From a virus: a DNA stretch of 64,000 nucleotides. The stretch lies in IMG/VR virus record IMGVR_UViG_3300030012_001696, positions 1 to 64,000 of that record. One strand, written 5' to 3'. Positions 1 through 64,000 of the stretch are shown one piece after another (position 1 is the first letter of the stretch; each line of letters begins with the position of its first letter). A model generated the notes under the pieces. It saw only the letters and a program-made list of their open reading frames with translations, had not been told where the DNA came from and did no database searches. The position numbers and the translations under genes were made by a program.

Positions 1-113
1 GCTAAGTCGCCTAAACTTGCAGTAGTTGCTAATCCACTAATTCTACTAGTTACGTGGTCATATATAGCGTTACCAGTAGCCAAAGTTGTAGCACCATCTG
101 ATACTGCAGCAGT
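1..113. repeat. Near-identical fibre repeat, copy 1
   Basis: These bases match 52347-52459 at 111 of 113 positions (mismatches at 78 and 102), in the same orientation and the same fibre reading frame. Downstream of 113 the two copies diverge sharply. The window begins inside the repeat, so its true left boundary is not visible. It may mark the point where two phage genomes were joined. Confidence 0.95.
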
Positions 114-386
114 TGCTAAATGTCCACTTACAATTCCTAAATTGCTTCTTGCTCCACTAGCAGTAGATGCACCAGTACCACCATTAGTTACTGCTAAATC
201 AGTACCAGACCAATTTGAATTGTTAATAGTAGCACTACCACCAATAGGCGTTAAACCAGTAGCTGCAGTAGAACCATCACCAACATACAATGCATTAGTA
301 TCAGTTTTATATATTAACTCACCCGCAGCTGGTGTACCAGCATTTGAGAGGTTAGTACCTCTTTTTATTTTAATCGTATTTGACAT
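1..386 (-). CDS. Tail fibre protein, N-terminal part (runs off left edge)
   Basis: This is the first 128 codons of a tail fibre on the minus strand, starting at ATG 386 with AAGGAG about six bases upstream; the frame is open to the window edge. The N-terminus begins MSNTIKIKRGT and continues with GEL.Y.TDT..LYVGDG, the usual opening of many marine phage fibres, followed by an NGGTGA..A..NLG fibre repeat. The last third is almost identical to residues near 330-366 of the giant fibre at 47996-53443. If position 1 is joined to 52346 the frame continues without interruption, so this may be the true N-terminus of a fibre whose rest is at 47996-52346. The function, receptor contact, is inferred from the family. 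Confidence 0.8.
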   Translation of the reverse strand, partial: MSNTIKIKRGTNLSNAGTPAAGELIYKTDTNALYVGDGSTAATGLTPIGGSATINNSNWSGTDLAVTNGGTGASTASGARSNLGIVSGHLATAAVSDGATTLATGNAIYDHVTSRISGLATTASLGDL

Positions 387-394
387 CTAACTCC

Positions 395-1216
395 TTAGAA
401 TGTACCGCAATCAATATTAGAAGATACAAGATTTACACTTAAATCTCCTAATGAATAACCATTAAGACCAACACTTACTACTCCAGTACTTTCGTGTGGC
501 GCTAATGTTAAGCTATCATAAAATTTCCAAACACCATCTGTTGCATCTCTAAATAATCCAGCATATTTTGTTCCAGATGATACGTATTTACCATAGAATC
601 CTATATCTGAAGCATCACCAGAATTGTCTTTAGCTAATGCTAGAGCTACATCTCCTACTTCAACTATTGTAGAATCTACTGTCGTAGTTGTTCCACTTAC
701 AGTTAAATTACCACCTACAACAACATTACGAGTTGTAGTTAGGTCTCTAAAACCTGTAACATCTTTATTGCTATCTACGACTACTGCTTTAGAAGCTTGT
801 ACTGTACCTGCTGTAGTTACATCTACATAATTTAATTCATTTGTAGTTGCAGTTACTCCATCTAGTTTATTTAATTCAGTAGTATCTAATGTAGCACCAT
901 CTAATATATTTAGTTCAGCAGCTGTGGATGTTGTAGCTAAACTAACTACACCATTTGTTGCATCAAAATCAGCATTATCAAACGCAGCTACACCAAATGT
1001 ACTACCATCATCATCAGCTTTAGGTATTGCAGCAATAATATTTGCTTGTATATCTTCTACTTGAGCAGAACCATCTGAAGCTTTACCACCTATGTAAAGT
1101 TTACCACCAGCACCATTATTGTTATTATATCCTAATTCACCATACGTAATATTTGAAGTACTTGGTGCCGAAGTACTTGAATGAGAATTACGTTTGATTT
1201 GTATTACATTTGCCAT
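395..1216 (-). CDS. Tail fibre protein
   Basis: A 273-residue fibre-like protein. It starts MANVIQIKRNS, like the neighbouring fibre (MSNTIKIKRGT), and contains three short repeats of the type AAELNILDG / TTELNKLDG / TNELNYVD near residues 98-130, then a VGGNLTVSGTTTTVDSTI segment, both familiar from cyanophage and pelagiphage fibres. Its last codons overlap the ribosome-binding site of the downstream fibre gene, so the two are probably cotranslated. No enzyme motif is visible. Its role in the tail tip or fibre is inferred from composition and from its position between connector and fibre genes. Confidence 0.7.
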   Translation of the reverse strand: MANVIQIKRNSHSSTSAPSTSNITYGELGYNNNNGAGGKLYIGGKASDGSAQVEDIQANIIAAIPKADDDGSTFGVAAFDNADFDATNGVVSLATTSTAAELNILDGATLDTTELNKLDGVTATTNELNYVDVTTAGTVQASKAVVVDSNKDVTGFRDLTTTRNVVVGGNLTVSGTTTTVDSTIVEVGDVALALAKDNSGDASDIGFYGKYVSSGTKYAGLFRDATDGVWKFYDSLTLAPHESTGVVSVGLNGYSLGDLSVNLVSSNIDCGTF

Positions 1217-1234
1217 TATTTTCTCCTATTGACG

Positions 1235-1639
1235 TTAAAATGCTCCTCCGTCTATTGCCCTCGTTTCTGCAAAATCTTTTACGGCTGCTGAAGTTGGTAA
1301 TGTTGCATCATTATCATTTGAAGAAATTCCTTCACTTTCAACAACTAGTGTTGCTCCTTTTAAATTATCTACTTCCAAATTGCTAATAGTATTATTATCA
1401 GCATCAATTGTTTTGTTTGTATATGTTTGCGTAGCATTTATTGTAGCTGCTCCATTTAAAGCATCTCTTACATTAGTTGCTGTACTATTATCTAAACTTA
1501 CAGGTATTTCACTAGCATCAATACTAAAACTATCTTGAACTTTACTAGTTCTTTGAACTCCTACAGTTTTTGATACACTATTATTTTGTAAAGAAGTTTT
1601 TACTTCTGGATTTGTAGTTACTTTTGCTGTTATACCCAT
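1235..1639 (-). CDS. Small tail fibre-associated protein
   Basis: A 134-residue protein of fibre-like composition (many Thr, Asn, Ser). Residues near 70-95 read TYTNKTIDADNNTISNL, a motif common in phage fibre repeats; the giant fibre carries the related string LTNKTLASP. Its start overlaps the stop of the upstream gene by one base (TAATG), so translation is coupled. I do not recognise a specific family. It is probably a tail-tip or fibre-connecting protein, inferred from neighbours. Confidence 0.6.
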   Translation of the reverse strand: MGITAKVTTNPEVKTSLQNNSVSKTVGVQRTSKVQDSFSIDASEIPVSLDNSTATNVRDALNGAATINATQTYTNKTIDADNNTISNLEVDNLKGATLVVESEGISSNDNDATLPTSAAVKDFAETRAIDGGAF

Positions 1640-2085
1640 TATGCTACCGATGCTGTAAATGTATGTGTTAACTTAGTTGCACCTTTAGAAATTGTTACAT
1701 CTCCTTGTATGTGCCTTACCCAAGCATCTGCTGCTTGGTCATCTTTTTCTACTAAATCCCAATAACCTTCAAAATTATCGTCAAAGTATTGTATAGCTTC
1801 AGCTGGTAATGTAAGAGTTATTGTTCCAGCACTCCTATCAGCAACTACATCAAAGTGTACTTCATTTTGACTTCCTGATGCCCAAACATCATTAGAAGCC
1901 GCTGTTCCATCAGTACCTTGACTTTTACCTGGTCCAGTAAATGAGCTATGATTATAATCTTTTACAATAACAGCTGCATACTTCATATTACTAGTCATAG
2001 TATGCGAACTATCTAATGTAATAACATTAGTAAAATCTGCATTTTGTTGCAATTCTATATCTTGATATTGATTAGCTGAAATCAT
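1639..2085 (-). CDS. Tail-tip protein with baseplate-like beta domain
   Basis: A 148-residue protein. An extended N-terminal half is followed by EGYWDLVEKDD...WVRHIQGDVTISKGAT near the C-terminus. Such 'G.W.L....G....I.GDV.I' endings occur in phage baseplate or upper-fibre adaptor proteins that hold fibres. It lies between a spike-base-like gene and fibre genes, in a chain of coupled genes. Assignment as an adaptor between tail and fibre is an inference from motif shape and neighbours, not a firm family call. Confidence 0.5.
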   Translation of the reverse strand: MISANQYQDIELQQNADFTNVITLDSSHTMTSNMKYAAVIVKDYNHSSFTGPGKSQGTDGTAASNDVWASGSQNEVHFDVVADRSAGTITLTLPAEAIQYFDDNFEGYWDLVEKDDQAADAWVRHIQGDVTISKGATKLTHTFTASVA

Positions 2086-2094
2086 TTTTTACTC

Positions 2095-2337
2095 CTAATA
2101 TAAAAATATTACATTTGCTGAACTTGATTTAGTTGCTGCAATTGGATATATATGTCCAGCCAACAACCCTGTAAATGTTACAGCTACGCCATTTACTGTT
2201 AAATCGTAATTACCAGCAATTTTCACGTATATTGCTCTACAAACATCTTGGTCGTTAGTTGATGCTACAACTGCGCTTACATATGGTGCAACACTTTCTT
2301 GAACCATATAATCATTTATGCCTTTTGAATTAGCCAT
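2095..2337 (-). CDS. Spike-base-like small structural protein
   Basis: An 80-residue protein. Residues 32-80 fit the pattern RAIYV..AG...TVNG..VTF.G..AGHIYPI......A.VIFLY, which matches from memory the small spike-base family typified by RCAP_rcc01079 of the Rhodobacter gene transfer agent, a capsid-vertex base for head spikes. The gene sits directly after the connector genes with its own GGAGAAA ribosome-binding site. The family call rests on pattern only; a profile search would settle it. Confidence 0.5.
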   Translation of the reverse strand: MANSKGINDYMVQESVAPYVSAVVASTNDQDVCRAIYVKIAGNYDLTVNGVAVTFTGLLAGHIYPIAATKSSSANVIFLY

Positions 2338-2349
2338 GTTTTTCTCCTA

Positions 2350-2805
2350 TTATTTAACTGCAAAAGTTTTTATTGGACTTGCCATAAATACTTTATTTTT
2401 ATTACTCTCATTATCTGCTATTTTTTTATAAAATTCTCTCATGTAATATTCTTTTAATTGCATATTACCCGTACGCTCAGCTAATTGTGCTTTTACGTAA
2501 CATACTACAGCAAGTGATAATACTCTATTTAAATTCAAGTGAGATGATTCACTTGGACTAGTATCTTCTGTTAGAGAAGAGGTAGTTTCTGGGTCCTCTA
2601 CAACAAAAGGTTCTATTATCTTTGTAAACTCAATACGCAATCCATTTGTAATATTTTCATCTGGATATATAATATCGTCTAATAATCCACCACTTACTCT
2701 ACCTTGATTATCAATAATTCTACCAGCACTACGTACTATCTTATATAATCTAATTTTTTTACCGCTATATATGTATGCGTATGTTTTATTTGTATCGTAG
2801 CTCAT
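2350..2805 (-). CDS. Connector protein A3 (tail completion)
   Basis: A 151-residue protein in the third connector position after the capsid gene. Its C-terminal half (RVLSLAVVCYVKAQLAERTGNM and onward) has the same helical pattern as the 150-residue protein at 56927-57379 (ALIDYVKSKALMDAA), which holds the same slot in module B. It overlaps the preceding gene by four bases (ATGA). It is likely a short head-tail or tail-completion protein; the exact role is inferred from order and from the paralogue. Confidence 0.55.
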   Translation of the reverse strand: MSYDTNKTYAYIYSGKKIRLYKIVRSAGRIIDNQGRVSGGLLDDIIYPDENITNGLRIEFTKIIEPFVVEDPETTSSLTEDTSPSESSHLNLNRVLSLAVVCYVKAQLAERTGNMQLKEYYMREFYKKIADNESNKNKVFMASPIKTFAVK

Positions 2806-3080
2806 GGGTTTGTATCCTCAGTAACTAATGGGTCATGTTGCAATCTTCTAATTGCTTTGTATTTATTATCATCTTCAGTATCTAATATACTAACACTTTT
2901 TAATGCAATCATACCTGCTGGTAGTGAATAATCCCTTGTATCTTCAACAATGTTTTGTTTATTTACCGCAGTATCTAACTCATTGTTAGATTGTATCTCT
3001 AATATTGCATCTTTAATATACGCAATTACTAAATTAGTATCACGTGAATTTGCTCGTTCCATTACTTCTAAAACTTTCAT
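2802..3080 (-). CDS. Head-tail connector protein A2
   Basis: A 92-residue protein overlapping both neighbours by one to four bases. It begins MKVLEVMERANSRDTN..IAYIKDAILEI and continues with DTRDYSLPAG, the fold pattern of small gp6-like connectors in which N-terminal helices are followed by a strand-rich part. The counterpart in module B is the 113-residue protein at 57379-57720. It probably forms a ring between portal and tail nozzle. Confidence 0.6.
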   Translation of the reverse strand: MKVLEVMERANSRDTNLVIAYIKDAILEIQSNNELDTAVNKQNIVEDTRDYSLPAGMIALKSVSILDTEDDNKYKAIRRLQHDPLVTEDTNP

Positions 3081-3946
3081 TATGTAGTCATTCCTTGTTC
3101 TTTACGTTGTGATTGTTGTTGTTGTTCAGGAACCGCTAATGCTCCAGTTATAGAACGTAGTTCAGCAACTGCTCTTTGATAAAATGCAACCGCTTGTTGT
3201 AATCTTTGATTAGCTAAACTTAAATCTCCCTGAGATACTTGAATAACTGCATTAGCCATTTCAGGGTCTTCATCTTCTAACCAATGTATAGCACTTAAAC
3301 TTGTTTTACTTGTAGCATCTACACTAGCATATCCACCTTCTAATATTTTTTCAGCATCAGATACACTAGCTAATCTTAGCATATCTAAAGAAGCTGCATA
3401 ATGTAATGCAACATTTTCGTATTCTGATAATACCCAATTTTCGGTATTTTCATCAATGATTGGGGGGGCTGAATAAACTACTACTCCTTTATCTCCGCCT
3501 GAAGCTGCTACGTTTGTAGAGCTACCCCCTACTGGTGTGTAAGATTGTTGTGAAGAAGATGCATTATAATCTGGGTCTGGCTTAATAAATATTTTGCCAT
3601 TTAGTTTATAAAAAACTGGAAACATTTTTGTTGGCAATGAAAGACTACCAGCTTCATCGGTTGAATGTATAAATTTGTCTGATATTTCTTTAGCTATTCT
3701 ACGTTTGCTACCTTCATATCTATAGACTGCTAGTATTTTATCATATGCTACATCAGAACCAGAACCTATTAAACTTGCTCCAGTACTATTCCATCCACTT
3801 ATTTCAGTTTCAGTAGCAATAGTCCATAACCATTTTTCAGGTAATGAAGACATAATAAATTTAGAACCAGCATTAATATACTCAATCAAAAATCTTGCTT
3901 TTGAGCTATTCCCAGTAATATTGTTAACTTTTTCCCACAATTTCAT
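3080..3946 (-). CDS. Head-tail adaptor protein A1
   Basis: A 288-residue protein immediately after the capsid gene and its hairpin. N-terminal residues 1-120 (LIEYINAGSKFIMSSLPEKWL...DKILAVYRYEG) align by eye with the start of the 607-residue protein at 57720-59543 (WLSAGARSVMNILPLNKL...KKILAVVRKDD). A helical stretch near residues 170-265 ends in AFYQRAVAELRSITG. Proteins of this shape in this slot are head-tail adaptors under the portal. Unlike its module B counterpart it lacks the long coiled-coil tail. Confidence 0.65.
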   Translation of the reverse strand: MKLWEKVNNITGNSSKARFLIEYINAGSKFIMSSLPEKWLWTIATETEISGWNSTGASLIGSGSDVAYDKILAVYRYEGSKRRIAKEISDKFIHSTDEAGSLSLPTKMFPVFYKLNGKIFIKPDPDYNASSSQQSYTPVGGSSTNVAASGGDKGVVVYSAPPIIDENTENWVLSEYENVALHYAASLDMLRLASVSDAEKILEGGYASVDATSKTSLSAIHWLEDEDPEMANAVIQVSQGDLSLANQRLQQAVAFYQRAVAELRSITGALAVPEQQQQSQRKEQGMTT

Positions 3947-3969
3947 AGTTGCATCCTAACGCAGATGAA

Positions 3970-4007
3970 TCCCCCAAGGGAGAAAGGAGGTAAAGAACCT
4001 CAGGGGA
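3970..4007 (-). terminator. Two-tier hairpin after capsid gene A
   Basis: An inverted repeat in the only sizeable gap of this block. The inner stem GAGGT/ACCTC (3987-3991 with 3997-4001) has a five-base loop, enclosed by TCCCC/GGGGA (970-974 and 4003-4007 of the local lines, i.e. 3970-3974 with 4003-4007). It lies directly downstream of the capsid gene. It has no clear run of T, so it may be a weak terminator or a processing/stability hairpin that raises capsid mRNA. A comparable hairpin follows the second capsid operon unit at 60834-60854. Confidence 0.5.
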
Positions 4008-4025
4008 CCATCTACAATTTAGCTA

Positions 4026-5570
4026 TTATTTCCAAATAGCGTGTGATTCTGGCATCATAAATTCAAAACCAGCTTCTGTTAATATGATGTCTACTCTCTT
4101 GTCAACACCTGTGTTTTCAAGATTTTGAACTCCTACGTATACCGCAGTATCTCTATTAACTCCATTACCAACTAGTGGTCTGTAAGCTACGTTGTTCATG
4201 TTTAACGCTAGAATCTTGACATCAGTACTATCTAAAGCAACACATCTTGCGATGTTCATGTTACCATAAACAGTAGAGATTTCAGTTACATCTAGTCCCA
4301 TTACTTTCTTTCTACCTGTAACGGCTAGGTCTGCTTGGAACTGATTGTCAATTCCAATGTTGTTCTTAAAGAACCCACCAATTTTGTGGAACCAAGTGTA
4401 AACCGCAGTACTACACATATAAACTGTAGCTGAGTCTTGGTTGTATCTTGGGTCTTGGTATTGTGACATATCTTGCAAGAAATCATCAATTGTTTTCGTT
4501 GCTAGTGTTAAGTCAAATATATTACCATAGTTAAGAACATAGTCAACAGCACCTTGTGTGTGTTGTACACTATCTAGTGATGCTTGAGTACTAAATAAAC
4601 CAGCGTGTTCAATTTCCCACTTGTGTTCAATTAGTTTTTCTTTCCATGTTCTAGCCCACTCATTTGGTTCGTATTTAAGAGCAGTTGCTCTAGCTGTATT
4701 TGTCATACCAAACTCAGTTCTAAAAATCTGTGTTTGTCCAAATCCAGTAGAATATGGGTTGTCTTTAAAGCTTTCATCAGCTAATCCAGAACCTTCTCCG
4801 TAGGAAGTACCTACAACATAAGTTCTTTTAGCTTCTAAAGCTTCAGCTATATCTAAGTCGTATACTTCTAAGACTGGTTTGTTTCCTGAGAAACTTGCTA
4901 ATTCGCCAGCTGCTGAAGTTCTAAGAACTTTACCAACTACTTTTTTAACTTCACCAGTAGCGTCTCCGCCCATAGAGTTAGCTGAAAGGTCAGCTGCTGC
5001 TTGAGCTCCAACAGAAGAAACTTTAACAAGTAAGTAGTCTGAAACTGCTCCACCACCACTTACTGAAGACATAGGAACTTTAAGGATTTGATTTTTCATA
5101 ATCCACTCAGGTGCTGTACCTGAATCTCCTACTTTGATTTGTCCGTTAGATTGACCTTTGATATTTTGAATATTACCAGCACTAAAGTAATCAGTAGCCA
5201 TAATTAATTCTACTGTTGCTCCTGCTGATAACGCACCATTTGAATTACTTTTTAATGTAGCATCATCATATTTGTCTGCTGAACCATTATCAAATCCAAT
5301 TACGTATGCGTATCTTTTGTGAAAAGAATGTCTCTTTTCGGTAAACTTAAACTGGGGGTCATCAGTTGGTTTCTTAGCCAATGAAGAAACTAATCTAAAA
5401 AATGGAGTTTGGTCAATTGCCAATTCTCCAAATCTTTCAGAAAAGTCGTATCTTCTACGTAAATCTCCTGTCGCTAGTGAAGAACCATTTGATGCCGCAA
5501 AACCCTGACTTAAGCCTGTACTTGTTGCTAATGCTAGAGGACTAGCACTAGGATAGGAAGTATCTGCCAT
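4026..5570 (-). CDS. Major capsid protein A
   Basis: A 514-residue protein between scaffold and connectors. It shares landmarks with the second capsid protein at 61307-62677: an N-terminal RRYDFSERF.EL..D..PFF element (the other has KLYDFSDRVAELMPEESPFF), a central GTSYGEGSGL (GTSFGEGTGS), and a C-terminal AYRPLVGNGVNRDT followed by TEAGFE..MPE.HA. These blocks fit an HK97-fold capsid of a family frequent in marine metagenomic phages. It is the main shell subunit, cotranscribed with portal and scaffold. The two capsid proteins are clearly homologous but strongly diverged outside these blocks. Confidence 0.88.
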   Translation of the reverse strand: MADTSYPSASPLALATSTGLSQGFAASNGSSLATGDLRRRYDFSERFGELAIDQTPFFRLVSSLAKKPTDDPQFKFTEKRHSFHKRYAYVIGFDNGSADKYDDATLKSNSNGALSAGATVELIMATDYFSAGNIQNIKGQSNGQIKVGDSGTAPEWIMKNQILKVPMSSVSGGGAVSDYLLVKVSSVGAQAAADLSANSMGGDATGEVKKVVGKVLRTSAAGELASFSGNKPVLEVYDLDIAEALEAKRTYVVGTSYGEGSGLADESFKDNPYSTGFGQTQIFRTEFGMTNTARATALKYEPNEWARTWKEKLIEHKWEIEHAGLFSTQASLDSVQHTQGAVDYVLNYGNIFDLTLATKTIDDFLQDMSQYQDPRYNQDSATVYMCSTAVYTWFHKIGGFFKNNIGIDNQFQADLAVTGRKKVMGLDVTEISTVYGNMNIARCVALDSTDVKILALNMNNVAYRPLVGNGVNRDTAVYVGVQNLENTGVDKRVDIILTEAGFEFMMPESHAIWK

Positions 5571-5602
5571 GTTATTACCCTCCTCGGGTTGTTAGGTTAT
5601 TA

Positions 5603-6469
5603 TTACATCAATTTGTCTAACCCAGTTCCCTCAGCTAACAACTTATCAAAGACGGCATCGTCTACTGATTTTTCTTCTCTTTGTGCATTCCCGCTTGATG
5701 CTACACTTGTAGGCATTTGTCTAACATTTTTCATTTGTTGTATTACTTCATTTCTAGTGTTATTAGCGACTTCATTGTCTCTATTATCTCTATTTTTTAA
5801 ATAATACACATCTTCTAATGTTAACTTGTGAGACTTTGCATAATTCATCAAATCATTATAATCTTCATCTGAAACATTATGTTTTGTTTTAAAACTAGTT
5901 TCTTCAGAAGCTCTACGTGATTGTTCAGATTGTTGTTTTGCAAAATCACCAAGCCTTCTTTGTACAACTCCATCTACTGTTGCATTAAACAACTTTGCAG
6001 ATTGAGAGTTAGGGTCTGACAAAGCATCGTCATAATCAAAAACGAAATCTTCATCTAAGCCAAGTCGCTCTTTTACGCTTACTGGAGCTGAGCCACCACC
6101 CTCAAAATAACCTCTCACATGAGAAATTAAATTTGGGTCCTCTTTCATTGCATTGAGTAAAGGCATATATGGTTCTAAGTCTTGCAATTGATTGTTAAGT
6201 CGTTTTGCTTCTCTTGACGAATCACTATATCGCTTTTCCCAATCTACTGAATTTACTTCAGTATTTCGCTCTGCAACAGGGTCCTGATTTGGAGTTGTCT
6301 GTTCTACTTGAGCTTCTACATTTGGCTGTTCTACCACTTCACCCATAACTTGTCTATCAAGCTGAGAAAAAAAATCTTCAGCCACAGTATCGTTCTCAGT
6401 AGGGGTTACATTGTTAGATTCTGCACGTTGTGCGTCATCTACTAGTAAGTTATCCTTGTTATTATCCAT
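5603..6469 (-). CDS. Scaffolding-type protein A
   Basis: A 288-residue acidic protein directly upstream of the capsid gene, where scaffolds normally sit. It is rich in Asp, Glu, Gln and Asn with a charged coiled-coil stretch near residues 75-95 (WEKRYSDSSREAKRLNNQL) and another helical part at 165-250. The module B protein at 62695-63459 has the same layout (WEGEAKKFQSMYDKKVAEH) and a similar short C-terminal block (VDDAVFDKL / DQVWDRVMNAG). It probably guides capsid assembly. No protease motif is visible. Confidence 0.7.
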   Translation of the reverse strand: MDNNKDNLLVDDAQRAESNNVTPTENDTVAEDFFSQLDRQVMGEVVEQPNVEAQVEQTTPNQDPVAERNTEVNSVDWEKRYSDSSREAKRLNNQLQDLEPYMPLLNAMKEDPNLISHVRGYFEGGGSAPVSVKERLGLDEDFVFDYDDALSDPNSQSAKLFNATVDGVVQRRLGDFAKQQSEQSRRASEETSFKTKHNVSDEDYNDLMNYAKSHKLTLEDVYYLKNRDNRDNEVANNTRNEVIQQMKNVRQMPTSVASSGNAQREEKSVDDAVFDKLLAEGTGLDKLM

Positions 6470-6489
6470 ACTGTATTTCTCCTTCTAAT

Positions 6490-8709
6490 TTACTGTACGT
6501 TTTTTTCATTATCAACATTTTCTTGTTGATTTTTTTGGTTTTCCATCTCACTACGAATTAATCGTTGAGATGCAATGTTTTTATTTAATTCTTTATCTAT
6601 TTGATTAGAAGCTGTATTGCTTTTATCTCTTATGTTAGATTGAACTAATTGTCTTTCTAATGTTTCTATAGTACCAGCTTGATTTTTCATAGCTTCTTGT
6701 AAAGATTCTATTTGACCTTTCATTTGTGCATAAACACTTTTTCTTTGTAGTATTTGTTTTTTATTACGTATATCTGTTTGTTCTAACATAGCTACATCGT
6801 CAATTAATCCAGCTTGATACCATTTAAAATATTCTTCTAATAATGCCCATCTATTAAGTGGTTGCGTAGAACCAGCAATAATACGAACATCAAATTTTGC
6901 TGAAGCATAATCATTGTATCTTTTAACTACTTGACCAAAATCATTATAAATTGGTATATTAATAGAAATTTCTTGTGCTTCTCCTTCTGTTTGCCCTTCT
7001 TCTGCTTGAACAATTCTAAATACTTTTTGTGAAGTATATGTAAATTTTGCAAACTCCATAAATACTTTACCTAATTGTTCTAAAGATGGTTCTACAACAT
7101 TATTTACAAATTGTCTAATTCTTCTTGTTCCATATTCATCCATAGCTAATAAACCACGATATGTTTCAGAACTTGGTCTACCAATACCTTGCATACTTGA
7201 AGATATACCGCTAATATATTCTATATCTTGTTTACCTTGTTGAGTTGTTGTATAAAAAGCATTATTAATTGGCAAAGGTTGAATAGCATTAGGAGGTTGA
7301 AATCCTTGTCTATATTTTAACATAGCTCCTGGACTACTAGAATATTTTTCCCATTCTTCTTCGTCAATACTTCCTTCAGTATATAACCATCTAAGATTAG
7401 AAGCTAAATTTGCATTGTGTAACATAATTTGATGAGACTTGTTTATTTCTCTTTGTTTACCAATCATAGGTAATACTGCACTAACAGCATAAGGTGTATT
7501 AGTATGTTGATATGGTATAGGAACAATAGGATAATCTTCTATTGGTAATATAGTTTCATATAAATACATATCTCCTGCTGATGCACAAACTTTTATTTGT
7601 GTTTTAAAAAATGGAACATTTTCTACAACGCTTTTTCTAAATTCTCCATCTTTCATCAAATTGTCAAATTGGTCTTTTTCCATAACAACTTGTTTAGTTT
7701 TTGTTTGAGCTTGTACTAATTGCGCTTCTAGTAAAGCTTCTTGTTCAGCAATTTGAGATTGCATTTCTTTATACATTTTTTCTAGTTCTAGAACCATTCT
7801 ATCTTCTAAAATTTTACCTTGTTCTACATCTGATTGTAAAGATAATTCTGTTTCTTTAATTTTTAACATCATTTCTTTTTTATATTCTTCAATAGATTCA
7901 AATGTAGTTCTTTGTATATTTTTTACTTCTTGTTCAGACAAAGGTTGTTTTATCCAAGCGTTAACAAAAGGTATTTTTTCTTTTGTGTATACTTCGTAAA
8001 AATCAAGTATATCATCTTGTTCTCCTTCTAAATTAAAAGCTTCTTGTTCTAAATCTCCTGGTTGAATACTATCTGATTCATGAATGTCTCTTCTAGAATA
8101 TTGTTTACTTTCAGTACTTCCTGAAGCACGTACAATTTTACGTTTCATATCTGGAAACATTTGTATTAATGAAGTTTTTGGAATATTTTTTTGTACAATA
8201 ATGTAATTAGCATCTCTAAATAAAAAATCTCTACTCATTGGGTCTACATATACATCATAAGGGTCTATAGATTTATATACTACTTCACCCATACCTTTAT
8301 CAGCATCAGCATCTATTTCTATTTTAAAAAACCCTAAACCTTTTACTAAAGAATCTTGTATAACTTGTGAAAATAAACTTTTACCACTAGATAAATGCCA
8401 ACAATAATCTGCAACCATACTATGAATATGTGCAATATCTGCATCACTACCTTCTACACCAACTGCTTGCCATCTAGGATTATTAGCTGTAATAAAAAAT
8501 TTCATAATATCAATCGCTGGTGTAATACGATTAATAATAAAGTCTGGCATACCACCTTCTCTTAAATCTTCTTTTTCTTCTGCTGACAATTGGTCGTTTA
8601 GATAAAAATCCATACTTTTTTGAGAATCGCTAAACCATTTTTTTCTATAATAATTATTAGCTTTTTTAAAAAGTTGTCTATTTACTTCTGCTTTACTTTT
8701 ACGTGCCAT
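6490..8709 (-). CDS. Portal protein A
   Basis: A 739-residue protein in the canonical portal slot between TerL/endolysin and scaffold. It starts with a typical portal N-terminus (RQLFKKANNYYRKKWFSDSQKSMDFYLNDQ), has a long charged coiled-coil insertion near residues 265-345, then the conserved DYPIVPIPY..T...SAVLPMIGKQREINKSHQIM core, which resembles P22-type portals. The C-terminus (IIAGSTQPLNRWALLEEYFKW and LQRKSVYAQMKGQIESLQ) aligns with the partial portal at 63510-64000 (IISGSTLPSNKVSEYNMYLD, LQRKGQMAQMQQYITSLE). It forms the dodecameric DNA gate of the capsid. Confidence 0.88.
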   Translation of the reverse strand: MARKSKAEVNRQLFKKANNYYRKKWFSDSQKSMDFYLNDQLSAEEKEDLREGGMPDFIINRITPAIDIMKFFITANNPRWQAVGVEGSDADIAHIHSMVADYCWHLSSGKSLFSQVIQDSLVKGLGFFKIEIDADADKGMGEVVYKSIDPYDVYVDPMSRDFLFRDANYIIVQKNIPKTSLIQMFPDMKRKIVRASGSTESKQYSRRDIHESDSIQPGDLEQEAFNLEGEQDDILDFYEVYTKEKIPFVNAWIKQPLSEQEVKNIQRTTFESIEEYKKEMMLKIKETELSLQSDVEQGKILEDRMVLELEKMYKEMQSQIAEQEALLEAQLVQAQTKTKQVVMEKDQFDNLMKDGEFRKSVVENVPFFKTQIKVCASAGDMYLYETILPIEDYPIVPIPYQHTNTPYAVSAVLPMIGKQREINKSHQIMLHNANLASNLRWLYTEGSIDEEEWEKYSSSPGAMLKYRQGFQPPNAIQPLPINNAFYTTTQQGKQDIEYISGISSSMQGIGRPSSETYRGLLAMDEYGTRRIRQFVNNVVEPSLEQLGKVFMEFAKFTYTSQKVFRIVQAEEGQTEGEAQEISINIPIYNDFGQVVKRYNDYASAKFDVRIIAGSTQPLNRWALLEEYFKWYQAGLIDDVAMLEQTDIRNKKQILQRKSVYAQMKGQIESLQEAMKNQAGTIETLERQLVQSNIRDKSNTASNQIDKELNKNIASQRLIRSEMENQKNQQENVDNEKNVQ

Positions 8710-8710
8710 A

Positions 8711-9103
8711 TTAATCCCTTATTTCAAAATGTGGTAAATCATCAAAATTGTTATCTTTTAATTCAGTATCTCTATCCCAGTCTCCACCCCAACGTATAGT
8801 TAATCCCATTGAAGCGGCAATACCCATAACAAATCCAGCAAAGTATGTAAAGCGTTCTCTATCTTTCCAATCTATAGGATAAGGTGCTACATCTACAGCT
8901 AATGAAGGATATTGGTTATGTTTACCTTTAGGATATTTTAATTTGCTAAAACCTTTTTCAAACAATTCGTTTTGTTCTTTTTCTCCACGATGTCCTTGTA
9001 ATACCGAACAATCAAAATCTTCAACTACTCTTTCAAATAGTTCAATTAATCTTGGGTCGCAAGTATTTAATCTTTGTTGTGATTTTTTTCCAAATTTAGG
9101 CAT
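8711..9103 (-). CDS. M15-type peptidoglycan peptidase (endolysin)
   Basis: A 130-residue D-Ala/L-Ala-D-Glu type carboxypeptidase-endopeptidase. The zinc site is visible: H62 in KGKHNQYPSLAVDV, D71 in AVDVAPYP, and H125 in DLPHFEI, with W105-G-G-D in the usual IRWGGDWD strand. Length and motif order match single-domain M15 phage endolysins (VanY-like). It would cut peptide bridges of peptidoglycan during lysis or entry. Its place between TerL and portal is unusual for a lysis gene, and its start overlaps its upstream neighbour's stop. Confidence 0.85.
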   Translation of the reverse strand: MPKFGKKSQQRLNTCDPRLIELFERVVEDFDCSVLQGHRGEKEQNELFEKGFSKLKYPKGKHNQYPSLAVDVAPYPIDWKDRERFTYFAGFVMGIAASMGLTIRWGGDWDRDTELKDNNFDDLPHFEIRD

Positions 9104-9504
9104 TATTTTAATTTTAATAAGTGATTAAAAATTATATCTTTTGCTGATTTTGCTTTTTGACGCAACACTTCTGCGTTAGTAGGTGCATCAGGATATACTT
9201 CTCCATACTCTTCATCTGTTAAAGATGTAGGTTCAAACCATTTATCAAATAATTCTTTATTACCATCTAACAATAAATGATATGGAGCTTGTTCTTGTCT
9301 AGCTACATAAAGAATTTGTGCATGTGTATAATCATGTTTTTTTAATAAATTATATCTTTGTTCTGCTTTTCTAGTAGTTGAATCATAACCAATTGCTCCT
9401 TCAGAAATTTTAAAACCATTATCCATTAAAGTTTTTTTTAATTCATTTACTTGTTGTTCATTTTCATAAGGTCCTAATTGAACTGGTCTTTTATCTTGCA
9501 TCAT
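9103..9504 (-). CDS. Conserved phage protein next to TerL
   Basis: A protein of about 133 residues. The likely start is ATG 9504 (MMQDKRPVQLG), which overlaps the TerL stop as ATGATGA, so the genes are translationally coupled. It is mostly helical with a basic C-terminus (SAKDIIFNHLLKLK). I do not recognise the family. Its position between TerL and the endolysin suggests a role in packaging or head completion, which is only an inference. Confidence 0.6.
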   Translation of the reverse strand: MMQDKRPVQLGPYENEQQVNELKKTLMDNGFKISEGAIGYDSTTRKAEQRYNLLKKHDYTHAQILYVARQEQAPYHLLLDGNKELFDKWFEPTSLTDEEYGEVYPDAPTNAEVLRQKAKSAKDIIFNHLLKLK

Positions 9505-11072
9505 GCTACTATCCAACTTTTTGCTTTACGTTTTGGTTTATACCATTTTGGTTTATCTGTTCCATTGTTTGCATAATTAGGCGGAAATGCGTGTAAATTT
9601 GCATAATAAAGTGCTTCAATTGTGTCATCATGCGCCATTCTTGGTCCGAAAGTTACAATTTCGTTAACCAAATCAAACATATTTTCCCTTAAATATAATG
9701 AACCTACAGAAAAAATGCCAGATAAACCTGAATAAATTCTGTTTCTTTTTTGTTGTCCACCTGGTTTTTCAGGTATTACAGCTATATCATAACGATTAAT
9801 TCTTCTTCTTTCATCATTTAATGCTTGAAGAATACTACGATTCATAGCAACATCTTCTACTGTAGCTTGTTTACAATTATATTTTTTATACAACTCAATA
9901 ATATAATCTACTACACCTTTTTTATCTATAATGTTTCCATCAACATCTTTTGCTCCTAATGTAGGAATACTACGATGACGTTCATATTCTAATACATAAC
10001 GATTATTATTTGCATCAACTGCAATTACCATAATTACACTAAAGTCTGCATTTTTTGTATTAATGTCTGTTGCTGGGTCGCATCCAATAAAAGTATTTAC
10101 AGGAGTTTGTACACCATCAATATTAATATATCCTTGACTTTCGCTTTCATTATAATCGTAATAACCTTCCCAATATTTTACGTGTTTTCTACCCCAAACT
10201 GAATCTTCTTCAGATTGTACTTCCATCATATATTCTTGATAAAATTTACTAGGCGTTCCACTATCTTGATAAAACTTTTTCTTTTCTTCTAATTTAGATA
10301 TAGGAAACCAACTATCCCATAATGACGTTCCATCTGGTTGAATTGCTTTATAAGTAATTACTCTCCACGCAAAATCATCTTTGCTTTTTTTACTACGTTC
10401 ATAATTAATGATGAGGTTATTGATAAAGCTATCATAGTGCACAGGAGTGCCATTGACCCGAAGACGACCAGTATGAGGCTCAATAGCAGGATAAACAACA
10501 GCAGTAACGAGATTGCTATTCTTAGCCCGTGCTTCAGCTGTAATAGTATTTGCTTCGTGTTCAAAGTCGTCAAGAATGATGAGGTCGTATCTTTTGTGTA
10601 ATTTAGCACCCCCTCTAATACCCGCAACATTCGATTTACTAATAAGTTTACATCCATTGGCTAACTCCACATCTTCTTCTGTCCATTTTTTTCCCTTCAA
10701 ACTACCAAAGTAGTATTTTATTTTTTCATTGTATTCAAAGTGGTACTTAATATAATCCATATTACCAGTACTTAATTTTTGTGTTGCTGATACCCAAGCG
10801 TAAAACAACATATCGTCTTTTGGACAAAAACAAAAATCTTTAATAATAGAACATTTAGTTAACACAGTTTTTCCGTGTCCTCTAGGTAAAATAACAGCTA
10901 ATTGTTTTACACTATTATCATCAATAGCATCAGCCATTTCGTAATGGAATGGAGGTGTTTCACTCCTCATGAAATCATCGGGAAGAAAAAGTTTACCAAA
11001 AGCTATTAAGTCTTTACTTGCTAGTTTTAGTGCTTTTTCTGCTTTGCTTACGTTGTTCTTGTTTATGTTCAT
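9501..11072 (-). CDS. terL: Terminase large subunit
   Basis: A 523-residue packaging motor. The ATPase domain has the Walker A variant P63-RGHGKT-69 and the Walker B LIILD168-D169-FEHEA. The C-terminal nuclease domain shows GCD332-PATD, the first acidic residue of the RNase H-like site, and a later MAHDDTIEALYYA block. Length is normal. The N-terminus overlaps the 75-residue gene upstream by 59 bases. Together with the portal it pumps DNA into capsids and cuts concatemers. Several short frames on the other strand inside this gene are shadows. Confidence 0.95.
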   Translation of the reverse strand: MNINKNNVSKAEKALKLASKDLIAFGKLFLPDDFMRSETPPFHYEMADAIDDNSVKQLAVILPRGHGKTVLTKCSIIKDFCFCPKDDMLFYAWVSATQKLSTGNMDYIKYHFEYNEKIKYYFGSLKGKKWTEEDVELANGCKLISKSNVAGIRGGAKLHKRYDLIILDDFEHEANTITAEARAKNSNLVTAVVYPAIEPHTGRLRVNGTPVHYDSFINNLIINYERSKKSKDDFAWRVITYKAIQPDGTSLWDSWFPISKLEEKKKFYQDSGTPSKFYQEYMMEVQSEEDSVWGRKHVKYWEGYYDYNESESQGYINIDGVQTPVNTFIGCDPATDINTKNADFSVIMVIAVDANNNRYVLEYERHRSIPTLGAKDVDGNIIDKKGVVDYIIELYKKYNCKQATVEDVAMNRSILQALNDERRRINRYDIAVIPEKPGGQQKRNRIYSGLSGIFSVGSLYLRENMFDLVNEIVTFGPRMAHDDTIEALYYANLHAFPPNYANNGTDKPKWYKPKRKAKSWIVA

Positions 11073-11241
11073 TTTCCATGAACTCTACGAATTTGTCTTT
11101 GTCTTTTTTCATAACGATATATTTATCTAAAATATTATCTATCATTACAATATGTTGTTGAAGTTGCATAAGGTGTAGCTCTATGCCTTTTATAGCACGA
11201 ACCATATCGCCTTTAGTTACCCCTTTTCTTTGTATCGGCAT
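11014..11241 (-). CDS. Small helical protein overlapping terL
   Basis: A 75-residue charged, helical protein (ELHLMQLQQHIVMIDNILDKY), ending in a Lys/Ser-rich tail that overlaps the first 59 bases of terL in another frame. The sequence looks like a real protein rather than a shadow: it has a coherent amphipathic heptad pattern and tight spacing to the upstream gene. Function is unknown; a small terminase-associated factor is possible. Confidence 0.55.
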   Translation of the reverse strand: MPIQRKGVTKGDMVRAIKGIELHLMQLQQHIVMIDNILDKYIVMKKDKDKFVEFMENEHKQEQRKQSRKSTKTSK

Positions 11242-11247
11242 AATCTC

Positions 11248-11514
11248 CTACCATTTAACTTTATTAGCCCAATAAGCTGCTGACATCTTACCTTTTTTAA
11301 TATTTTTTCTATGTCTAGCTTTAAACGATTTAGCTCTTTTAGTCATAGTTCTATCACCAGTTTTCCCTTGTTGACCAAATCTAATAGTTTTAATTTTACT
11401 ACCTTCTTTTGCTACAACAATGTGAGATTTTGTTTTGTGACTAGGAGTTCGTTTAGGTTTATTATAACCCGATACACCAGCTCGTTTGAGTCTTGGGTCT
11501 TTTTTTCTACTCAT
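11248..11514 (-). CDS. Small basic protein, DUF6321-like
   Basis: An 88-residue strongly basic protein. It contains KRTPSHKTKSHIVVAKEG, KTIRFGQQGKTG and the ending KARHRKNIKKGKMSAAYWANKVKW. From memory this matches the DUF6321-type family that is widespread in marine phages and some large viruses; function unknown. It is the first of four overlapping tiny basic genes upstream of terL. Such proteins could be DNA-condensing or virion proteins, but this is speculation. Confidence 0.7.
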   Translation of the reverse strand: MSRKKDPRLKRAGVSGYNKPKRTPSHKTKSHIVVAKEGSKIKTIRFGQQGKTGDRTMTKRAKSFKARHRKNIKKGKMSAAYWANKVKW

Positions 11515-11651
11515 GTTCCTTGTCCTCTATAACGTTTTTTGTAATAGTTTTTACTACCTTTAGTTCCATATTTTGTTCTATGGCTTTGACCTTGTCTGGT
11601 TTTTTTCTTACCATTCGTGTGTCTTTTAACTTGTGGTCGTAAACCTCTCAT
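11511..11651 (-). CDS. Tiny basic protein (46 aa), paralogue in module B
   Basis: A 46-residue protein, MRGLRPQVKRHTNGKKKTRQG..., ending KRYRGQGT; stop overlaps the next start (ATGA). A clear homologue lies at 59543-59686 with the same HTNGKKKTRQG core and a YRGQGK ending, in a different neighbourhood. Conservation of the peptide between diverged modules shows that this short frame is a real gene. Function unknown. Confidence 0.7.
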   Translation of the reverse strand: MRGLRPQVKRHTNGKKKTRQGQSHRTKYGTKGSKNYYKKRYRGQGT

Positions 11652-11830
11652 CGTTTCTTTTTACGTTTTTTAGCAGTTTTAGCGGCTCTTTTGAAATTAG
11701 CTGCAGTAGGAGCGCCTTTGCTTCCAGGTTTTCTCATACGTTCTCCTGAACCTGCTTTAATACGTTTACGCTTTGCATGTATGTTAGCGTATAATCCTTT
11801 CTTTTTACTTTTTCTTTTTTTTACTGGCAC
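11648..11830 (-). CDS. Small basic protein of marine phage type
   Basis: A 60-residue Lys/Arg-rich protein with KKKGLYANIHAKRKRIKAGS and MRKPGSKGAPTAANFKRAAKTAK. I remember closely similar proteins as common, uncharacterised genes in marine phage metagenomes. It overlaps the genes on both sides by a few bases. A nucleic-acid-binding role is plausible from charge alone and not shown. Confidence 0.7.
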   Translation of the reverse strand: MPVKKRKSKKKGLYANIHAKRKRIKAGSGERMRKPGSKGAPTAANFKRAAKTAKKRKKKR

Positions 11831-11918
11831 GTTTCATACCTTTTTTTCTACCTGCAGCTTTTGCTTTTTTAGAGGGTCTACCTCTCTTACTTCCGTAAGT
11901 ACCTTTTCCATATGGCAT
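11805..11918 (-). CDS. Tiny basic protein (37 aa)
   Basis: A 37-residue peptide starting MPYGKGTYGSKRGRPSKKAK and ending in a run of lysines. GGGAGAATTAAA precedes the ATG at 11918, giving a usable ribosome-binding site. The 3' end overlaps the next basic gene by 26 bases in another frame. The opening MPYGKGTYGS.RGRPSKK is familiar from marine phages. Function unknown. Confidence 0.6.
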   Translation of the reverse strand: MPYGKGTYGSKRGRPSKKAKAAGRKKGMKRASKKKKK

Positions 11919-11919
11919 T

Positions 11920-12807
11920 TTAATTCTCCCAACAGTTTATTTTATCTTTAGTAAATTCCATTGTTATCCACCCAGTTCGTTGTATTCCATAAAAAGAATA
12001 TCTTGCATAATCTGCGTAGCGTAAAAATGAACCTCCTCTAATATACCACTTTCTTTTTAAAGTTTCCAGACCTTCTTCATCAATAGTTAAAGAATCTATA
12101 GGTTTGCAATATAGTTGGTGATTATGTCCTAAGAAAAATACATCCCCATCACTATACACTGATGCCATTTTATCTAATTCAGTATCACCATTTTTAGCAC
12201 CACTTTTACCATGTCCACTAACCATGTACCAGTCTTTACCTTGTATTGTAATACGTGCATATCCAGGTAATCTATAGTAAGGAACACCCATTTCACTTGC
12301 TAATGTTTTGCAAATATCAAAGTCTAATATATTAAAACTTCGTAAATAATCATGATTACCACCACGAATAAACAAACATTTATCAGCAATTGGTTGTACC
12401 AATTTTAAAAATGCTAAGTATTGTTGTTCGGGTGTCATACATTGTCCACGTTGATTAATGTTATAGTTAGGCGGTATAAGTTCTATCATATCACCATTAC
12501 CAAACCATCGTGCATTTGGGTCTTCGTAAATAATTTTTATAGCTTCTTGGAACTTTTTTAAATCAAATTCGTTAGCACCTACGTGTACATCCGTTAATCC
12601 GTGCACTCTAAGTTTTTCATCGCTATCAACAGCAAATACTTTACCTGGTTCTATTTCTAATTTGTCATACTCTTTTACATCACTAGGTATAGGTATTGAA
12701 AACCATTTACCACACGATTTACAACTAAATTGTTGTTTGACAGTATCTTTATTTCGTTTCTTGCCCTCTTTTTTAGTGAGCATACTACTACAATGTGGAC
12801 AAATCAT
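11920..12807 (-). CDS. Zinc-ribbon metallophosphoesterase
   Basis: A 295-residue protein. An N-terminal zinc ribbon (C3-x2-C6 and C29-x2-C32) precedes a calcineurin-type phosphoesterase domain with all motif blocks: D73-x-H75, GNGD106, GNH152-D, GH199G and GH228-x-H230. These residues would bind two metal ions and hydrolyse phosphomono- or diesters. Such genes next to terminase are known in several phages, but the substrate is unknown; the zinc ribbon suggests a nucleic acid partner. It follows the TerS-like gene with a one-base overlap. Confidence 0.8.
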   Translation of the reverse strand: MICPHCSSMLTKKEGKKRNKDTVKQQFSCKSCGKWFSIPIPSDVKEYDKLEIEPGKVFAVDSDEKLRVHGLTDVHVGANEFDLKKFQEAIKIIYEDPNARWFGNGDMIELIPPNYNINQRGQCMTPEQQYLAFLKLVQPIADKCLFIRGGNHDYLRSFNILDFDICKTLASEMGVPYYRLPGYARITIQGKDWYMVSGHGKSGAKNGDTELDKMASVYSDGDVFFLGHNHQLYCKPIDSLTIDEEGLETLKRKWYIRGGSFLRYADYARYSFYGIQRTGWITMEFTKDKINCWEN

Positions 12808-13583
12808 TAGTCCTCCTGTGTTGTTTCTGGTAATATTTTGCGTTGAGCACCTTCTATTTCATCAGGACTAAACCCTTGAAACAATCCTACTACACCTGTT
12901 TCTACTTTTTTAACTTGATTGCCTAACGTACCTATAGCTTTACCTAATTCTTTAATAGATTGTAATGCTATGTTTTGGTCTTCGCTAGTATCAGCTAGTT
13001 GTTTCAACGAACCTAATATGTATGCGTGGTCAATGCCTAGTTCTTTAGCTACTTCTTTAGAAGTTTTTTCTATTTCACTCATTACTCGCTCCTGTTTTAG
13101 TAATATTACTGCTTTTTTACGTGCAGTATTACGATTTTTTTCAGTAAACGCTTTCATATAAGCACTTACAGCATCCTTTCCAACTGCGACGCTAGTCGCA
13201 AAAATTTTTTCTTTATTGGTACACTTCGTGCGTTGTTTAACTCTTTTGTTTGTATTTTTAATTTTTTGTGAAAATGTGTATCTATTAGGGTGTTTGGCAA
13301 AATCGGTATCCATATATGTCTTTGCACTTCTTATAAATGTACCAACAACAGTTCTGACATAACCATCATTACTAGAATAGTTTTTGCTATCCTTCGGATG
13401 GTGCAGATTTTCAGATACTTTTAATAATTGTATTATGCGCCCATCATCGCTAAGTACCCAATCGCCCTCTCGCCCTTTTCTCCAATCTTTAACAAGAGGG
13501 GTCACTGGATAAGTTTCTCTAAATTCTTCAGTATTATCGTAAATGTAATGACGTACTCGTTTGATAACCTTACTTTGTGGCAT
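12807..13583 (-). CDS. Terminase small subunit-like protein
   Basis: A 258-residue protein. Residues about 120-220 (KEKIFATSVAVGKDAVSAYMKAF, ARKKAVILLKQERVMSEIEK, IDHAYILGSLKQLAD, ALQSIKELGKAIGT) follow the order seen in Terminase_2-type small subunits: a DNA-binding helix-turn-helix, then oligomerisation helices. The first 110 residues are an extra domain that I do not recognise. Three genes separate it from TerL, which is farther than usual. It would recognise the packaging site. Confidence 0.65.
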   Translation of the reverse strand: MPQSKVIKRVRHYIYDNTEEFRETYPVTPLVKDWRKGREGDWVLSDDGRIIQLLKVSENLHHPKDSKNYSSNDGYVRTVVGTFIRSAKTYMDTDFAKHPNRYTFSQKIKNTNKRVKQRTKCTNKEKIFATSVAVGKDAVSAYMKAFTEKNRNTARKKAVILLKQERVMSEIEKTSKEVAKELGIDHAYILGSLKQLADTSEDQNIALQSIKELGKAIGTLGNQVKKVETGVVGLFQGFSPDEIEGAQRKILPETTQED

Positions 13584-13848
13584 TCTTTTTTTCTAGTTGT
13601 TTATGTAATGATTCAATCAAAAACATTACTTGTTTTGGTATAAAATACTTTGTTCCGTTGATTTCTATAGGTACACTACTAGTTCCCTCGTCTGCATCCA
13701 TATCGTCTATTTCATTTAGTACATAACCTTCTTCTTCTATTTCAGATATAAGTATTTTTTCTAGCTTTACAAGCTTTTGTATATGTTCAAGTATTTTAAC
13801 TTGCTCTTTATACGGCAACTTGCCTAGCCATTTTATTGCTATTCCCAT
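13570..13848 (-). CDS. Hypothetical acidic helical protein
   Basis: About 92 residues from the preferred ATG at 13848 (MGIAIKWLGKLPYKEQ), which has AAGGA in front; a GTG at 13878 in frame is an alternative. It is a helical protein with an acidic middle (EIDDMDADEG) and a basic end, overlapping the TerS-like gene by 14 bases. I do not recognise it. Confidence 0.6.
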   Translation of the reverse strand: MGIAIKWLGKLPYKEQVKILEHIQKLVKLEKILISEIEEEGYVLNEIDDMDADEGTSSVPIEINGTKYFIPKQVMFLIESLHKQLEKKNATK

Positions 13849-13935
13849 TGATTTTCCTTGACAAACTTTAGAAAACACCTTATTTTTAAGCTACCAAGTA
13901 GCTACTAAACAGATAACTAAGTTATATAACTAGTT

Positions 13936-14118
13936 CTATTTCTTTTTCTTTGGTACTTTCTTTTTCTTTAACTCGGCAGCTGCTCGTTCTTTTTCAGCTA
14001 AAATATCTAAGACAGCTTCTTCAAGCATCTCTTGTTCTCTTTGTTCAGCTAATTCAGCTTCTCGTCTAGCTACACCAGTTAAACCAGTCTTTTCTAAGTC
14101 TTTAGTTGTATACGTCAT
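13936..14118 (-). CDS. Hypothetical charged small protein
   Basis: A 60-residue, almost entirely helical, charged protein (EAELAEQREQEMLEEAVLDILAEKERAAAELKKK) ending in a Lys cluster. It is the most upstream gene of this minus-strand block and faces the early region divergently. Ribosome-binding sequence is poor. It could be a small coiled-coil factor; function unknown. Confidence 0.55.
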   Translation of the reverse strand: MTYTTKDLEKTGLTGVARREAELAEQREQEMLEEAVLDILAEKERAAAELKKKKVPKKKK

Positions 14119-14235
14119 AATATAACTTATGTATAACCCATGTTATTTCCAAGAAAAAATATAGCATTTTGAAATGGACCTATATACACACACCCTACCC
14201 CCCTTCGGTGGGTTTCGGTTTTTGTAGTTTACGTT
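14119..14235. promoter_or_regulatory. Divergent intergenic region
   Basis: This gap separates minus-strand late genes from plus-strand early genes and should hold divergent promoters. I find no good sigma70-type -35/-10 pair on either strand. It contains an imperfect C/G-rich hairpin with a UUCG loop near 14197-14212, followed on the plus strand by GTTTCGGTTTTT, which looks terminator-like although it precedes an early gene. Lack of host-type promoters would fit transcription by a phage polymerase. Confidence 0.4.
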
Positions 14236-14544
14236 ATGAGTGAAAATATATCTCAAGACCTAGTAAATGATGTGCCTAGTGAAGTAAAAGAACTTGTTAA
14301 TGACTTAACAAAGAAGTACTTTGCGAATGCTCAGCAGATTACTAAGATGCAAGCTATGGGTGTTAGAACCAAGATTCAACCATGGCAATTATCAAGTCAG
14401 TTCAAAGCAGACATTCAATTAGTTACTCAAGAACTTACTCGTTTCTACATGACACCTCAGCGTGTTAATGACAATGAGTCAAGACTGAGCACTCTTGAAA
14501 GTAAGCTAGACTCACTGATAGATGCATTGAAGCCGCCTAAATAA
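14236..14544 (+). CDS. First early gene, hypothetical
   Basis: A 102-residue protein (MSENISQDLVNDVPSEVKELV...), helical, with a C-terminal heptad stretch NDNESRLSTLESKLDSLIDAL. The ATG at 14236 has no Shine-Dalgarno sequence in front, unlike nearly all its neighbours, so it may be translated from a short leader. It is the first gene on the plus strand. Not recognised; an early regulator is possible. Confidence 0.6.
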   Translation: MSENISQDLVNDVPSEVKELVNDLTKKYFANAQQITKMQAMGVRTKIQPWQLSSQFKADIQLVTQELTRFYMTPQRVNDNESRLSTLESKLDSLIDALKPPK

Positions 14545-14549
14545 GCGGA

Positions 14550-14694
14550 GGTCCCAAGTTTTAGGGTTGTACTTGGTTAATCAACAGCCCTAACCTATCT
14601 AACTCTCTACTCTTTGAAGTTATAGTTACTTAGGTTTTTAGAATTATCTACTATTAATATTAACATATGGCAGTAGATTGTGAGTAGAGGGACC
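14550..14694 (+). ncRNA. Structured RNA candidate with closing stem
   Basis: Nested, compatible inverted repeats: GGTCCC 14550-14555 with GGGACC 14689-14694; a 10-pair hairpin TTAGGGTTGT 14561-14570 with ACAGCCCTAA 14584-14593 (one G-U); CTCTACTC 14605-14612 with GAGTAGAG 14682-14689; and ATCTACT 14646-14652 with AGTAGAT 14672-14678. Together they give a branched fold closed by its ends. No reading frame of note overlaps. It could be the 3' end or leader of an early transcript. Strand is assumed from the neighbouring genes. Confidence 0.55.
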
Positions 14695-14703
14695 ATAATA
14701 GTC

Positions 14704-14727
14704 GTATTATCGGAGGAGAGGTAATAC
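14704..14727 (+). promoter_or_regulatory. Hairpin presenting GGAGGAGA in its loop
   Basis: GTATTATC (14704-14711) pairs fully with GGTAATAC (14720-14727, one G-U), leaving an eight-base loop GGAGGAGA. The loop is a strong match to the anti-Shine-Dalgarno end of 16S rRNA, yet no reading frame starts at a usable distance. It may be a ribosome stand-by or decoy element, or a protein-binding hairpin. Confidence 0.5.
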
Positions 14728-14909
14728 CCGCATATATATACACATTATGTGGATAACATGGGGATAAACATAAATCCTCTTTAAAGAGCTTCTGTAATAA
14801 CTATCACGACGTCGTAGCTTACCGAAAGGTTGAAGCGGTCAATATAGTTAGAATACGGCTATTATAGACATATTCTGAATAAACATATAACTATGAAATG
14901 GAGTGAACT
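14728..14909 (+). other. Non-coding early segment with short hairpins
   Basis: No frame longer than a few codons. It holds a palindrome CTCTTTAAAGAG (14777-14788) and a small ACC-GAAA-GGT hairpin near 14821-14830. AT-rich stretches follow up to the ribosome-binding site GGAG before 14910. Possibly a continuation of the structured leader. Confidence 0.4.
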
Positions 14910-15083
14910 ATGACTAAAGAAGTAATAAAAGAAATTGGTAATGTATTAACTAGTGGTTATCTTAACAATAATAAAGTGTTTACTATCTTATCTTTATTAG
15001 TGGCGAATGGTGACGCTAATGCGGATATGAACATGGAGGAAATTGATAGAGTCCTTCGTGAGCATTTTACTATCAAAAACTAA
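14910..15083 (+). CDS. Small early protein (57 aa)
   Basis: A 57-residue frame, MTKEVIKEIGNVLTSGYL..., preceded by GGAGTG seven bases before the ATG. Composition is ordinary protein-like with two helices and no low-complexity stretch. Too short for most gene finders. It lies between structured non-coding segments. Function unknown. Confidence 0.6.
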   Translation: MTKEVIKEIGNVLTSGYLNNNKVFTILSLLVANGDANADMNMEEIDRVLREHFTIKN

Positions 15084-15188
15084 ATTATGAGGGAGTAGGT
15101 AGAGCGACTAAGCAATCATTATATATACCATTAGTTAGTTCACTTCTCCTACTTCCTTATATTAATCTATAACTTACATGGAGGTCCT

Positions 15189-15341
15189 ATGTATATTAGA
15201 TTAGAAAAGTCCTTTAATGACTATCTTAGGATAAGTTATGAAGGCAATGGTATGTGGTATTATCGTTGGAATGGTCTAGTTCCAAATGATAATGTTGATA
15301 CCTGGACTATGATTGATGTAGTCCTAGCCTTTCTTAAATGA
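15189..15341 (+). CDS. Small early protein (50 aa)
   Basis: A 50-residue frame, MYIRLEKSFNDYLRISYEGNG..., with a strong GGAGGT eight bases upstream. It is rich in aromatic residues (GMWYYRWNG) and looks like a small folded domain. It directly precedes the long structured non-coding stretch. Not recognised. Confidence 0.6.
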   Translation: MYIRLEKSFNDYLRISYEGNGMWYYRWNGLVPNDNVDTWTMIDVVLAFLK

Positions 15342-15790
15342 AGGGCTTTAGAAAAAGTTTTCGTTTACTCAACGATGTCTAGAGTCGGGTGTATATGCTC
15401 GTTACATAAAACTCAGAAATGAGTATAAAGTCAGAAATGGCGACATTATCTTCGGATAGTGTTTATGTATAAAATTGGAATATCAATTATGGCGTACAGA
15501 TTCTCTCCTCGGTGAAAGCCAGGGTTTATCTAGATGTAATTGACTAGCACGATAGGGGTGTTAGTTGAGTTGGAAACAGCAATAAGAAAATCCAAAAGAT
15601 AATGAGTTAAGTGTCGTTGCGGTACTTGTTATCAGTCAGCATAGGTGAATGTCGTAGAAATACACAATCATCGTAGCTAGGACTACTTAAAACTCTAGAT
15701 AACGACTAGAGACGGTAGGAAGTACTTATACTATTCACTTCTCAAAAGGAAGTGAGGTATATAATTTTGTGCGGTACTTTCACATGACCC
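15342..15790 (+). ncRNA. Large structured RNA candidate 1
   Basis: About 450 bases without a credible frame but packed with hairpins. A clear three-way junction spans 15403-15469: closing stem TACATAAA/TTTATGTA (15403-15410 with 15462-15469), ACTCA-GAAA-TGAGT (15411-15424), and a seven-pair stem with a C(UUCG)G tetraloop (15444-15461). Further on are GGT-GAAA-GCC (15511-15520), CTCTAG/CTAGAG (15693-15711), and a long irregular hairpin 15727-15761 enclosed by AAGTAC/GTACTT (15720-15725 with 15774-15779). GNRA and UUCG loops are typical of stable RNA. It may be a giant ornate RNA of the GOLLD/ROOL kind, but I cannot match a known family. Confidence 0.6.
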
Positions 15791-15796
15791 TTACTT

Positions 15797-15805
15797 TGCT
15801 ATAAT
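15797..15805 (+). promoter_or_regulatory. Extended -10 promoter TGCTATAAT
   Basis: A perfect extended -10 element, TG-N-TATAAT. The upstream -35 position (CTTTCA, 15777-15782, 17-base spacer) matches the consensus poorly, as is common for extended -10 promoters. Transcription would begin near 15812, two bases before the first strand of the long closing stem of the downstream RNA. This is the best host-type promoter seen in the window. Confidence 0.65.
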
Positions 15806-15811
15806 ATACAA

Positions 15812-16271
15812 ACGTATTAACGTAAAAACTAATATCAAGCATATATAACAAAAGGAAAAGTCACAAAACGTTTTAAATCAAAAATGTTCTTGTTGTTGTC
15901 TGAAATACGATAGCTTCTAGTTGCCCCCAAAGCGCTAGAAAATTGACAAACAGCCAAGTTGGTCTAATTAACCATTAGTTGGAGCGGTAGCTTCGGATTG
16001 AGCTTAGTAGTCGGTTAACAGATTAAAACGATAAGAGTGATTAGCTATACTAATTGAACATGACATCGCAGTATGTAGGCAACTATAACTGGATAAAAGA
16101 CTTAAGGGTAGAAATCCGTACGGGTCTCAAGGAGATGTTGGTAAAGGTGTAATCTCAACCTTTGCAATACTTACTCAAAGAATTATTTGATGGTATATTA
16201 ATGTGTTGATTTCCCAAAGTATATTTTATACGTTAATATCTACAACATTTGTTAGTGATTGTAGTGTTTTT
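15812..16271 (+). ncRNA. Large structured RNA candidate 2 (about 460 nt)
   Basis: A non-coding unit with its own promoter and terminator-like end. The 5' end, GTATTAACGTA (15814-15824), pairs over 11 positions (one G-U) with TACGTTAATAT (16229-16239), closing a domain of about 400 bases. Inside are TTCTAG/CTAGAA (15915-15940), a nested CCAA/TTGG plus CTAAT/ATTAG hairpin (15954-15982), AGAC/GTCT (16098-16127), and GTAAAGGT/ACCTTTGC (16141-16165). End-to-end closing stems are typical of large ornate phage RNAs. The one frame over its end (minus strand, 16277-16465) is a shadow. Family unknown. Confidence 0.62.
16240..16271 (+). terminator. Intrinsic terminator-like hairpin
   Basis: CTACAA (16240-16245) pairs with TTGTAG (16259-16264), followed by TGTTTTT. 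It lies directly behind the 3' strand of the long closing stem of the structured RNA and is a natural end for that transcript. The stem is short, so readthrough is likely. Confidence 0.45.
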
Positions 16272-16440
16272 CGTATTTAACTGAGCAATAGCAAAAAAGC
16301 AGACGGATAGAAACGGCAACAGTTATTATATCTGGATAATGGAAGTGAGGTGATGAGCCGCATTCTAATCACATAAATACTAATGTAGGTTGAGCGTTGT
16401 AGTAAATACAGCGCAATACACCCTTTAAAGAAAGAAGGTG
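16272..16440 (+). ncRNA. Structured leader candidate
   Basis: Non-coding stretch before the next gene. It contains ATTAT/ATAAT (16325-16340), GTGAT/ATCAC (16350-16372), and an eight-pair hairpin GCGTTGTA-GTAAA-TACAGCGC (16394-16414, one G-U). The last hairpin ends about 20 bases before the ribosome-binding site AAGAAGG. It may be the 5' leader of the downstream gene or a tail of the upstream RNA region. Confidence 0.4.
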
Positions 16441-16443
16441 AAC

Positions 16444-16965
16444 ATGAAAGATTTATTAGCGCCATTTATACAAAGTGGTAGTCAAGGGTATGATACAGCA
16501 TTGAACTCTATGGCTTGGTGTAGAAGAACTAAAGATAAACATGGTAAAACATATTATATGGTAAAGTTTAGCGATAAATATTTATATCATATAACTCTTA
16601 ATGATTACTATGAAGATGCAATGAAAAAGTTTCACATTATGTGGGATGATACTATAATAGTAACAGATGAAGTTAAAGAATATAGAAAACATTATAAAAA
16701 TATACATACTATTCCACGTTATCAAATGTGGAGATTAGATAATAAAAAGTATACAAAAGTATCTTCCTTAAATTTACATGAAGACCAAAATGGTAGACCT
16801 TACTATTTTATACCAAAAACTAAAGTTATTCCATTTAAAACTGATATGAGATTTGTGCTGAAGAAAAATTATTATATATTTCATCAAGATATAAATAAAG
16901 ATGGAACTTTGAAAAATAAAGCGAGATTATGGTTTCCAGTGAAGCCATGGGCGTTTCAACCTTAA
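16444..16965 (+). CDS. Hypothetical early protein (173 aa)
   Basis: The preferred start is ATG 16444 (MKDLLAPFIQSGSQGYDTAL), with GAAGG in front; a GTG six bases earlier is less likely. Rich in Lys, Tyr and Trp, with no motif that I recognise. It begins the run of small plus-strand genes. Confidence 0.65.
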   Translation: MKDLLAPFIQSGSQGYDTALNSMAWCRRTKDKHGKTYYMVKFSDKYLYHITLNDYYEDAMKKFHIMWDDTIIVTDEVKEYRKHYKNIHTIPRYQMWRLDNKKYTKVSSLNLHEDQNGRPYYFIPKTKVIPFKTDMRFVLKKNYYIFHQDINKDGTLKNKARLWFPVKPWAFQP

Positions 16966-16974
16966 GGAGTGAAC

Positions 16975-17148
16975 ATGAAAGATACACCTAAACCTTATCA
17001 AGAATACTATTTAAGGATTCAAGATACGGACAACAGAAAAAGTAAAGCAGTATTATCAGCATACGCAAAGTATAGACGTGAAACATTACTTGGTCGTATT
17101 GCAGATAGATTTGATAGATTAATCGATATAATAAGTAAGAGGAGCTAA
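16975..17148 (+). CDS. Small basic early protein (57 aa)
   Basis: A 57-residue frame, MKDTPKPYQEYYLRIQDTD..., with AAGGAG six bases before the ATG. It ends two bases before the next gene, whose ribosome-binding site GAGGAG is inside its last codons. Helical and basic, not recognised. Confidence 0.6.
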   Translation: MKDTPKPYQEYYLRIQDTDNRKSKAVLSAYAKYRRETLLGRIADRFDRLIDIISKRS

Positions 17149-17150
17149 AC

Positions 17151-17771
17151 ATGGGATTCGATTTATATGGTGAGAAACCAATAGAAAATGAGTTTGAACA
17201 TCAAGAAAGATGGGATGAATTATCATCTATGTCTTATGAAGAAAGAGAAGAAAAAAACTTAGATGATGAATATTACACTTTAATGAGCAAATATGAAGAC
17301 ATAAATCCAGGTGCATATTTTAGAAATAATGTATGGTGGTGGAGACCTTTGTGGTCATTTGTTTGTGAAAATTGTGAAGACATATTAACTGAAAAAGATA
17401 TGAATAATGGTTGTTATAACGACGCACATATAATATCTAGAAGAAAAGCCGAAGCAATAGCCGTTAGACTTGAAGAGGTTATCGAATCGGAAGAAACAAA
17501 AATGTGGATTAAAGAACACGAAGATAATTTGCAACAAGCTAAGCGCAACAATAAACAAGTTGAAGCTGAACTAAAAGAACTCAAAAAATTAGTTGAAGTA
17601 GAAACAGGTAATCCTGACATTTACCCAGCTATATATCCAGACAAGTTTAAGAAAAAGTATGATGAAATTTATGATAGAAGAGATTGGGCAAGCAGTTATC
17701 CATTTTCTAAAGATAACGTCATTAACTTTATTAAATTTGCAAGACAATCAGGAGGATTTTCAATATGTTAA
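17151..17771 (+). CDS. Conserved phage protein with W-rich motif
   Basis: A 206-residue protein opening MGFDLYGEKP and carrying GAYFRNNVWWWRPLW near residues 54-68. This combination recurs, from memory, in uncharacterised small phage and bacterial proteins. The second half has a long charged helix (residues 105-145), probably a coiled coil. Its end overlaps the next gene by seven bases. Function unknown. Confidence 0.65.
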   Translation: MGFDLYGEKPIENEFEHQERWDELSSMSYEEREEKNLDDEYYTLMSKYEDINPGAYFRNNVWWWRPLWSFVCENCEDILTEKDMNNGCYNDAHIISRRKAEAIAVRLEEVIESEETKMWIKEHEDNLQQAKRNNKQVEAELKELKKLVEVETGNPDIYPAIYPDKFKKKYDEIYDRRDWASSYPFSKDNVINFIKFARQSGGFSIC

Positions 17772-18019
17772 GAGATAAAACTCAAACATTGCGTATTCTC
17801 GGACATCTAAAAAGACATGGTAACATTACATCTATGGAAGCATTTAAGAAATATAGTGCTACAAGATTAAGTGCAATCATATTTAGATTAAGAGAAGAGG
17901 GTTTTGACATTGATACCAGAAAAGAACACAAAAATAATAAGTCTTTCGGTAGATACGTGTTAGAAGACACTCAAAATAATCTTCAATTACTATACGAGTA
18001 TAGAAGATTGGTAAATTAA
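17765..18019 (+). CDS. Small winged-helix protein
   Basis: An 84-residue protein. Residues 5-65 fit a winged helix-turn-helix: TQTLRILGHLKRHGNITSMEAFKKYSATRLSAIIFRLREEGFDI, then a wing with a conserved charged turn. Phages often carry such domains as small DNA-binding regulators. It overlaps the previous gene and ends before a structured intergenic element and a promoter. The target is unknown. Confidence 0.65.
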   Translation: MLRDKTQTLRILGHLKRHGNITSMEAFKKYSATRLSAIIFRLREEGFDIDTRKEHKNNKSFGRYVLEDTQNNLQLLYEYRRLVN

Positions 18020-18050
18020 TATCACCGTATCACCATTGGATACATACACT

Positions 18051-18126
18051 AAGAAGGAAGGGTTTCGTTTATTGTTTTCCTATTTATGATTTTGCAATCA
18101 ACAATACTCTTTTATCCTTCCTTTTT
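18051..18126 (+). terminator. Long hairpin with T-rich 3' arm
   Basis: AAGAAGGAAGG (18051-18061) pairs with CCTTCCTTTTT (18116-18126, one G-U), enclosing TATTGTT/AACAATA (18070-18076 with 18100-18106). The T-run forms part of the 3' arm, so it can act as an intrinsic terminator for the upstream operon or as a structured leader. Confidence 0.5.
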
Positions 18127-18140
18127 AGCCTGAATAGGTA

Positions 18141-18169
18141 TTGACTATAACCTGATAAATAGTTATATT
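18141..18169 (+). promoter_or_regulatory. Sigma70-type promoter
   Basis: TTGACT (18141-18146), a 17-base spacer and TATATT (18164-18169) each match five of six consensus bases. The expected start near 18176 falls inside the AGGAGG ribosome-binding site of the nuclease gene, which would leave an almost leaderless transcript; transcription may start a few bases early. Confidence 0.55.
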
Positions 18170-18183
18170 CTTGAGGAGGATTC

Positions 18184-18933
18184 ATGATAGACATACCAAA
18201 AATATATAACGAATACTTGCAACGTAAAAGTGTAGAAAACCGTAAGAAATATAAGAAATATAAAGGATGGTTTTCAGCTAGTAGCGCAGGTAGTTGTTAT
18301 AGAAAACAATTACATAGAAGACAAGACTTAGAGCTTGACCCTATGGATGAAAAGAGTGCTAGACTTCTAAGATTAGGTACATTAGTACACGCTGATTTCG
18401 AAGAAGCACTAAAAGAATTTGACATTGAAGAACGTGTAGACAAACCAGATGAGATTCAAGTACTAACAGAACATAGAATAGAAATACCAGAACTCATGGT
18501 TGTAGGACACTTAGATGTTGGTGTAGTAAACCTAGAAGGTGAAATGATACATGTATATGATATTAAAACCGCAGGTGCTTGGAAATGGCGTATGAAATTT
18601 GGTAGAAATCCAGACAAAAATCCAAGTGTAAACTATGAATTACAATTAGCTACTTATGCGATAGGATTAGGTAATGAAAAAGATATTACTGATTTAAGAC
18701 TATCTATTATGTGGTACAATAAAGACAATTCAATGATGCGTGAAGAAAAGATTAGTGAATTATATCTTGAAGAAGCGTTTGATTATTGGACAGATTTAAA
18801 TGAAACTTCTGATAGTGTTGCAGGTAAACCTGAAGAACTGAATCCAGGTGAACAGAATGTACCAGTATATAATTGGGAATGTAAATATTGTGAGTTTCAG
18901 GGTAAATATTGTCCTGGATTGTATAATATTTAG
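18184..18933 (+). CDS. Cas4/RecB-like PD-(D/E)XK exonuclease
   Basis: A 249-residue nuclease. Motifs visible: H69, D111 in GHLD, the D126-x-K128 pair (YDIKTA), and Q154-x3-Y158. Four cysteines, C38 near the N-terminus and C233-x2-C236-x6-C243 at the end, match the iron-sulphur cluster of Cas4/AddB-type nucleases. It probably produces single-stranded ends for the annealing protein encoded four genes on. Start ATG 18184 has AGGAGG in front. Confidence 0.85.
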   Translation: MIDIPKIYNEYLQRKSVENRKKYKKYKGWFSASSAGSCYRKQLHRRQDLELDPMDEKSARLLRLGTLVHADFEEALKEFDIEERVDKPDEIQVLTEHRIEIPELMVVGHLDVGVVNLEGEMIHVYDIKTAGAWKWRMKFGRNPDKNPSVNYELQLATYAIGLGNEKDITDLRLSIMWYNKDNSMMREEKISELYLEEAFDYWTDLNETSDSVAGKPEELNPGEQNVPVYNWECKYCEFQGKYCPGLYNI

Positions 18934-18941
18934 GAGAAAAA

Positions 18942-19142
18942 ATGAGCAAAGAAGAAACGCATTGTTGTTTGTGTGAAGGTGTATTAGACGACCCATACGG
19001 ACACAATGCTGAACCAATAATGACAGGTAGATGTTGTAGTATTTGTAATATATCTGCAGTAATACCTATAAGATTAAAACTTTTACAGATTAGTTTAGAT
19101 AAAGATGGAGGAAATAAATCGTGGAAGAAAAAAATAAAGTAA
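18942..19142 (+). CDS. Small cysteine-rich (zinc-binding) protein
   Basis: A 66-residue protein with C8-C9-x2-C12 and C31-C32-x2-C35 pairs, spaced as in a small zinc ribbon with one treble-clef turn. Basic C-terminus (KSWKKKIK). Its 3' end overlaps the next gene. It sits between nuclease and annealing protein, so a DNA-related helper is plausible, but no family is recognised. Confidence 0.6.
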   Translation: MSKEETHCCLCEGVLDDPYGHNAEPIMTGRCCSICNISAVIPIRLKLLQISLDKDGGNKSWKKKIK

Positions 19143-19312
19143 CTAAAGATGAATGGATAGCTTTTCTGGAGGTAAGACAAGATGGACAATATAATATGTT
19201 TAGTCCTCAAGCTAGGGATAGTGCTGGTCTTGATAAAGATAAGTGGAAAGAAATAATGAATAATTTTGATGATTTATATGAAAAATGGGGGGACTTAAAT
19301 GAGTGCGTTTAG
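19121..19312 (+). CDS. Small protein with GTG start
   Basis: A 63-residue protein starting at GTG 19121 with GGAGG ahead of it. The pattern DEWIAFLEVRQDGQYNMFSPQAR..., then KEIMNNFDDLYEKW is shared, from memory, with unnamed small phage proteins. Overlaps neighbours at both ends. Function unknown. Confidence 0.55.
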   Translation: MEEKNKVTKDEWIAFLEVRQDGQYNMFSPQARDSAGLDKDKWKEIMNNFDDLYEKWGDLNECV

Positions 19313-19856
19313 TGTATTAAGTAAAATAGATGTAAGTGAACATACAGAAAAGAAAGGTAAATTTACATATCTTTCTTGGGCTTGGGCTGTAAAAGTATTG
19401 CTAGAAGAGTTTCCCAAAGCTACATGGCAAATACATACTTTTATAGATAATGGTATAGAATCACCTTATATGCGTACTAACGCTGGTTGTTTTGTACAAG
19501 TATCTGTTGAGATAGATAAAGTTATTAGAACTCAAGTACATCCAGTATTAGACCACATGAATAAAAGTGTAGATGAACCTAACGCTTTTCAAATAAACAA
19601 TTCAATACAACGTTGTTTAGCGAAAGCAATAGCATTACACGGATTAGGATTATATATCTATGCTGGTGAAGATTTACCAACTGAGCCTGAAGCGTTAAAT
19701 ACAAAACAAGTAAATGAACTATTTACATTACTTGATGAAATAGATAACGCCCAACTTACTGAGCAAATAAAGAAAGCTGTTGATAGTAAAGAAATAAACG
19801 ATAGCAACTTTAAAGGAGCTATGGCTAAACTAAGGAGGCAACATGAAGTCTCTTAG
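19299..19856 (+). CDS. DUF1071-type single-strand annealing protein
   Basis: A 185-residue protein. The segments FTYLSWAWAVKVLLEEFP, AFQINNSIQRCLAKAIALHGLGLYIYAGEDLP are the hallmark of DUF1071 (Sak3-type) recombinases. These anneal complementary strands during phage replication and recombination. Neighbours support this: a Cas4-like exonuclease upstream and an SSB-like protein downstream form a complete recombination set. C-terminus is helical and charged, as expected for SSB or DNA contacts. Confidence 0.85.
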   Translation: MSAFSVLSKIDVSEHTEKKGKFTYLSWAWAVKVLLEEFPKATWQIHTFIDNGIESPYMRTNAGCFVQVSVEIDKVIRTQVHPVLDHMNKSVDEPNAFQINNSIQRCLAKAIALHGLGLYIYAGEDLPTEPEALNTKQVNELFTLLDEIDNAQLTEQIKKAVDSKEINDSNFKGAMAKLRRQHEVS

Positions 19857-20106
19857 TGTGGAAGGCAAAGCAGTTGATTTTAGAGATGATATATACAAAC
19901 TGCACACAAAGTATACAATAGGTGTAAACGATGGCAAGGAGTTTCGTGAAGCTACGTTTACTGGTACTAAGTTATATCACGGTAAACCTATGTTAACATT
20001 TGTAATGTATGGAGGTAGACGTAATGGTCATCTCAACTTAAATATTAATCAAAGCTATCTATCTTATGCGATAGAAGAACCTATGGAGGATAATCAAGAT
20101 GGGTAA
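19843..20106 (+). CDS. Hypothetical protein in recombination operon
   Basis: An 87-residue protein (MKSLSVEGKAVDFRDDIYKLHTKY...) that overlaps the annealing gene by 14 bases. Strand-rich (ATFTGTKLYHGKPMLTFVMYGG). Not recognised. The tight overlap on both sides suggests a role with the recombination proteins. Confidence 0.6.
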   Translation: MKSLSVEGKAVDFRDDIYKLHTKYTIGVNDGKEFREATFTGTKLYHGKPMLTFVMYGGRRNGHLNLNINQSYLSYAIEEPMEDNQDG

Positions 20107-20374
20107 ATTAAGCGAAGGACAAGCAAAAGACTTGTTAGTTAAAGGTGTCATTGATAAAAGCACTTACAAAAAAATGGAAGACGATGGTATTATCAGCGCA
20201 GGTAGAGGTGTAAAGCGTAGATATATACAAACAGCTGATGGTAATTTTGTATCACCTATGCTGTACTTCTCAGGATTGAAAGGTGCTAAGTACTCAGATG
20301 ACATGAGAAAATTGAAAACGGAAGTAAACCAAGTAATAGAAAAGTTTACTACCACAACTACGGAGAACAAATAA
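20099..20374 (+). CDS. Hypothetical protein in recombination operon
   Basis: A 91-residue protein. It begins MGKLSEGQAKDLLVKGVIDKSTYKKMEDDGII, a short helical motif seen, from memory, in other phage proteins of unknown function, and ends with a Thr-rich tail. It overlaps its upstream neighbour by eight bases and lies two bases before the SSB-like gene. Confidence 0.6.
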   Translation: MGKLSEGQAKDLLVKGVIDKSTYKKMEDDGIISAGRGVKRRYIQTADGNFVSPMLYFSGLKGAKYSDDMRKLKTEVNQVIEKFTTTTTENK

Positions 20375-20376
20375 AC

Positions 20377-20943
20377 ATGAAAGAAGCTAATATTAACTTT
20401 GTGAATAACGAAGGTTCAGGGTACACACCAGTACCAGAAGCTACATATCCAGCTCACGTATCTTCATTTAAGATGAATGAATACAATGGCAGTTATGTAT
20501 TTAATGTTACGTTTCAGGTAGCAGATGAAGCTAAAAAGCTAAAACTACCTAAACTACGTAAAGATAATAATGATAATCACGTTCCTACAGGTGAATTTAC
20601 TGATGGTACATTCGTTGTAGGTAAAGAGTATAGAACAGATAAAGGCGTATGGCTTACACCTAATCCTTCTGAAGGTGAAGAGTGGAAAAATAAACGCTAT
20701 AAAGAGTTCTTTGAAAAAATGGGCGTATCGTTTCCTAAAAATGAAAGTGGTGTTGTCCAATTAGGTATTGTTGAAGACGATGATGTCTTTGGTTTACCTT
20801 GTTTGATTACTCTAAAAGAAACATCATTCACTAATAAAGATGGTGAAACTAAGAAAGCACTACAAGTAGCTGAAGTTTCTTCTTGGGAAGGTGGTACAAG
20901 AGTATCAAAAGAAGAGTTTGATGCTGATGATTTACCATTTTAG
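20377..20943 (+). CDS. Single-stranded DNA-binding-like protein
   Basis: A 188-residue protein with a strand-rich body and the acidic C-terminal tail DADDLPF, nearly the same as the DDDIPF tail through which bacterial SSB recruits partners. The body does not obviously match E. coli SSB and is closer to phage DUF669-type replication proteins. Placed at the end of the nuclease/annealing operon, it most likely coats single strands. A seven-pair hairpin overlaps its stop codon (TAGTATT/AATACTA, 20941-20962). Confidence 0.75.
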   Translation: MKEANINFVNNEGSGYTPVPEATYPAHVSSFKMNEYNGSYVFNVTFQVADEAKKLKLPKLRKDNNDNHVPTGEFTDGTFVVGKEYRTDKGVWLTPNPSEGEEWKNKRYKEFFEKMGVSFPKNESGVVQLGIVEDDDVFGLPCLITLKETSFTNKDGETKKALQVAEVSSWEGGTRVSKEEFDADDLPF

Positions 20944-20945
20944 TA

Positions 20946-20974
20946 TTGAATAATTAATACTAATTTATTATATT
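20946..20974 (+). promoter_or_regulatory. Promoter before structured leader
   Basis: TTGAAT (20946-20951), 17-base spacer, TATATT (20969-20974): four of six and five of six matches to the sigma70 consensus. Initiation near 20981 would begin inside the 5' arm of the structured leader stem (20974-20986). Confidence 0.5.
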
Positions 20975-21073
20975 ATATGAGGGTTCAGCGTATTGAGATT
21001 AACCAGGATATTCGGTTATCCCTGGTCATGTAAATACAGGTATGGCTACTTAGAGCCCTCGTATAAAAGGAGG
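20974..21073 (+). ncRNA. Structured leader RNA (riboswitch-like)
   Basis: TATATGAGGGTTC (20974-20986) pairs over 13 positions with GAGCCCTCGTATA (21053-21065), allowing two G-U pairs. Inside, ACCAGG/CCTGGT (21002-21007 with 21021-21026) forms a second stem. The outer stem ends two bases before the AGGAGG of the next gene, so opening or closing it could control translation. CAGGTATGGCTA (21037-21048) is complementary at 11 of 12 positions to a motif repeated at 22929 and 23049. No riboswitch class is recognised. Confidence 0.62.
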
Positions 21074-21077
21074 AATC

Positions 21078-21257
21078 TTGGATAAACTTAAACAAGCACA
21101 AGAATTGTTGCGTGTAAATACTGTTTGGAACAGAATCATACAACGAATAAAGAATAGTTTAGATATTGGTTCTAGTGAAAAAGATTTAATAGACGATATT
21201 GTGCAAATTGAATGGGCGAAGGAAAAACGCAATGAACGAAGCAGTAATAACAATTAA
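21078..21257 (+). CDS. Small protein with TTG start (59 aa)
   Basis: A 59-residue frame from TTG 21078, with AAGGAGG five bases upstream and directly after the structured leader. It reads LDKLKQAQELLRVN..., ending at TAA 21257 and overlapping the next gene by 26 bases. Helical and charged. The strong ribosome-binding site and structured leader support translation in spite of the TTG start. Function unknown. Confidence 0.5.
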   Translation: MDKLKQAQELLRVNTVWNRIIQRIKNSLDIGSSEKDLIDDIVQIEWAKEKRNERSSNNN

Positions 21258-21447
21258 ATTAACAGATAGTGAAGTAAACTTAATGGTCGAAACACTAAGA
21301 AATAGCACCTTAAATGGTGAAATGAAAGAGCCGCTACAAAGATTAGAAAGCGATTTAGCTGATATTCTTGATATGGTATCTTTAAAACGAAGAGAACAAA
21401 AACTTATAAATAGTAGGGAGGTTACTATTGGGGAAAACTTATCTTAA
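21232..21447 (+). CDS. Small early protein (71 aa)
   Basis: The likely start is ATG 21232 (MNEAVITIKLTDSEVNLMVETLRN); an in-frame GTG at 21199 would add 11 residues but has no ribosome-binding site. Helical, with LKRREQKLINSRE near the end. Unknown function; overlaps both neighbours. Confidence 0.6.
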   Translation: MNEAVITIKLTDSEVNLMVETLRNSTLNGEMKEPLQRLESDLADILDMVSLKRREQKLINSREVTIGENLS

Positions 21448-21628
21448 TAAACTAAAACCTGGTTCTAGGTTTAGTCTACATGGTTTACAGGGAATACTAC
21501 TTAACGTAAGTATTAATGCAGAAGTATTGATAACTGAAATACCAAATGATGTATGGCATCAAGAAAACGAGTCTTACTATAAAGGTAGACACACTTGGTC
21601 TGCTAAAACATTAGTGGAGGAGTTATGA
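21428..21628 (+). CDS. Small protein with TTG start (66 aa)
   Basis: A 66-residue protein from TTG 21428 with GGGAGG ahead. YLNKLKPGSRFSLHGLQGILLNVS... suggests a small beta-barrel (SH3-like) domain. It overlaps its neighbours on both sides. Not recognised. Confidence 0.55.
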   Translation: MGKTYLNKLKPGSRFSLHGLQGILLNVSINAEVLITEIPNDVWHQENESYYKGRHTWSAKTLVEEL

Positions 21629-22056
21629 AATGCGAAGCATGTGGACACGAGAACGGAAGAAAATACAATCCAATAAGGCGTATCATTTCTCTCTTGGAAG
21701 CAAGAGGCGAAACGTTGTGCCAAAAAAGATTGAAACGAATAATAAAAATAATTCGTACACAAATAGTTTCTGATAGTAGTAATCAAAAAACCTTTTATTT
21801 TCTGCAAGCAATATCTAAAATACCTAACGATACTGTAGAAAGAGTACTTGGTAAGTATGAAATGGATGAGCACGCATATACTGGTAAAGGGTTTGCATAT
21901 CTTCAACAGATGATAATATCTGAACATGAAAATGAATCTAAACTATTAGAAAATGAGATTAAAAAGTTTGGTAGAACACCAAAGAAAACTAAAGTTGAGC
22001 GAGGAGAATATAAAAATGTCTATAGTAGCAATGGAGGAGACACTCTTTCCAGTTAA
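21625..22056 (+). CDS. Hypothetical protein with half zinc knuckle
   Basis: A 143-residue basic, helical protein. It opens with C3-EAC6-GHENG, half of a zinc site; no second Cys pair is close, so a metal site would need a dimer or other ligands. ATGA overlap with the upstream gene, and its C-terminus overlaps the start of the DUF932 gene by about 40 bases. Similar proteins accompany replication genes in phages, but the role is unknown. Confidence 0.55.
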   Translation: MKCEACGHENGRKYNPIRRIISLLEARGETLCQKRLKRIIKIIRTQIVSDSSNQKTFYFLQAISKIPNDTVERVLGKYEMDEHAYTGKGFAYLQQMIISEHENESKLLENEIKKFGRTPKKTKVERGEYKNVYSSNGGDTLSS

Positions 22057-22801
22057 AGAAGTTCCAGCAACCTTTATGAAAGCTGAAGGTAAGAAAAGAA
22101 CTTTAATGACTGAAACAGGGTACAAGTTCATCGTAAGAGAAGATACAGGAGATGTACTATCTTGTATGACTGATGAATATAAAGTAGTTGACAACAAAAC
22201 AGTTGTTAATAAAGTACAAAAAGTATTAAAAGGAAACGGAGTTGAACTAGCTGAAGCAAGAACATTTTCTGGTGGACAACGTTCTATCTGGAAATGGAAT
22301 TTTCCTAATACTGAAGTCAAAGTTGATAAAGGCGACTTGATAAATCCACAATTAATCGTTGCAAATAGTTATGATGGTACAACATCAGTTAATGTAATGG
22401 GTGGTGCATTCAGACTTGTTTGTTTGAATGGTTTGACAATTGGTAATGTTTTAACTAAGAAAAAAGCAGTACATAAGAACAACAATACTGGTATTGTAGA
22501 TATTGATAAGACAATAACTGATACAGTAACTATGTTAGTTCAATTGTTTGAAAAGGAATTTCCTAGACTAACAAGTACTAAACTTAGAAGTAAACATATG
22601 ATAGATATATCTAAAATTATTCCAACACAATATATGGAAGACTTTACAAGATATTGCGTAAACAATAATATGAATACATATTGGGATTTACTAAATGCTT
22701 GTACTTATATCGCAACACACGTTGCACATAGAGATAGAGAGTCTGTACATTTGATGGAAAATCAGATATACCCTACAGTAACAAGATTAGCAAGAGCGTA
22801 G
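22016..22801 (+). CDS. DUF932-family protein
   Basis: About 261 residues from ATG 22016 (MSIVAMEETLFPVKEVPA), with GAGGAG ahead; an earlier in-frame ATG at 21953 is unlikely. Segments VLSCMTDEYKVVDNKTVVNKVQ, DLINPQLIVANSYDGTTSVNVMGGAFRLVCLNGLTIG are typical of DUF932 (phage/plasmid-related protein TIGR03299 type). The family is found next to replication and recombination genes; its biochemical role is not established. Confidence 0.75.
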   Translation: MSIVAMEETLFPVKEVPATFMKAEGKKRTLMTETGYKFIVREDTGDVLSCMTDEYKVVDNKTVVNKVQKVLKGNGVELAEARTFSGGQRSIWKWNFPNTEVKVDKGDLINPQLIVANSYDGTTSVNVMGGAFRLVCLNGLTIGNVLTKKKAVHKNNNTGIVDIDKTITDTVTMLVQLFEKEFPRLTSTKLRSKHMIDISKIIPTQYMEDFTRYCVNNNMNTYWDLLNACTYIATHVAHRDRESVHLMENQIYPTVTRLARA

Positions 22802-22910
22802 GTTCCTAAAATGCATAAGGTCCCTGAGATTAGACCACTTGATAGAGACTGGCTACGTTAACCGAAGTCGTATAGAAGTGTAGCACGACCCTCTCTACAA
22901 AGTCTATTCT
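22802..22910 (+). ncRNA. Structured RNA candidate, possible bistable fold
   Basis: TAGAGA (22843-22848) pairs with TCTCTA (22892-22897), enclosing GCTACGTT/AAGTGTAGC (22852-22859 with 22877-22884, two G-U). A competing stem AGACT/AGTCT (22846-22850 with 22901-22905) shares bases with the first, so two folds exclude each other. The segment follows the DUF932 stop codon directly and has no frame. Confidence 0.45.
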
Positions 22911-22922
22911 CTTGCTAGTAAT

Positions 22923-23009
22923 TAGGAGTAGCAATACCTGGTCCAAAATAGGTGAGACTTACTTAAGGTCCATGGAAACCTGAATAGTGGAATATGTGAG
23001 CTACTCCTA
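22923..23009 (+). ncRNA. Structured RNA candidate with 10-bp closing stem
   Basis: TAGGAGTAGC (22923-22932) pairs perfectly with GCTACTCCTA (23000-23009), enclosing about 67 bases. The 12-base string TAGCAATACCTG (22929-22940) recurs exactly at 23049-23060 in the next element, at the same kind of place next to a stem. No frame. Confidence 0.55.
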
Positions 23010-23017
23010 TAATATAT

Positions 23018-23099
23018 TAATAAGGGCATATAAGGACAGGCGTATATATAGCAATACCTGCAGAGCTGGTCAAATGCGTTTAAGCGTTTGCCCTTATTA
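23018..23099 (+). ncRNA. Structured leader RNA with 11-bp closing stem
   Basis: TAATAAGGGCA (23018-23028) pairs perfectly with TGCCCTTATTA (23089-23099). Inside are CAGG/CCTG (23037-23040 with 23057-23060) and AAATGC/GCGTTT (23072-23077 with 23084-23089). Contains the second copy of TAGCAATACCTG. It ends about 18 bases before the next ATG, whose TTTGGAG lies just outside the stem. Likely a cis-acting leader. Confidence 0.58.
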
Positions 23100-23116
23100 T
23101 AAAATTTGGAGAAAAT

Positions 23117-23359
23117 ATGAGTTTAAGTTTACATGATAAAAATAATAATCCTTTAAAAGTTGAAAGCAACTTTAAAGAAAGACTAAGCAAACATAAAACT
23201 TTATATGCTTATACAGAAGAGCACGATAGAATTACTGAAGAGTTTGCTGAAAAACACGGTAGAGCATGGTGGATATTTTGTGGAGTATCAGTAGTAGAAA
23301 AATATAAAGACCAATGGATTAACCAGTATAGAGTTTTAGATGGAGAAACAAATGAGTAA
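23117..23359 (+). CDS. Small early protein (80 aa)
   Basis: An 80-residue protein (MSLSLHDKNNNPLKVESNFK...), with TTTGGAG before the ATG. It is the first gene after the structured triplet. Contains HGRAWWIFCGVSVVEKYKD. Not recognised. Confidence 0.6.
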   Translation: MSLSLHDKNNNPLKVESNFKERLSKHKTLYAYTEEHDRITEEFAEKHGRAWWIFCGVSVVEKYKDQWINQYRVLDGETNE

Positions 23360-23603
23360 AAAAGATATGGATGAGATGTGGGTATGCGATTATTGCGGTA
23401 CAGAAGAAGTAGATGAAAAAGCGTGGGTTAATATGAATAGTATGGAAGTTACAGAACCTGTTGATGATACTTACTATTGGTGTAATTGCTGTAATGAAGA
23501 AGTACATCCAATGTATTACCCTGAATGGCAAGAAAAGATTATTGAAGAATGCGGAGGCAATAAAGACAAGTATGATAAAATAATGGATGGGAGCAGAATG
23601 TAA
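23352..23603 (+). CDS. Zinc-ribbon protein
   Basis: Likely start ATG 23352 (MSKKDMDEMWVCDYCG), with GGAG ahead, overlapping the previous stop; an ATG 12 bases earlier is in frame. Two pairs, CDYC and CNCC about 33 residues apart, form a typical zinc ribbon. About 83 residues. Small zinc ribbons in phage early regions often bind nucleic acids or host proteins; role unknown. Confidence 0.65.
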   Translation: MSKKDMDEMWVCDYCGTEEVDEKAWVNMNSMEVTEPVDDTYYWCNCCNEEVHPMYYPEWQEKIIEECGGNKDKYDKIMDGSRM

Positions 23604-23905
23604 TGGGTTATTACAAAAAATTGGAAATAGAAAAAATGGATAACTACAAGTTAAGAGAATCTGAAGACTTTGAAGATGGAGTAGATAGGTATCCTATGGA
23701 ACATGTACCTACAAAAGAAGAAATAGAAGATACTAAGCAAGAACTTTATAAAGAAGACCATCTTAGAAAAGATTTTGTGTGGAGTATTAAACACGAAAAA
23801 CACTTGAATAAAAATAATATAATCTTCCATACTAATAAATATCAAAAACTTTACCAAAAGATGAAAAAAGTTGATGATAAATTGAAGGAGCATAGAGATG
23901 AGTGA
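23603..23905 (+). CDS. Hypothetical charged protein (100 aa)
   Basis: A very charged helical protein (KMDNYKLRESEDFEDGVDRYP...; YQKLYQKMKKVDDKLKEH). Start overlaps the upstream stop by one base (TAATG). Not recognised. Confidence 0.55.
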   Translation: MGYYKKLEIEKMDNYKLRESEDFEDGVDRYPMEHVPTKEEIEDTKQELYKEDHLRKDFVWSIKHEKHLNKNNIIFHTNKYQKLYQKMKKVDDKLKEHRDE

Positions 23906-24029
23906 CGCTGAAAAAGCATTTGATTTACAAGAAAAAATAGCAAAGTTAATAGATAAATTAAATGAGCTTGGATTTGAGTATATGTATTATAACAATATAA
24001 GCTCAATAAGAAGAAAGAGGAAAAACTAA
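23898..24029 (+). CDS. Very small protein (43 aa)
   Basis: A 43-residue frame, MSDAEKAFDLQEKIAKLIDK..., with AAGGAG eight bases ahead, overlapping the previous gene by eight bases and ending one base before the next ATG. It is an amphipathic helix with a basic C-terminus (SIRRKRKN). Confidence 0.5.
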   Translation: MSDAEKAFDLQEKIAKLIDKLNELGFEYMYYNNISSIRRKRKN

Positions 24030-24030
24030 C

Positions 24031-24255
24031 ATGATGAAATTTATAAGTATACCTGTATATAGTAGTACAGATGAAGAAACTGGAGTAACGCATTACGATA
24101 CAGATGCTATGCGTGAAAAGTTTGAAGAAGAAATGATATTGTTGGAAAGCTCTACACAAGCAGAACTTGATGGATGGGCTGACAAACAAGCAGATTATGC
24201 TATGGATAATATGACTAGCGACATATATGACCAAGCAATGGAGGTATTTGAATGA
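24031..24255 (+). CDS. Small acidic protein (74 aa)
   Basis: An acidic helical protein (MMKFISIPVYSSTDEETGVTH...), preceded by AGAGG. It overlaps the next gene by four bases. Strong negative charge might suggest a DNA mimic, but there is no further support. Not recognised. Confidence 0.55.
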   Translation: MMKFISIPVYSSTDEETGVTHYDTDAMREKFEEEMILLESSTQAELDGWADKQADYAMDNMTSDIYDQAMEVFE

Positions 24256-24650
24256 AAGAAACTTTAAAAGAAAAATACGATAGAACTAAAATGTGGTATA
24301 ATTCAGCACAAAAATTGCTTATGGATAGAACCATTATAAATGTATGGTGGCAAGAATGGGATGAAGATTATCCAGATGAAGGTACTGGCTTAGTATTTCA
24401 AACAGATAAAGGCGATGCATTCTTTGTAGGAATGGATGATGAAGGTAATGGTCCTGGTGCTTTACATGTTGGTATGAGCGATGAACGTAGAGAAGAGTTT
24501 AAGAAAGATGGATTATGTGCTTCTTGTTTACCAGTAGGTGTAGAAAGCAATTCATCATATAAAGAAATGTGGCTAACAATGCATGGTTTAAATAACAAAA
24601 GTTGGGAAGAAGCTGGTCATACTGAACTAACGGAGGCTGAAAATGAGTGA
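24252..24650 (+). CDS. Hypothetical protein (132 aa)
   Basis: A 132-residue protein with an aromatic-rich middle (IINVWWQEWDEDYPDEGTGL) and a possible single CxxC (DGLCASCLP). Acidic overall. ATGA overlap with the previous gene. Not recognised. Confidence 0.55.
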   Translation: MKETLKEKYDRTKMWYNSAQKLLMDRTIINVWWQEWDEDYPDEGTGLVFQTDKGDAFFVGMDDEGNGPGALHVGMSDERREEFKKDGLCASCLPVGVESNSSYKEMWLTMHGLNNKSWEEAGHTELTEAENE

Positions 24651-24900
24651 GACACTTAAAACAAAAAAGAAAGTACAACTATTTGGTGCTGGTAGTACAG
24701 AACTAGTTAAGTTCTTAGACAATAAACTTGAAGAAGCACAATCTGGTTCAGTATGGTTTTGGTTACAAGGCATATACAAAGTAGAACAATATCTAGATGA
24801 AGACGGAACTCTTGATGAAATAATGATGCAAGGGGAGTTTAATGAAGAGATAGCCATTGTCAAAGAATGGATTGAAGAATGGAAACAAAATGAAGGATAA
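24643..24900 (+). CDS. Hypothetical protein (85 aa)
   Basis: An 85-residue protein (MSETLKTKKKVQLFGAGSTELV...), followed by WLQGIYKVEQYLDEDGTLDE. It overlaps the methylase start by 11 bases. Not recognised. Confidence 0.55.
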   Translation: MSETLKTKKKVQLFGAGSTELVKFLDNKLEEAQSGSVWFWLQGIYKVEQYLDEDGTLDEIMMQGEFNEEIAIVKEWIEEWKQNEG

Positions 24901-25717
24901 CTGTCCTACTATCTTTCCTTATTATGGAGGCAAGTATATATTATCTAGAAAGCTGGTACCAATGCTACATAGACATACAAGATACGTAGAAGTGTTCTTT
25001 GGCGGGGGAAGTATGTTTTTTAGAAAAGATAAAGCTAAAATAAATATATTAAATGATTTGCATAATGATGTAATAAATTTGTATATTTCAGTAGCGGAGG
25101 ACTTCAATGAGTTTAAACGATATGCTAAACATATATTGTTATCAAGAACTCTTCACGAAAACTTTAGAAAACATATACACGAAAATAAATCTTTTGATAT
25201 ACCTGATGTAAAAAGAGCGGCAATGTACTTTTTTGTATTGAAAACGGCATTTAACAAAAACCCTTTTCTACCATTAAGTAAAGACGCTAGATGGAATGAT
25301 GGTATACTTGATGACTTAGAAGCTAGTAGATTAAAATTACAAGACACTTATATAGAGTGTATGGATTTTAGAAAGTTATTTGACAAATACAAACCAGATG
25401 AAAACGATATGTGGTATCTTGACCCACCATATGTAGCGGCTACTGATAGAAACGATTACTATATTCATTCATTTAAAGATGAAGACCATAGTGATTTAAA
25501 GACTATGTGTGATGACATTGATAAAACAGGGGGAAAGTTTATGGTTAGTTATGATAACAGACCAATTATCTGGGATATGTATAGGTACTATAACATACAG
25601 GAGATACCTATAAAGTACGCTGGACAACTACATAGCGATGAAAAGAAAATTGAACTAGTTATAACAAACTATATACCTAAAGAAAAACAACTTAGTTTAT
25701 TTGAAATGGAGGATTAA
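24890..25717 (+). CDS. Dam-type DNA adenine-N6 methyltransferase
   Basis: About 275 residues from ATG 24890 (MKDNCPTIFPYYGGKY). It shows the D12-class motif order: FPYYGGK near residue 9, SAM-binding EVFFGGGSMFF near 34-44, and the catalytic D178-PPY181. It transfers a methyl group to adenine N6, probably at a short palindrome such as GATC, which protects phage DNA from host enzymes or marks it. No cognate restriction gene is near. Its stop overlaps the helicase start (TAATG). Confidence 0.9.
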   Translation: MKDNCPTIFPYYGGKYILSRKLVPMLHRHTRYVEVFFGGGSMFFRKDKAKINILNDLHNDVINLYISVAEDFNEFKRYAKHILLSRTLHENFRKHIHENKSFDIPDVKRAAMYFFVLKTAFNKNPFLPLSKDARWNDGILDDLEASRLKLQDTYIECMDFRKLFDKYKPDENDMWYLDPPYVAATDRNDYYIHSFKDEDHSDLKTMCDDIDKTGGKFMVSYDNRPIIWDMYRYYNIQEIPIKYAGQLHSDEKKIELVITNYIPKEKQLSLFEMED

Positions 25718-27060
25718 TGGATAAACTGAAAGACGTGAACGATATATTAGAAATGCCGAAAGCTGAACAAGCTGAAATTGCGGTATTAGGTTCTATATTA
25801 CTTGAAGGTAATGAAGTATTTGAAAAGTCTAAAGGTATTATTAGAAATGCAAAAGCGTTTTATTCTGATAAACACCAGAACGTTTGGAATACATTTGTAG
25901 AACTATATAGAAATAATGTAGCGATTGATACGGTAACAGTATACAATGCTATGAGAGATAGTAAAATAGATAAAAACTTAACTACTTATTATCTAACAGG
26001 ATTAGCCGATGGCGTTCCTACAACTGCGAACATTGAACATTATTCTAAAATTGTATGGTATAAATATATACAACGTAGAGTAATTAAAGGTTCCCAAGTA
26101 CTATATAATTTAAGTTTAAATAGCAAAGAAGATGTTATTGAATTGCTGCACGAACACGAGAAAGAAATAGAAGAACTAAAATCTGTTGCACCTAGCAAGA
26201 AAGTAGATACTAAAGATATAATTAACGATACTATATCAACACTTAAAACAGGTAGTAATCTAATTCCTTTTGGTATTGAACAGCTTGATAAAGCAGCAGG
26301 TGGTATGACTCGTAGTGAAATTACAGTTCTTGGCGGTAGACCAGGACATGGTAAAACTACTATGGTTATAAATGTTGTAAAACGATTACTTGAACAAGGC
26401 TTTAAAGTTATGTTATTTAATCGTGAAATGACTAACGTTGAAATGATGAAGAAGATATTAGTAATGGAAAATCCAAAGTTTAGTTACGAAAAGATTAGAA
26501 AAGCTAAAGACATTGATAATGAAATTGCTGAAATATCTCTTGCCAAAACAGAACTAGGAGAAAAGTATAAGAATCTGATTATGCATGATGATTGTAAAAC
26601 ACTTGCAGATGCTATGAAAGAGATAGCTAAAGAAAAACCAGACGTTGTACTTGATGACTATATCCAACTTATTCGTACAGACAACAAGAATAATAAAGAT
26701 AGACGTTTTGAAATCGAAGATATAATGTTAGATTATAAATGGATTTGTAAAAAAGTAAATTGTAGTGCTATACTAGTATCACAATTAAATAGAGAAATAG
26801 AGCGTAGGATAGACCCAAGACCAAAGCTATCAGACTTTGCGGAAAGTGGTGTTATAGAACAAACTGCGGAAGCAGCGTTCTTTGTATACTATCCTTATGC
26901 GGTTGACGACAAGGAAAATGATAGGTATCAAATGGAAATCATATGTCAAAAAGCAAGATATGGACAACTAGGTAGTTATGACCTAGGGTTTAATGGCGAC
27001 AAGTGTAGCGTTTACTTTGATAGAACAGAAGCTATAAGGGTAATGAGCAGTTATACCTGA
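25717..27060 (+). CDS. dnaB: Replicative DnaB-type helicase
   Basis: A 447-residue helicase. An N-terminal helical domain (residues 15-110, including AVLGSILLEG and YYLTGLADGVPTTANIEHY) is followed by a RecA-type core with Walker A G206-GRPGHGK213-T and Walker B VVLDDYIQL, then the SQLNREIERR and Q.ARYGQ arginine-finger region. It unwinds the fork and normally loads with a primase, but no primase or polymerase gene is visible here, so host enzymes or genes outside the window must serve. Confidence 0.93.
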   Translation: MDKLKDVNDILEMPKAEQAEIAVLGSILLEGNEVFEKSKGIIRNAKAFYSDKHQNVWNTFVELYRNNVAIDTVTVYNAMRDSKIDKNLTTYYLTGLADGVPTTANIEHYSKIVWYKYIQRRVIKGSQVLYNLSLNSKEDVIELLHEHEKEIEELKSVAPSKKVDTKDIINDTISTLKTGSNLIPFGIEQLDKAAGGMTRSEITVLGGRPGHGKTTMVINVVKRLLEQGFKVMLFNREMTNVEMMKKILVMENPKFSYEKIRKAKDIDNEIAEISLAKTELGEKYKNLIMHDDCKTLADAMKEIAKEKPDVVLDDYIQLIRTDNKNNKDRRFEIEDIMLDYKWICKKVNCSAILVSQLNREIERRIDPRPKLSDFAESGVIEQTAEAAFFVYYPYAVDDKENDRYQMEIICQKARYGQLGSYDLGFNGDKCSVYFDRTEAIRVMSSYT

Positions 27061-27509
27061 TGAATATAATAGCTATAGACCCTGGATGGAATGGTGCAGT
27101 TGCTTTCTTTGCTCAAGACAACCTCCATTCAACAAGTAATTGCCCTTCCTCTAGGGAACCTATAGATATGGTTAATATTATAAAAACTCATAACAAAAAA
27201 AATACCATAGTCTATATAGAACGAGTATGGTCTAGACCTTACGAGAGAGGGGCATTCACATTTGGGAAGAACTACGGCATTTGGTTAGGTATTTGTAATG
27301 CGTTAGATTTACCTATTGTCAAGGTTCTTCCTAAACAATGGCAAGATGTTATAGGAAATAGAATACCAAAAGATTATCAAAAACGAAAACAATACTTTAA
27401 ACGTAGAGCAAAAGCTTTTGCAGGTAGTAAACATAAAGTTACACTTAAAAATGCAGATGCTATATGTATTGGAATGTATGCATTAAATAAGGAGGAACAA
27501 TGCAATTAG
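27060..27509 (+). CDS. RuvC-like Holliday junction resolvase
   Basis: A 149-residue RNase H-fold nuclease. Catalytic acids are recognisable: D7 in IIAIDPGWNGA, E54 in VYIERVW, and D133 in KNADAICIGMYAL. Phage RuvC-like enzymes trim branched DNA before packaging. Start overlaps the helicase stop. The size is close to bacterial RuvC. Confidence 0.85.
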   Translation: MNIIAIDPGWNGAVAFFAQDNLHSTSNCPSSREPIDMVNIIKTHNKKNTIVYIERVWSRPYERGAFTFGKNYGIWLGICNALDLPIVKVLPKQWQDVIGNRIPKDYQKRKQYFKRRAKAFAGSKHKVTLKNADAICIGMYALNKEEQCN

Positions 27510-27676
27510 ATAAAGAAACTATAAACAATATTAATACAGCTATTATGATAATGAAAGAAGAGCTTTCAGATATAGAGCTAAATCTATTTGAAAATCAAAA
27601 TAAACTAAAAAGAGTTGAAGTACTAAAAAGTAAAATAAATTCTTTGTATGAAACTATAAATTATTCAACGACCTAA
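27500..27676 (+). CDS. Last early gene, small coiled-coil protein
   Basis: A 58-residue helical protein, MQLDKETINNINTAIM..., with GGAGG ahead, overlapping the resolvase by 10 bases. Its last 23 bases overlap the 3' end of the convergent ejection protein gene, so the early and late transcription units meet with no spacer or terminator. Confidence 0.55.
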   Translation: MQLDKETINNINTAIMIMKEELSDIELNLFENQNKLKRVEVLKSKINSLYETINYSTT

Positions 27677-30431
27677 GTATTTCATTGATATTTTGTTTTG
27701 GCTTACCTTTAGATTTTTTCTTTTTTTCAGGTAAGTCAGGCAAATAATCGCCAACTAATCTATCTGCACCTTTGTATAAATTACGTAATCTTTCTTTTTG
27801 AGCTCTTGTATCTTTATTTGGAAACAGACCAAGTTCTCCTTGTACTAACACACCAAGATTAACACCTTTACTCATTCTAGGAAATGTATTTGTATATGCA
27901 CGATGCACTTGTGTATTTAATAATCTTATAACTTCTTGGAATTTTTCATTACCATCTTTTTCAGATTCGTCTTGATAACCAACTAAATAAGATAACATAT
28001 CATCTTCTTCTAATTCATATAAACCAGATAAATTTCCAATTGTAATTAAGTCTGATATAGTAGGACCACCAGCTGTACCAATAATAGGACCTTTACCAAA
28101 GAAAGCATCTTTTCTACGTTCTGGGTCATCTGATTGAAATGCATCACGATAATTTTTAAATCTTTCCCATGTATCGTTTTGTACAAGATTACCAAAGTTT
28201 GCATTTAATATAGGAGAAATTAATCCATTAATAGTAGCATACATAATACCTAATCTATACATTCTCCAACCAGCTGCGCTATTCCATTGTCCAGCAAATA
28301 TAGCATCTTTTGCATCTAAAGCAATTTTACGTTGTAGATTAAAAAAGTTTACACCATAGTGTTGAAATTGTCCAATAACCGCACCAGTAGGTGTAGTTAA
28401 AAATTTATTTTTACCAGTTAAACTATAATCAAAATGCAAGTTTTCAACTGCGGCATTACCTGCGTTATCAGCTAATTTTCTTTTATACATTTCTAATTCT
28501 ACTTCATATACAGTAGCATCCTTTTCTTTAAATATAGTTTCTGTTTTATTTCTATCAGCTTTAAGTCTTTCTACAGATAGATTAGCATTAGAAGCTACCA
28601 TTAATCTTTCTTTATCTTTGCCTTTAGCTTTTTTAATTTTTCTTTCTAAATGTCTATCAAATTTTGATACAAAGTTAGGGTCAGCACTCATTAATTTCCA
28701 TTGACTTGTATATCCTATTTTATATGTAAATCTTCTATTAATATTATTTTCTACAAATTCCATAGGTTTACCAGATATTCTAGCAACTTCTTCTAATTTA
28801 TTTTGCAATGATTGTCCTAAACTATTATCAATTTGTAATTTTATAGTACCAGATTTTTTATCAAAATATCTATTATATGGCAAAGCTCCATATATTTCTT
28901 GGAACTCAGGAAATAAAATACCATTATTTTCTAAACCTTGTTGTACTCTAGTTTGCATTTCTTTATTATTTAACATTCTGTTTGTATCTAATATACCTTT
29001 ACTACCAAACCATATATAATTAAACAAACTTTGTGTAGCGTTTCTAGCAGCTGCACGGAAGTTTAAACCAAGTTTACTTAAGAATTGATAAGATGTAAGC
29101 GTTCTAGCTAAGTTAGCACCACCAGCATCTTTAAATCCACCAGATATAACGTCATAATGGTCTGATGCATAATTTTCTAAAAACTTTAGTTTAGCATCTA
29201 ACTCATACATTCCTTTATCGTTTTGTGCTTTTAACGCTACATCATTTATATTTTTAAGTAATTCACTATATTTTAATACATTAAAAGAAGTGTAATTAAA
29301 ACGATTAGCACTTCTAACATAACTATCTATAATAGGAATAACATTATAATTAATAGGACCATTGATTTGTTTATTAGTGTTACCTAAATGTTCATTAATA
29401 TAAGCGTTGTCAGAAAATATTTTATCAACACTTTTAATCATGTCAATAGCTTCTTGCCTTGTATCTCCTTTACTACTGTATAACAATTCAGAAGCTCTAG
29501 ATAAAGTAGGCATAATATCAAATGTTAATACAGGAAAATATCCATCTTTTTGTAATTGTTTAGATTCATATTTTTTAATAATATTATCTAAAATACCAGT
29601 ATTTTCTTTATTAGTTAAATCTTTAGCTCCTTCTATATCTCTAAATTGAGACATACTTTTTCTAATACCATTTCTAAAATTTCTAATCCCTTGCATAATT
29701 CTTTGTTGCGCAACAGGTTGAATGTTTCTTCTATAAATAGTAGCAGCTTCATATATATTAGCATCGTATTTACCTAAGCTACTATCAAAGTCATTACTTT
29801 TCATTGTAACAAGTTCATGAAACTCTCTCAAAGCACGACCTTCGCCTTTTTGAATAAATTTATCTATTTCTGCGTAAGTATTAATTGCTTCTTCGTGTAA
29901 ACCTTTTTGTCTTTGTTTATTATAAGTAGCATATAATTTTCTTATGTCTGCCTGTGCTGATTTAAAATCATATCCATATCTAGCAGAAGCTTCTTTAAGA
30001 TTACGCATTACTGATGCTATTTGTGAGTCAAAATATTGACCAAATCCTTTTTGTTGGTAATTAGAATTTTGTACATCTTGATACCATTTTTCTACAAAAG
30101 GTATATCTTTATATATTTCTTTTGGTAAGTATAACCATTTTGCAAAAAAGCCTCTTTTTCTTGTTATATTTTTTAATTCTCTATCTCTAATTCTTTTAAA
30201 AACTTTTAGTTCTTCAGCGTTCGGAACTTCGTGATAGCGTTTTGTGTTAAAACCATGAACAGCATCTCTAGAATGATTTAAGATTCTTCTAAACATAGCT
30301 ACTCTATTACTGTTTCCAAGTATCTGCATAATAGGTAAGTTTTGAAACTCTCTAGCAGTTTTCATAAAAACTTCTTCTTCTTTTTGTTTTTGAGGGTTAG
30401 GGTCTAATGGTATACAATCTGGTTTTATCAT
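27654..30431 (-). CDS. Large internal virion (ejection) protein
   Basis: About 925 residues from ATG 30431 (MIKPDCIPLDPN), which overlaps the polymerase-gene stop as ATGA and has AAGG ahead. It is helical, with amphipathic or hydrophobic stretches such as FRAAARNATQSLFNYIWFGS and GWRMYRLGIMYATINGLI, and a C-terminal block FGKGPIIGTAGGPTISDLITIGNLSG that recurs, from memory, at the end of very large proteins in marine podoviruses. Size, position after the giant protein, and membrane-active helices point to a protein ejected with the DNA. No enzymatic motif found. Confidence 0.6.
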   Translation of the reverse strand: MIKPDCIPLDPNPQKQKEEEVFMKTAREFQNLPIMQILGNSNRVAMFRRILNHSRDAVHGFNTKRYHEVPNAEELKVFKRIRDRELKNITRKRGFFAKWLYLPKEIYKDIPFVEKWYQDVQNSNYQQKGFGQYFDSQIASVMRNLKEASARYGYDFKSAQADIRKLYATYNKQRQKGLHEEAINTYAEIDKFIQKGEGRALREFHELVTMKSNDFDSSLGKYDANIYEAATIYRRNIQPVAQQRIMQGIRNFRNGIRKSMSQFRDIEGAKDLTNKENTGILDNIIKKYESKQLQKDGYFPVLTFDIMPTLSRASELLYSSKGDTRQEAIDMIKSVDKIFSDNAYINEHLGNTNKQINGPINYNVIPIIDSYVRSANRFNYTSFNVLKYSELLKNINDVALKAQNDKGMYELDAKLKFLENYASDHYDVISGGFKDAGGANLARTLTSYQFLSKLGLNFRAAARNATQSLFNYIWFGSKGILDTNRMLNNKEMQTRVQQGLENNGILFPEFQEIYGALPYNRYFDKKSGTIKLQIDNSLGQSLQNKLEEVARISGKPMEFVENNINRRFTYKIGYTSQWKLMSADPNFVSKFDRHLERKIKKAKGKDKERLMVASNANLSVERLKADRNKTETIFKEKDATVYEVELEMYKRKLADNAGNAAVENLHFDYSLTGKNKFLTTPTGAVIGQFQHYGVNFFNLQRKIALDAKDAIFAGQWNSAAGWRMYRLGIMYATINGLISPILNANFGNLVQNDTWERFKNYRDAFQSDDPERRKDAFFGKGPIIGTAGGPTISDLITIGNLSGLYELEEDDMLSYLVGYQDESEKDGNEKFQEVIRLLNTQVHRAYTNTFPRMSKGVNLGVLVQGELGLFPNKDTRAQKERLRNLYKGADRLVGDYLPDLPEKKKKSKGKPKQNINEILRSLNNL

Positions 30432-33400
30432 GGACAATACCTTTTATTTTTCTTAATCATGTTACTTGCTTCATCTGTTACATCATATTTTCTTCTACTA
30501 GAAGAACCACTACCGCCTACGTTTCCTATTGGCTCAAATGGTCTTCTATAATCTACAATATGATTTACGCCATCTCTACGTACATATAATCTATTTTGTA
30601 AATCTAAACTATTCTCAAAATCTTTTATACCATTTATACTCATACGTCTAAAATCTCCTAAACCAGTTACGTCATAAAGACCACCAACTACACTATCTGG
30701 TGAGGTATCACGTAATTTAGGCAATAATTCTTGTACAGTTCCATATTTAAAATGTTTTACTAATAACTCATATGTACTTAATCTTGAAACACCAGCATAT
30801 TCTGGGTTAAATATTTGTACTAATTTACTTTTTTGGTGTCCCATAGCTGGAGAAAATATATCTACATAACCAGTATCTCCAGGAATAAAATCAGCATTAT
30901 TGTTTCTTGCTTGTTCACCAGTTCTTAATAATTGATTTGCATTAGAGTAATGTTTTCCTAATTCTTTTATAAATAATTTTTGCATTTCAGGGCTATCTTT
31001 AAACATTCTATTATTTACTCTTAAACCTAATGTAACAAATTTTTCTTGTCGTTTAGTTTCTGGTTTAGGAAATACTTTTCCTTTAAAAGTTATTAGTTTG
31101 TATGGTTCAATTCTAGGAGTCATAACCTTAGCTAAATAAACATTATTTAAACTTAAATCTCCTAATACAGACATTTCACCTAGCATTCTATTAGTAAAGT
31201 ACTCGTATATTTCTGCTGCATCAGAAAACTCTACAGGTTCCTTCATATCTTTAAATTGTACTTTTTCATTATTACGTAAAGAATACCAAGCTTGTTGAAA
31301 ATCTCTTCTTACATCTTGTGCATTTTTATTTAATTCAGAATATTCTTGTTTTCCTATACCTAAATCAAATTGTTTTAATTGACTATATCTACCAAAACCT
31401 TCTAACATAGCTAAAGAATGTATTAAATCTCTATCTGCATAAGGTTCAATGGTATATTTTTTATTTTTCATATCTTCTTTTGCTTCTGCTTTAATCTTTT
31501 TTAATTGTTCTTCTGAAGCTTCTTTTCCATTTTTTCTTATATAGTCTCTTAATTTGTCTACTACTAAATCATTTTCAATTTGTTTTAAAATACTTTCAGA
31601 AACAGGAATTTGTTTTTTTATTTCTTTTAAAAGATTTTCCAAATATAAAATATTTTTATTTAATCTATTTCTACTTGTAGGACTTTGTAATGTATCTTTT
31701 AAACGTTTCATTTTTCTTATTCTAGTATACAATGCATTAGCATATTCGTGTTTATTTCTTGAATAATCTATTTGATTTTCTAATGCTTTAGTTAAATTTT
31801 CGCTTATCATAAACTCATCTAATGTTTTATTATATTCTTCACTAGGTCTTGAATACAAATCTCTATCATTAATTTTTTGAGTAATGTTTCTAATATGCAT
31901 TATTTCTGATAATAATCTATCGTATGTCATAACACTACCACTAAAATCTGTACCATTTCTATTAGCTCTTATAATAGCATTATCACCAAATCCAAACAAA
32001 TCTATATCTGTTTGTTTTACGCCTAAATCTTTAGCCATATTAAATTGCAATGTTCTCATACTACTATTATATGTTTCTAAACCAGTTATCATATCTTGTA
32101 ATGATACGCTTTTTTGTCTACCTCTATCATATTGAAAGTTAGATAATCTTAATAAATCTGAATATGGAGTAAATAAATGTTCATAAATAACATCTTTTTC
32201 TTTTCCTGTTAAAGCGGCTACTCCTTCTTGTCCTTCTCTTTTTGATAAAATACTTGTTTTTAAATCTATTTCAGTACTTTGTTTACCTTCTGTAGTAGTT
32301 TTATATGCAATTTTATCTACACCATATACTTCAAAAATACCATCTTTTCCTAAAAATAAATCTTCATATATTGCTTTTCTTGATTGAAACAATCCATGAT
32401 TATATCCGTTGTAAGCATCTAATACATGTTGATTGTAGTCTGCAATTTTTTGATATACAGCTTTCATATCTAAATCTTGTTTAATAACTAAAAATCTATT
32501 ATCAGGTATTTTCATTATAAATCCATTAACTGTATCTATTTTACCTAATTCAGCTATAGTTCCATCTTCTTTCATAGTAGAATTTCTAGCTATTCTATAT
32601 TGAGTAGGTGAGTTAGCATAGTTATTTATTAACCATTGTAATAAACGTTGTGATTGCATAACAATACCTTTTGCAATATCTGATTGACGTAACTTATTAT
32701 GTATATAATCCATTCTAGTATCGTAATCTGTATATTTTAAATTAGCAAAACTCATTTCACTATTTGTAGTTTCAACATTTCTACTATCTGATATAACACC
32801 TCTATTATTCCAATATTCTTTCATAACATCATGTTTCATATTGTGGAAATAATTGATAGTGTCAATATCAAAATCACCTTCAGCCGCTCTTTTTAAATCT
32901 ACGGCATTAAGTTTTGCTACATTATCTGCGTTAAAGTTTTTTAAAGCTACTGGCATAATGCTAGAATGTTTTACGTGAGGTTGTCTTTCACCAATTATTA
33001 ATATTTTATATTCTGGGTGGTTAGCTTCTAACTTGTCAAATAATTCTCCTAAGTTTTTTATTTTTCCAAATCTATCTTTTACAACTGTATTAGCAGTTAC
33101 AATTGTATCAGCTTCACCTTTATTTTGTTTTACTAGAGTAATTAAATCTAAACTTTCAACACCTGTATTTCTTACAGATTCAGGTACAGATATTTCACCT
33201 GCTTGCCATATTTTTCCATCTAATATAATAGTGTTTTGAAGTTCTGCTTTTCCAAAAGCATTTATATCAGGAGCTAATACACTACTACCACCTTCTACTT
33301 TAGTTTTAAATAGAGGGTCAATTTCAAATGTTTTAAAAACAGCATCTAATCTTGTAGGTAGTAATCCAGGGTTTACATTTGCTTCAGCTAATAACGCATC

Positions 33401-36400
33401 TAAACCTAATGTTTCATTATTAAGTTCAGTAGTTCCTTCTTCATAAACTTTTTGTCTTTGCCATAATTTATATTGTGCAATAGCTTCAGCCTCTCTCATA
33501 GGGTCTGTAAATATTTCTGCATTATTTCTTACACGAGCTACTCTATCTCTAATAATATAATTATAAAATTCACCTACTGCATCTGGTGATAAATTAACTG
33601 TATGATTCAAACCTATTGCTGCTTTATTTTTATGTTCTTTAACACTTATTAGTTGCATATGTTCTGGGTTTAAAGCATTTGTTTGAGAAATATCTAACTC
33701 TTTTGCTTTAGCTGGAGTTATTTCGTTTCCTTTAGCATCTGTAACTGGAGGCTCAGACCATAAATCTTTACTTTCAATAGTTTTAATAGCATAGTTTTCT
33801 CCAATTTTTTTAGAAGCTGAAGTAAATGTTATACTAGCTACTCCTGGATTAGCGTCAAAAATCTTTTGTATTTCTGCGTTTTTCATAATAGCAGTTTTAT
33901 TAATAAAATAATTACTACCTTGTCTTAAAATAATAGGTTTAACACCGCTAACATCACCTAAATCTGTTTTACCTAATAATAAAGCTAATGCTTTCATTTT
34001 ATTTTCAGGCATAAAAGTAACACCATTAACATCACTAGCATCTGATACAGCGTCATTTCTTAATTCAGCTTGTTCTTTTGCTTTTAATTCTTGTAATTTA
34101 ACTATATCAGGGCTATTAGGATTAACTTCTCTTATAGCTTCTATAGCTCTATCATAAGCTTCTATTTGCTGTTTAACTACAGAGTGTATTTCATCTACTA
34201 ATTTACCTTCATATCCACCAGCTAATACTTCATCTGCTATAATTAATTGTCTCCATTTACCATCTGCAAAATCTTTTAATTCATTTCTTACTACTTTATC
34301 TTGAAGGCGAATACCAGGTTCATCTAAAAAATTAACAACATCATTTATGTCTTCTTTAGTAAATCTTTTTGCGCTTATGTTATCAAATAGTTTTAAACGT
34401 TTTACTAGTCCAGCAGAAGTTTTACCCTCTCCATTTCTTTGGTTACTCCACCATTCTTTTTTACCAAATAATTCTCCAACAATCATATCATTCAACATTA
34501 TATCTAATTCTTTTGTAGCTGTTTTATAATTATTAGAAAGAGAATCTTGTTTTAAAGTTTTCCATTCATAACGTGTTGTACCATCTGCTTGTGTTACTGG
34601 TTTTACATTTACTTTATCTAACAAGTCTTGTTTTTCTGCTGAGACAAGTTTATCTTTAATAACACTATCTAAATACTCAGCATATTTAGTTGCAATTCTA
34701 TTACCAACACTTGTGTCTTTTGGTATAAGATATAAATATTTGTTATCTCCATATTGATATGTTAAATATTTTTGATTTGTAGGAACTTCAGTTGGGTTCA
34801 TATTCATGTATCTATACATGTTATGAGAAGCTACATATTCTCCAGTATATAATAATCTTTGTGCTGTATTTAAAAATGATACATCATTAATACCTTTATA
34901 AAATCCTCCAAACCCTACACCTTGTGAATCTAATATGTGAATTGGCATATCAGCATTATCTGCAATCTCACTTAATCTTTCTATTACAATAGATTTTTTA
35001 ATTATTTCATTACTGAACGTAGCATTTTGAGTATTGTTAGCATTCATTACAATTCGTTTAGTATTATAATTACTTTTGCTATTTAACAAAAATGTCATAG
35101 TAGTTAATTCAATACTTTCTAAATCTCTTTTACTTAAATTAGGATTATTGTCAGTTAAGTCTTTCATAAAGTCTTTGGTGAAGTTTGTAATGTTTCCATT
35201 ATATCCACCTTGTGTAACTTCATCTAAAAATAACTTGTTTACATATTGACTATTACTTAAATCAACACCATTTTCTTTTGCACTAAATTTTTTAAATACG
35301 TTGTTGACTAATATTTGTTGTATGTCTGATATGTTATAATCATTTATAGTTAAACCTTCTTCTTTTAATAGTTGTCTATATAAAGAATTAATTTCTGTAT
35401 CTATTTCTTGAAACTTTGTAGTTTCTAACATTTTTTTCAAACGAGTTCTTAGTTCTAACCAAGTATTATTATTATACTCTTTAAAATCTTTTTTGTAAAA
35501 ATCATAAATTTTTAATTCAGTAGCTAATGAAACTAAATCTAATGCATCTCCTCTTCTACTAGCTTCTTTTATTGCGGCATAAAGATATTTTTTAGTTTTT
35601 AATTCTTCTTGTTTATCTAATATTTGTTTTTCAGTAAATGCTCCACGTTGTACAGATATATCAAATTGCATTAAATCTCTACTAATAGTATCCATTATTT
35701 CTGTAACAAAGTTTTGTTCTTTACCTAGCTTAATATCATTCATTGTTTGTAGTAATTGAACAGCATCTGCTTCAGTTATTACGGCTTTTTCAGTTGGACT
35801 AATTGTTACAAAACCACCTTTATCTGTTTTTATTAAAGGTCTCATTACTTCTTCTAATTCTTTAAATACTTGTTCTATATCAATATCTTTTCTTTGTTTA
35901 GATTCTATTAATTCTTTAAGTACCTCAACTTGAACTTCATTTAATCCATTAGATTCAGCGTTTTTTAATAACTCTTTTGCTTGTTCTACACTTAGTGTTG
36001 CATCTTTTGATATGTTATTAGCTTCTTTAAATGCTTCAATCTTTTTTATTGTATCCATACCACTTGCAATAAATCCTCTCATAGTGGTAGTGCCTGGTAT
36101 AATAAAACCTTTTTCTACTAGCTTAATATATTGATTAATATGAACATCAGTAATGTCAACTGGTTCTCCAGTTTTAGGGTCAATAACTTTAGCGCTAGAT
36201 ATTCTATCAAATAATATTTTTCTTTGTACATCATTAATAACTAATCTACCCTCACCAGCCCACTTAGTAACATTGTCAAATAATCTTATATCATTTCCAG
36301 GTTTAGAAAATTCATTTAATATATCTTTTGCTTCAGCTTGAGTAATTCTTTTATCAGCTACTGGTTTGTAATTAGAAGACAATACAGAACTACCAGATTC

Positions 36401-39133
36401 AGCAGCTCTAGCTAATTGTAATGCATAATTTATTTTTTCTTGAAGACTTCTAGGTACATTATCTCCTTTAATAGTAATTTTTTCTGGTAATCCTAAATCT
36501 TGTCCATTTTTGTTTACACGCAACAATGCGCTTAGTATAGGACTATTAGCAATAACATTACCTATTTCTTTACGTGCTTTACTAGATTCTCTATATGTGC
36601 TATTAAAATCTAATAATGCATTAATTTCTGGACTTTGTACTCTATAACCATGTTGGTCTTCTACCTTTAATATTTCATTTAATTTTCTTTGTCCGCTTAC
36701 TGCGTTTGAAATAAACTCTTCAAATGAACGAGGCATATTAGCTTCAGTAATTCTTATAGGAGCTTCATTAGCTTTTTGATGCATAGTAACTTCAGTAATT
36801 TTATCAACTAAATGATTGTATTCATTAATTTTATTAAGTATAACGTCTCCGTTAGGCATTGATGCTATTCTATTTGCTGATGTTCGTATGTCTATTTTTC
36901 TAAAAGTTTTAACTCCTGTTTCTGAATTTGTTTCTATAACTGGACCTGCGGTTTTTGCAATATCACCTTCAATACTATTTATCATATCTTCAGCAGTTTT
37001 TATAAAAGATGTTACAATATCATCTATAGTTTGATTATTTTTTTGATTGAACATTTCGTTCATTTTATCAAAACCTTTAGTATCAGCTTCAATACCTTTC
37101 TTTTTCATAAGCTCTACAAATGTTCTTTTTTGATTTGGAGTTAATTCACCCCATTCTTTAATAGATTTATTTTCACCAATGTATTGGTCTTTACTTAAAA
37201 ATACCATAGCATCATCATACAACTGTTTATTTTTTGCATCATTTTCTATAGGTTTGCTATCTACGTCTATATTTTGATTTTTATTTTTTATAAATATTCT
37301 ATTTTTTTGTTTACCTTCTCCTCTTTCTGTATTAATAACTTCATTAATAGCATCAAACACTTCAGGATTAGAATCTGTAGGTACAAAATCATGTTTTAAT
37401 TCGTTTTGTTTATGAACCATTTCACGAACTTTACCCCAATAACCCATACGAGGTCCACTCATATCACTACCAAGTGCTTGTACCCAGTTATCTACTTGTT
37501 GAAATTCTTTACTAAAACGATTTTGAGGTTTACGATTAAACGTTAATGCTCCTTCGTATGTTTTAAAAGCACCAGTATTAAAATCTTTGTATACTAAACC
37601 TTTACCATGTTTACTTAAAAAACCTCCAATTAACATAGACCTCATTTTATCTTGTACTGTTAAATTTTCATCCATTAACATTGAAGGTCCACCACCCATT
37701 ACTAAACCACCAAGGAACATACGAGGAGTACTACCAACTAAATCTTTTCTAACTTGTCTAGCAAATTCACCAGCCCATTCACCAGTTGTCATTTTAGAAT
37801 GAACTTTACTAATACTACGTTGCATAATTTGTGCAGCTATTTTCTTTTGTTCTGGAGTACCGCTTTGTAAATATTCTAATAATTTACTTGCACTTACACT
37901 AACAACTTTATCATCTTCTGTTCTAGTTAATTGTTTTAATAGACCTTGTAAATCTTTTGTTATATAATTTTCCATATAAAGTGGAGCAGCTTTACCTTGT
38001 TTACCTCCTACTCTACTACTACTTAATGCTAAATAAGAAAATATTTGACCAATAGAATTTTGACCAGAAGCTGAAGCAACATTATAATTATTTGCATAAG
38101 TTCCTCTAAATAACGCACCTATTCTTTCAAATGGATTTTTACCACGCATAAATGCACTTAATCCTGAAGCTCCTCCTTCTATACCTCCTGGTATAAATCT
38201 AACTGCTCCTAATGCGCCCCCTACAGCTAAAGCATGTAGTGTTGTATTCATAGGGTCATATTCAACTCCTTCTTGTCCAGCATCTAAAGCCGCAATTACA
38301 TTATCAACACCAGCAAATAAAATACCTTCTTCAGCCATATGCGTTAAAGCTAATCTTCCTGGTTTGTCATCTAATCCAAATACTTTTGCAAAATATCCTT
38401 GCAAGTTAGATACAGGTCTACCTCCAACGTCATCAATAGATTTTCTAACTAAATTACCTATTTGTTTAGCTGCGTCATCTGTAATAGAAATACCACTAGC
38501 TTCTGCAAATTCTTTAAATAATTTACCTGATTGGTCTTTTATGCTATCTAAAAACTCATTACGTAATTTTGCATTATGTAAAACATCATCAAAACCTTCA
38601 ATTTGTGTTTTAATTTTAGGAGTAATAATATCATCAATAAATCCTTTAGGAGTTAAATCATCAGCTAAATTAGCTGTAGTAGGCATAGTTCCTTTACCTA
38701 TTTTTATAGAACCATCATCAATTAATTTTGTAACTAGTCCATCAGCTTCTTTTTGAATTTCTTTAACTATTTTTTGACCACTTGCTTTACCAGCTGCAGC
38801 TCTACCTATTGCACTAATACCTATTTTACCAGCACCAAATGGTGCTAAAAATCCAAGAGCTGAACCAATGTCTCCACCCCATTTTTGTACTTCAGTTTCT
38901 CTTTTAGCTTCATAAAAAGGGTCTACTCCAAGTCTAGGTAATCCTCTTTCTGGTATTCCTAATAGCGCCATATTAACACCACCTTTTACAGCTTCTGTTG
39001 TAAAATCAAATATGTTAGAACCTAATCGTTCAAACATAGTTTTATCTGTATCAAATTGTGTGTTGTTATTAACTTGGGAATATTGGTCCCCAAAACGTTC
39101 ACGCATCTTTTTTTCAATGCTACTTTGTGGCAT
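30428..39133 (-). CDS. Giant virion protein with RNA polymerase catalytic barrel
   Basis: A 2901-residue protein. The first about 450 residues resemble an ejection protein, with Gly/Ala-rich hydrophobic stretches (near 88-110 and 290-320). Residues about 1770-2110 look like a single-chain RNA polymerase core: TFTSASK1775-K and SVK1832-EHKNKAAIG in the beta-like barrel position, then ER2050-QPHVKHSSIM and 37 residues later GD2087-FDID2091. In cellular beta-prime/Rpb1 the same order reads NRQP.LHK.SMM then NADFDGD at 35 residues. The three aspartates would hold the catalytic magnesium. Giant virion polymerases of this kind are known from crAss-like phages; N4 uses an unrelated one. It lies among ejection genes, so it is probably injected to transcribe early genes. 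Confidence 0.78.
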   Translation of the reverse strand: MPQSSIEKKMRERFGDQYSQVNNNTQFDTDKTMFERLGSNIFDFTTEAVKGGVNMALLGIPERGLPRLGVDPFYEAKRETEVQKWGGDIGSALGFLAPFGAGKIGISAIGRAAAGKASGQKIVKEIQKEADGLVTKLIDDGSIKIGKGTMPTTANLADDLTPKGFIDDIITPKIKTQIEGFDDVLHNAKLRNEFLDSIKDQSGKLFKEFAEASGISITDDAAKQIGNLVRKSIDDVGGRPVSNLQGYFAKVFGLDDKPGRLALTHMAEEGILFAGVDNVIAALDAGQEGVEYDPMNTTLHALAVGGALGAVRFIPGGIEGGASGLSAFMRGKNPFERIGALFRGTYANNYNVASASGQNSIGQIFSYLALSSSRVGGKQGKAAPLYMENYITKDLQGLLKQLTRTEDDKVVSVSASKLLEYLQSGTPEQKKIAAQIMQRSISKVHSKMTTGEWAGEFARQVRKDLVGSTPRMFLGGLVMGGGPSMLMDENLTVQDKMRSMLIGGFLSKHGKGLVYKDFNTGAFKTYEGALTFNRKPQNRFSKEFQQVDNWVQALGSDMSGPRMGYWGKVREMVHKQNELKHDFVPTDSNPEVFDAINEVINTERGEGKQKNRIFIKNKNQNIDVDSKPIENDAKNKQLYDDAMVFLSKDQYIGENKSIKEWGELTPNQKRTFVELMKKKGIEADTKGFDKMNEMFNQKNNQTIDDIVTSFIKTAEDMINSIEGDIAKTAGPVIETNSETGVKTFRKIDIRTSANRIASMPNGDVILNKINEYNHLVDKITEVTMHQKANEAPIRITEANMPRSFEEFISNAVSGQRKLNEILKVEDQHGYRVQSPEINALLDFNSTYRESSKARKEIGNVIANSPILSALLRVNKNGQDLGLPEKITIKGDNVPRSLQEKINYALQLARAAESGSSVLSSNYKPVADKRITQAEAKDILNEFSKPGNDIRLFDNVTKWAGEGRLVINDVQRKILFDRISSAKVIDPKTGEPVDITDVHINQYIKLVEKGFIIPGTTTMRGFIASGMDTIKKIEAFKEANNISKDATLSVEQAKELLKNAESNGLNEVQVEVLKELIESKQRKDIDIEQVFKELEEVMRPLIKTDKGGFVTISPTEKAVITEADAVQLLQTMNDIKLGKEQNFVTEIMDTISRDLMQFDISVQRGAFTEKQILDKQEELKTKKYLYAAIKEASRRGDALDLVSLATELKIYDFYKKDFKEYNNNTWLELRTRLKKMLETTKFQEIDTEINSLYRQLLKEEGLTINDYNISDIQQILVNNVFKKFSAKENGVDLSNSQYVNKLFLDEVTQGGYNGNITNFTKDFMKDLTDNNPNLSKRDLESIELTTMTFLLNSKSNYNTKRIVMNANNTQNATFSNEIIKKSIVIERLSEIADNADMPIHILDSQGVGFGGFYKGINDVSFLNTAQRLLYTGEYVASHNMYRYMNMNPTEVPTNQKYLTYQYGDNKYLYLIPKDTSVGNRIATKYAEYLDSVIKDKLVSAEKQDLLDKVNVKPVTQADGTTRYEWKTLKQDSLSNNYKTATKELDIMLNDMIVGELFGKKEWWSNQRNGEGKTSAGLVKRLKLFDNISAKRFTKEDINDVVNFLDEPGIRLQDKVVRNELKDFADGKWRQLIIADEVLAGGYEGKLVDEIHSVVKQQIEAYDRAIEAIREVNPNSPDIVKLQELKAKEQAELRNDAVSDASDVNGVTFMPENKMKALALLLGKTDLGDVSGVKPIILRQGSNYFINKTAIMKNAEIQKIFDANPGVASITFTSASKKIGENYAIKTIESKDLWSEPPVTDAKGNEITPAKAKELDISQTNALNPEHMQLISVKEHKNKAAIGLNHTVNLSPDAVGEFYNYIIRDRVARVRNNAEIFTDPMREAEAIAQYKLWQRQKVYEEGTTELNNETLGLDALLAEANVNPGLLPTRLDAVFKTFEIDPLFKTKVEGGSSVLAPDINAFGKAELQNTIILDGKIWQAGEISVPESVRNTGVESLDLITLVKQNKGEADTIVTANTVVKDRFGKIKNLGELFDKLEANHPEYKILIIGERQPHVKHSSIMPVALKNFNADNVAKLNAVDLKRAAEGDFDIDTINYFHNMKHDVMKEYWNNRGVISDSRNVETTNSEMSFANLKYTDYDTRMDYIHNKLRQSDIAKGIVMQSQRLLQWLINNYANSPTQYRIARNSTMKEDGTIAELGKIDTVNGFIMKIPDNRFLVIKQDLDMKAVYQKIADYNQHVLDAYNGYNHGLFQSRKAIYEDLFLGKDGIFEVYGVDKIAYKTTTEGKQSTEIDLKTSILSKREGQEGVAALTGKEKDVIYEHLFTPYSDLLRLSNFQYDRGRQKSVSLQDMITGLETYNSSMRTLQFNMAKDLGVKQTDIDLFGFGDNAIIRANRNGTDFSGSVMTYDRLLSEIMHIRNITQKINDRDLYSRPSEEYNKTLDEFMISENLTKALENQIDYSRNKHEYANALYTRIRKMKRLKDTLQSPTSRNRLNKNILYLENLLKEIKKQIPVSESILKQIENDLVVDKLRDYIRKNGKEASEEQLKKIKAEAKEDMKNKKYTIEPYADRDLIHSLAMLEGFGRYSQLKQFDLGIGKQEYSELNKNAQDVRRDFQQAWYSLRNNEKVQFKDMKEPVEFSDAAEIYEYFTNRMLGEMSVLGDLSLNNVYLAKVMTPRIEPYKLITFKGKVFPKPETKRQEKFVTLGLRVNNRMFKDSPEMQKLFIKELGKHYSNANQLLRTGEQARNNNADFIPGDTGYVDIFSPAMGHQKSKLVQIFNPEYAGVSRLSTYELLVKHFKYGTVQELLPKLRDTSPDSVVGGLYDVTGLGDFRRMSINGIKDFENSLDLQNRLYVRRDGVNHIVDYRRPFEPIGNVGGSGSSSRRKYDVTDEASNMIKKNKRYCP

Positions 39134-40545
39134 TAGTATTCCCTATTTTGATTATAAATGTATCCGTATTTACCTTGAGCTTTTGGTTTTTGAGCTTCAT
39201 AAGCATTTCCAGCTATGTAAGCTGCTTTTTGTCTTTTTTGTTGTTGTTCTATTGCTTGATTAATTGCATCTATTTCTAACATAGATATAGATTCTAATTT
39301 TTTTAATTCTTCTGTTCTAAAATCATACATTTCATCAGACATAAATGGTAATCCTAAATCCATATTTGTTGTTCTTTGTGTTGTAATAGTATAATGTTGA
39401 GACTTTTCATTGTTTAAATTTTTATTAATAGATACACGCCTTTTAATTAATGCATCTATGTTAGATTGGTATTTATTGCTCATATATTGATAATCACCGT
39501 ATCTACGATTAGAATAATCTGTAGAAGGGTCGTTGCTATCTAACATTTGCATCCATCCAAATGCATCTGTATTTCCTTCTTCAGAAATATAATCTTTTAC
39601 TACCCAACTTAATTCATTGTCAAAACTATTATAATAGTCATCTTTAACGTTTCCAGATAATAAATTAGTTTCAAATTTATCTAACGCTTCTAGATTAGCA
39701 TCATTAATTTGTTTTTGTATATCTTCATCAACACCTTCTGGTATAGAATAATCTTTTTTAGAAGGTTTTTCTGAAAGAGTTATTGGACTATCTTCGTACA
39801 TTCCTGCAGTTACAGGTTGATTTTCTTGAGCAAATTTATCTCCAAACTGAAAATCTCCAAACTCTGTTTGAAATGTTTCTTCTGCCATTCTATCATATAT
39901 TTCTTGATTTGTACTTAATTTTTTAAATTCTGGAAATTGTTGATTTAATTGTTCTGCATCTAAACCAAATGCTAATCCTATATCTTCTACAATTTGTCTA
40001 CTAGTTAATAAATTTTGTCCACCAGCTATATGCAAAGATAAATATTTTCTTGCTAATTCAGTAGACCAACGTTCACCATCTTTAACATCTTTTAAAAAAA
40101 CTTTTGAACCATCATTATTAGTTATAAAATAATTATCCATTAAATATTCAGATAAATCACTAGTTCCTTTTTTACTACTATATCCTGATAAAGTAGGAGT
40201 CTCTCCATCCATTTTAGTGTAACCTCCTGTGTCCATAAGAGGTTGTATATAGTTTGTATAAAATTCTAAACCTGCGGTTTCCATATTTGTAACTGCTAAA
40301 TTACTAAGACTAGTTTTAGTAGTATTAAATAATTCTCTATCTTTTGCTTCTTTATCTAAATCAAATTCGTCTTCTTGTAATCTTAATTTACTTTTTGCTA
40401 TATCTAATTCTTCAGCAAATTCAGCTTTGCTTTGTTCTAATTTAAGCATTTCTAATGCATTTCTTTCAGAAGAAGCTTGTCTTCTTAATTTAGCATCTAA
40501 CATACTATTTAATGTTTTGAATATATTTGCGTATTGTACTGCCAT
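39133..40545 (-). CDS. Internal virion protein (470 aa)
   Basis: A 470-residue protein with a long coiled coil at residues 15-75 (RRQASSERNALEMLKLEQSKAEFAEELDIAKSKL in outline) and acidic middle. Start and stop overlap neighbours by single bases. In short-tailed phages the genes between nozzle and the giant ejection protein usually encode inner-core proteins. No family recognised; the role is inferred from order and coiled coils. Confidence 0.55.
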   Translation of the reverse strand: MAVQYANIFKTLNSMLDAKLRRQASSERNALEMLKLEQSKAEFAEELDIAKSKLRLQEDEFDLDKEAKDRELFNTTKTSLSNLAVTNMETAGLEFYTNYIQPLMDTGGYTKMDGETPTLSGYSSKKGTSDLSEYLMDNYFITNNDGSKVFLKDVKDGERWSTELARKYLSLHIAGGQNLLTSRQIVEDIGLAFGLDAEQLNQQFPEFKKLSTNQEIYDRMAEETFQTEFGDFQFGDKFAQENQPVTAGMYEDSPITLSEKPSKKDYSIPEGVDEDIQKQINDANLEALDKFETNLLSGNVKDDYYNSFDNELSWVVKDYISEEGNTDAFGWMQMLDSNDPSTDYSNRRYGDYQYMSNKYQSNIDALIKRRVSINKNLNNEKSQHYTITTQRTTNMDLGLPFMSDEMYDFRTEELKKLESISMLEIDAINQAIEQQQKRQKAAYIAGNAYEAQKPKAQGKYGYIYNQNREY

Positions 40546-40553
40546 TTTATTTC

Positions 40554-41060
40554 CTAAAATAATGTTTCAAAAAAAGAATCACGTTTACGAGCTTCTTGAT
40601 TTTGTTTTTTTAATAATTTAATTTGATTATCTATTCTCGCTGTTTCTTGAACTTCTTGTGCTTGTGCCATAGCAATAGCGTTATCTCTTGTATCTACAAG
40701 ATTTTTCATTTGCATTTGCAATTTATCTTGCATTCTACCTTCCATTCTATCATATGTAGACATTATTTGTCCGTAATTAGAAAATTTATTTGTATCTAAA
40801 GCACTATCTATTGATTGATTCATTTGTTCCCATTGTATGCCATAACCCATACCCATAGTATCCATAGCTGTATTCATTCTATCTTGAGCCATTTCTTCTT
40901 GTGCTTGTGTTAATTCTGGCAACAAACGTAATTGTTCTTGTAATCCGCCTAAAGCAATATTATTAAATCTTATTTGCGCTCTATTTTGTCTAGCTTCTGC
41001 TCCTGCTCCTGAAAGCAAACTAAAAGCTTGTAATCCAACTTGTGCTGTTACTGGGTCCAT
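40554..41060 (-). CDS. Internal virion protein, T7 gp14-like
   Basis: A 168-residue protein. A short hydrophobic N-terminal helix (DPVTAQVGLQAFSLLSGAGA) is followed by a long helical part rich in Gln, Met and Asp. This layout matches T7 gp14-type ejection proteins, which insert into the outer membrane at infection. Position before the larger internal proteins agrees. Sequence identity to known gp14 is not evident by eye. Confidence 0.6.
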   Translation of the reverse strand: MDPVTAQVGLQAFSLLSGAGAEARQNRAQIRFNNIALGGLQEQLRLLPELTQAQEEMAQDRMNTAMDTMGMGYGIQWEQMNQSIDSALDTNKFSNYGQIMSTYDRMEGRMQDKLQMQMKNLVDTRDNAIAMAQAQEVQETARIDNQIKLLKKQNQEARKRDSFFETLF

Positions 41061-41061
41061 A

Positions 41062-42378
41062 TTATTCGTTCTCCGTAAAAGGTTTAAACATTGCTGGAGG
41101 TCTAAATGTTGTTGTAAAATCTGGATTTATTAATTTTGCATCTAATAAAGATTGATAAATATTAGGGTCTTCAAACACATTCATATAATTTGTTTGTTCG
41201 TTTTGTTTGCGTTTATTAAATATGCTATTGTCTCCAACTAAATCACCAAAATCAAATCCTTCTTTTTTTCCAAAGTTAGGAGTATAAGCTGGAGGTAATT
41301 TATCAGAATATTGTTGTATATTTTTATCTAAATATTCTTTTACTTTGTTAAATGCACTATATTCACCCATAGTGTTTCCTTGACTATCTTCAGCAAAATC
41401 ATAAGATGCTGAACCTATAGCTTCTTGTGGTAATAGCCATTGTAAATTATTTTGTAATGAACCTAAATCAAAACTATAAGGTAAAGGTTTGTTGTTACTA
41501 TCTACATTTTGATTAATATCGTAAGGTGTAGTTGATTCATATTTATCTAAATAAGGAGCTACTGTAGAAAAGTTTACATTTTGACTTATTGCATCTACTA
41601 AAAATGCTTGTTGTTTTTTTGCAGTTTTTCTAGCATCTTTACTTGCTTCTTTATCATTTAATATTTCAGTAGCTTTTAAAAATTGATTATAGTCTGCATC
41701 TGATAATGTTTCAGATAAAAATATTTTACCATCACGAGCATCTTGTATCATGTCTTTTATAGCTTTAGAATATGTAGACCATCTACCTATACCTCCAAAA
41801 TATTCATCTTTAGTTTCGTTATATATAATTTCTCCAATATTATAACTATGTTTAGGGTCTTGAGCTAATGCTGTATATAATCCAAATTTTTGTGCATTTT
41901 CTATAGATTTTCTTTGACCTTGTTTAAATGTCCATCCTGTACCACCGCTTATATCTACTGGATTATCTGTAGCAAAACTTTGTCTAACACGTCTACCTTC
42001 AGCTAACAAAGCACCTTCAGATATTTCTTTACCGCCTATAAAAAACTTTTGATTATTTATATCACTAAAATCAGTTCTACCTGCTAACCAGTCTAAAGCA
42101 GTATTACCTTCATAAATTAAAGGAGCGCCAAGTTGTGTTTCTAAACTAGATGCACCTAATTCTATTAATTTATTATTATCTTTAACTTCGTTTAAAGTAG
42201 AAAGTGATTCAAGAAAAGCAGAAGTAGCTTCATAAAATCTTTGTTCATCGTTTTCTCTCTCAATAATACCTTTTTGTACTTCTTTACTTTGCGACATAGT
42301 ACCAGAAACATCATATTTTAATGCGTTTAAAGATGCTTTTATATTGTAAACTCTAGCATTTGGTTTATTGATTGGCAT
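41062..42378 (-). CDS. Hypothetical structural protein (438 aa)
   Basis: A 438-residue protein (MPINKPNARVYNIKASLNALKYDVSGTMSQSKEV...) with alternating helical and polar segments and no recognised motif. Ribosome-binding sequence CGGGAAA. It follows the nozzle genes and precedes the gp14-like gene, so an internal or tail protein is likely. Confidence 0.5.
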   Translation of the reverse strand: MPINKPNARVYNIKASLNALKYDVSGTMSQSKEVQKGIIERENDEQRFYEATSAFLESLSTLNEVKDNNKLIELGASSLETQLGAPLIYEGNTALDWLAGRTDFSDINNQKFFIGGKEISEGALLAEGRRVRQSFATDNPVDISGGTGWTFKQGQRKSIENAQKFGLYTALAQDPKHSYNIGEIIYNETKDEYFGGIGRWSTYSKAIKDMIQDARDGKIFLSETLSDADYNQFLKATEILNDKEASKDARKTAKKQQAFLVDAISQNVNFSTVAPYLDKYESTTPYDINQNVDSNNKPLPYSFDLGSLQNNLQWLLPQEAIGSASYDFAEDSQGNTMGEYSAFNKVKEYLDKNIQQYSDKLPPAYTPNFGKKEGFDFGDLVGDNSIFNKRKQNEQTNYMNVFEDPNIYQSLLDAKLINPDFTTTFRPPAMFKPFTENE

Positions 42379-42435
42379 AATATTTCCCGATTTTTATATA
42401 TAATATATTACTTATAGTCATAACATTCAACTGTT

Positions 42436-42735
42436 TTATCCAGATTTTGCCTTTACAAATTTTCTAACTACAGGACTATCATTTAATGGTCTACCATCAG
42501 ACAGATTAATCCACTCACCTCTTCTTTTAATATACTGTTCTACTTTATTTAAATTACCAGGATTTTCATAATAAACAATATCTCCTTCTACTCCTGATTC
42601 TTGCGTAGGTATTTCATCTACAAACCTTGGTCTTTGTTGGGAATAATGATTAGTTCTTCTTTTATTATCAGAAGTTCCCCCGCCTACTCCAGCAAAAATA
42701 GGAACGCTAAATTTTTTTTCTATTTCTTTTGCCAT
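42436..42735 (-). CDS. Small structural protein (99 aa)
   Basis: A 99-residue protein starting MAKEIEKKFSVPIFAGVGGG. The middle, EGDIVYYENPGNLNKVEQYIKRRGEWINL, resembles short fibre or 'head-binding' modules that describe a parameter list, as in other marine phage tail proteins. It overlaps the stop of the nozzle C-terminal gene by one base. Function uncertain. Confidence 0.5.
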   Translation of the reverse strand: MAKEIEKKFSVPIFAGVGGGTSDNKRRTNHYSQQRPRFVDEIPTQESGVEGDIVYYENPGNLNKVEQYIKRRGEWINLSDGRPLNDSPVVRKFVKAKSG

Positions 42736-43913
42736 TATTTTACACTCTTTTGTCTATATATTATTGACATATCATTTATTTCAAAATCAGCTGATACATC
42801 TTGACCGCTTACATCTTCAAACTTCATACTAAATGTTTTAATATTATTTGCATTAGATTGTGTATATAATTCTATTACTGTAAAGTTAGCACTACCTACT
42901 ATGTTTGTTATTTGAGCACCAGAACTATCTACAAAATTATTAGTGTATCCGCCTCCGTCTACTGAATATTTAGGCAATACATTTGTGTTACCACCACTAG
43001 CACCTTTATACGTTAATTCTACTTTAATTACTTTCTTTTTAGCTTGTGTTCCAAAGTTTAATTCTTTTAATTGAACATTAAAGTTATTTATAGCTTCTGA
43101 AGAACTTGATTGCCAAGGAACAATAGTAGTTTGGTTTGCAGTATTTTCGTATCCATATATTAAACTACCATTCCACATATTTACTAAGTTTGTTTTATCT
43201 TCAGCGTTTAATCTAGCTGTTCCTTTTACCCAAGAACTTGTTACCATATCATAAACTAAAATGTCCCCACTATTGCTTGTAGCATTTTTAAATGACTTCA
43301 TAATAATTAATTGTTTTGACTTAGGAGAAAAACCTACCATTGTTTCTCCGTTTACATAAAAACTACTCCATAAAGATTCTGATATAAAACGTACACCTTC
43401 TTTTACAAATAAATCACCTACTTGTCTACCATTGTATAAATATACTCCATGTTCATTACACCAAGCTACACCATAATCTGTTTCACATACTGCATTGTGA
43501 TGAGATACGCCTTTGTGTTTGTGTGTAGCTTCTAAAAACTCTTGGCTTTTTGTTGCATTGATAATATATAGAGTGTTTTGTTTGTATTGTAATAATCTAT
43601 CTGCATATGTAGCTAGTCTAATAATTTCTTCACCATCATTAACTGCAACATCAATTCTTCTATCCATTGTAAAAGTATCAAATTGTCCAGCTCTAGACTT
43701 AAATACACTATCGCTTAGAATGCGTTCTTTGTTATGTTTATCAACTAATTTTACATTTCCTAAGTATAACCTTTGTCCAATTAAAACAGACGTTTTCCAT
43801 TTGATTTGTTTTATTAAATGTTCTTGCCTTAATCTTTTATTAGCTAAAGGAGGAAAATTAAAAGGAACTCCTAATCTATACTTGCCTGGATTCATTACTG
43901 CATAATTAGCCAT
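42735..43913 (-). CDS. Tail nozzle protein A, C-terminal polypeptide
   Basis: A 392-residue protein homologous to the last about 340 residues of the 709-residue nozzle at 53443-55572: DRLLQYKQNTLYIIN versus NRLLAYKQNKLYIIN, GVAWCNEHGVYLYNGRQ versus GVCWVNENGVYLYNGQS, and EINDMSIIYR versus EINDITIEYR. In module A the protein is encoded by two genes joined at TAATG, in module B by one. It would form the lower part of a short tail tube or nozzle. Confidence 0.7.
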   Translation of the reverse strand: MANYAVMNPGKYRLGVPFNFPPLANKRLRQEHLIKQIKWKTSVLIGQRLYLGNVKLVDKHNKERILSDSVFKSRAGQFDTFTMDRRIDVAVNDGEEIIRLATYADRLLQYKQNTLYIINATKSQEFLEATHKHKGVSHHNAVCETDYGVAWCNEHGVYLYNGRQVGDLFVKEGVRFISESLWSSFYVNGETMVGFSPKSKQLIIMKSFKNATSNSGDILVYDMVTSSWVKGTARLNAEDKTNLVNMWNGSLIYGYENTANQTTIVPWQSSSSEAINNFNVQLKELNFGTQAKKKVIKVELTYKGASGGNTNVLPKYSVDGGGYTNNFVDSSGAQITNIVGSANFTVIELYTQSNANNIKTFSMKFEDVSGQDVSADFEINDMSIIYRQKSVK

Positions 43914-45472
43914 TAGTATTCCCTTTCTTGTTGGTCTTCATCATAGTCAGGTGGAGCTGATAAACCACTATCAGCTATAGTCATATATTGTATATCACTA
44001 TCTGCTATAACGTTAAAGTTTTCATCTAACACTTGTACTCTAAATTCTCTATCTGTTCCTGGTCCTGGTAGTGTTAAAGGAACATAATACGTATCTACTG
44101 TAGTTCCTGGTGTACCAGATATACCAGTCTTTAATGCAATTTTACTTCCAGATGCACCTCCTACATATAAAGGAGATACTGCTCCACCCCAAACTCTTAA
44201 GAATCCAAACCTATTATCAAAGCCATTAGCTGAATTATTATTATCTAATTTAACTCTTAAAAATACATTACTATAAGATTTTCCTGCAGTACTAGAAGTA
44301 TAAGCAGTTCCACTATTCATCCAATCAGTTCCAGTGCCATCATTTTTATCATGAAACGACAAAGCTGTATTTTGTTGTATAGCATTATAAATTTGTATTC
44401 CTTCTTTTTGTGCAAAAAACTTTGGCGTAACATTTTGTTCAGCGCTATCACCTTGCCATTTGCCATGAGTAGTTTCATTTTGAGGGTCATATACATTCCA
44501 AAAATGTTTACCACCTTCTTTTAAATCTGTGTGCATTAAAAATATCCAATCATCATCTGCTTGTTCTTTAAAATAAAAGTTTAATCCAATTAAACGATTA
44601 TCTCCAAATATGTTATCTCCAGATAAAGATGTTGGTTTAGAACCAGCAGTTCCTACACCTAAAAATACTTGAAAAGAAATTTGCTCGTTATACAAAGGTA
44701 TAGAATCTTCTATTCTATTTACAAAGTCGCTATAAAATATTGATATTTCTCCTTCTTGATTACCTTGATAAATTGCTGTAGCACCAAAGGTAAAGTTTCC
44801 ATTCCACTCTCCACCCTCAGTAGTTTTATATCCTAAAATTAAACTACCTTTTTGTGAACTAATAGTAGAAGCATCAGGACTAGCGCTTTCTATATCTATT
44901 AATTTCATAGTTGCTCCTGATAAAGCATCAAGCTTACGAAGTTTTTGATTGCCGCTATCCCATTTAGTTATATCGTGTAGATTTGTAGAATTACCTCTAT
45001 CATCAGTCCAAAACAATGACTGGTCTATATATCCAAACCATTTACTATTTTGACTAAAAGAAGCATCTCCAATACGTAATAAACCATCACCATAATAATA
45101 ATTAGGTTTTATAGCACCATCAAATGTTACTTCATCAGACAAAAAACTAGGACTAGAACCATCTTTGTCTCTATAATAAAAACGAACTTTAGTGTTCGCT
45201 TTGTCATATACAGCTAAATAGTCATCTGGGTTATTAGCACTACCATGGTCGTAATCAGAAGAAAAATAATGTAAGCCATATCCAGGCTCAACATCAGCGG
45301 TAGCACCACTTGTAATAGCACTACCTTTATTTCCTAATCCTACTAGTCTACCTATTTTATGAGTAGATACACCATCAGCTTCACGTAAGTCTATATCACG
45401 TATATCTTTTGAGTCTGAGTTATCATGAATACCACCATGAAACCCTAGTATTTTATACTCTTTTTTTGGCAT
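43913..45472 (-). CDS. Tail nozzle protein A, N-terminal polypeptide
   Basis: A 519-residue protein. Its opening, YKILGFHGGIHDNSDSKDIRDIDLREADGVSTHKIGRL, parallels MLKLNDFSGGLNTKSSPRDVALNELTLCIN of the module B nozzle, a signature of short-tail nozzle or stabilisation proteins. Beta-rich thereafter. Its ATG lies three bases after the stop of the nine-residue Cys peptide, so re-initiation probably drives translation. It ends in TAATG with the C-terminal gene. Confidence 0.7.
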   Translation of the reverse strand: MPKKEYKILGFHGGIHDNSDSKDIRDIDLREADGVSTHKIGRLVGLGNKGSAITSGATADVEPGYGLHYFSSDYDHGSANNPDDYLAVYDKANTKVRFYYRDKDGSSPSFLSDEVTFDGAIKPNYYYGDGLLRIGDASFSQNSKWFGYIDQSLFWTDDRGNSTNLHDITKWDSGNQKLRKLDALSGATMKLIDIESASPDASTISSQKGSLILGYKTTEGGEWNGNFTFGATAIYQGNQEGEISIFYSDFVNRIEDSIPLYNEQISFQVFLGVGTAGSKPTSLSGDNIFGDNRLIGLNFYFKEQADDDWIFLMHTDLKEGGKHFWNVYDPQNETTHGKWQGDSAEQNVTPKFFAQKEGIQIYNAIQQNTALSFHDKNDGTGTDWMNSGTAYTSSTAGKSYSNVFLRVKLDNNNSANGFDNRFGFLRVWGGAVSPLYVGGASGSKIALKTGISGTPGTTVDTYYVPLTLPGPGTDREFRVQVLDENFNVIADSDIQYMTIADSGLSAPPDYDEDQQEREY

Positions 45473-45475
45473 TGA

Positions 45476-45505
45476 CTAGCATCCACATCCACATTCACAG
45501 TTCAT
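45476..45505 (-). CDS. Cysteine micropeptide MNCECGCGC, copy A
   Basis: A nine-codon frame with its own AGGAGG six bases ahead of the ATG. The peptide MNCECGCGC has four alternating cysteines. An identical peptide is encoded at the same place in module B (55573-55602) but with mostly different synonymous codons (here TGT, TGT, TGT, TGC and stop TAG), which argues for selection on the amino acids. It may bind a metal, be a coupling leader for the nozzle gene, or both. Confidence 0.7.
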   Translation of the reverse strand: MNCECGCGC

Positions 45506-45514
45506 GTTGCCCTC

Positions 45515-45667
45515 CTATTTCAATGCTTTTTTAACTTCAGCCCAAACTTCATCGTCTAGCTTATTATCAGACTTAGCAATAAAATAATCACCTAGTTTTA
45601 ATAATACAGCTTTTAGAATTTTTTCGCTTAAGAGGCTTGTAAGTAATTTACTAACTACAATATTCAT
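45515..45667 (-). CDS. Small helical protein (50 aa), copy A
   Basis: A 50-residue protein MNIVVSKLLTSLLSEKILKA..., ending KLDDEVWAEVKKALK; GGAG precedes the ATG. The 52-residue homologue at 55612-55770 shares LTSL..EK..KA, LGD, AKS.NKLDD..WAEVKK. Strongly amphipathic; it could be a membrane-active lysis or tail-associated peptide. It belongs to a four-gene cassette present twice. Confidence 0.68.
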   Translation of the reverse strand: MNIVVSKLLTSLLSEKILKAVLLKLGDYFIAKSDNKLDDEVWAEVKKALK

Positions 45668-45675
45668 ATTATCTC

Positions 45676-46059
45676 CTATTGAATTTCCTTTTTAATCTTA
45701 TCAAATACCTCTTTCTCATCAAATCTCATACTAATACCAGGTTCATATCTCATAACCTCTTTACCTTCTTTTAAAATAATAATAGTAGGAACAACTTTAA
45801 CTTTCCATTCTTTTTGTATAACTGCACCAATAGCTTTATTACTTAAATCTATTTCTGCTACATAACAAAGTTTAGCTAATTTTTCTACTTTAACTCTATT
45901 TGCATGATTCCAAGATGCGTTTACTTGGACTACTGCACATTTTTGTACATTTAACGCTTGTATTTCTTGAAAACTATTTAAGTTGACTGATTGTGAGTGC
46001 AACCAAGATAGTGACGAGAAGAGCGTTAATACCAAGTATGATATAAATTTGTTGTTCAT
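45676..46059 (-). CDS. Secreted thioredoxin-fold protein lacking CxxC, copy A
   Basis: A 127-residue protein. Residues 1-23 form a signal peptide (hydrophobic YLVLTLFSSLSWL, then small residues). The rest fits a thioredoxin fold: VVQVNASW, then NHANR where a CxxC motif is expected, and the cis-proline strand VVPTIIILKEGKEV. Redox cysteines are lost, so it is more likely a binding protein than a reductase. Only about 13 residues differ from the module B copy. Probably exported to the periplasm of the host. Confidence 0.75.
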   Translation of the reverse strand: MNNKFISYLVLTLFSSLSWLHSQSVNLNSFQEIQALNVQKCAVVQVNASWNHANRVKVEKLAKLCYVAEIDLSNKAIGAVIQKEWKVKVVPTIIILKEGKEVMRYEPGISMRFDEKEVFDKIKKEIQ

Positions 46060-46071
46060 TTGTAAACCTCA

Positions 46072-46368
46072 TTATTTGTTATTCATGTCTATAAGGGTTT
46101 CAGTGATAGCTCTTGTATCATCTTTAATGTCATCTACTTTTTCTTCAAGCTTATCTACTTTACCTTCTGTATTTAATATAGAATCACGAATCATTTGGTC
46201 TTTCAAATCATACTCCATACGTGATACTTCTGGTTCTGGTAGTTCTTTTGCAAGTTCTATTTCTGCTTGTAAAGAATACCACATACCGATTATCATTCCT
46301 ATAGTGACTACGATACTAATTCCAGTTTCTAAAGATAGTGTAAATTTTGTGTCTTTACCGACTTCCAT
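46072..46368 (-). CDS. Membrane-anchored coiled-coil protein, copy A
   Basis: A 98-residue protein with one membrane helix (residues about 16-33, GISIVVTIGMIIGMWYSL) and a charged coiled coil (residues about 50-90, KVDKLEEKVDDIKDD). This topology matches XhlA-type haemolysin/holin-associated or spanin-like proteins. It differs from the module B copy at only four residues. Located 13 bases before the secreted thioredoxin-like gene; together they look like a lysis or envelope-modifying pair. Confidence 0.7.
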   Translation of the reverse strand: MEVGKDTKFTLSLETGISIVVTIGMIIGMWYSLQAEIELAKELPEPEVSRMEYDLKDQMIRDSILNTEGKVDKLEEKVDDIKDDTRAITETLIDMNNK

Positions 46369-46398
46369 TGTATTCCCCTATTATTTTAAATTAAAGTA

Positions 46399-46416
46399 AG
46401 GGGGACTAAGCCCCCT
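46399..46416 (-). terminator. G/C hairpin between small genes
   Basis: AGGGGG (46399-46404) pairs with CCCCCT (46411-46416) around a six-base loop. On the minus strand it lies between the 54-residue gene and the membrane protein gene, followed by a moderately T-rich stretch. It may terminate part of the upstream fibre transcripts. The loop sequence resembles that of the hairpin at 60834-60854. Confidence 0.45.
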
Positions 46417-46422
46417 CCCTTT

Positions 46423-46587
46423 CTACTTTTCTTCTTTTGGAAGAGGTGGTATTACTTTAAATCCTTGTTCTTTCAAACCAGAAATATAATTGTGCATACC
46501 ACGTAATTCAGCTATTTGAGCTTCAATAGATTTTAGAGTATCCTCTAAATTCATTTCCTGTTGTTGCTCTACTTTTTCTTTAGCCAT
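46423..46587 (-). CDS. Small coiled-coil protein (54 aa)
   Basis: A 54-residue frame, MAKEKVEQQQEMNLEDTLKS..., with AAGGAG before the ATG at 46587. Heptad-like helix, then QGFKVIPPLPKEEK. It lies between the Hint-domain gene and the hairpin. Not recognised, but the spacing and ribosome-binding site support it. Confidence 0.6.
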   Translation of the reverse strand: MAKEKVEQQQEMNLEDTLKSIEAQIAELRGMHNYISGLKEQGFKVIPPLPKEEK

Positions 46588-46640
46588 TGTTTCTCCTTAT
46601 TTACTATTAATAGTATTAGAATTTATTACATAAATAGTAT

Positions 46641-47711
46641 TTATTCAAGTTCTGAATGAACTAATACGCCACCTGCGTAAAAATTATTGTTTTTTGTTAA
46701 TATTGTATATGTAGTGTCTTTGTCTGCTATATACTCAAACCTATGTATTTCTTTAGTGCCGTCTATCATTTGTATGCTATTGCCTACTTCTAATTGCTCA
46801 ACATCTAAATTGTATAAATCTTTACTCCTTTGCGGTCTATAACTAGCCATAGAGCCATCTGCTAAATAAATAGGGTGGTCTCTAGTAACTATTATATTTT
46901 TTAATTCATCATTATCATCATACATAACTTTAATTAAATTGTTATGTGCTACAAATAATGTATCTAATATTGGTACTTCTTCTATACTTTCTGTTTCAAA
47001 GTTATAAGAATATATAATATCACCATCATCTAAATCATATATACTTTTCATACCATCAGGAGTATTTACTAATATACTACCATGTATACAAAATCCACCA
47101 AATGCTTGGAATGTTATATTGCCAGTTATAGCTGCAGTATTAGCACCATTATTTACCAACGTAAAACTAAATGAACCTGTACCATCTTTATTAGAAGGTG
47201 TATGTTGCCAACCTGGTCTTAACTTTAATGTACCAGAATTAAAGCTACTTAATGAACTTTCTAATTGACTAATAGTAGATGCTCCACTTGTACTAGTACT
47301 TGGTGTGCTGCCGTCTGTAGTAAATTGAAACTTTAAATTACCAAATGGTCCACCACTGGTAGTAAAATTATTTACATCAACACCACCGCTACCACCAGAT
47401 AATGTTATTGTTGCAAAACTATTTGCCATATCAGTATCCCCAGCTTCTCCAGTACAATGTAATCCAGTGTTACCACTAATAGACCAAGATACTCCAGCGT
47501 CGTGGTCGTAACTATAAAACTCTGTCATTGAATGAGGTGCACTACCATCAGGTCTATCAGCACTTGCATTAGCTGTATTAATAGTGTGTCCATATAATGC
47601 ACCACTACCAGTAGATAAATTTTCTAATTCAGAATTAGCTCTATTACTAGCATAATCTAACTCAGTTAGTATCTGACTTATCTTTATTTCGCCTGATGAT
47701 TGTAAAGCCAT
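46641..47711 (-). CDS. Tail protein with C-terminal Hint domain
   Basis: A 356-residue protein. Residues 1-205 are fibre-like (MALQSSGEIKISQILTEL, later MTEFYSYD, a marine phage tail opening). Residues 207-356 form a Hint domain: catalytic C208 in GFCIHGSILVNTPDG, the block B motif T276-RDH279, and the end GGVLVH352-S353. Hint domains cleave their own chain at the cysteine; inteins end His-Asn, so His-Ser suggests N-terminal cleavage or BIL-type processing without full splicing. Start overlaps the stop of a 15-codon gene (TAATG). Confidence 0.78.
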   Translation of the reverse strand: MALQSSGEIKISQILTELDYASNRANSELENLSTGSGALYGHTINTANASADRPDGSAPHSMTEFYSYDHDAGVSWSISGNTGLHCTGEAGDTDMANSFATITLSGGSGGVDVNNFTTSGGPFGNLKFQFTTDGSTPSTSTSGASTISQLESSLSSFNSGTLKLRPGWQHTPSNKDGTGSFSFTLVNNGANTAAITGNITFQAFGGFCIHGSILVNTPDGMKSIYDLDDGDIIYSYNFETESIEEVPILDTLFVAHNNLIKVMYDDNDELKNIIVTRDHPIYLADGSMASYRPQRSKDLYNLDVEQLEVGNSIQMIDGTKEIHRFEYIADKDTTYTILTKNNNFYAGGVLVHSELE

Positions 47712-47758
47712 TATTTGCCCTTTATGCGATTAATTAATTTGATTAAATATGCAATCAT
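47711..47758 (-). CDS. Cationic 15-residue micropeptide
   Basis: ATGATTGCA...AAATAA encodes MIAYLIKLINRIKGK. Its start shares TAATG with the stop of the 81-residue gene and its stop shares TAATG with the start of the Hint gene, so it fills the gap exactly. The peptide is an amphipathic cationic helix like membrane-active peptides. It may act as a lysis or antimicrobial peptide or serve to couple translation. Confidence 0.55.
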   Translation of the reverse strand: MIAYLIKLINRIKGK

Positions 47759-48003
47759 TACTCAGCGTCTCTAATTGCTTTTAAATCAACTAATTCAGCA
47801 TCTACTTCAGTAAGCTGTGCTTCTAAACTAGCTTTATGTGCTTCTGCTTGTGATATAGCATTATCCACTGGTTGAACATCAGTGTAATCTACTACTTCTA
47901 CATCTTTACCTGAAGCATCTTGCATTGTTCTTGTATGTTTAATTTCTACCATTTTAGGTGAATCAACTGCTTCTTGTGTTTTTTCTGCGATTACTTTAGC
48001 CAT
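47758..48003 (-). CDS. Small coiled-coil tail protein (81 aa)
   Basis: An 81-residue protein with EIKHTRTMQDASGKDVEVVDYTD and a C-terminal coiled coil (AISQAEAHKASLEAQLTEVDAELVDL). Overlaps the end of the fibre gene by eight bases. Position directly after an S74 fibre suggests a fibre chaperone or assembly factor, as seen for tail fibre assembly proteins. Not recognised further. Confidence 0.55.
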   Translation of the reverse strand: MAKVIAEKTQEAVDSPKMVEIKHTRTMQDASGKDVEVVDYTDVQPVDNAISQAEAHKASLEAQLTEVDAELVDLKAIRDAE

Positions 48004-51000
48004 TTAACTTCTCCTTAAGTTCGTTTATTTGTTGTTGTTGTTCTTGTACTGCTTTTATTAATACTGAAGTTAGTTTAGCATAGTCTACTGTTTTGTGAGT
48101 ATCCTCACTATTTAATGTATCTACTTCTACTACTACTTCTGGTATAATCTTTTCTATCTCTTGTGCTATCACACCAATATCGTGTTGTCCATTTCTTTTG
48201 TCTTTCCAGTCAAATGATACTGGTCTAATATCTAGCACATCTTTTAATCCATAATTTAGATTTTCTACATTTTCTTTTAGTTTTGCGTCTGATGCAATAG
48301 TTGTAGAAAATGCTACTACATCACCATCAAATAATCCATTACCATCTTCATCTACTCTAAAACAAACATCTGTAATAGGTGCCGTTGCACTATTTGAAAT
48401 ACTTCCACTTTCTATATCTGTTCTACCCCAAAATAAGTACTTATCACTATTAATTAACATTCCGTGAGTATTAGTACTATTACCAGCTGACTTTAAGTAT
48501 GTATAATCTCCTAAGTTACTACCATAAGAATTATAAATAATATCGTGAGTAGGAGCATTAGACCAAGATGATATATTCATTCTTAATAAAGTACCATTTG
48601 TGTTAGCTTGATAATAACTATGAGCATATCCTATATTGTAGTATAAATTTGCCCAACCATTACCACTATTTAAAAAGTTAAATGCACTATTTCCATTACC
48701 CTTCATACGTAATGTGTTTGTTAATTCTCCTAATGCAAAATCATCTCCAGCTTGTACTGTTATTGCTCCACTAACTTTTAAATCAGATGTTCCTCCATCT
48801 GCTTGCACAACATACAGTTGAGAAGCTCCACTTGCTCTAATACCAGGAGCATTTGCGTAATTAGATGATGTACTACTATAAAAACCACCACCTTGATTAG
48901 TACCAGATTCGTAAGCAAAATAACTACCATCTACAATAGTACTAATTTGTGCATTCTTTTCTACAATACTAAATACACCACCATCGTGTTGTACTCCACA
49001 AACTCTTTCCCAACCATTGCTTCCTAAATCTCCTATCCAAGAACCTGTGCTTAATACTCCAGATGTACTATCTCCAGCATAAGAACTACCGTTAGCTACT
49101 GTTAAATTACCAGCAATATCTACATTACCATTATCTAGTCTAACGCTCATTTTTCTATAAGCAGTTCTATCGTTACCAGAATTATTTTTAAATGTTTTTG
49201 AACCTAAACTTGGAGAACTTGAACCTCCAGTAAAATCAATTCTATTAGCACCATTTTCTGTATTTATACCCCACTCAACGTGCGGTTCAAAGTCAGCAAA
49301 TATAATAGTATCACCTTCAGTTGTTGCTTGTTGTATTGCTATTGCTGCTCCTGAATCTCCAGTTCCTGAAGAATGTATAGTTACAGCTGGATAATTATTT
49401 GTAGCAAAAGTCTTCTTAATAGTGTTGCTACCGCTTCCTAAATCTATACTAGCTTCAACTAAACCATCAGTATAAGACAATGTATTAACATCTCTTGTCC
49501 ACATAAAATCAGAACCCCAACCATGTAAAGTTCCATCGTCTGCTGCCATATCCCAAAGTTCTACAAAATATAAAATATTATATGCATTTGCATGATTGTG
49601 ATATACTTTTAAATTACTTCCATCTACAACTGCAAGAGGGTGATTAGAACTACTACCTTTTCTAGAAACAAGGTGTAATTTCCAAGCTGAATTGTCTTGG
49701 TCATAAGTTAAAATATATACAGCTCCAGTATCTGTACCAGTACCAGTTGTATTTAAAGTAATTCTATATTGATAATTTACATGTAAAGTTGTTCCTAATT
49801 CAGTACTTAAAGTAATAGCTTGTCCATTTGAAGTACCAGCACCAGTTACAGTTACACTACCTCTATTATATTTTCTACCAGCAAATTCTATACTACCATC
49901 TACGTGTAGCAATTCTCCAATAGAGCTAGTTCCAATACCCACCCTATCAGTACTTGCATCAGTATATAATAAAGTATCATCGTTTTGTCCTTTAACAATA
50001 AAGTCGTAATTATCTCCACCATTATTAACAGTAAATCCTCTGTAATAATTATGTCTTGATGATTCATAAATATAAGCTAATTCATTACCACTTGAAGTCG
50101 GCAAATATTCGTGCCAAGCGTCTGTGTTCCAACTTGGTATTCCTATCCAACCATTAGCATTGTTATCTGTATTTCTAAACTCTATTCTTTGTGTAGCTGT
50201 TCCAGATAGTAATAAATAAGTAGCACTTCCTCCACCTACGCTTTCAAAATTACTACCAGTACCATAAAACTTAAAATCACCATCAGTGGCAATATCAAAT
50301 CTAGTAGCACTTGCAGTGTTATCCCATAGACTAAATTTATCTGCATTATTTACACCTAAATTATATTGTTGTGCGTCATTAAAATATTGTACTTGTGCAT
50401 TACCATTTGTTTTATCAGTTTCTAATCTTAAATACACATCATTAGATGCATCTTTTACGTGCAATCTAACATCAGGATTTGTTAATCCCATCCCAATGTT
50501 TCCACCATTTAAATAACTATTACCATTAACATTTAATTTTACTCTTGTTTCATAATTAGCGTTGTTTGTTGGGTCTGTTGCTTTATATAATAGAAAATAA
50601 CCACTACTACCACTACTAAAAAATCTTGCTGTTGGAACTGCTCCACCTTGTCCGTTTCTAGCAAAAGATATATCTTGTCCCCAACGATATGATTTAATTT
50701 GTAAATGGTCTCCCGCATTTATAATACCACCTGCGTCGTCGTATGTGCTAAACTCATACATAAATGCACTATTAGAAGTTGTTTGTCCTAAATATAAATT
50801 AACAGCTTCACTAGACGTTCCTCTAAATTGACCTATACCAGCAACATCAAGAGTTGCATTTGGCGATGAACGAAGAATACCAATTCTATTAGAACTTGCA
50901 TCTGCAAATAATAAATGAGCATTTGTATCACTTTCTACTCTAAAATCTACATTGCTTTGACTTTCATTTACTACTACTTGATAACCACTTGCTGCTTTTA

Positions 51001-53443
51001 AATCTAAATTGTTTGCTCCAGTTGCTGTAACTATTGCTCTACCAGTATCCCAGGATAATATTCCATGTGCTGCTGCACTACCCCAATGTATAGTACCATC
51101 ATCTTTTAAATAAATTCTATCTCCTATATCTAAGGTAGCTCCAGGACTTGAAGTTGAAATACCAACTCTATCAGCACTCGCATCTACAAAAAATAAATGA
51201 GTGTCTGTATCTCCCTCAATTCTTGTATCGTAATTTCCACCATCTTGATTTACTGTTAATCCTCTATGAATTTGAACAGAATTAACACCCCAAGTCTGTA
51301 CCATAGCACTATTTGTAGTATCTCTTAGATATAATACATCTTCTCCACTATTGTTATATTGAAGAAAGTTAGTATTTCCATTTGTAAATGCTACACCATA
51401 ATTAGTAGTAATTGTTGAACTTGCACTCAATGCACCTGTTAATGCTAAGGTACTTCCATTAAAAGTAAGATTAGCTTCTCCATTTAAAGCTGTTGAACTA
51501 CTAAATGTTGCTATTCTATTATTACTACCATTTGCTACTGCTGATACTGCACCACTGCTTTGAGAGTCTACATATGCCTTAACACTTTGTTGAGTAGGTA
51601 CATGGTCAGCACTATTAGAAGCCATATTGTCTTCATCTTTAGTTGGAAGTCTATCTATATCTAATGAACCAGTTAAATTACCAGCATCTAAGTAATAGCT
51701 ACCTTGACTTCCATCTAGAGTATCAGCGTCTAGTCCACTACCACTTCCGTCATTACCACTATGCCACATCTCAAACCAACTACCAAAACTACCATTAGAA
51801 ACTCTTCTTATAAAAAATAATTGATTATCATTAGCTCCACCAGACATCTGTAATCCGTAATTACCACTACCGTCAGTTTGATGTGAGTATAAATTTAATC
51901 CCCAATTAGCATTATTAGCCATTGAGCCACTACCACCCAATGGAGTATTAGTAGAACTATTACTATATCTAAATGGTTGTAATCCAGATGCTTTGCTAGT
52001 TGATATATCACTAGTAAATGCAGTATTTAAATTTGTAAATTCAGCTCCATTAAGTATAGCTGTTGTAGTTGTATCTCCTAATAGTTTACCAGTAAAAGTA
52101 ATATTACCAGCAGCAGTATCTCCAGTATCACTTCTTAAATATTTAGTGTCTGTATGTTGTGTAATACTTGAAGCTGCTATTCTTGCATCTGCAAATGTGC
52201 CACTTGTTATTTTATTTGCTGATAAGTTAGGTATTCTTGAAGTTCCTAGTATACCAGTTGTAATCTTATTTGCTGATAAGTTAGGTATTCTACCAGTTGC
52301 TAGTGTACCAGATACTACTTTATTTGCAGGAATATCATCTAATGTTGCTAAGTCGCCTAAACTTGCAGTAGTTGCTAATCCACTAATTCTACTAGTTACG
52401 TGGTCATATATAGCGTTACCAGTTGCCAAAGTTGTAGCACCATCTGAAACTGCAGCAGTATCTAATTCAGCACCAGTTCCTAATCCTAAATTACTTCTTG
52501 CTGTTGAAGCACTTGCCAAGTCAGATAGGTTGCTTGATTTTAATAAGTTAAGACTTGCACTGCCAGTTACATTTCCTGTTACGTTTCCTGTTACATTGCC
52601 TGTAAAACTAGGTGCTGTTATCGTATGAGAAAAATCAAATTCATCATTAGTTGCATCCCATAGCATTGTTGCATCAGTTGATGAATTTACAGCATCTTGT
52701 ATTGTAATACCTGCACCATCTGCAGAGCTTGAAGTATCATTAGTAGCATGATAATTCATTACAATGTTTTTATCTTCTACTTGTAAAGTAGCTGTATTTA
52801 AAGTTGTAGTATCACCCTGTACAGTCAAATCTCCACTTATTTGTACACCATTTGAAAATATAGCATCTCCTGATGTAGAAAGTATTACAGCAATAGCAGA
52901 AGATGAGCCTGATTTCAATGTAAGTCCACCAAGAACTTGGCTTAATCTACCATATTCTGTGCCACCGTCTTTTAGTATAATTTCAGAACCATCTGCATCA
53001 AGAGTTATATTTCCTGCTACATCAATACTATCTGCTACTAAATTTCCTGTAACAATAGGACTTGCTAAAGTTTTGTTGGTAAGTGTTTGAGAGCCAGTAA
53101 GTGTTGCTACTGTAGAATCAATAGATATATCATCTGCATTAGCATCTATACCTGTACCGCCAACTACGTCTAAAGTTATCTCTCCAGTAAGACCGCCACC
53201 AGTAAGACCAGCACCAGCTATAATTTCATGAATGTTTCCTGTTTCGTCTGTTTCTGTTGACAAGGTAGGAGATACCTGTGTAAATTCTTGTTGATATACG
53301 ATACCATTTCTTTTTTCTTGCTTAAATAATTTACCTTTCTCAAGAAAAGAAATAGACTCACCTTCTCTTATGTTTGATATAGAAGGTCGTACCTTAAAGA
53401 AGGAGTCAATATTGTTGACTAAGTGTTTGCCAGATTTAGGCAT
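47996..53443 (-). CDS. Giant tail fibre with S74 chaperone domain
   Basis: An 1815-residue fibre. The N-terminal part has repeats such as LTVQGDTTTLNTATLQVEDKNI and two copies of RIPNLSANKIT (about residues 390-430); the middle carries many blocks of the type VGISTSSPGATLDIG..., seen in fibres that repeat a structural unit. The C-terminal about 98 residues form a peptidase S74 intramolecular chaperone with S1718-D-A-K-L-K1723 as Ser-Lys pair and IGVIAQEIEKIIPEVV. The chaperone trimerises the fibre and then cuts itself off. The gene spans the 113-base repeat, so it could be a chimera of two fibres. Confidence 0.82.
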   Translation of the reverse strand: MPKSGKHLVNNIDSFFKVRPSISNIREGESISFLEKGKLFKQEKRNGIVYQQEFTQVSPTLSTETDETGNIHEIIAGAGLTGGGLTGEITLDVVGGTGIDANADDISIDSTVATLTGSQTLTNKTLASPIVTGNLVADSIDVAGNITLDADGSEIILKDGGTEYGRLSQVLGGLTLKSGSSSAIAVILSTSGDAIFSNGVQISGDLTVQGDTTTLNTATLQVEDKNIVMNYHATNDTSSSADGAGITIQDAVNSSTDATMLWDATNDEFDFSHTITAPSFTGNVTGNVTGNVTGSASLNLLKSSNLSDLASASTARSNLGLGTGAELDTAAVSDGATTLATGNAIYDHVTSRISGLATTASLGDLATLDDIPANKVVSGTLATGRIPNLSANKITTGILGTSRIPNLSANKITSGTFADARIAASSITQHTDTKYLRSDTGDTAAGNITFTGKLLGDTTTTAILNGAEFTNLNTAFTSDISTSKASGLQPFRYSNSSTNTPLGGSGSMANNANWGLNLYSHQTDGSGNYGLQMSGGANDNQLFFIRRVSNGSFGSWFEMWHSGNDGSGSGLDADTLDGSQGSYYLDAGNLTGSLDIDRLPTKDEDNMASNSADHVPTQQSVKAYVDSQSSGAVSAVANGSNNRIATFSSSTALNGEANLTFNGSTLALTGALSASSTITTNYGVAFTNGNTNFLQYNNSGEDVLYLRDTTNSAMVQTWGVNSVQIHRGLTVNQDGGNYDTRIEGDTDTHLFFVDASADRVGISTSSPGATLDIGDRIYLKDDGTIHWGSAAAHGILSWDTGRAIVTATGANNLDLKAASGYQVVVNESQSNVDFRVESDTNAHLLFADASSNRIGILRSSPNATLDVAGIGQFRGTSSEAVNLYLGQTTSNSAFMYEFSTYDDAGGIINAGDHLQIKSYRWGQDISFARNGQGGAVPTARFFSSGSSGYFLLYKATDPTNNANYETRVKLNVNGNSYLNGGNIGMGLTNPDVRLHVKDASNDVYLRLETDKTNGNAQVQYFNDAQQYNLGVNNADKFSLWDNTASATRFDIATDGDFKFYGTGSNFESVGGGSATYLLLSGTATQRIEFRNTDNNANGWIGIPSWNTDAWHEYLPTSSGNELAYIYESSRHNYYRGFTVNNGGDNYDFIVKGQNDDTLLYTDASTDRVGIGTSSIGELLHVDGSIEFAGRKYNRGSVTVTGAGTSNGQAITLSTELGTTLHVNYQYRITLNTTGTGTDTGAVYILTYDQDNSAWKLHLVSRKGSSSNHPLAVVDGSNLKVYHNHANAYNILYFVELWDMAADDGTLHGWGSDFMWTRDVNTLSYTDGLVEASIDLGSGSNTIKKTFATNNYPAVTIHSSGTGDSGAAIAIQQATTEGDTIIFADFEPHVEWGINTENGANRIDFTGGSSSPSLGSKTFKNNSGNDRTAYRKMSVRLDNGNVDIAGNLTVANGSSYAGDSTSGVLSTGSWIGDLGSNGWERVCGVQHDGGVFSIVEKNAQISTIVDGSYFAYESGTNQGGGFYSSTSSNYANAPGIRASGASQLYVVQADGGTSDLKVSGAITVQAGDDFALGELTNTLRMKGNGNSAFNFLNSGNGWANLYYNIGYAHSYYQANTNGTLLRMNISSWSNAPTHDIIYNSYGSNLGDYTYLKSAGNSTNTHGMLINSDKYLFWGRTDIESGSISNSATAPITDVCFRVDEDGNGLFDGDVVAFSTTIASDAKLKENVENLNYGLKDVLDIRPVSFDWKDKRNGQHDIGVIAQEIEKIIPEVVVEVDTLNSEDTHKTVDYAKLTSVLIKAVQEQQQQINELKEKLNG
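52347..52459. repeat. Near-identical fibre repeat, copy 2
   Basis: Matches 1-113 at 111 of 113 positions. It lies inside the giant fibre gene. All duplicated module A genes lie below this point and all module B genes above it. Walking from position 1 to 52346 keeps the fibre frame intact, as expected if genome A closes here. Confidence 0.95.
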
Positions 53444-55572
53444 TATGAAGCTCTCTTATATTTAGTTCTGTATTCTATTGTAATATCATTTATTTCTAAT
53501 TCGTTAGTGGTATCTGCTCCACTTACATCTAATCTAATAGATTCACAGTCTTGGTTTACTGTAAAAACAAGTGTTTTGAACTGAGCAGAATCAATATCTA
53601 CAGTTTCTGTTGTAGTAAAAGTTCCTCCACTATTACCGTTTAAAAGAGTTTTTAATATAATACCAGCGCTTGAACCATCATCTTTTGCAGTCACATAAAC
53701 TTTATATACTTTTTTTACTCTACCTGGTTCATCAAAATCTATATCTTTCGTTCTAAAAAGCATATGCGAGCCACCGCTATCTCCAGAAGATAGTTTTCTT
53801 ATAGTCTTATTGTTGCTACTATGTGCATATTCTGCAAAGAACATACCGCCTACTGTAGATACTATATTAGACATACCTTTCATACCATTACTATCTACAA
53901 TATCTTGTCTATTTTGCTGAAACCAAGCTTGTGTGTTAAAGTCGTATACAAAAAAACTATTAGTTCCATTTGTTCCAGATTCAGTATTAGCAAAAACAAC
54001 TAACTGTTTGTTGATGTTGTTATAAGATATGGCATGAACTTTACCTGCGGTTCCAGTGTTCCATGAAGAGTCATCTAGCTTTACTGTAAGCTCTGTAGGA
54101 GCTGATTGTCCGTTATATAAGTATACGCCATTTTCATTCACCCAACATACTCCAAAAGCAGTTTTTGTTATAGACTCTGGATATTTACAACCCATACCTT
54201 CATATTCTGCTTCTAAATACCATCCAGCATCAGAGCTTGATGATACATTTATAATATATAATTTATTTTGTTTATATGCTAATAATCTATTTCCCATGCT
54301 AGATAAAGCATTAAAAGAATCTCCATCATTAATTCCTATGTCTAAGAAAAAAGATGTAGGAAATGTTTTAAATCTATTGACAGGACTGTAATGTATTCTG
54401 TCATCAAAAACTTCGTCATTAATTCTTACATTGCAAACCCAAGCCCTTCTAGAACATACAGTTGCTCCTTTAAATCCTCCGATAGTTCCAAAGTCTAGTC
54501 TATCTTCATCTTGAGAATAACCATTAATACTTTCATATGTATCTAGAGCTGGAGACTGTGCGCTTAATCCAGTTACAGAAGCATTCGCTGTACTTCCACT
54601 GGCATAAGTTCCTGAAGTAGACCAAGTTTTGTAATCATCAAATAAGTTTGTTCTAACTCCTCTTTCATAGTCCACATCTAATAACAGTTGATATCTTTCA
54701 TTGCTGTTTTGCGCTCTTACATATATTCTTATTCCTTTTTCACCCTCTCTAAATGCATTGGTTGTATTAATTTTAAAACCTATATCTTCAAAAAATTGAC
54801 CAGCAGTTAAAGTACAAGTGTCAGGACTAGAAAATACATGAGGCAAAGTTTCGTCTCCAGTATAATCTACAAAGGTATATGTAAATTCATATGTATCTGC
54901 TTCCCAACCGCCTCCTGATGCTCCTTTATCATATATAAGTTCGAACTCTCCATCTTGGTCTAATGAAGCTGAAAAAGAATCTGCATCAGCAAAGTTTGCA
55001 AGATTAGTTGCTGTATCTGATACTTTAGCAGAACCTGAGATAAACTTAGCTACATCTACTGTAAATCTAGGTTTGGTAACAAACTGTAATACTTTAGGGT
55101 TGCTATTAGCATCTCCAGATACTACTTTTTTATCTGAAACATATAAACTTCCATCAACAAAATAATATACAGGTTCTACATTTGTAGAGCCGCCTAAAGC
55201 TATTTGATTATCGGTTCCTTGATGTGTAAAATCACCTGTAGCATTATAAGCTCTTGTATAGAATTTTATATCAGTACCGTCTGGATACGCCAAAACTTCT
55301 ACTGATGACTCATATTGTGTTCTAGTGCCACTAGTTCTACCGACATCATATTGTGAATTAAAAGAGAATAAACCATTGCCTTTTGCAGCATGGTTTAATG
55401 AAGTTGCACCAGAAACAAGGTCTGTAGGGAATGCTGAGGTTCTTAAGGTTCCTGGAACGTTTGTCAATGTATTAATACATAAAGTTAACTCATTGAGCGC
55501 AACATCCCTAGGAGAGGACTTGGTATTAAGTCCTCCGCTAAAGTCATTCAGTTTTAACATCTGTTTAGGCAC
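53443..55572 (-). CDS. Tail nozzle protein B (fused form)
   Basis: A 709-residue protein opening MLKLNDFSGGLNTKSSPRD, a signature of short-tail nozzle or stabilisation proteins. It unites in one chain what module A encodes in two genes (43913-45472 and 42735-43913). Shared C-terminal landmarks: LLAYKQNKLYIINV, CWVNENGVYLYNG, EINDITIEYR. It starts with GTG at 55572, immediately after the stop of the nine-residue Cys peptide (TAAGTG), so re-initiation is likely. It would form the channel through which DNA leaves the capsid. Confidence 0.75.
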   Translation of the reverse strand: MPKQMLKLNDFSGGLNTKSSPRDVALNELTLCINTLTNVPGTLRTSAFPTDLVSGATSLNHAAKGNGLFSFNSQYDVGRTSGTRTQYESSVEVLAYPDGTDIKFYTRAYNATGDFTHQGTDNQIALGGSTNVEPVYYFVDGSLYVSDKKVVSGDANSNPKVLQFVTKPRFTVDVAKFISGSAKVSDTATNLANFADADSFSASLDQDGEFELIYDKGASGGGWEADTYEFTYTFVDYTGDETLPHVFSSPDTCTLTAGQFFEDIGFKINTTNAFREGEKGIRIYVRAQNSNERYQLLLDVDYERGVRTNLFDDYKTWSTSGTYASGSTANASVTGLSAQSPALDTYESINGYSQDEDRLDFGTIGGFKGATVCSRRAWVCNVRINDEVFDDRIHYSPVNRFKTFPTSFFLDIGINDGDSFNALSSMGNRLLAYKQNKLYIINVSSSSDAGWYLEAEYEGMGCKYPESITKTAFGVCWVNENGVYLYNGQSAPTELTVKLDDSSWNTGTAGKVHAISYNNINKQLVVFANTESGTNGTNSFFVYDFNTQAWFQQNRQDIVDSNGMKGMSNIVSTVGGMFFAEYAHSSNNKTIRKLSSGDSGGSHMLFRTKDIDFDEPGRVKKVYKVYVTAKDDGSSAGIILKTLLNGNSGGTFTTTETVDIDSAQFKTLVFTVNQDCESIRLDVSGADTTNELEINDITIEYRTKYKRAS

Positions 55573-55602
55573 TTAGCACCCGCATCCGCATTCGCAGTTC
55601 AT
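55573..55602 (-). CDS. Cysteine micropeptide MNCECGCGC, copy B
   Basis: Nine codons with GGAGAG ahead of the ATG. The same peptide as at 45476-45505 but with codons TGC, TGC, TGC, GGG, TGC and stop TAA, so at least five of nine codons (counting stop) differ silently. Followed without a gap by the GTG start of the nozzle gene. Conservation of protein in spite of base changes supports it as translated. Confidence 0.7.
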   Translation of the reverse strand: MNCECGCGC

Positions 55603-55611
55603 ATTTCTCTC

Positions 55612-55770
55612 CTATTTTTTGTTTAGAGTTTTTTTCACTTCTGCCCATAACTTGTCATCTAATTTGTTAGATGATTTAGCTACAAGCCAATCTCCTAGGT
55701 GCATAATGATAGCTTTGATAAGCTTCTCTGTACCTAAACTTGTAAGAACTTTACCTAATATTGGTCCCAT
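55612..55770 (-). CDS. Small helical protein (52 aa), copy B
   Basis: A 52-residue protein MGPILGKVLTSLGTEKLIKA..., ending KLDDKLWAEVKKTLNKK, with AGGAGG ahead of ATG 55770. Homologous to 45515-45667 and in the same position before the Cys micropeptide and nozzle gene. Confidence 0.68.
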   Translation of the reverse strand: MGPILGKVLTSLGTEKLIKAIIMHLGDWLVAKSSNKLDDKLWAEVKKTLNKK

Positions 55771-55785
55771 GATTCCTCCTGTTAA

Positions 55786-56100
55786 TTAGCATTTCCATCT
55801 TCTACGTGCTTGTCTTATTCTAGAATTAGGATTATTCCTAGTTTTAGCAGAACTTCTTTTCAGTTGTCCTAAAGACCTTGCACAATAAGACTTTCTTCTT
55901 TTAGCTGCTTTGCTACCTTTCTTTACTTTACCAGTAACAGCAGTTTTTAATTTACTTCCAGGGTTTGCTCTTCTGTAAGCAGCAACACCCTTTTTAGTCA
56001 TTCCAGCGCCTTTTTTAGTAGGTCTGTAATTGGCATTCTTGCCTTTTGTAGTTCTTCTTATAGACTTTGCTTTTCTTTTACTTTTTTTGCGAGCTGGCAT
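55786..56100 (-). CDS. Basic protein (104 aa)
   Basis: A 104-residue Lys/Arg-rich protein (MPARKKSKRKAKSIRRTTKG..., GAGMTKKGVAAYRRANPGSKLKTAVTGKVKKGSKAAKRRKSYCARS). The segment GVAAYRRANPGSKLKTAVTG and SYCARSLGQLK recalls a very common marine phage protein family of unknown function (DCx-type, 'KKGSKAAKRRKSFCAR'). It probably binds nucleic acid. No counterpart in module A. Confidence 0.7.
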   Translation of the reverse strand: MPARKKSKRKAKSIRRTTKGKNANYRPTKKGAGMTKKGVAAYRRANPGSKLKTAVTGKVKKGSKAAKRRKSYCARSLGQLKRSSAKTRNNPNSRIRQARRRWKC

Positions 56101-56224
56101 TTTTCATTTTACCTTTACCATTACCTTGTTTCATAGCTCTCAACGCTGCAAAATCTGCAGCAGTAATTTTACCAAAAGGTTTAGCTACATCTATATTTTT
56201 CATTTTACCTTTTAATCCAGGCAT
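56078..56224 (-). CDS. Small protein (48 aa), KITAADFAALRA type
   Basis: A 48-residue frame, MPGLKGKMKNIDVAKPFGKI..., with the block FGKITAADFAALRAMKQG that recurs, from memory, in marine phages. ATG shares TAATG with the stop of the thioredoxin-like gene, and its 3' end overlaps the basic protein gene by 23 bases. Function unknown. Confidence 0.62.
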   Translation of the reverse strand: MPGLKGKMKNIDVAKPFGKITAADFAALRAMKQGNGKGKMKNASSQKK

Positions 56225-56607
56225 TATTGAATCTCCTTCTTAATCTTATTAAAAACTTCTTGCTCATCAAATCTCATACTGATACCAGGTTCATATCTCA
56301 TAACCTCTTTACCTTCTTTAAGAATGATAATAGTAGGGACAACTTTAATATTCCATTCTTTTTGAATTACTGCACCAACAGCCTTGTTATTTAAGTCTAT
56401 TTCTCCTACGTAACAAAGTTTAGCTAGCTTTTCTACCTTAACTCTGTTTGCGTGATTCCAAGACGCATTAACTTGTACTACTGCGCATTTTTGTATGTTT
56501 AACGCTTGTATTTCTGCAAAATTATCTAAGTTGACTGATTGTGAGTGCAACCATGATAGTGATGAGCAGAGCGTTAATACCAAGTATGATATAAATCTGT
56601 TGTTCAT
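56224..56607 (-). CDS. Secreted thioredoxin-fold protein lacking CxxC, copy B
   Basis: Same design as 45676-46059: signal peptide, VQVNASW, NHANR in place of CxxC, and the cis-proline strand. Base differences between the copies are mostly silent. Its presence in two otherwise diverged modules with so few amino acid changes implies strong selection or recent exchange. Confidence 0.75.
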   Translation of the reverse strand: MNNRFISYLVLTLCSSLSWLHSQSVNLDNFAEIQALNIQKCAVVQVNASWNHANRVKVEKLAKLCYVGEIDLNNKAVGAVIQKEWNIKVVPTIIILKEGKEVMRYEPGISMRFDEQEVFNKIKKEIQ

Positions 56608-56619
56608 TTGTAAACCTCA

Positions 56620-56916
56620 TTATTTGTTATTCATGTCTATAAGAGTCTCAGTGATAGCTCTAGTGTCTTCTTTAATATCATCTACTTTTTCTTCAAGCTT
56701 ATCTACTTTACCCTCTGTGTTTAATATTGAATCACGAATCATTTGGTCTTTTAAATCATATTCCATACGTGAAACCTCTGGTTCTGGTAGTTCTTTTGCA
56801 AGTTCTATTTCTGCTTGCAAAGAATACCACATACCAATAATCATACCTACAGTGACTAAGATACTGATACCTGTCTCTATAGATAATGTAAATTTAGTGT
56901 CTTTTCCTACTTCCAT
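56620..56916 (-). CDS. Membrane-anchored coiled-coil protein, copy B
   Basis: Differs from 46072-46368 by four conservative changes (positions 13, 20, 23, 83). One membrane helix plus coiled coil, XhlA- or spanin-like. In module B it follows the connector genes directly, in module A it follows fibre genes, so the cassette has moved as a unit. Confidence 0.7.
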   Translation of the reverse strand: MEVGKDTKFTLSIETGISILVTVGMIIGMWYSLQAEIELAKELPEPEVSRMEYDLKDQMIRDSILNTEGKVDKLEEKVDDIKEDTRAITETLIDMNNK

Positions 56917-56926
56917 TATTGCCCCT

Positions 56927-57379
56927 TTATCTCATATCTGCTGGAACTACAGCCCTAGTCCCGCCGACTTTATCGTTTTTCTTCATACCGTATCTACGTA
57001 CAGCTTCTTTGTAACTAGCCATACATTGTTGTGCGGAAGCCATTCTAATTTGAGCAAGACCTGGGTCTGTTGCTCTAGAAGCTGCGTCCATTAAAGCTTT
57101 TGATTTTACATAATCTATTAACGCTGGTTGTAAAACATTATCTATATCTATTGTACCAGTAATGCTTGTAAGTTTATCTGGTTCTGCATAATAAGAAACA
57201 ACAAGACCGTCAATCATCTGGTCTCCAGTAGAACCAAGCTGTACTGCTTTTAATCTACCTTTGTCAGTTTCTGTTGTACTTCCATCTCCTTCTGTGGTAG
57301 CAATAGCTAATCTATCGCCTTCTACCCACCATACAAAAGTTTTACTAGGGTCTTTATATGTGCTACTTACAAAAGCCAT
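56927..57379 (-). CDS. Connector protein B3 (tail completion)
   Basis: A 150-residue protein, counterpart of 2350-2805. Its C-terminal helices ALIDYVKSKALMDAASRA and CMASYKEAVRRYG match the pattern of the module A protein. Start shares TAATG with the upstream stop. Likely a small tail-completion or connector protein. Confidence 0.55.
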   Translation of the reverse strand: MAFVSSTYKDPSKTFVWWVEGDRLAIATTEGDGSTTETDKGRLKAVQLGSTGDQMIDGLVVSYYAEPDKLTSITGTIDIDNVLQPALIDYVKSKALMDAASRATDPGLAQIRMASAQQCMASYKEAVRRYGMKKNDKVGGTRAVVPADMR

Positions 57380-57720
57380 TATATCTCCGTCCAGTTTGTA
57401 TTAGCTGCTGTACTTGTTTCACTGTAGAATTGTTTTATCTCTCCATTTGTTAATCTAGGAATCTTTATATATTCTCCATCTGAATTAAGTATTGTACATC
57501 TAAATAACTTGTTAACAGTTATTGATTCATCGTCATCTAACGCATACCATAGTTGGTCATGCACTAAGTTTGTTTTTGCATTTTCTATTTGATTGGTGTA
57601 TCTACCCATGTCAATTAATGCTTCGTTGATTAAGTTTAGTACATAGTTCTCTGATATACCAGGAACTGCTTGCAGTACTCTACTATAAATTTCTTTTGCT
57701 GTAAATTCTATCGCAGCCAT
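57379..57720 (-). CDS. Head-tail connector protein B2
   Basis: A 113-residue protein (FTAKEIYSRVLQAVPGISENYVLNLINEALIDMG...), counterpart of 2802-3080, with N-terminal helices followed by beta strands as in gp6-like connectors. Single-base overlaps with both neighbours. Confidence 0.6.
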   Translation of the reverse strand: MAAIEFTAKEIYSRVLQAVPGISENYVLNLINEALIDMGRYTNQIENAKTNLVHDQLWYALDDDESITVNKLFRCTILNSDGEYIKIPRLTNGEIKQFYSETSTAANTNWTEI

Positions 57721-59543
57721 TATAATACTCCTTGAAGGGTTTGTATTTGTTCTTTATATCTTGCATCTATTGCAGCATATTGTTTTTCATACCAGCTATA
57801 TTTTGCTATATCTTTTTGTAAATTAGAATTATATTCTTGAATTTCGTCGTTTACCTGAGCGGCATACTTTGATATTTCAGCAGAAAATTTGTTAAGAATA
57901 TCATCGTTATTTTGTATAGCTGCTGCCATTGTTTGTGCTGCATTTTGCAATGCTAACGCCTGGTCAGCTGCTTTGTTAGCTAAGTCAACTTGAGTTGCTT
58001 GTTGTGCTTCTTGTCTAGCATCAGCAGCATCTATGTTAGCTTGATTTAATGCTTTTTGCAAATCAGATTGATGTTTCTGTATTTCTGCTTGTATGTTTGC
58101 CTGATATCTAACATTATCTTTATTAAATTCATTTAACTCGTTTTGTATATCTAAACTGAAATTTTGTAATTCTGTATCTCTTTTTTTAGCAAAGATAGAA
58201 AAGTCTTTTTCATAGTTGGCTCTGTATAAGGTTACTTCCTTATTTATATTTTGTTCATACAATCTTAATTCAGAAACAAATTTAGAAACCAAGTCATCAT
58301 TGTTTTGTATTGTTGCTTGCATAGTTTGAGCTGCATTCTGTAATGCCAAGGCTTGGTCTTGAGCTTTATTAAATTTATCTACATCTGTAGCTTGAGATGC
58401 TTCTTGTTGAGCATCTCTAGCATCAAGCTCGGCTTGAGTGACAGCTTTTCTTAAATCTGAATTGTGTTTTGCTAGCTCTGCCTCAACATTAGCTCTATAC
58501 CTTGCATTTTCTTTGTTAAATTCATTAAGTTCATTTTGTATATCAGCTTGATATTCTGCTAGCTCGTTATTTAATCTACCTAATTGTAATTGTGCTAACT
58601 CTACATCTTCATTTGTTTCTAAAAATGTTTCAAACTGTGCTATGTCAAAAGTCTGTGTAGGTTTGTCATAAGTAGGGACATCTCCAGATATATCTGCCTT
58701 AGCAACTGTAGCAACTGTAATAGCTGATACAGCAGAAGCGCTAGCATCTGCGTTAGATGCAGCAGAATAGCTTACTGTACCCAAACTTGGAACACTAGGA
58801 GCAGATGAACTTATACTTAAATCTGATATACTAATACTTGACAAACTTACAGAAGGCTTGCTATAACTAGGAACGTCTCCTGATATATCAGCTTTTGATA
58901 CACTAGCAACTGTTATAGCTCCAACAGAACTAGCGCTTGCATCTGAATTACTAGCCGCTGAATAGCTTACTGTTGATATGCTTGGAGCACTTGGTGCGCT
59001 TACACTTACAGTTAGAGCGCTAATTGCATTCATATTATTCATTAGTCTGTTTAACGCATTTCTTGCTCCATATAAAACTACTGCTTCTTCTGCTTCATCT
59101 GGAAAGTTTGCTATTGAACTATCTCCATGTGCTACAGTTATTGAAGAGTTTACAAAAACAACTCTACTATCATTGCTTGCATTACTTCCTGGATATGTAT
59201 TTAACACATCATTTTGTATAATATATGCTGGGTCTGTTTCTGACGCAGCTTCCATATAGTTTGTATCGTTAACAATACCCATCATCATAGGTGATAATTT
59301 TCTACATGGCATATAAATCTTGCTTGCGTGATTGTCATCTTTTCTAACAACCGCTAAAATCTTTTTACCCTCTACATCTATATTGTTTGTAAAGTTTTCA
59401 TTGCTTGCTACTCTCTCTAGCTTGTTTAGAGGAAGTATATTCATCACAGAACGAGCACCAGCTGATAACCAGTCACTTAATGCTGTATCATCAGTGCTTG
59501 CAAAGCCTGTCAAATCATCTATTCTTGTTTTAAAATCAGCCAT
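57720..59543 (-). CDS. Head-tail adaptor B1 with repeats and long coiled coil
   Basis: A 607-residue protein. The first about 170 residues correspond to the adaptor at 3080-3946. Then come two copies of a Ser/Ala-rich segment (VSYSAASNSDASASSVGAI... and VSYSAASNADASASAVSAI..., each ending KADISGDVP). The rest is a long coiled coil built from a tandem duplication of about 140 residues (ELNEFNKENARYRANVEAEL... and ELNEFNKDNVRYQANIQAEI..., each followed by DQALALQNAAQTM). The extension is absent in module A and may make a whisker or collar fibre. Confidence 0.68.
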   Translation of the reverse strand: MADFKTRIDDLTGFASTDDTALSDWLSAGARSVMNILPLNKLERVASNENFTNNIDVEGKKILAVVRKDDNHASKIYMPCRKLSPMMMGIVNDTNYMEAASETDPAYIIQNDVLNTYPGSNASNDSRVVFVNSSITVAHGDSSIANFPDEAEEAVVLYGARNALNRLMNNMNAISALTVSVSAPSAPSISTVSYSAASNSDASASSVGAITVASVSKADISGDVPSYSKPSVSLSSISISDLSISSSAPSVPSLGTVSYSAASNADASASAVSAITVATVAKADISGDVPTYDKPTQTFDIAQFETFLETNEDVELAQLQLGRLNNELAEYQADIQNELNEFNKENARYRANVEAELAKHNSDLRKAVTQAELDARDAQQEASQATDVDKFNKAQDQALALQNAAQTMQATIQNNDDLVSKFVSELRLYEQNINKEVTLYRANYEKDFSIFAKKRDTELQNFSLDIQNELNEFNKDNVRYQANIQAEIQKHQSDLQKALNQANIDAADARQEAQQATQVDLANKAADQALALQNAAQTMAAAIQNNDDILNKFSAEISKYAAQVNDEIQEYNSNLQKDIAKYSWYEKQYAAIDARYKEQIQTLQGVL

Positions 59544-59686
59544 TACTTACCTTGTCCTCTATACTTTTTTACGTAATACTTTTTACTTGTTTTAGTGCCA
59601 TACTTAGTATTTACACTCTTTCCTTGTCTTGTTTTTTTCTTTCCGTTAGTATGTCTAACTTGTGTTCCAAAAGCAGGTCTTCTCAT
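59543..59686 (-). CDS. Tiny basic protein (47 aa), paralogue of module A gene
   Basis: A 47-residue protein MRRPAFGTQVRHTNGKKKTR..., ending KKYRGQGK. Homologous to 11511-11651. Stop shares TAATG with the adaptor gene start; start overlaps the upstream stop as ATGA. Confidence 0.7.
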   Translation of the reverse strand: MRRPAFGTQVRHTNGKKKTRQGKSVNTKYGTKTSKKYYVKKYRGQGK

Positions 59687-59955
59687 TTCTTTCTCCTGCT
59701 TCTAGCAAATGTTCTAACGTTAGTTGGTTTACCTCCAACTCCTTGAGCTTTTGCTCTCTTTCTTGTTACTGCACTTCTTTTTTGTGAAGCGCTCATTGTT
59801 CTAGCTTTAGCAGCTGGAACACATTTAGGATATTTTCTTTTACTATTTTTAGCAGATTTACGTCCACACTTCTGATATTTACCACCTTTTTTCTTAGAGC
59901 CGATGTCTACCCAATCTTCTCTAAACCATTTACGTAATCCACCTTGATATGCCAT
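59683..59955 (-). CDS. Basic protein of DUF5872 type
   Basis: A 90-residue protein with GLRKWFREDWVDIGSKKKGG, YQKCGRKSAKNSKRKYPKCVPAAKA and VTRKRAKAQGVGGKPTNV. This string pattern is, from memory, that of the DUF5872-type proteins widespread in marine phages and giant viruses. Function unknown. Part of a chain of tiny basic genes with overlapping stop and start codons. Confidence 0.75.
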   Translation of the reverse strand: MAYQGGLRKWFREDWVDIGSKKKGGKYQKCGRKSAKNSKRKYPKCVPAAKARTMSASQKRSAVTRKRAKAQGVGGKPTNVRTFARSRRKK

Positions 59956-60119
59956 TATCTATAACCGCCGCCACGTTTTTTATATGTTCTTACTAACCAC
60001 GCATTTGCGTATGCAGAAGGATATACTTTAAACTTTCTCTTTGCTTCAGACTTTACTCTTGAATACAAAGAAGGATTAGTTGGCGTAGGGCTTCCTTTTT
60101 TTCTTTTCTTTTTTGGCAT
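59955..60119 (-). CDS. Small basic protein (54 aa)
   Basis: A 54-residue protein MPKKKRKKGSPTPTNPSLYS..., with AKRKFKVYPSAYANAWLVRTY, another string very common in marine phages and also seen fused to DUF5872-like proteins. TAATG overlap with the next gene. Function unknown. Confidence 0.72.
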   Translation of the reverse strand: MPKKKRKKGSPTPTNPSLYSRVKSEAKRKFKVYPSAYANAWLVRTYKKRGGGYR

Positions 60120-60265
60120 CACTTTCCTCCATGAGTTTTTACTACTTTCATAGGCATAGACAATGAAGCTCCTTTATGTCTTTTAAACTTAGCTCCATGT
60201 TTCATCAAAACATAGCCTTTGCCTTTTTTCATAAAATGATAGCCTTTAGGCGCTTTTACTCTCAT
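60119..60265 (-). CDS. Small basic protein (48 aa)
   Basis: A 48-residue frame, MRVKAPKGYHFMKKGKGYVL..., continuing MKHGAKFKRHKGASLSM. Its start and stop overlap the neighbours (TAATG and ATGA). The 'KGYHFM..G..YVLMKHG' pattern is found in other phage small proteins. Function unknown. Confidence 0.65.
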   Translation of the reverse strand: MRVKAPKGYHFMKKGKGYVLMKHGAKFKRHKGASLSMPMKVVKTHGGK

Positions 60266-60345
60266 TAGTACTTCTTACCGTAATTTTTTTTCTTCTTTAC
60301 TACTTTTTTCTTCTTTACTGCTTTTTTACCTTTTTTCATTGGCAT
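60265..60345 (-). CDS. Lysine-rich micropeptide (26 aa)
   Basis: A 26-residue peptide MPMKKGKKAVKKKKVVKKKK, then NYGKKY. Fifteen lysines. Start and stop both overlap neighbours as TAATG, so it is embedded in the translated chain. It would bind DNA or RNA non-specifically; a histone-tail-like packaging aid is possible but not shown. Confidence 0.55.
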   Translation of the reverse strand: MPMKKGKKAVKKKKVVKKKKNYGKKY

Positions 60346-60599
60346 TACATTACCCTTATTCCTTTCCCACGCGGTGTGGGTTTTGCGTTCTTTTTGCTTT
60401 CTTGCATCTTTTTTACACCATCTTCCATTGACATATGATTGATGTCAATCTGGTCTTTTCTAATTGCTGTTGCAAAAGGATTACCTTCTCTTATAACAAA
60501 ATTAGTATTCCATTTGCTAGGAGCTGCTCTTAGCCCACATGAAGGACAGTTAAAGTAGCCTTCTGGATTAGGCGTGTCGCAGTGTTGACAATTAGCCAT
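60345..60599 (-). CDS. Zinc-ribbon protein (84 aa)
   Basis: An 84-residue protein with an N-terminal zinc ribbon, C4-x2-C7 and C18-x2-C21 (CQHCDTPNPEGYFNCPSCG). The rest is helical and basic. Start shares TAATG with the upstream stop. It stands between capsid and adaptor genes, where no enzyme is expected; may be virion or regulatory. Confidence 0.65.
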   Translation of the reverse strand: MANCQHCDTPNPEGYFNCPSCGLRAAPSKWNTNFVIREGNPFATAIRKDQIDINHMSMEDGVKKMQESKKNAKPTPRGKGIRVM

Positions 60600-60796
60600 T
60601 ATCCTTTAGCTACTACTATGTAAGCAACTCTAGTAGAGTCAAGCTTAACTGCTTGAATATCTACAATAGCATTAGTGCTATCATCTAAAGTTTGAATATA
60701 GTCATTAATTTCTTTAGCTAATGAACCAGCAGTTGAATCTGATTTAACACTAAGGTCATTAATAATAATCTTTGTAGTTGTATTATAATTTGCCAT
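60599..60796 (-). CDS. Small protein (65 aa)
   Basis: A 65-residue alpha/beta protein (NTTTKIIINDLSVKSDSTAG, VAYIVVAKG) with GGAGAAA ahead of the ATG. It begins a transcription unit behind the hairpin at 60834. Not recognised. Confidence 0.6.
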   Translation of the reverse strand: MANYNTTTKIIINDLSVKSDSTAGSLAKEINDYIQTLDDSTNAIVDIQAVKLDSTRVAYIVVAKG

Positions 60797-60833
60797 TTTT
60801 TCTCCTATTATTTAAAATTCTTTATAGGTTTCG

Positions 60834-60854
60834 GAGTGGGACTAGCCCACTCCA
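60834..60854 (-). terminator. Hairpin after capsid unit B
   Basis: GGAGTGGG (60834-60841) pairs perfectly with CCCACTCC (60847-60854) around ACTAG. It lies downstream of the capsid and decoration-like genes of module B. There is no strong T-run, so it may end part of the transcripts or protect the capsid mRNA. Confidence 0.55.
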
Positions 60855-60870
60855 TAGTACCTAATAACTA

Positions 60871-61305
60871 TTATGATGTTGTAATACCGTCATTGATTGC
60901 GCTTAATCCATTAGCGTAGTACTCACCATTCCAGAACAGAAGTTCTACAAAGTCTCCTCTTTGAGAAGCAGCTTCTAAAATAATATTAGAAACCTGAGTT
61001 CCAGCAGTTGAATTAGCAGCGTCTCCGCCTGCATCTTTCATTACTAATGAAATGATTGCACTTCCTGCTTTAATTGTAACATCATTAGTAGGTGTTTCTT
61101 CATGTACAATAAATTTGTACACTGCTCCGTTTTGTGCTGTTGAAGCTGTAGGTAGAGTTATATCATAAGCTCCACCTTCAGAAGAAACCATAAAGACCTT
61201 ACCTGAGTCTGATTCTACTATTGTTTTTGCAGCGGTAATGTGTTCTACATTAACTAGTAAGCCACCAATACCACTATTTTTTTCTAGTAATCCACCTTTA
61301 GCCAT
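60871..61305 (-). CDS. Decoration-like head protein
   Basis: About 145 residues from ATG 61305 (MAKGGLLEKNSGIGGL), with GGAGGG ahead; an upstream frame extension overlapping the capsid gene is unlikely. The body, SDSGKVFMVSSEGGAYDITLPTA...GAVYKFIVHEETPTNDVTIKAG, matches the beta-rich pattern of phage head decoration proteins. Position straight after the capsid gene fits. No counterpart next to capsid A. Confidence 0.6.
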   Translation of the reverse strand: MAKGGLLEKNSGIGGLLVNVEHITAAKTIVESDSGKVFMVSSEGGAYDITLPTASTAQNGAVYKFIVHEETPTNDVTIKAGSAIISLVMKDAGGDAANSTAGTQVSNIILEAASQRGDFVELLFWNGEYYANGLSAINDGITTS

Positions 61306-61306
61306 T

Positions 61307-62677
61307 TTATAATCCCTCCACGTTGTATAGAGCGTGACATTCAGGTAATGAGATTTCAAGACCAGCTTCAGTCATAATCATGTCTTTTCTCAAATCTTCA
61401 TCCGCAGCTTGTACGTTTGTCATAATTTGAGTGTCACGATTAATACCGTTACCAACTAATGGTCTGTATGCTAATTTAGACATATCAGCCATAAGCATGA
61501 AGCCACTTGCAATTCCTCTGAATAGAGGTTCTTTCACTAAGAACATTGAACCGTGCACAGTGTTGATTTCCATTAACTGGTGACCAAAACTACCTGCTAC
61601 ATTGTTCATGTTAACTCTGTATGGTCCATTTGCATGTCCAACAGAAGCGTCAATGAAAGCACCGTCGCCCATTTTGTTGAAGAATGTAATTACTGGCAAT
61701 GAAGCTAGTACAAGTCTTTCACTTGAACCGCCTCTTGCTGGGTCAAAAATAACCTCTAAGTCAGCAAGCAATCTATCATATGTAAGTTCACTCTGTGCTA
61801 CACTTCTGTAGTAAGGGTTACCTGATGAATATGAAAATGCTGAATCGTCAGTTACTGGTTGAACATTTTTAACAATGTGTCCAACTAGACCTTCAGTGTA
61901 TTGTACTCCGTTAACACGAGCTTTTTGACCGAAAAGCATAGCTCTTTCGATGTCTACTTTGTGTTCACGTAATTTTTGAGCCCAAATTCTATCGAACTCG
62001 TTTGCATAGCCACGATATCTTGTAGCTATTGCTGTGTTTGTCATCTCACAAGCTGTTTTAAAGATTTGAGTATAACCAAAGTCATCTTCAATAGTATCTG
62101 AGAAAGTGTCAGGTGAACCTGTTCCTTCTCCGAATGATGTACCAACAATTTGACATTCGTCATTGTCAGCTAATACATTGTATCCTGATACGTTTGAATT
62201 AGACAATTCAATAACTCTACCTGAGAAGGTAGTGTTAGCTGATTGTACGTTTGGTGCAGACTCAACTCTAACTAATGCTTGTGCATAACCGCCAGTCCCA
62301 TCGACTGTTTTAACAGCTACGACCATTCCTTTTGTAAGGAAGCCAATAGCTGAACCTGCTCCATCATCAACTGTAAAATCGTATAGATTTGGTGATGATA
62401 CAGCACTTCCACCGTTTACGGCTGCTGCTAAGCTGAAGTTACGTGCAGTGTAGTTAGTGACAGTTCTATTTTCAAGATATCTGAAAATATTATCGTCAGT
62501 AGCTACCTTAGCAACTTGACTTAGATAGACGAAAAAAGGTGACTCCTCTGGCATAAGTTCTGCAACTCTATCAGAGAAATCATACAGCTTTCTTTGGTCT
62601 GGAGCCTGTCCGTAATCTGCGCTAGTAGCAGCTGCGGTTATTTGTGATGCCTTTAATTGTCCTTGATTAAAAGCCAT
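61307..62677 (-). CDS. Major capsid protein B
   Basis: A 456-residue capsid protein, homologous to 4026-5570: KLYDFSDRVAELMPEESPFF, GTSFGEGTGSPD, IFKTACEMTNTA, AYRPLVGNGINRDT and TEAGLEISLPECHALY. HK97-fold family by context and shared blocks. It lacks part of the central insertion of capsid A. Flanked by its own scaffold and portal, so it belongs to a complete second head module. Confidence 0.88.
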   Translation of the reverse strand: MAFNQGQLKASQITAAATSADYGQAPDQRKLYDFSDRVAELMPEESPFFVYLSQVAKVATDDNIFRYLENRTVTNYTARNFSLAAAVNGGSAVSSPNLYDFTVDDGAGSAIGFLTKGMVVAVKTVDGTGGYAQALVRVESAPNVQSANTTFSGRVIELSNSNVSGYNVLADNDECQIVGTSFGEGTGSPDTFSDTIEDDFGYTQIFKTACEMTNTAIATRYRGYANEFDRIWAQKLREHKVDIERAMLFGQKARVNGVQYTEGLVGHIVKNVQPVTDDSAFSYSSGNPYYRSVAQSELTYDRLLADLEVIFDPARGGSSERLVLASLPVITFFNKMGDGAFIDASVGHANGPYRVNMNNVAGSFGHQLMEINTVHGSMFLVKEPLFRGIASGFMLMADMSKLAYRPLVGNGINRDTQIMTNVQAADEDLRKDMIMTEAGLEISLPECHALYNVEGL

Positions 62678-62694
62678 TTTATTTCACTCCTAAG

Positions 62695-63459
62695 TTAGTT
62701 TTTAGCTATTCTACCGATTCTTCCAGCATTCATAACTCTATCCCACACTTGGTCTTCTTCAGATTTCTGTGGTTGTTGACCACCTTGAAGAACACCTGCA
62801 GGTTTAGGAATTGATTTAGCTTTTTGTACAGCTTCTAAGTTTTCAGTTTTTTTCTCTACTTTGCCTTCTCCTTCTTTCCACACTTTAATAAGAGTTTCAA
62901 TAGGTAGGTTAGCTTTTGGAGTTGTTGCAAACTGTAAAAACTTTTCTGCATCATCCGCACCTAAGTTGTGCTTACTTACCAATTCTGTTTTTAAATTATT
63001 CATAGCCATCTGATTTTGTAGTTTAGCTAGTTCGTTATCTACTGTTTCATGTACAAGCTTTTTCTCTTGACTTACTCTAAATTTGTAAGATTCTGAGTCA
63101 GGCTTGTAATAGGCGTCCCAAGGGTCAAAATTATCTGGAGTTGTACTCTCAGATTCTGTTGACTCAATAGATTCTCCAGCAAGGCTTTTTTCAATTACAT
63201 TTACTAATTCAGGCTTTTCAGATAACACTTGTCTTAATTGTAGTAAGTCATTGCTGTCTTTCTTTAAGTTTTCGTGTTCTGCTACCTTTTTGTCGTACAT
63301 GGATTGAAACTTTTTAGCTTCTCCTTCCCAATTAACTTCTTCAGATGCTTCCACACCTTCTTCTGTTTGAGGTTCCATTGAAATAGTAGGCTCATTTCCA
63401 ACTCCCTCAACTATTGGGTCTTGCTGTTCAACCTGTTGTTTTTCTTGTTCTGTTGCCAT
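62695..63459 (-). CDS. Scaffolding-type protein B
   Basis: A 254-residue acidic protein upstream of capsid B. Acidic N-terminus, coiled coil near residues 45-75 (WEGEAKKFQSMYDKKVAEHENLKKD in outline), and a Gln/Lys-rich C-terminus ending VMNAGRIGRIAKN. Same layout as the scaffold at 5603-6469. Confidence 0.72.
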   Translation of the reverse strand: MATEQEKQQVEQQDPIVEGVGNEPTISMEPQTEEGVEASEEVNWEGEAKKFQSMYDKKVAEHENLKKDSNDLLQLRQVLSEKPELVNVIEKSLAGESIESTESESTTPDNFDPWDAYYKPDSESYKFRVSQEKKLVHETVDNELAKLQNQMAMNNLKTELVSKHNLGADDAEKFLQFATTPKANLPIETLIKVWKEGEGKVEKKTENLEAVQKAKSIPKPAGVLQGGQQPQKSEEDQVWDRVMNAGRIGRIAKN

Positions 63460-63509
63460 ATTTTTTTCTCCTTTCGCGATTTAGTCTAAGACTCTGAACC
63501 ACGATTGAT

Positions 63510-64000
63510 TTATTCTTCTTCCTCCAAAGATTGTCCCATTTGGTCTACCATAATGCCTAATTGCATCACCTTTTCTTTTTCTTTAGCTTTCGTAGAGCTT
63601 GTAATTTCACTCAATTGTGATTTAAACTTTTCAACCTCTGTACGTTTTCTAGCAGAAACCTGCTCACGTTCAGATGTTTGTAAATCACCACTTAGCTTTT
63701 TAACTTGATTTTCAAGCGATGTGATATACTGTTGCATTTGAGCCATCTGTCCTTTTCTTTGAAGAACACCTTCTTTGTCAAAGATTTCAGTTTTCTTTAA
63801 AACCTCGACATCATCTACCAGTCCAAGTTTATACGCATCAAGATACATGTTGTATTCAGATACCTTGTTGCTAGGCAAAGTTGAACCTGATATAATGCGA
63901 ATATCATGTTGACCTAGTTGAATATCATTCTCTATAGTTAACAATTCAGTTCGCTTATCATCGTACAATCTCATATTAACTGAAAATTCAGTAATATCGT
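63510..64000 (-). CDS. Portal protein B, C-terminal part (runs off right edge)
   Basis: The frame is open to the window edge, so the true start is outside. The visible about 163 residues contain IRIISGSTLPSNKVSEYNMY and GLVDDVEVLKKTEIFDKEGVLQRKG, which align with the C-terminus of portal A (RIIAGSTQPLNRWALLEEYF, GLIDDVAMLEQTDIRNKKQILQRKS), followed by a charged coiled coil. It is the start of head module B. Confidence 0.8.
   Translation of the reverse strand, partial: DITEFSVNMRLYDDKRTELLTIENDIQLGQHDIRIISGSTLPSNKVSEYNMYLDAYKLGLVDDVEVLKKTEIFDKEGVLQRKGQMAQMQQYITSLENQVKKLSGDLQTSEREQVSARKRTEVEKFKSQLSEITSSTKAKEKEKVMQLGIMVDQMGQSLEEEE

What the first reader, a model, noticed from the sequence alone, without database searches (positions are those of the whole stretch)
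15403..15469. Compact three-way junction with GAAA and UUCG loops
An eight-pair closing stem, a five-pair hairpin capped by GAAA and a seven-pair hairpin capped by C(UUCG)G stack with almost no unpaired bases at two of three junction corners. Such precision is not expected by chance and marks 15342-15790 as RNA-coding. It continues with more hairpins up to 15779, directly before the promoter of the next RNA, so there are probably two adjacent RNA genes.
Basis: seen in the sequence. Interest (0 to 1): 0.68.

Follow-up and report, generated by a model that had tools for sequence, protein, structure and literature searches.

The report
Cap-domain junction of phage GOLLD RNA
The folded RNA element is real, but it is one piece of an 800-base phage RNA of a known kind (GOLLD, which builds hollow RNA-only cages); the fresh surprise is that closely related phages carry different, unnamed RNAs at the same genome site instead.

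Summary
The helices at 15403-15469 exist as described, but the junction is four-way, not three-way: the 19 "unpaired" bases hold a fourth arm (15430-15441) that is 7-10 pairs long in relatives. Fourteen homologous loci show 19 of 40 pairs with changes on both sides (shuffles 11.4, slid controls 2-6). The two named hairpins and the missed arm covary. The eight-pair closing stem does not: two of its pairs exist only in the window and its nearest relatives.

The element is not one of two adjacent RNA genes. An Rfam GOLLD match (15718-16161, 136.3 bits, E 2.5e-37, full model; curated cut-off 150) and a continuous family match (15359-16160) run through the proposed boundary. A covariance model of the 5' element, built only from this marine clade, also hits canonical GOLLDs (294 and 284 bits) at the right place. 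So this is the 5' (cap) domain of a divergent GOLLD RNA in a tRNA-free marine phage.

In relatives the same site carries GOLLD or unnamed conserved non-coding modules, never both (18 versus 21 contigs, at least 7 switches on a tree). One module, about 230 nt, covaries and has no Rfam match. The mechanism (cap of an RNA nanocage) is inferred by homology.

The parts
15359..16161 (+). GOLLD RNA, whole (about 802 nt)
   Evidence: nhmmer with a profile of 14 GOLLDs from this clade: one continuous match 15359-16160 (the window is one of the 14, and the same profile gives continuous full-length matches in the other loci); Rfam RF02032 for the 3' part
15359..15717 (+). GOLLD 5' (cap) domain
   Evidence: alignment across relatives, covariation, link to canonical GOLLD 5' domains
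15361..15385 (+). H-type pseudoknot: 15361-15364/15372-15375 and 15367-15370/15382-15385
   Evidence: two-sided changes in both stems (GGU/ACC versus CGU/ACG; ACUC/GAGU, AUUC/GAAU, ACUG/CAGU)
15386..15401 (+). 5-bp hairpin CGGGU-GUAUAU-GCUCG
   Evidence: 100% of cells paired, two pairs with two-sided change
   Evidence: fold; closing stem has no two-sided change and its two middle pairs are lineage-specific
15411..15424 (+). GNRA-capped hairpin (GAAA here, GCAA in some relatives)
   Evidence: all 5 pairs have two-sided changes, 100% of cells paired
15425..15429 (+). invariant single-stranded AUAAA at the junction
   Evidence: invariant in 14 of 14 clade sequences and kept in L015/L016
   Evidence: 5 of 7 pairs with two-sided change
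15444..15461 (+). UUCG-capped hairpin CAUUAUC-UUCG-GAUAGUG
   Evidence: covaries (C-G/U-A, U-A/C-G, U-A/A-U); UUCG also in L073, L074, L122, L015 and L016
15650..15665 (+). GAAA hairpin late in the 5' domain, candidate counterpart of env-38 L11a
   Evidence: GAAA loop kept in all aligned relatives except L083; the L11a match is inference from PMC12286853
15718..16161 (+). GOLLD 3' domain (RF02032, model positions 1-416)
   Evidence: 136.3 bits, E 2.5e-37; curated cut-off 150
   Evidence: alignment; tRNAs sit inside the 3' match in L065 and L189

Best explanation
15403-15469 is a four-way junction in the 5' domain of a single GOLLD non-coding RNA (about 15359-16161) made by a tRNA-free marine phage. 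[quoted passage not shown] The junction would set the arms' geometry; the GNRA loop and the invariant AUAAA are the likely docking points. Shown here: family membership, fold and covariation. Inferred: oligomer, cage, docking contacts. Unknown: what the cage does for the phage.
For: Full-length RF02032 match at E 2.5e-37. GOLLD in 18 of the 44 related contigs at the same site. 5' element: 90.6% of cells paired, 19 of 40 pairs with two-sided change versus 11.4 in shuffles and 2-6 in slid controls; 22 of 35 in the wider set. Model R1, built only from this clade's 5' element, hits L015 and L016 (E 2.4e-6, 2.9e-6), which carry canonical GOLLD 3' domains of 294 and 284 bits about 280 nt downstream and a Met-tRNA just upstream. 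Separate 5' cap and 3' ring domains, junction A-minors and a conserved GAAA loop are described for GOLLD env-38 (PMC12286853).
Against: The score is below Rfam's curated cut-off (136.3 versus 150). Oligomerisation is not tested for this clade. Rfam-based searches missed L052 although it is 97% identical to L051, so scores near the limit are erratic. The closing stem is not supported by compensatory change. No expression data.
Confidence: 0.8

Rival explanations
1. Two adjacent RNA genes, the first at 15342-15790 and a second with its own promoter near 15790.
For: A TGCTATAAT box at about 15800 in the window and its two nearest relatives.
Against: One continuous conserved unit of about 780-830 nt in every complete relative; the Rfam GOLLD domain begins at 15718, before the proposed boundary; the box is absent from the other clade members apart from one differently placed match; promoter-like sites are not in excess.
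Confidence: 0.04
2. A divergent GOLLD that keeps the fold but works as a monomer or a differently sized oligomer, because quaternary contacts differ in this clade.
For: Score below the curated cut-off; the CUCGCAAGG loops of canonical GOLLDs are replaced in this clade; the third arm is shortened in the window lineage.
Against: GNRA loop, junction adenosines and overall two-domain layout are kept.
Confidence: 0.14
3. A cis-acting leader or processing element of the early operon rather than a trans-acting RNA.
For: Lies between co-oriented small ORFs and downstream genes; no terminator found after 16161.
Against: An 802-nt GOLLD-type fold with two covarying domains is far more than a leader; GOLLD occurs in unrelated gene contexts.
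Confidence: 0.05

Closest known systems
GOLLD RNA (Rfam RF02032; env-38 cryo-EM structure, PMC12286853)
   Same: Full-length conserved 3' domain; 5' domain with the same junction element in canonical members L015/L016; variable linker; about 800 nt; phage-encoded.
   Different: Below the curated cut-off; no tRNA in the linker and none found in the 71.6-kb record or in 32 related loci; 8-bp closing stem and shortened third arm in the window lineage.
ROOL RNA
   Same: Large phage RNA that forms an RNA-only cage (PMC12286853).
   Different: No ROOL match in the window; the sequence and structure matched here are GOLLD.

Membership tests
GOLLD (RF02032) | Complete conserved 3' domain | tested here: met
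   Model 1-416 of 416, E 2.5e-37, 136.3 bits; note that this is below the curated annotation cut-off of 150
GOLLD (RF02032) | Less conserved, separately folded 5' domain upstream on the same RNA | tested here: met
   R1 also hits canonical GOLLDs
GOLLD (RF02032) | Variable linker near the start of the 3' domain | tested here: met
GOLLD (RF02032) | Length of about 800 nt | tested here: met
   About 802 nt; env-38 is 833 nt (PMC12286853)
GOLLD (RF02032) | Near tRNA genes (frequent association, not obligatory and not defining) | tested here: not met
   No tRNA in the window or the rest of the record. The source paper says 'often near tRNA islands', so this does not exclude membership
GOLLD (RF02032) | Homo-oligomeric RNA-only cage | not testable with these tools
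   Needs biophysics
ROOL | Match to the ROOL covariance model | tested here: not met
   No match in the whole-window Rfam scan or in the permissive scan of 14100-16500

The most novel reading that the evidence does not exclude
The site is an exchangeable RNA cassette: GOLLD and at least two unnamed conserved non-coding modules (X, about 230 nt, structured; Y, about 350 nt) replace one another at the same position in closely related phages and never co-occur, so X and Y may be functional stand-ins for GOLLD, and X a new RNA class that does the same job at about a quarter of the length.
Probability: 0.35. Interest if true: 0.72.

Novelty: new member of a known kind. Interest (0 to 1): 0.46.

Why it matters
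GOLLD's function is an open question. This clade gives GOLLDs in phages without detected tRNA genes, which argues that the cage does not serve phage tRNAs alone, and a natural swap experiment: near-identical phages (flanks 86-96% identical) with GOLLD or with a small unnamed RNA at the same site. That makes the function testable by allele exchange and comparative phenotype.

Tried and rejected
Rfam at gathering threshold: nothing in the window. BLASTN of 14545-16450 against annotated phages: no match. Protein-coding reading of 15342-16161: longest open stretch 42 codons. DnaA-box origin idea: TTATCCACA at 14748-14756 is not enriched in the window (5 found, 5.4 expected), though it lies in a stretch conserved in most relatives. 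Using RF02032 hits to call absence: rejected after it missed L052; a clade profile was used instead. RNAalifold alone: it drops the closing stem and pairs columns 139-142 with 152-155 of A2 instead, an alternative that is not excluded in relatives. A match of module X to known families: none up to E 10, and none in genome contigs for its core pattern.

Full report
Observation. The segment folds with z = -4.84, but 0.9% of all 67-nt windows in the sequence fold as well, so energy alone does not prove function. The junction is therefore four-way.

Identity. A permissive Rfam scan finds GOLLD (RF02032) at 15718-16161 on the same strand, full model, E 2.5e-37, 136.3 bits against a cut-off of 150; at the curated threshold it is missed. 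RF02032 has 416 positions, about half of a GOLLD of about 830 nt, and covers the conserved 3' region only. The element under study lies in the 5' half. Searches with the exonuclease ORF 18184-18933 gave 44 related viral loci; GOLLD lies at the same site in many of them, always as one continuous unit of about 780-830 nt when the locus is complete. This removes the 'two adjacent RNAs' reading: the proposed boundary falls inside the GOLLD unit, and the promoter-like box lies in its variable linker and is not conserved.

Comparative structure. Fourteen distinct sequences of 15360-15486 were aligned. With the structure named (40 pairs including an H-type pseudoknot), 90.6% of cells are paired, 19 pairs have two-sided changes (shuffled mean 11.4; slid controls 2-6), and the covariation score is 0.339 against 0.134 shuffled. 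The GNRA hairpin covaries at all five pairs, the missed third arm at five of seven, the pseudoknot in both stems. The UUCG hairpin covaries as well. The closing stem does not: its two middle pairs are paired only in the window lineage, and it has no two-sided change. With the covariance model R1 the set grows to 21 distinct rows with 22 of 35 pairs showing two-sided change; that alignment is fitted to the structure and so leans towards it. The rest of the 5' domain and the start of the 3' domain also fold with covariation, 33 of 60 pairs.

Independent link to canonical GOLLD. R1 was built only from this marine clade. It nevertheless hits L015 and L016 at E about 2e-6, and these records carry GOLLD 3' domains at 294 and 284 bits about 280 nt downstream on the same strand, with a Met-tRNA upstream. 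The solved env-38 GOLLD was likewise found downstream of a Met-tRNA (PMC12286853). The 5' element is thus a shared part of GOLLD, not a local invention.

Mechanism. [quoted passage not shown] adenosines at a 5'-domain junction make A-minor contacts, and a GAAA loop faces the inner circle (PMC12286853). By homology the junction described here is part of such a cap. This is inference; no oligomer test could be run. I could not map stem numbers onto the solved structure.

A site that exchanges RNAs. In loci L021-L064 that span the site, GOLLD is present in 18 contigs and one of two other conserved module types (X or Y) in 21; none has both; L040 does not reach far enough, and L060-L063 have neither. 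X is about 230 nt with a long closing stem (AUUAAAAUACG...CGUAUUUUAAU), 66 predicted pairs of which 16 have two-sided changes, stops in all frames and no Rfam match up to E 10. In L206 (the same contig as L092), whose flanks match the window at 86-96%, X stands where the window has 15167-16429, which is the small ORF 15189-15341 plus GOLLD. On a tree of the neighbouring terminase small subunit the GOLLD label needs at least 7 changes (at least 4 forced by well-supported branches). Y is conserved and has no Rfam match, but I did not test its covariation. Recombination or site-specific exchange could explain the swap without any shared function. The mutual exclusion may also follow simply from both occupying one slot.

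Limits. All records are metagenomic; host unknown; the closest annotated TerL is about 24% identical. No expression data. Absence calls rest on a clade profile that would miss very distant GOLLDs.

Noticed in passing
L047:4591-4825, L030:4382-4607, L039:4059-4285, L046:4395-4626, L206:1739-1965 (minus strand), L205:about 10018-10262: Module X: unnamed structured RNA of about 230 nt with covariation, no Rfam match, found in 19 viral contigs by pattern; occupies the GOLLD site in GOLLD-less relatives.
   Followed up: yes
L046:4029-4380, L044:4135-4472, L054:4612-4881, L056:2964-3231: Module Y: another conserved, apparently non-coding module of about 350 nt at the same site, no Rfam match; also exclusive with GOLLD.
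   Followed up: partly
L039:3761-4050, L043:3748-4043: Module Z: a further conserved, apparently non-coding stretch just upstream of module X in the L037-L043 group, with partial copies elsewhere.
   Followed up: partly
L070 (same contig as L002) versus window 15360-15486: L070 combines the pseudoknot type of the L072 group with the junction type of the window lineage: a sign of recombination inside the 5' domain.
   Followed up: no
window 14724-14769: Stretch with a perfect DnaA-box-like TTATCCACA (14748-14756), conserved in most relatives, close to the divergent-transcription and GC-skew switch; possible origin or early promoter.
   Followed up: partly
window 15089-15155: Inverted repeat GGGAGTAGG...CCTACTTCC just upstream of GOLLD or module X in close relatives; possible edge of the exchange site.
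   Followed up: no
window 30428-39133: Giant 2901-aa ORF with no match in annotated phages.
   Followed up: no
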